A stretch of DNA of 12,196 nt from Bryobacterales bacterium. Lineage in GTDB: Bacteria > Acidobacteriota > Terriglobia > Bryobacterales > Bryobacteraceae. A program made the translations under genes and the position numbers. Each line of letters begins with the position of its first letter. The first letter of the stretch is position 1. Below are positions 1 through 12,196 of this stretch, piece after piece. Location: the NCBI GenBank assembly GCA_009697495.1, contig SHUN01000029.1, positions 1-12,196 of the forward strand. The letters are read 5' to 3'. Below the pieces are notes generated by a model. That model was not told where the DNA came from. It did no database searches and worked only from the letters and a program-made list of their open reading frames with translations.

Positions 1-144
1 CAGTAACTTCGACGCTGGGCTTGGCGGGATCGGTGTTTCGGCAGCGGAGGTGAAGTTACAACAATCGAACTGACTTACTCAATTACCGGTCGCGGCAACC
101 GAGCAGAATCAGAGCTCGGGCGCTGATCCTGTGCATAATTCAGG

Positions 145-438
145 TTGAACCTCTTCTATTCCACGGACAACATCACATTTACGTCTCTCGTCAGCAACAT
201 CATCCCCACTGACCACGCGGTGGTCAATTACGCGGCTGACGTGATCTCGTTCGGTGGGGCCGTAGATGCCCGTTACGTCCGCTTCGATATGTCCAACTGC
301 CCTCAGCCGAACGGCGGGTCCTTCGTGGCCTGCGCGATCGGCGAAGTGGCGTTTTCTGCGATTCCGGAACCATCCTCCATGGTTATGTTCGGCTTGGGCC
401 TCGCGGCTTTGGTCGGCGCGCGCTTCCGCAGATCCTAA
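145..438 (+). CDS. PEP-CTERM sorting-signal protein, 3' fragment
   Basis: The last 25 residues form a PEP-CTERM tail: Pro-Glu-Pro (IPEPSS), a hydrophobic helix (MVMFGLGLAALVGA) and a basic end (RFRRS). In PEP-CTERM/exosortase systems such a tail sends an exported protein to an exosortase for processing at the cell surface. The preceding part (LFYSTDNITFTSL, and ARYVRFDM) resembles the beta-sandwich of small secreted PEP-CTERM or discoidin-like proteins. The open frame starts at a weak TTG (145) with no ribosome binding site and no signal peptide, so this is not an intact gene. Upstream in the same frame, 7-123 reads as plausible protein (GEVTTIELTYSITG) but ends at TGA 124-126, and a second stop, TAA, lies at 136-138. 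It is probably a decayed gene or one carrying sequence errors. The tail is clear; the rest of the protein is not recognised. Confidence 0.6.
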   Translation: MNLFYSTDNITFTSLVSNIIPTDHAVVNYAADVISFGGAVDARYVRFDMSNCPQPNGGSFVACAIGEVAFSAIPEPSSMVMFGLGLAALVGARFRRS

Positions 439-471
439 ATTTTCAGCGCTGGCATTCGACATGGCATGAAT

Positions 472-499
472 GGGCGGCCCTTGCCAGCTAGGTCCGCCC
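472..499 (+). terminator. Candidate terminator hairpin after PEP-CTERM gene
   Basis: GGGCGG (472-477) pairs with CCGCCC (494-499). The stem extends inward by two pairs past one mismatch, around a 10-nt loop. It begins 33 nt after the stop codon at 438. The following bases (TATAATTTG) are AT-rich but not a clean T-run, so this is a likely but imperfect intrinsic terminator. Confidence 0.4.
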
Positions 500-612
500 G
501 TATAATTTGACTCACTGGATTGAGCTTGGCCGTGGCCGGTTTTAGACCCCACCGCTTGCCACAATTGCGTCTTTGCGCGCGTCCACTCACTCCCGCGTTA
601 CTCCGGGGACTT

Positions 613-654
613 ATCGAGCGCGGACTGATCTATCAGTCTCAGATCGCGCTCGAT
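613..654. repeat. Long nested inverted repeat (hairpin)
   Basis: ATCGAGCGCG (613-622) and CGCGCTCGAT (645-654) are perfect 10-bp inverted arms. Directly inside, GACTGA (623-628) pairs with TCAGTC (633-638) around a TCTA loop. A 6-nt bulge, TCAGAT (639-644), sits on one side only. It lies 26 nt past the stop of the leftward HerA-like gene, where a transcript end is expected, but no T-run follows on either strand. It may be a structured 3' end, a REP-like unit or a mobile-element remnant. The rest of 439-680 shows no gene that I can support. Confidence 0.6.
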
Positions 655-680
655 GAGGGGCGCTACGCAGTGTACCCGAA

Positions 681-2786
681 TTATCCTAAAAACGACAGAT
701 GGAGACCCCTCCAGCAAAGCGAAAACAGCTTCACCTGAATATTCGTCTTCTTCGGGGTAATCACCACCGTCGCGAACTGCTCATTCAACGTGTCGAATTG
801 AGCCGCCAAGGCTGCAATCTCCTCCTGCAACTGCTGCTCCAGAACCGTCCGCTGCTCCAACGTCGCCTCCAAATTAGCCTCCGCCCGGTCCACGTCTTGC
901 CCCTCCCGGCTTGCCCTCCCAAATGTCCGCGCCGCCGCCCCCACGCCCGACATCGCCGACTTCGTCAGGAACCCCCGGCCCATCAACGCCCCCAACACGG
1001 AAGTCGCAATCGACAACCCCGTCTGCACTTTAGACTGCGCGGCCTCCTGCTGCTGCTTCTCCACCATCTGCTGCGCCCTCCGAACGCGCTCTTCCAGCAT
1101 CGCCAGCTTCGGCCCGTACTTCTGCCGCAACGCCGCAACAGCCTCATCCCGCGCCTCATGCGCCGCAGTCGTCAGCCTCACCCGAAAGTCGCGCTCCGAC
1201 TCGCCCGGATTCGACACCCGCTTCAAACGCACGCTCTGCAGCATCTCCAATTTCTGCGTCGCGAACAGCCAATGGGTGAACTCTTTACTCCACAACGCAT
1301 ACGACTTCACTTTCCCCGCCACCGCCGACAACTCCGCAAACGACGCTCCATCCAACGGCGCATCTTCCAACTCCGCCAACTCCATGTCCAACTCCTCGGC
1401 CTGCTCCCAGTTCACGGCCACCGGCCCACTCGCAACCAGCGTGCAGAACTTCACTTCGCGGGAATAATCCACCTTCGTCTTCGCATCGGTGAACCGCACT
1501 AGCGCCACGCCCAGCAACATCGGCTCATACGTCACGCCGCTCGTCGCGCGCACCGGCAGGAAGTGCTGCTCAATATCGGGCGGCATCACCGGCCGCGCCG
1601 TCCCCACGCCTTCCAATACCCGCTTCGGCGCAGCTTCCGTTGCGACAACCGCCTTCTTCTTAGACTCCATCAAAATCTTGATCTGCGCCCGCGTCAACGG
1701 CCCGCTCAAATACGACAGCGTCCACCGCGTCTCGAACACTTCCAATGCGCCGCGATGCACATTGCTCATCAGGAAAATGCGGCTCTTCAAACTCGACAAC
1801 AGCCTCTCCAACGCGCCCCGGTCCGCTGACCCGCCCGCCGCCGCCGCCGCGCCTTCCAAGCCCTCAATCAACCGCATCTTATCGCGCTCCGTTTGCAGCC
1901 GGCCAATGAACCAGGTCCCGCAATTGGAAAGGCCCTTGTAGTCCAGATCCACCGGATTCTGCGTCGCCAGCACAACGCCAACGCCGAATGCCCGCGCCTG
2001 TTTTAACAGCGTCAACAACGGCTGCTTCGACGGCGGATTCGCCACCGGCGGAAAATAGCCGAAGATCTCGTCCATGTAAAGCAGCGCCCGCAGACTCGAC
2101 GTCCCCGGCTGCGTCCGCATCCACGAAACCATCTGATTCAACAGCATCGAGACAAAAAACATCCGCTCCGAATCGCTCAAATGCGCGATCGAAAAAATCG
2201 ACATCCGCGGCCTGCCCTGCGCCGTATATAAAAGCGACCCGATATCCAGCGGGTCGCCCTCCAGCCATGCTTCAAACCCCGGCGACGCCAACAGATTATT
2301 CAGCGCGATCGCCAACTCGAACCGGTCCTTCGACGGGTAAAAAGATTCGATTTCCATCACGCCAATCCGCGTCACCGGCGGCTTCTGAATCTGTTGGATC
2401 AGCGTCGCCAAGTCCAAATCGGAACCGGCCATCCACGCGTTCTCAATCAGCTTGCTGAGCAAAATATGCTCCCGCGATTGCATCGGGTCGGCTGTCATGT
2501 TCATCAAAGCCAACAGCGCCGTCGCCGTCGATTGAATCCGCTCCCGCATCGCTTCGCGGTCTTCCCGCATCTCCTCCGGCGGCGCGCCGAAAGACCGAAG
2601 CACCGACACCGGAAACCCAGCCGAAGAACCCGGCGTGTAAATCGTAAAGTCAGCCGCGTCGCGCAGTCTCCGCACCCGCGCGCCGTCCTGCCCCCAATCC
2701 GCCAAACCCTGCTTCCACTTCGAAGCCGTCTCCTCGGCAAACTGCTCGCGAGTCAAGCCCTTTTTCCGCGCCTCTTCTTCATTCAC
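681..2786 (-). CDS. HerA-like ATP-binding protein (DUF87 type), main C-terminal part of split gene
   Basis: This is the larger part of a HerA/FtsK-fold P-loop ATPase. Visible motifs are a Walker B strand ([13 protein letters not shown], about 2048-2088) and the sensor/arginine region [14 protein letters not shown] followed by GRLQTERDK, typical of HerA-like ATPases. The C-terminal third has two long charged or Gln-rich coiled-coil helices flanking a Gly/Ala segment, and the protein ends shortly after [13 protein letters not shown]. There is no Walker A here; that lies in the upstream fragment (2783-3043). The GTG at 2786 overlaps that fragment's stop as GTGA, but this frame already reads as family-like protein upstream of the GTG ([14 protein letters not shown]). 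The two parts are therefore one gene split by a one-base frame change at about 2816-2822. Rejoined, the protein is 787 residues. Its substrate and biological role are unknown. Family assignment is confident. Confidence 0.85.
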
Positions 2787-3043
2787 CCACGGCGCGAACT
2801 CCTCCGTCGCCAGGCCGGGAAATTCAGCAGCAGGTTGGACAGGTCGCCCTTGGGGTCAATAATCAATGCCGGAATGCCGTCAATCGCCGCCTCCTCCAGC
2901 AGTCCCATGCACAGGCCCGTCTTGCCGCTCCCCGTCATCCCAACGCAAACCGCGTGCGTCACCAAATCCTTGGAATCCAGCAGCAGAGGGCCGTCTTCCT
3001 TCTTGCCGAGATAGAACACGCCGAGTTTTTCAAAATCCTGCAT
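2783..3043 (-). CDS. HerA-like ATP-binding protein, N-terminal Walker A part of split gene
   Basis: The first 76 or so residues of the same ATPase. The Walker A P-loop GMTGSGKT is at residues 35-42, followed by [14 protein letters not shown], the second conserved strand of HerA-like proteins. After LLLNFP the frame turns into low-complexity [10 protein letters not shown] and stops, while the -1 frame continues with sensible protein. The first 76 codons are therefore genuine and the last ten are out-of-frame tail. The ATG at 3041-3043 has no ribosome binding site; a -10-like hexamer only 7 nt upstream suggests a leaderless transcript. The gene is divergent from the PfpI-like gene, with 24 bp between their start codons. 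Without repair or frameshifting, the P-loop and the Walker B would sit on separate polypeptides. Confidence 0.8.
2816..2822 (-). other. Frame-change site: TTTCCCG heptamer in the HerA-like gene
   Basis: On the minus strand the N-terminal frame reads AAT TTC CCG GCC. Slipping back one base at T TTC CCG gives TTT CCC GGC CTG, and the protein continues as [10 protein letters not shown] in the main frame. The heptamer has the X XXY YYZ form in the right phase. An ordinary one-base deletion or sequencing error in the TTT/CCC/GG runs would look the same and is the simpler explanation. Confidence 0.6.
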
Positions 3044-3050
3044 AGGCTCT

Positions 3051-3056
3051 AGTCTA
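3051..3056 (-). promoter_or_regulatory. Candidate -10 of the HerA-like gene (leaderless)
   Basis: The minus strand reads TAGACT, a TANNNT -10 hexamer, exactly 7 nt before the ATG at 3043. Transcription would start at or next to the start codon. No convincing -35 is visible. It shares the TA at 3055-3056 with the plus-strand -10. Confidence 0.5.
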
Positions 3057-3060
3057 CAAT
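3055..3060 (+). promoter_or_regulatory. Candidate -10 of the six-gene operon (leaderless)
   Basis: TACAAT matches TATAAT in five of six bases and ends 7 nt before the ATG at 3068, which predicts a leaderless mRNA. There is no Shine-Dalgarno sequence in the gap (CGCGAGT), which agrees. No clear -35 is visible; any such element would lie inside the start of the divergent gene. Confidence 0.5.
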
Positions 3061-3067
3061 CGCGAGT

Positions 3068-3592
3068 ATGGAACTAAAAGGTAAGAAGGTCGCAATCCTC
3101 GTCGACCAGATGTATCAGGAGATGGAAGTTTGGGTGCCCATCTATCGTTTGCAGGAGGAAGGGGTCGAAGTAATCACCGTCGGCGCCGAAGCCGGGAAAG
3201 TCTATCCCAGCAAGCTCGGCTATCCCTGCACCGCGCAGAAATCCTACGCCGAAGTGGCCGCCGATGATTTTGACGGAATCATCGTCCCCGGTGGCTTCGC
3301 GCCGGATCATATTCGCCGCCATCCGAAGGCCAATCAACTCGTCGCTGACATCAACGCGCAAGGGAAACTGGTCGCCGCCATCTGTCACGGCCCGTGGGTG
3401 CTCTGCTCGGCCTACGGTATGTTGAAAGGCCGCAAAGTCACCAGCTTCTTCGCCATCAAAGACGACGTGATTAACGCCGGCGCCGAATGGTCCGATGCCG
3501 AAGTTGTTATCGACAATAATCTCGTCACCTCGCGCAAGCCGGAAGATCTCCCCGCCTTCTGTCTCGCCTGTGTCAACGTCCTCAAGAAGTAA
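3068..3592 (+). CDS. DJ-1/PfpI family protein (type 1 glutamine amidotransferase fold)
   Basis: A 174-residue, single-domain DJ-1/PfpI protein of normal length. The nucleophile elbow AICHGPWVL places Cys106 followed by His107. Glu20 in QEMEVWVP matches the Glu that hydrogen-bonds the nucleophilic Cys in this family, and [10 protein letters not shown] is the usual glycine-rich loop. There is no signal peptide, so it is cytoplasmic. Family members act as proteases, chaperones, deglycases or glyoxalases; which applies here cannot be read from the sequence. The ATG at 3068 follows a -10-like TACAAT by 7 nt, so the gene probably heads a leaderless transcript. It is followed after 8 nt by the PQQ dehydrogenase and is likely the first gene of the operon. 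A role in detoxifying reactive aldehydes made by the dehydrogenase is possible but only inferred. Confidence 0.93.
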
Positions 3593-3600
3593 ACTTGATT

Positions 3601-5247
3601 ATGCTTCGTCTCGCAATTCTGTTCGCCGCCGCGGCCGTTCTAACCGCCCAGGACGGCGCCACGCGCGAAAATTGGCCCCACTACGGCGGCCAAACCAGCG
3701 CCTGGCGCTACAGCGCGCTCGATCAAGTCAACGCCGCCAACGTCAAGAGCCTCACCCCCGTCTGGAGCTTCCAAACCGGCGACAACGAAGGCGGCCTGCA
3801 AGCCACGCCCATCGTCATCGACGGCGTCATGTACATATCCACTTCGCACAACCGCGTCTTCGCCATCGACGCCGCCACCGGCCGCGAACTCTGGATCTAT
3901 CACTACGAACTTCCCAAAGGCTTCACCATTTTCTACGGCCCGTGGAACCGCGGCGTGGCCGTCGCCGATGGCCGTGTCTTCATGGGCACGCTCGATAATC
4001 ACGTCGTCGCGATCGACGCCAAAAACGGTCGCCAGCTTTGGAAAGTCAACGTCGAAGACGCCAATCAATGCGGCTGCAACATCACCGCCGCGCCCCTGGT
4101 TGTCAAGGGGAAGGTCATCGTCGGCGTCACCGGCGGCGACTCCGCCCACCGCGGTTACATCAACGCCTTCGATGCCAGGACCGGCCGTCAATTATGGCGC
4201 TTCTGGACCATCCCCGGTCCCGGCGAAAAAGGCCACGAAACATGGACCGGCGATAGCTGGAAATTCGGAGGCGGCGCCGCTTGGATGACCGGCTCCTACG
4301 ACGCCGATCTAAACCTCACTTACTGGAGCGTCGGCAACCCGGCAGCCGATTTCTGGGGCGGCAATCGCAAAGGCGACAACCTCTACACCGATTCCGTCGT
4401 CGCGCTCGATCTCGACACAGGCAAGCTCAAATGGCACTATCAACAGGTGCCGCACGACGTTTGGGATTGGGACACGGCCTATGAAAACGTGCTCCTCGAT
4501 TTGCCCGTTAACGGCCGCCAACGCAAGCTTCTGCTCAACGTCAACAAGGGCGGCTACACGTTCATCGTTGACCGCGTCAACGGCGAATTCGTCGCCGCCT
4601 GGCCGCTCGTCAACAACCTCAACTGGATCACCGGCGTCGGCCCCAAAGGCGAACTGCTCGGCCGCAATGAGCCCGTTGTGGGCAAGTCGAAAATCATCTG
4701 CCCTTCCATCGGCGGCGGGCGCAGTTGGAATCAGGGCGCGTGGTCGCCAAGGACCGGCATGTTTTATTCCACCGGCATTGAATGGTGCGAAGACGTCGTC
4801 GCCGTGCCCGAAACACCCAAAGCGGGGCAAGTCTATTTCGGCGGCACGTTCAAGCTGACGCACAAGCCGCTGAAAGGCGAAGCGGGCGGGCATTTGGGGG
4901 CCTACGATCCCGTTACCGGCAAGCGCGCCTGGCTCTACGAATACAAATACCCGCTGCTCGCCTCCGTCCTCGCCACCGCCGGCGACGTGATTTTCACCGG
5001 CGACGCCGATGGCTTTTTCTTTGCCCTCGACGCAAAATCCGGTAAGAAATTGTGGAGCTTTCAAACCGGCTCCGGCCACCGCGGCAGCGCCGTCACTTAC
5101 TCGGTAAACGGCCGTCAATTCGTCGCCACGCCCACCGGCTGGGGTTCCGCGCTCGCCGGCCTGCTTCCCCAAATCTGGCCCGAAACGGAGCGCCTCCGCT
5201 CCGGCTCCGCCGTCTTCGTATTCGCCCTGCCGGAGCCCGCCAAATGA
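3601..5247 (+). CDS. PQQ-dependent alcohol dehydrogenase, exported, lanthanide-type Asp-x-Asp motif
   Basis: A 548-residue quinoprotein dehydrogenase. The start is ATG 3601 rather than TTG 3595, because it opens a clean signal peptide (MLRLAILFAAAAVLTA). Propeller W-motifs recur (TGRELWIYHY, NGRQLWKVNV, TGKLKWHYQQ, SGKKLWSFQT). The active-site region is visible: GDSWKFGGGAAW by the PQQ pocket, metal-ligand Asn246 in SVGNPAADF, and catalytic Asp289 in HDVWDWD with Asp291 two residues on. That extra Asp is the signature of lanthanide-using XoxF/ExaF/PedH enzymes. The usual metal-ligand Glu appears as Asp180 (GGDSAHRG), and the adjacent Cys-Cys of methanol dehydrogenases is absent at YGPWNRG. 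The enzyme should oxidise an alcohol or aldehyde in the periplasm and pass electrons to a cytochrome c. The next gene encodes one and overlaps it as ATGA. Substrate unknown. Confidence 0.93.
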   Translation: MLRLAILFAAAAVLTAQDGATRENWPHYGGQTSAWRYSALDQVNAANVKSLTPVWSFQTGDNEGGLQATPIVIDGVMYISTSHNRVFAIDAATGRELWIYHYELPKGFTIFYGPWNRGVAVADGRVFMGTLDNHVVAIDAKNGRQLWKVNVEDANQCGCNITAAPLVVKGKVIVGVTGGDSAHRGYINAFDARTGRQLWRFWTIPGPGEKGHETWTGDSWKFGGGAAWMTGSYDADLNLTYWSVGNPAADFWGGNRKGDNLYTDSVVALDLDTGKLKWHYQQVPHDVWDWDTAYENVLLDLPVNGRQRKLLLNVNKGGYTFIVDRVNGEFVAAWPLVNNLNWITGVGPKGELLGRNEPVVGKSKIICPSIGGGRSWNQGAWSPRTGMFYSTGIEWCEDVVAVPETPKAGQVYFGGTFKLTHKPLKGEAGGHLGAYDPVTGKRAWLYEYKYPLLASVLATAGDVIFTGDADGFFFALDAKSGKKLWSFQTGSGHRGSAVTYSVNGRQFVATPTGWGSALAGLLPQIWPETERLRSGSAVFVFALPEPAK

Positions 5248-6176
5248 GACTCTGGCCACAACTGCCCGCCCCCTCTCCGCCTCCGGCGAATCCGGCCCAC
5301 GCCATTCCGGCCCACGCCATTCCCGCGCACGCCAATCCCGCGCACGCCGTTCCGAGGCGCGACCGTAAGGGAGCGCTCCTGCCCGTCAAAGCTCTTTACC
5401 TGACAATCGCGCTTCTGCCCTCCGCCATCGCCCAACCCGACCCGGCCATCGCCCGCGGCGACAAACTCTTCGCCCAGGGCTGCTCGGTCGGCTACTGCCA
5501 TGGCGCAGGCGGTTCCGCCGCCCGCAGTCCCCGTCTCCGCGGCCGCGCTTTCGATCGCGACTACCTCATCAAAGTGATCCGCAACGGTATCCCCAACACC
5601 GCCATGCCCGCCTGGGGCGATCGTCTCACGGATGCCGATATCGGCGACCTCGCCGGCTACATTCAAAGCCTCGCCACAGCCCCCATCAACGTCGCCGCCG
5701 GTCCCTCCACCGATGGCCCCGCCGCGCCCGCAATCGAAAAACCCATCGACATCCCTGCCGAATTCCAGAACGGTCGAGACCTCTTCTTCGATCTCACCCG
5801 CGAAACCCGCTGCTCCGTCTGCCATCGTCTCAACGGCTTCGGCACCGCAGCCGGTCCGGACATCACCAAATCTGCCGCCATCAAAGTCACCGATGGCCCG
5901 CAAGTCCTTCGCTTTGGCCGCCCCCGCGGCGTCCGTACCATCGTCCTCAAAAACGGCGAACGCTTCGCCGGCGCCACCATTGAGCGCAACGCCTCGCTCA
6001 CCCATGTCTACGACCTCAACTCCAATCCACCCGTGCTTCGCCATCTCCAGAACACCGATATCCAGTCCATCCAGCGTCAGACCAATTGGCGTCACCGCAG
6101 CGTCGTCCGCGGTTATACCGTCGAAGATCTGCAGTCCATCTGGAACTATGTCCGCTTCATCGCCGCCAAGAAATAA
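5244..6176 (+). CDS. Diheme c-type cytochrome, likely electron acceptor of the PQQ dehydrogenase
   Basis: A 310-residue exported cytochrome. The first c domain has an unusual haem site, CSVGYCH (Cys80, Cys85, His86), which is CX4CH rather than CX2CH, with a likely axial Met in NTAMPAWGD. The second domain has a normal CSVCH (Cys190, Cys193, His194). Its C-terminal part carries a beta-rich stretch (VRTIVLKNGERFAGATIE) seen in large Acidobacteria/Planctomycetes cytochromes. The start is ATG 5244, overlapping the dehydrogenase stop. This places about 47 residues of Pro/Ala/His-rich sequence, encoded by a tandem repeat, before the signal helix (KALYLTIALLPSAIA, residues 49-63). No normal start codon lies at that helix: the codon just before it is GTC, so the original start may have been lost. 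The likely role is taking electrons from the PQQ dehydrogenase towards an oxidase. Confidence 0.9.
   Translation: MRLWPQLPAPSPPPANPAHAIPAHAIPAHANPAHAVPRRDRKGALLPVKALYLTIALLPSAIAQPDPAIARGDKLFAQGCSVGYCHGAGGSAARSPRLRGRAFDRDYLIKVIRNGIPNTAMPAWGDRLTDADIGDLAGYIQSLATAPINVAAGPSTDGPAAPAIEKPIDIPAEFQNGRDLFFDLTRETRCSVCHRLNGFGTAAGPDITKSAAIKVTDGPQVLRFGRPRGVRTIVLKNGERFAGATIERNASLTHVYDLNSNPPVLRHLQNTDIQSIQRQTNWRHRSVVRGYTVEDLQSIWNYVRFIAAKK
5289..5354 (+). repeat. 15-bp tandem repeat, four full units plus a partial one
   Basis: Units start at 5289, 5304, 5319 and 5334; a partial fifth begins at 5349. The consensus is AWTCCSGCSCACGCC, with small changes between copies. Because the unit is a multiple of three, it is translated as (N/I)PAHA repeats at the N-terminus of the cytochrome. 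It lies just inside the dehydrogenase/cytochrome overlap. Confidence 0.9.
5355..5385. repeat. Palindromic module next to the tandem repeat, possible REP-like dispersed element
   Basis: The block contains GCGCGACCGTAAGGGA followed by the perfect 10-bp palindrome GGAGCGCTCC (5370-5379). From memory, similar 'GCGACCGTNAGGGAGCG' modules, read in reverse as RSLTVAAR-like peptides, are common in Solibacter-type genomes. That recollection has not been checked. It sits between the tandem repeat and the real signal peptide of the cytochrome. Confidence 0.45.
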
Positions 6177-6179
6177 GGC

Positions 6180-7094
6180 ATGAGCGAACCCTGCATTCAA
6201 GTCACCGGGCTGAAGAAACACTACGGCTCCGTCGAAGCCGTTCGCGGCATCGATTTCACCGTCGAACAAGGCGAAGTCTTCGGACTTCTCGGCCCCAACG
6301 GCGCTGGCAAAACAACCACCGTTGAAATCCTCGAAGGCCTCCGTCAACGCACTTCGGGCGATGTTCGCGTGCTCGGGTTTGACCCCGCCGCCGACACCCG
6401 CGCGCTCAAAGAACGCATCGGAGTCTGTCTCCAGGCAACCAACCTTCCCGACAAGATCAAACTCCACGAAGCCATGCGCCTCTTCGCGTCGTTTTATCAA
6501 AAAACCGTCGATGCCGACGGACTGCTCAAGCGCCTTCAGCTTTCCGAAAAACGCGACGCTATCTACAGTTCGCTTTCCGGCGGCCAGAAGCAGCGCCTCG
6601 CCCTCGCCATGGCCATGATCAACGATCCTCAGTTGATCTTCCTCGACGAACCCACCACCGGCCTCGATCCCCAAGTCCGCCTGGAAATTCACAAGCTCAT
6701 TCTCGAACTCCGCGACAAGCAGCGCACGATCGTCCTCACCACCCACTACATCGAAGAAGCCGAGCGCCTCTGCGACCGCGTCGCCATCATCGACCAGGGC
6801 CGTATCATCGCCATCGGCGCGCCCCGCGAACTGATCGCCAATACCTTCGGCGCCTCTCGCATCGAAATCCGCCTCGCGCTTCCGCTCCCTCTCGACGAAG
6901 CGCCGCCCGGCGCCGCCGTATTCAACGCCGATCGAACCCTGCTCACCGTCACCGCGGAAAAGCCCGCCCGCGCCATCGTCGACTTCGTCAAATGGATCGA
7001 CCAGCGCGGTCTCGAACTCGCCGACATCCAGCTTAAACATCCCACTCTCGAAGCCGTCTTCCTCGAACTCACCGGCCGGAGCCTCCGCGACTAA
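6180..7094 (+). CDS. ABC transporter ATP-binding protein (ABC-2/DrrA-like exporter)
   Basis: A 304-residue nucleotide-binding subunit with all motifs intact: Walker A GPNGAGKTT (residues 38-46), signature LSGGQ (132-136), Walker B LIFLDEP (152-158, catalytic Glu157), D-loop TGLDP and switch His189 in TTHYIEEAE. Beyond about residue 215 there is the C-terminal domain common to CcmA/DrrA-type export ATPases. It is cytoplasmic and powers the permease encoded one base downstream (ATG 7096), with which it must form the transporter. It starts 3 nt after the cytochrome stop, so it is in the same transcription unit. The fold and the neighbour point to an exporter of the ABC-2 class, whose members move drugs, lipids, polysaccharides or haem-related cargo. 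The cargo is not identifiable here. Confidence 0.95.
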   Translation: MSEPCIQVTGLKKHYGSVEAVRGIDFTVEQGEVFGLLGPNGAGKTTTVEILEGLRQRTSGDVRVLGFDPAADTRALKERIGVCLQATNLPDKIKLHEAMRLFASFYQKTVDADGLLKRLQLSEKRDAIYSSLSGGQKQRLALAMAMINDPQLIFLDEPTTGLDPQVRLEIHKLILELRDKQRTIVLTTHYIEEAERLCDRVAIIDQGRIIAIGAPRELIANTFGASRIEIRLALPLPLDEAPPGAAVFNADRTLLTVTAEKPARAIVDFVKWIDQRGLELADIQLKHPTLEAVFLELTGRSLRD

Positions 7095-7095
7095 C

Positions 7096-8799
7096 ATGAA
7101 GCCCTACCTCACCAACATCGCAATCACGCTCCGGCTGATGTCCAGGGACCGCATGGCCATGTTCTTCGGCTACGTCTTCCCGCTCATTTTCTTCTTCCTA
7201 TTCGCGCAGATGATGGAGGCCGGGCAGGGCGGCGGCGTCGCCAAGCAAGTTGTCACCATGGTGCTCATCTTCGGTGTCCTCGGCAATGGCTTCTTCGGCG
7301 CCGGCATGCGCGCCGTCTCCGATCGCGAACAGAACATTCTCCGCCGCTTCAAAGTAGCGCCCACAACGGCCGCGCCGCTTCTGGTCAGTTGGCTCGTCAC
7401 CGGCTGGATTAACTACATTCCCTCCGCTTTGTTCCTAATCTCCATCGGCCACTTCGCCTATCAAATGCCCTGGCCCGAACGCCCCTTCACGCTCTTCTTT
7501 TTCATGAGCGTCGCCGTGCTCGCCTTCCGCTCGCTCGGCCTCATCATCGCCTCCGTCGTCAACGGCATGCAGGAAAGCCAGATTCTCATCCAGCTTTTTT
7601 ATCTGCCCATGCTCTTTCTAAGCGGCGCCACCTTCCCCGTCAGCGCGATGCCGCAGTGGCTGCAAATCCTCGCGCAGTTCATCCCCTCGGCCCATCTCTT
7701 CGCCGGTCTGCAAGGAATTCTGCTCCGCCAGGAAGGCCTCGAAACCCAATGGAAAAGCCTCCTCGCGCTGTTCCTCACTCTGATCGTCGGCATGTTCATT
7801 TCCGTCAAATTATTCCGCTGGGAGAAGGAGGAAAAGGTAAAGGCTTCGGCGAAACTGTGGGTCGTCGCCGCGCTCGCGCCCTTCCTGCTTCTCGGTGTCT
7901 ATCAGGCCTACAGCAAGGAAGGTCTGACTAAGGCCAAAGTCCTGCAACGCGAACTCCGCCGCAGCCGCACGCTGCTCGTTCGCGATGTCCGCCTGTTCAT
8001 CGGCGATGGCCGCGTCGTCGAACGCGGTGCCTTGCTGGTACGCGACGGCAAGATCGCGCAGATCTTCGAAGGCGATGCGCCGGACGCCAAAAAACTCAAT
8101 GCCGATCCCATCGAAGGCAGCGGCAAGACGCTACTGCCCGGCCTCATCGATGCCGATGTTCATCTCGCCGGCTCATCAAAATCCGTCGAATGGAGCCACG
8201 CGGCTTATCTTTTCTGTGGCGTCACCGCCATCCGTTCCAGCGGTGATCTCGCCGTGCTCAAAGAAAAAGTCGCCAACGGCGAGCGCCTCGCCAGCGAAAT
8301 CTTTATCATCGATAACCTGCCAACCTCGGGCCTGACAGCGCTCGAAGCCGTCAACGCGCCCAAGGCCGAACTGCTCGAAAGCAGCCTCGTCCAACAAGTC
8401 GCGCCGAAGGGTCTGCTCGATAAATTGCGCCCGCTCCTCGCCAAGGCGCCCGCCAAGGAATTGTCGCTGCCTCCTCCCAGTGCGAACAGCGTCGCCGGTT
8501 CCGGCTCTGGCCACAAATTCGTCATCCACGGCCCCGGAATTCATCGTGAACTTGTGCTGCTAGTCCAAGCTGGCCTCACGCCGAACGAAGCCCTGCAAGC
8601 CGCCACCGGTCGCGCCGCCGCCGCTCTCGGCGCGGCCAATCGGATTGGCTTCCTTAAACCCGGCATGGAAGCCAATCTCCTTCTCGTCGACGGCAATCCC
8701 CTCATCGATATCACCGCCACCGAGCGCATTTCGATGGTCGTCTTCCGCGGCGAGCGCATCGTTCGCGCCGATCTGTTTGAACACGAGGAACCACAATGA
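7096..8799 (+). CDS. ABC-2 permease fused to a shortened amidohydrolase-like domain
   Basis: A 567-residue fusion. Residues 1-240 are an ABC-2 membrane domain with six likely helices (about 21-40, 51-71, 93-118, 129-152, 162-180, 221-240), including the family stretch LFYLPMLFLSGATFP. A seventh hydrophobic segment (253-271) follows. Residues 292-562 resemble an amidohydrolase of the imidazolonepropionase type: an N-terminal beta-sandwich (VRDGKIAQIF), PGLIDADVHL (348-357), then IHRELVLLVQAGLTP and LKPGMEANLLLVDGNP. The metal-binding His-x-His is Asp354-x-His356, the catalytic Asp region reads GSGSGHKF, and the barrel between about 400 and 470 is much shorter than normal. Enzyme activity is therefore unlikely. 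The seventh helix would put this domain outside the cytoplasm, though basic residues on both sides weaken that. It pairs with the ATPase gene before it and overlaps the next gene as ATGA. Confidence 0.88.
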   Translation: MKPYLTNIAITLRLMSRDRMAMFFGYVFPLIFFFLFAQMMEAGQGGGVAKQVVTMVLIFGVLGNGFFGAGMRAVSDREQNILRRFKVAPTTAAPLLVSWLVTGWINYIPSALFLISIGHFAYQMPWPERPFTLFFFMSVAVLAFRSLGLIIASVVNGMQESQILIQLFYLPMLFLSGATFPVSAMPQWLQILAQFIPSAHLFAGLQGILLRQEGLETQWKSLLALFLTLIVGMFISVKLFRWEKEEKVKASAKLWVVAALAPFLLLGVYQAYSKEGLTKAKVLQRELRRSRTLLVRDVRLFIGDGRVVERGALLVRDGKIAQIFEGDAPDAKKLNADPIEGSGKTLLPGLIDADVHLAGSSKSVEWSHAAYLFCGVTAIRSSGDLAVLKEKVANGERLASEIFIIDNLPTSGLTALEAVNAPKAELLESSLVQQVAPKGLLDKLRPLLAKAPAKELSLPPPSANSVAGSGSGHKFVIHGPGIHRELVLLVQAGLTPNEALQAATGRAAAALGAANRIGFLKPGMEANLLLVDGNPLIDITATERISMVVFRGERIVRADLFEHEEPQ

Positions 8800-11222
8800 A
8801 GCATCTCCGTTTGATCCTGATTCTCGGAGCCATCGCCCTCGTCTCCCAGCCCATTTGGAAGCGCATCGCCGGCCGCCAGCCCGACGGAACCTATCTCCTC
8901 CCCACCGGCCAAACCGTCCGCCCCTTCGGCAAAATCATCGAAGTTAAGGACCGGCCGCTCGGCATCGCCATGTCCCCCGATGGCCGCATCGCCGCCGTCG
9001 TTACCGGCTCTAATTTCACGGACCGCGCGCTCCATCTTGTCGACATCGCCACCGCCCAACTCACCCAGACGCTCCCAATCGCCGACAGCTTCACCGGCGT
9101 CGTTTTCACCCCCGATGGCAACACGCTCTATGTCGGCGGCGGCTCCTCCAACGCCGTCCACATCTTCACTCGTACCGGCGCAAAGCCATTCGCCCGTGCC
9201 GATACCATCCCGCTCCCCAACAGCGCCCCCAGCGGCCTCGCCCTCAGCCCAGACGGCCAGTTCCTCTTCGTCGCCTGCAACCAACGCCACGCCGTCGCCC
9301 GCATCACTCTCGCAACCAAAAAAATCGATTTCTGGACCACCGGCAGCTATCCCTACACCGTCGCCATCGCCAACGGAAAACTCTTCGTCTCCAACTGGGG
9401 CGGCCGCAAACCTCTCGCCACTGACACCACCGACGGCGTCCATCCCGTCGTCGTTGATAAACGCACCGGCATCCCGTCTTCGGGAACGGTATCCGTTTTC
9501 GACATCACCACCGGCGCGCTGACCACCGAGCTCGAAGTCGGCCTCCACCCCAGCGCCCTCGCCCTCTCACCCGATCTGTCCAAGCTCTACGTCGCCAACG
9601 CCAATTCCGACACCGTCGCCCAGATCAACACCGCTACCGCGAAACTCGAACGCACTATCGCCGTGCCGCTTTATAAGAAGGCCCCGCTCGGCAGTTCCCC
9701 CAACGCATTGGCCGTTCATCCCGATGGCAAGACGCTCTTCGTCGCCAACGGCGCCAACAACGCTGTCGCCGTCGTCGATCTGCCCTCGGCGAACGTAAAG
9801 GGATTCCTCCCCGCGGGCTGGTATCCCACCGCCGTCGCCCTCACCAATGACAGCAAGCAACTCCTGATCGCCAACGGCTACGGCTTCGGCTCCGTCGCCG
9901 CTACCAAAGCCAACGGCCGCAGCTACAAAGACCGCGCCGGCGTCGTCTCCATCGTTCCGTTAACCGAACTCAACAACCTCGCCCGCCACACCGCTCAAGT
10001 TTTGAAGGACAACCGCTCCGGCCAATCGGGCAAGGGGCCAACGCCCAAACCGATCGAGCATGTCATCTACATCATCAAAGAAAACCGCACTTACGATCAG
10101 ATTTTCGGCGACATGCCCGAAGGCAACGGCGCTCCCGAACTCGCCATCTTTGGCCGCGAAGTCACGCCCAATCACCACGCCCTTGCCGAGCAGTACGCGC
10201 TCCTCGATAACTTCTATCAACCGGCCGATCAGTCCGCCCTTGGTCACCGCTGGTGTACCCAGGGCTACGCCAGCGACTGGGTGTTCAAATACAGCAACGG
10301 CCGCAACGACCAGAACCCCATGCTCTTCGCGCCCACCGAATTTATCTGGGACAACGCCCGCCGCCACGGCGTCAGCGTCCGCGCCTTCGGCGAGCGCGGT
10401 CTCAACACCGTCGAACCCAGCGCCGCCACGTGGACCGACATCTACAACGACTGGAAGCAAGGCACCCGCAAAGTCAGTATCACGCCCCGCGCCATCATCG
10501 TCGGCCTCCGTGAAATCTACTCGAGCAAAGTCCCCGCCTACGATCTCCGCATCCCCGATCAAGTGCGCGTGGACCGCTTCCTCGAAGAGTTCCACGCCGC
10601 CGAGAAAACCAACTCCGTTCCCAAGCTCAGCGTGCTGCTCCTGTCGCAGGATCACACCTCCGGCACCAGCCCCGGCTTCCCCACGCCGCGCGCCATGGTG
10701 GCCGATAACGACCTCGCGCTTGGCCGTCTGGTCGAGGCGGTTTCCAACTCAAAACTCTGGCCCAAGACCGCCATTTTCGTGGTGGAAGACGACGCCCAAT
10801 CCGGCGTCGACCACGTCGACGGTCATCGCACGGTGGCGCTAGTCATCAGCCCCTACACGCGCGGCCGCAAGACGGACAGCACCTTCTACACGACCATCAA
10901 CCTGTATAAAACCATCGAGCAGCTCCTCGGCCTTCCCCCGCAAAACCAATTCGACGTGGCCGCCGACCCGATGTTCCCGGTGTTCATGAAAACTGCCGAT
11001 GCGGCCCCGTTTAAAGCCCAGCCAAACCACATCAAGCTCGATGAAATGAATCCGCCGCTGAAGGCGCTCAAAGGCAGGATGCTCGATCTCGCCAAGGCCT
11101 CGCAAGCCATGGATCTCGACGAGCCCGACGTCGCGCCGGAGGGCCTGCTGAACCAGGCGATCTGGCACTCCGTGAAGGGGCCGGATACGCCGTATCCCGC
11201 TTTCCGAAAAAACATGCGATAG
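8796..11222 (+). CDS. YVTN beta-propeller / phospholipase C-acid phosphatase-like fusion protein
   Basis: An 808-residue protein. A hydrophobic N-terminus (LRLILILGAIALVS) acts as signal or membrane anchor. Residues about 50-400 form a YVTN/NHL-type propeller with about seven blades; repeats such as PLGIAMSPDG, FTGVVFTPDG, PSGLALSPDG and PNALAVHPDG are evenly spaced. From residue 421 the phosphoesterase domain begins with EHVIYIIKENRTYD: Glu429-Asn430-Arg431-Thr432 match the ENRS/T motif of the phospholipase C/AcpA superfamily. SQDHTSG and EDDAQSGVDHVDGHRT (664-679) supply later metal ligands. It should be an extracytoplasmic phosphomonoesterase or phosphodiesterase; its substrate is unknown. 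Its start overlaps the permease stop by 4 nt. It is the last gene of the operon: TAG at 11220-11222, with no clear terminator after it. Confidence 0.93.
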   Translation: MKHLRLILILGAIALVSQPIWKRIAGRQPDGTYLLPTGQTVRPFGKIIEVKDRPLGIAMSPDGRIAAVVTGSNFTDRALHLVDIATAQLTQTLPIADSFTGVVFTPDGNTLYVGGGSSNAVHIFTRTGAKPFARADTIPLPNSAPSGLALSPDGQFLFVACNQRHAVARITLATKKIDFWTTGSYPYTVAIANGKLFVSNWGGRKPLATDTTDGVHPVVVDKRTGIPSSGTVSVFDITTGALTTELEVGLHPSALALSPDLSKLYVANANSDTVAQINTATAKLERTIAVPLYKKAPLGSSPNALAVHPDGKTLFVANGANNAVAVVDLPSANVKGFLPAGWYPTAVALTNDSKQLLIANGYGFGSVAATKANGRSYKDRAGVVSIVPLTELNNLARHTAQVLKDNRSGQSGKGPTPKPIEHVIYIIKENRTYDQIFGDMPEGNGAPELAIFGREVTPNHHALAEQYALLDNFYQPADQSALGHRWCTQGYASDWVFKYSNGRNDQNPMLFAPTEFIWDNARRHGVSVRAFGERGLNTVEPSAATWTDIYNDWKQGTRKVSITPRAIIVGLREIYSSKVPAYDLRIPDQVRVDRFLEEFHAAEKTNSVPKLSVLLLSQDHTSGTSPGFPTPRAMVADNDLALGRLVEAVSNSKLWPKTAIFVVEDDAQSGVDHVDGHRTVALVISPYTRGRKTDSTFYTTINLYKTIEQLLGLPPQNQFDVAADPMFPVFMKTADAAPFKAQPNHIKLDEMNPPLKALKGRMLDLAKASQAMDLDEPDVAPEGLLNQAIWHSVKGPDTPYPAFRKNMR

Positions 11223-11230
11223 GACGTGCC

Positions 11231-11413
11231 CTAACGCTCGACGGCGCAAAGCCGAATGCTGATCTGCCGCGCCCGTCCAGTCCGTAATCTCAGCAGCGAG
11301 TCGGGTCTTGCCGTAATCACTTGCGCCGCGCCAATCGTTCGATAACGGCGCTCGCCGTCCACGGCATGGTCCGGAACCGTCAATGAAAGCGGGTCGTCGC
11401 GATGCCGTGGTTC
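11231..11413 (-). pseudogene. BrnT-like toxin remnant, frameshifted
   Basis: Reading leftward, one frame gives HRDDPLSLTVPDHAVDG and then ERRYRTIG (11404 to 11330). This fits the middle of BrnT ribonuclease toxins, which have a 'DPLSLTIPD-H--GEERY-TIG' core. About 11324-11271 then reads best in another frame (ASDYGKTRLAAEITDWTG), and the first frame resumes as ARQISIRL to a TAG at 11231-11233. The N-terminal half is missing and no BrnA antitoxin gene is visible. BrnT normally cleaves RNA and is neutralised by BrnA; this copy cannot make a complete protein. The similarity is judged by eye and could be wrong. It ends 8 nt from the stop of the convergent operon. Confidence 0.45.
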
Positions 11414-11427
11414 CTCTCGTGTTCAGA

Positions 11428-11850
11428 TCATGCATTGGCCGTTCGAAGCCGTTTATGCAGGACCGCTTCGGCGAGCTTTCGCTCGCGTGCGCGACCGTCC
11501 CGTAAAGCATTGGCCAATGCCAGGTACGCGTGAAAACAGGAGTCGCGCAACGCGGCAATTGGCGCCGCCTTATACAACGGGGCAAAGGAAACAGCACGCA
11601 CGTCCCCATCTGTGATGGCCCACACCGGCATAGGTTCGCTCCCCGGCGCGATCAGGCTGCGCAACGGTTCCGCCGGGTACGACGTCGGAACTCCGCGAGT
11701 CAGTTCGCCGCGTTCGGACGGAAAGATGTAGTTCAATCCATGTACCAAAAACTCTTCCACTGCCGCGATGTTCGGCCGGTGATTCAACTGGGACCCGTGG
11801 AGCAAATGGCATGTCTGCGCCCGTTTGACACAGGCGTGGACTCCAACCGC
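11428..11850 (-). pseudogene. Conserved HTH-type protein, C-terminal part, interrupted by IS3 element
   Basis: The frame from 11850 to the TGA at 11428-11430 encodes about 140 residues with the character of a real protein. It begins GVHACVKRAQTCHLL, which looks like the recognition-helix end of a winged helix-turn-helix. It continues with EEFLVHGLNYIFP, RGVPTSYPAEPL, VRAVSFAPLYKAAP and ALRDGRARERKLAE. I recall a conserved bacterial family with these blocks (VHGxxYxFP, TRGxPTS, LYxxxP, LADALRxGRARER), often encoded beside a nucleotidyltransferase gene as a toxin-antitoxin-like pair. The name and role are uncertain. Upstream, the frame meets a TGA at 11857-11859 inside the IS end, so the N-terminal helices are missing. 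The gene was most likely split by insertion of the IS3-type element. Confidence 0.6.
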
Positions 11851-12196
11851 TGCGTGTCAAGAACTTTGAGACACTCAGCGAAATCATTGAATGCGTTTTC
11901 CTTTCTGCAGGAGTCGATGAGTCGGGCTTGTTGATCCAGCCTTTTTCCGGGAACGGATTGACGACCGGAGCTTTGCGGACAAACCGTTCCGGATGAGCCA
12001 GATAGGCTGCGTCCATGATGCGTTGGCGCTGGGCTTGGCCGAAGTGAACCATGGCGGGCGTCAGTAACGCAATCCCGGAATGGCAATGTTGGTCGTTGTA
12101 CCAGGCGAAGAATTCCTGACAAAAGGCGCGGCAATCCTGAATACAGCCGAATCGATCCGGGAAGCCGGGCCTATATTTCAAAGTGCGAAACTGGCT
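11851..12196 (-). mobile_element. IS3-family insertion sequence, 3' end; runs off the window
   Basis: The element carries the end of an IS3-type transposase read leftward from the right edge. Its left boundary is placed at about 11851-11855, where the coding frame of the interrupted host gene begins and where the terminal-repeat-like TGTCAAGAACTTTGAGACA (11855-11873) lies. IS3-family elements end in TG...CA, and both 11851 (TGCG) and 11855 (TGTC) start with TG. The other end and the target duplication are outside the window. Confidence 0.65.
11855..12196 (-). CDS. IS3-family transposase (OrfB, rve integrase domain), C-terminal fragment
   Basis: The frame is open from the edge: SQFRTLKYRPGFPDRF, then CRAFCQEFFAWYNDQHCHSG, then IALLTPAMVHFGQA and HPERFVRKAP, ending at the family hallmark WINKP (about 11924-11938). 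This is the end of the DDE integrase domain; the Glu of the DDE triad and the two Asp residues lie off the edge. After WINKP the frame stays open through the IS end and into flanking DNA, reaching a stop only near 11570. The native stop has therefore been lost or shifted. The TGA at the end of GCATTCAATGA, in another frame, may be the original terminator after a small indel. The family is certain; the exact end is not. Confidence 0.8.

Follow-up and report, generated by a model that had tools for sequence, protein, structure and literature searches.

What becomes of an enzyme domain on a transporter once its catalytic residues are gone? The question arises from a single open reading frame (7096-8799) in the window, i.e., the whole stretch of 12,196 nucleotides analyzed here. 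As proposed in the original prediction, this frame, which encodes 567 residues without interruption, joins a complete ABC-2 permease, a seventh hydrophobic helix (TM7), and a broken amidohydrolase domain; the permease is DrrB/NodJ-like. The enzyme is complete in related fusions, and its decay in the window is one of several. On balance, we give an even chance to the reading that the domain, on the outer face of the exporter and once a working amidohydrolase, is now a structural or cargo-handling part.

Architecture of the fusion and its locus

The features of the window are as follows.

3068..3592 (+), DJ-1/PfpI family protein, a frequent operon partner
3595..5247 (+), PQQ-dependent alcohol-dehydrogenase-like quinoprotein, between the DJ-1 and ATPase genes
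5052..6176 (+), c-type cytochrome; the true start is probably inside the ORF
6180..7094 (+), cognate ABC ATPase, DrrA/NodI-like, 304 aa
7096..8799 (+), permease-amidohydrolase fusion, 567 aa, short form without the catalytic set
7096..7818 (+), ABC-2 permease domain, residues 1-241
7843..7914 (+), TM7, residues 250-273, with conserved K253/W255/P262/F263/G267/Q270
7972..8151 (+), N-terminal beta part of the amidohydrolase fold, residues 293-352, with PGLID at its end
8155..8157 (+), Asp354 codon, where the first metal His (HxH) would stand
8322..8323 (+), approximate junction at which about 131 barrel residues (P0101 427-557) are absent
8503..8505 (+), Gly470 codon, where the catalytic Asp of G-T-D-S-G would stand
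8524..8766 (+), conserved C-terminal part (HGPxIHRE ... DGNP ... GERI), residues 477-557
8796..11222 (+), YncE-like propeller plus phosphoesterase protein, overlapping the stop of the fusion by four bases

The permease domain matched ABC2_membrane (PF01061) with 78.9 bits (gathering cut-off, 26.9) and fell below the curated subfamily cut-offs of drrB (52.7 vs 223.05 bits) and nodJ (39.1 vs 206.65 bits); it is a relative of these subfamilies and a member of neither. At the six ligand positions (HxH, Lys, His, His, Asp) the window has D, H, -, -, -, G, retaining one residue and losing five, and the segment corresponding to P0101 427-557 is absent. The loss of the first metal His (Asp354), the catalytic Asp region, and much of the barrel, as previously described from the sequence, was thus confirmed. 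The domain shares amidohydrolase fold and homology and lacks a complete beta/alpha barrel: its alignment to 2p9b spans 250 residues, whereas the intact form aligns over 372-392 with its four best matches. In setting the domain limits, Foldseek alignments with high rmsd were left out.

The gene model is not an artefact. A protein search (8000 candidates scored, 3208 at E <= 1e-3, best 120 listed) returned, among the matches listed, at least eight other records (P0002-P0009) with the same 567-aa length at 98-100% identity. Moreover, L031, from the MAG 'Candidatus Sulfopaludibacter sp. SbA3', matches residues 95-567 at 98% identity, its contig beginning there. Because eight listed records carry the same protein, an assembly error, which had been raised as a possible source of the internal shortening, is excluded.

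The ATPase gene adjoins the fusion in 75 of 79 loci, and the fusion would form the permease subunit of an ABC exporter paired with this ATPase just upstream. A DJ-1/PfpI gene lies upstream in 33 of the 60 loci with at least 4.5 kb of upstream sequence. Raw counts (21 of 25 degenerate vs 9 of 30 intact loci) would link this neighbour to the decay of the enzyme, but independent pairs show nothing, and we claim no such link. The quinoprotein and c-type cytochrome genes stand between the DJ-1 and ATPase genes in the window, L033, L035, L037, L088, and L100, and are missing from L034 of the window's clade, to which the downstream YncE-propeller/phosphoesterase gene is restricted (L031-L037). The quinoprotein (3595-5247) scored above the cut-off for PQQ alcohol dehydrogenase, with a strong but sub-cut-off score for the 'acido-empty-quinoprotein group A' family. 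As a guess, an exported small amide or peptide, or a carbonyl-stress product, would fit these neighbours.

Further out, a HerA-like ATPase (681-3043, minus strand) seems split into two overlapping frames of 86 aa, which holds the DUF87 match, and 701 aa; a single long frame holds the match to the 701-aa piece in L033-L035, and a frameshift or sequencing error in the window is possible. Also observed were a PEP-CTERM protein, present as its C-terminal part and giving a weak, sub-cut-off F5/8 type C match (145-438, plus strand), and an integrase-core (rve_3) match at the contig edge, likely an insertion-sequence transposase (11573-12196, minus strand).

Distribution of the fusion and repeated loss of the active site

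A search for the same fusion in other Acidobacteriota, as the original prediction had suggested, was successful. In the draw from the window's family, 132 of 200 genomes, own included, had a best match at E <= 1e-60 (hand count, including at least two domain-less permeases, G026 and G142), as did 7 of the 12 genomes of the window's own genus, again with its own included. The phylum draw of 297 genomes, whose listed part holds the window's own genome and few others of its family, gave four at this level among the matches listed: the own genome, a domain-less permease (G455), an enzyme encoded by a separate gene (G234), and a full but distant fusion (G398, 26% identity). The fusion is therefore common in the window's family, apparently Bryobacteraceae, and rare among the genomes drawn from elsewhere in the phylum. 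In their titles, the 80 loci kept (of 202) name Bryobacterales/Bryobacteraceae, unspecified Acidobacteria, Terriglobia, and Acidobacteriaceae, with a few from other phyla that may be mis-labelled. One very distant fusion from another family, L119 (361-2565, minus strand; 26% identity), has the same domain order and may be old or independent.

The 228 fusions gathered were reduced to 167 by removal of near-copies and to 163 usable ones by setting aside four incomplete rows. These comprised 79 intact, 9 full-length but substituted, 24 medium (partly shortened), and 51 short forms like the window. To the question of whether homologues keep the HxH and the Asp, the answer is yes for the 79 intact fusions, which carry a complete Xaa-Pro-dipeptidase/CC2672-like enzyme with all six metal/catalytic residues. 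All 51 short forms lack a barrel block running from P0101 position 420-434 to 525-557; in some rows a few aligned residues split it into two gaps. The alike gap edges are perhaps partly a co-alignment effect, and segment lengths vary between lineages. P0101 Lys476 and His513 (the third His) have no counterpart in any short form, and the His533 column is empty in 48 short forms, while 2 carry Gly and 1, L069, has His. The first-His column scatters (G12, R9, D6, S6, Q4, N4, A4, W2, and others), and no common replacement residue was found in the former ligand columns.

A first tree was built from window residues 1-350 with 124 rows, namely all 84 non-intact and 40 of the 79 intact fusions. It required 14 changes between intact and non-intact states, at least 9 of them forced by starred branches, and 13 changes between short and other forms, at least 7 of them forced. 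The tree does not polarise these counts; we read the changes as losses because rebuilding a complete conserved site after deletion is unlikely. A second tree, of the permease alone with five outside rows, gave 15 and 17 changes, respectively (9 and 7 forced). AU tests on a permease tree of 52 rows, hand-picked, like the groups tested, after the first tree, rejected a single group of the 32 non-intact rows (p-AU 2.35e-5) and of the 21 short rows (p-AU 7.6e-71), although these were quick trees with many open forks. A single loss followed by inheritance was rejected by these tests.

The C-terminal remnant alone (90 columns, few starred forks) also rejected one short clade (1.7e-5), leaving the wholesale swapping of one dead domain across lineages unsupported. 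In this tree, the window's group (10 rows, starred) shares a fork without a star (support 90) with two intact pairs, L012/L088 and L042/P0082, which it joins in the permease tree too. The two trees differ in that the remnant places short L048/L051 in the window's fork and P0068/P0075 with another short group; some local exchange, or recombination affecting the middle segment, is possible. Because permease and remnant trees both reject one short clade, the decay is repeated and, as judged from these trees, at least largely in place.

Constraint on the remnant and its possible role

In the mechanism we propose, the TM7-tethered C-terminal domain would derive from a CC2672/Xaa-Pro-dipeptidase-like metallo-amidohydrolase, which in the ancestor probably cleaved amide bonds, either in the exported compound or in one close by. 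The metal site would then have decayed and the barrel block been deleted, both in the window's lineage and independently in others, while the beta-sandwich/C-terminal core was kept. The remnant is probably a scaffold that holds the outer face of the permease dimer or receives or gates cargo, a role likened to that of the dead C39-like domain of HlyB on the inner face. Since the active site and much of the barrel were lost in several lineages and the rest of the fold was kept, the transporter appears to need the shape of the enzyme more than its chemistry.

Selection on the remnant was assessed by dN/dS in 49 pairs (16 degenerate, 30 intact, and 3 mixed; values with 0.1 < dS < 2 used), which are not independent and many of which have high dS values. 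Among degenerate pairs, the medians were 0.07 for the permease, 0.14 for TM7 plus the N-terminal beta part, 0.24 for the middle, and 0.13 for the C-terminal part (12-15 values per region), compared with 0.079, 0.076, 0.099, and 0.076, respectively, among intact pairs (22-30 values). In degenerate forms, relaxation is clear in the middle and mild in the rest of the domain, with all values well under 1; purifying selection acts on the remnant. From residue 245 onward, approximately 60 positions are kept in at least 90% of the 51 short forms, and W255, P262, G267, G343, P348, D352, G375, G479, T504, G518, G533, P535, G552, and R557 are invariant.

These data must be weighed against the possibility that the remnant is a decaying passenger, eroding step by step from dead full-length through medium and short forms to none, and tolerated for its ability to fold without being of use. 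The graded length series and the relaxed middle segment are as this explanation predicts, and every domain part is less constrained in degenerate than in intact pairs, which counts against a scaffold. So does L111, where the whole domain was lost after TM7 within a starred clade that includes intact members, indicating that the remnant is not always needed. Only L111 was used as a loss because L112, L113, L114, and L115 lie on long branches; tblastn at E 1 found no domain remnants near the domain-less L111, L112, and L114 or near L113. A distant ABC-2 permease, L113 (4079-5602), bears a different C-terminal extension past its membrane part, which suggests that such permeases accept various tails. 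Against a passenger stand the positions conserved among short forms, the low medians of the N-terminal beta and C-terminal parts, and the recurrence of short forms in several lineages against one nested complete loss among the places examined. The possible local exchange and the looser constraint seen throughout the dead domain slightly strengthen this explanation, which we nevertheless consider unlikely, and slightly weaken that of repeated conversion to a transport part. No match of the strength expected of an intact fusion paralogue was obtained in G100, G099, G144, G149, G192, or G000 (62.6% complete), and secreted-looking free amidohydrolases are present in the genomes checked.

The original prediction, that the dead domain is kept as a binding or sensing module, holds insofar as the domain stays on the transporter after catalytic loss. 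That the old pocket still binds a ligand, as a sensor or substrate-binding module, is improbable. Within HGPxIHRE, H478 is kept in 96% and E485 in 92% of short forms, and the HG also occurs in aligned enzymes, as a ligand-binding role would have it; however, the former ligand columns share no replacement, and much of the barrel that should wall the pocket is gone. A scaffold fits better than a reused pocket because the former ligand columns drift while many scaffold positions stay at 90-100%.

A scaffold on the outer face presupposes that TM7 crosses the membrane. An ABC-2 permease crosses the membrane with six helices, and its two termini lie inside. Here a basic, conserved FRWEKEE segment leads from TM6 to TM7, and the tail should therefore be outside. 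TM7 is a hydrophobic, conserved helix of approximately 24 residues and is a feature of the permease and not just of the enzyme, since domain-less permeases (L111, L114, and L117/L141) stop soon after it; L112 has a short unrelated tail. Signal-peptide-like starts were recognized by eye on 9 of 9 free amidohydrolase frames (L126, L127, and L134-L139, L136 twice), and the separate-gene amidohydrolase of L140 bears an N-terminal anchor. The stretch after TM7 is, however, also basic (median net +4), against the positive-inside rule for an outside tail, as would suit a cytoplasmic regulator near the ATPase behind a non-crossing TM7. Given the helix and the free relatives, such a regulator is distinctly improbable; the extracytoplasmic face is the likelier place for the domain, in line with the periplasmic side first suggested. 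A new, metal-free catalytic activity built on the conserved His478 and Glu485 is very improbable, as both are at least equally conserved in intact enzymes, making a new role unneeded, and the conserved positions of short forms include no new polar cluster.

The broadest form of our proposal is that, in one family, an exporter-fused metallo-peptidase-like domain died several times, losing overlapping barrel parts and keeping the same core, whose role in transport would thus be separable from catalysis, as an extracytoplasmic counterpart, on ABC-2 exporters, of the HlyB C39-like domain. This is tentative, and we place it somewhat below an even chance. If true, it would provide replicated natural experiments in which a transporter retains the shape of an enzyme after its chemistry is lost; intact, dead, half-deleted, and domain-less versions of one exporter could be compared side by side, and whether exporter-fused hydrolases serve mainly as cargo handlers would become testable.

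Comparison with known systems

Databases already name the permease-amidohydrolase pairing ('imidazolonepropionase-like amidohydrolase/ABC-type multidrug transport system permease subunit'), and such labels can cover dead enzymes. No published description of the fusion or its decay was found in the open-licence PMC literature searched. The fusion resembles DrrAB/NodIJ-type ABC-2 exporters in its permease domain and ATPase partner, whereas those models stop before TM7 of the window and have no C-terminal domain. It shares its fold with Xaa-Pro dipeptidase (2qs8), arginine carboxypeptidase CC2672 (3mtw), and ochratoxin-degrading ADH3 (8ihq), and intact fusions have all six ligand positions; those enzymes are free proteins, and in the window five of the six residues, together with approximately 131 barrel residues, are missing.

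A separate-gene version was seen once, at L140 (4740-8715) in another, distant family of the phylum, where an anchored amidohydrolase with a CIA30 domain, an ABC ATPase, and an ABC2_membrane_3 permease place the same three functions side by side. There, the genes are unfused, the permease is of another subtype, and the enzyme motifs are apparently intact. Homologues encoded as two separate genes, named beforehand as evidence against the fusion, therefore do exist, but since this amidohydrolase adjoins a different ABC-2 permease subtype, L140 supports functional coupling and does not undo the fusion.

The closest parallel in working mode is offered by PCAT/AMS transporters and HlyB. In the relevant passages of two reports, the C39-like domain of HlyB is without protease activity yet needed to recruit and tether cargo (PMC8277102, PMC6363468), and a hydrolase domain on an ABC exporter is active in some members and dead but kept in others, as in the present fusions (PMC8277102, PMC6363468). 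In contrast to PCAT/HlyB, the domain of the window has an amidohydrolase fold, is C-terminal instead of N-terminal, accompanies an ABC-2 permease with a separate ATPase, and probably lies on the outer face instead of in the cytoplasm; unlike in HlyB, dead forms have more than one origin and are missing a portion of the barrel. Fold and position exclude the fusion from the PCAT/C39-like family, and the likeness concerns a possible working mode only.
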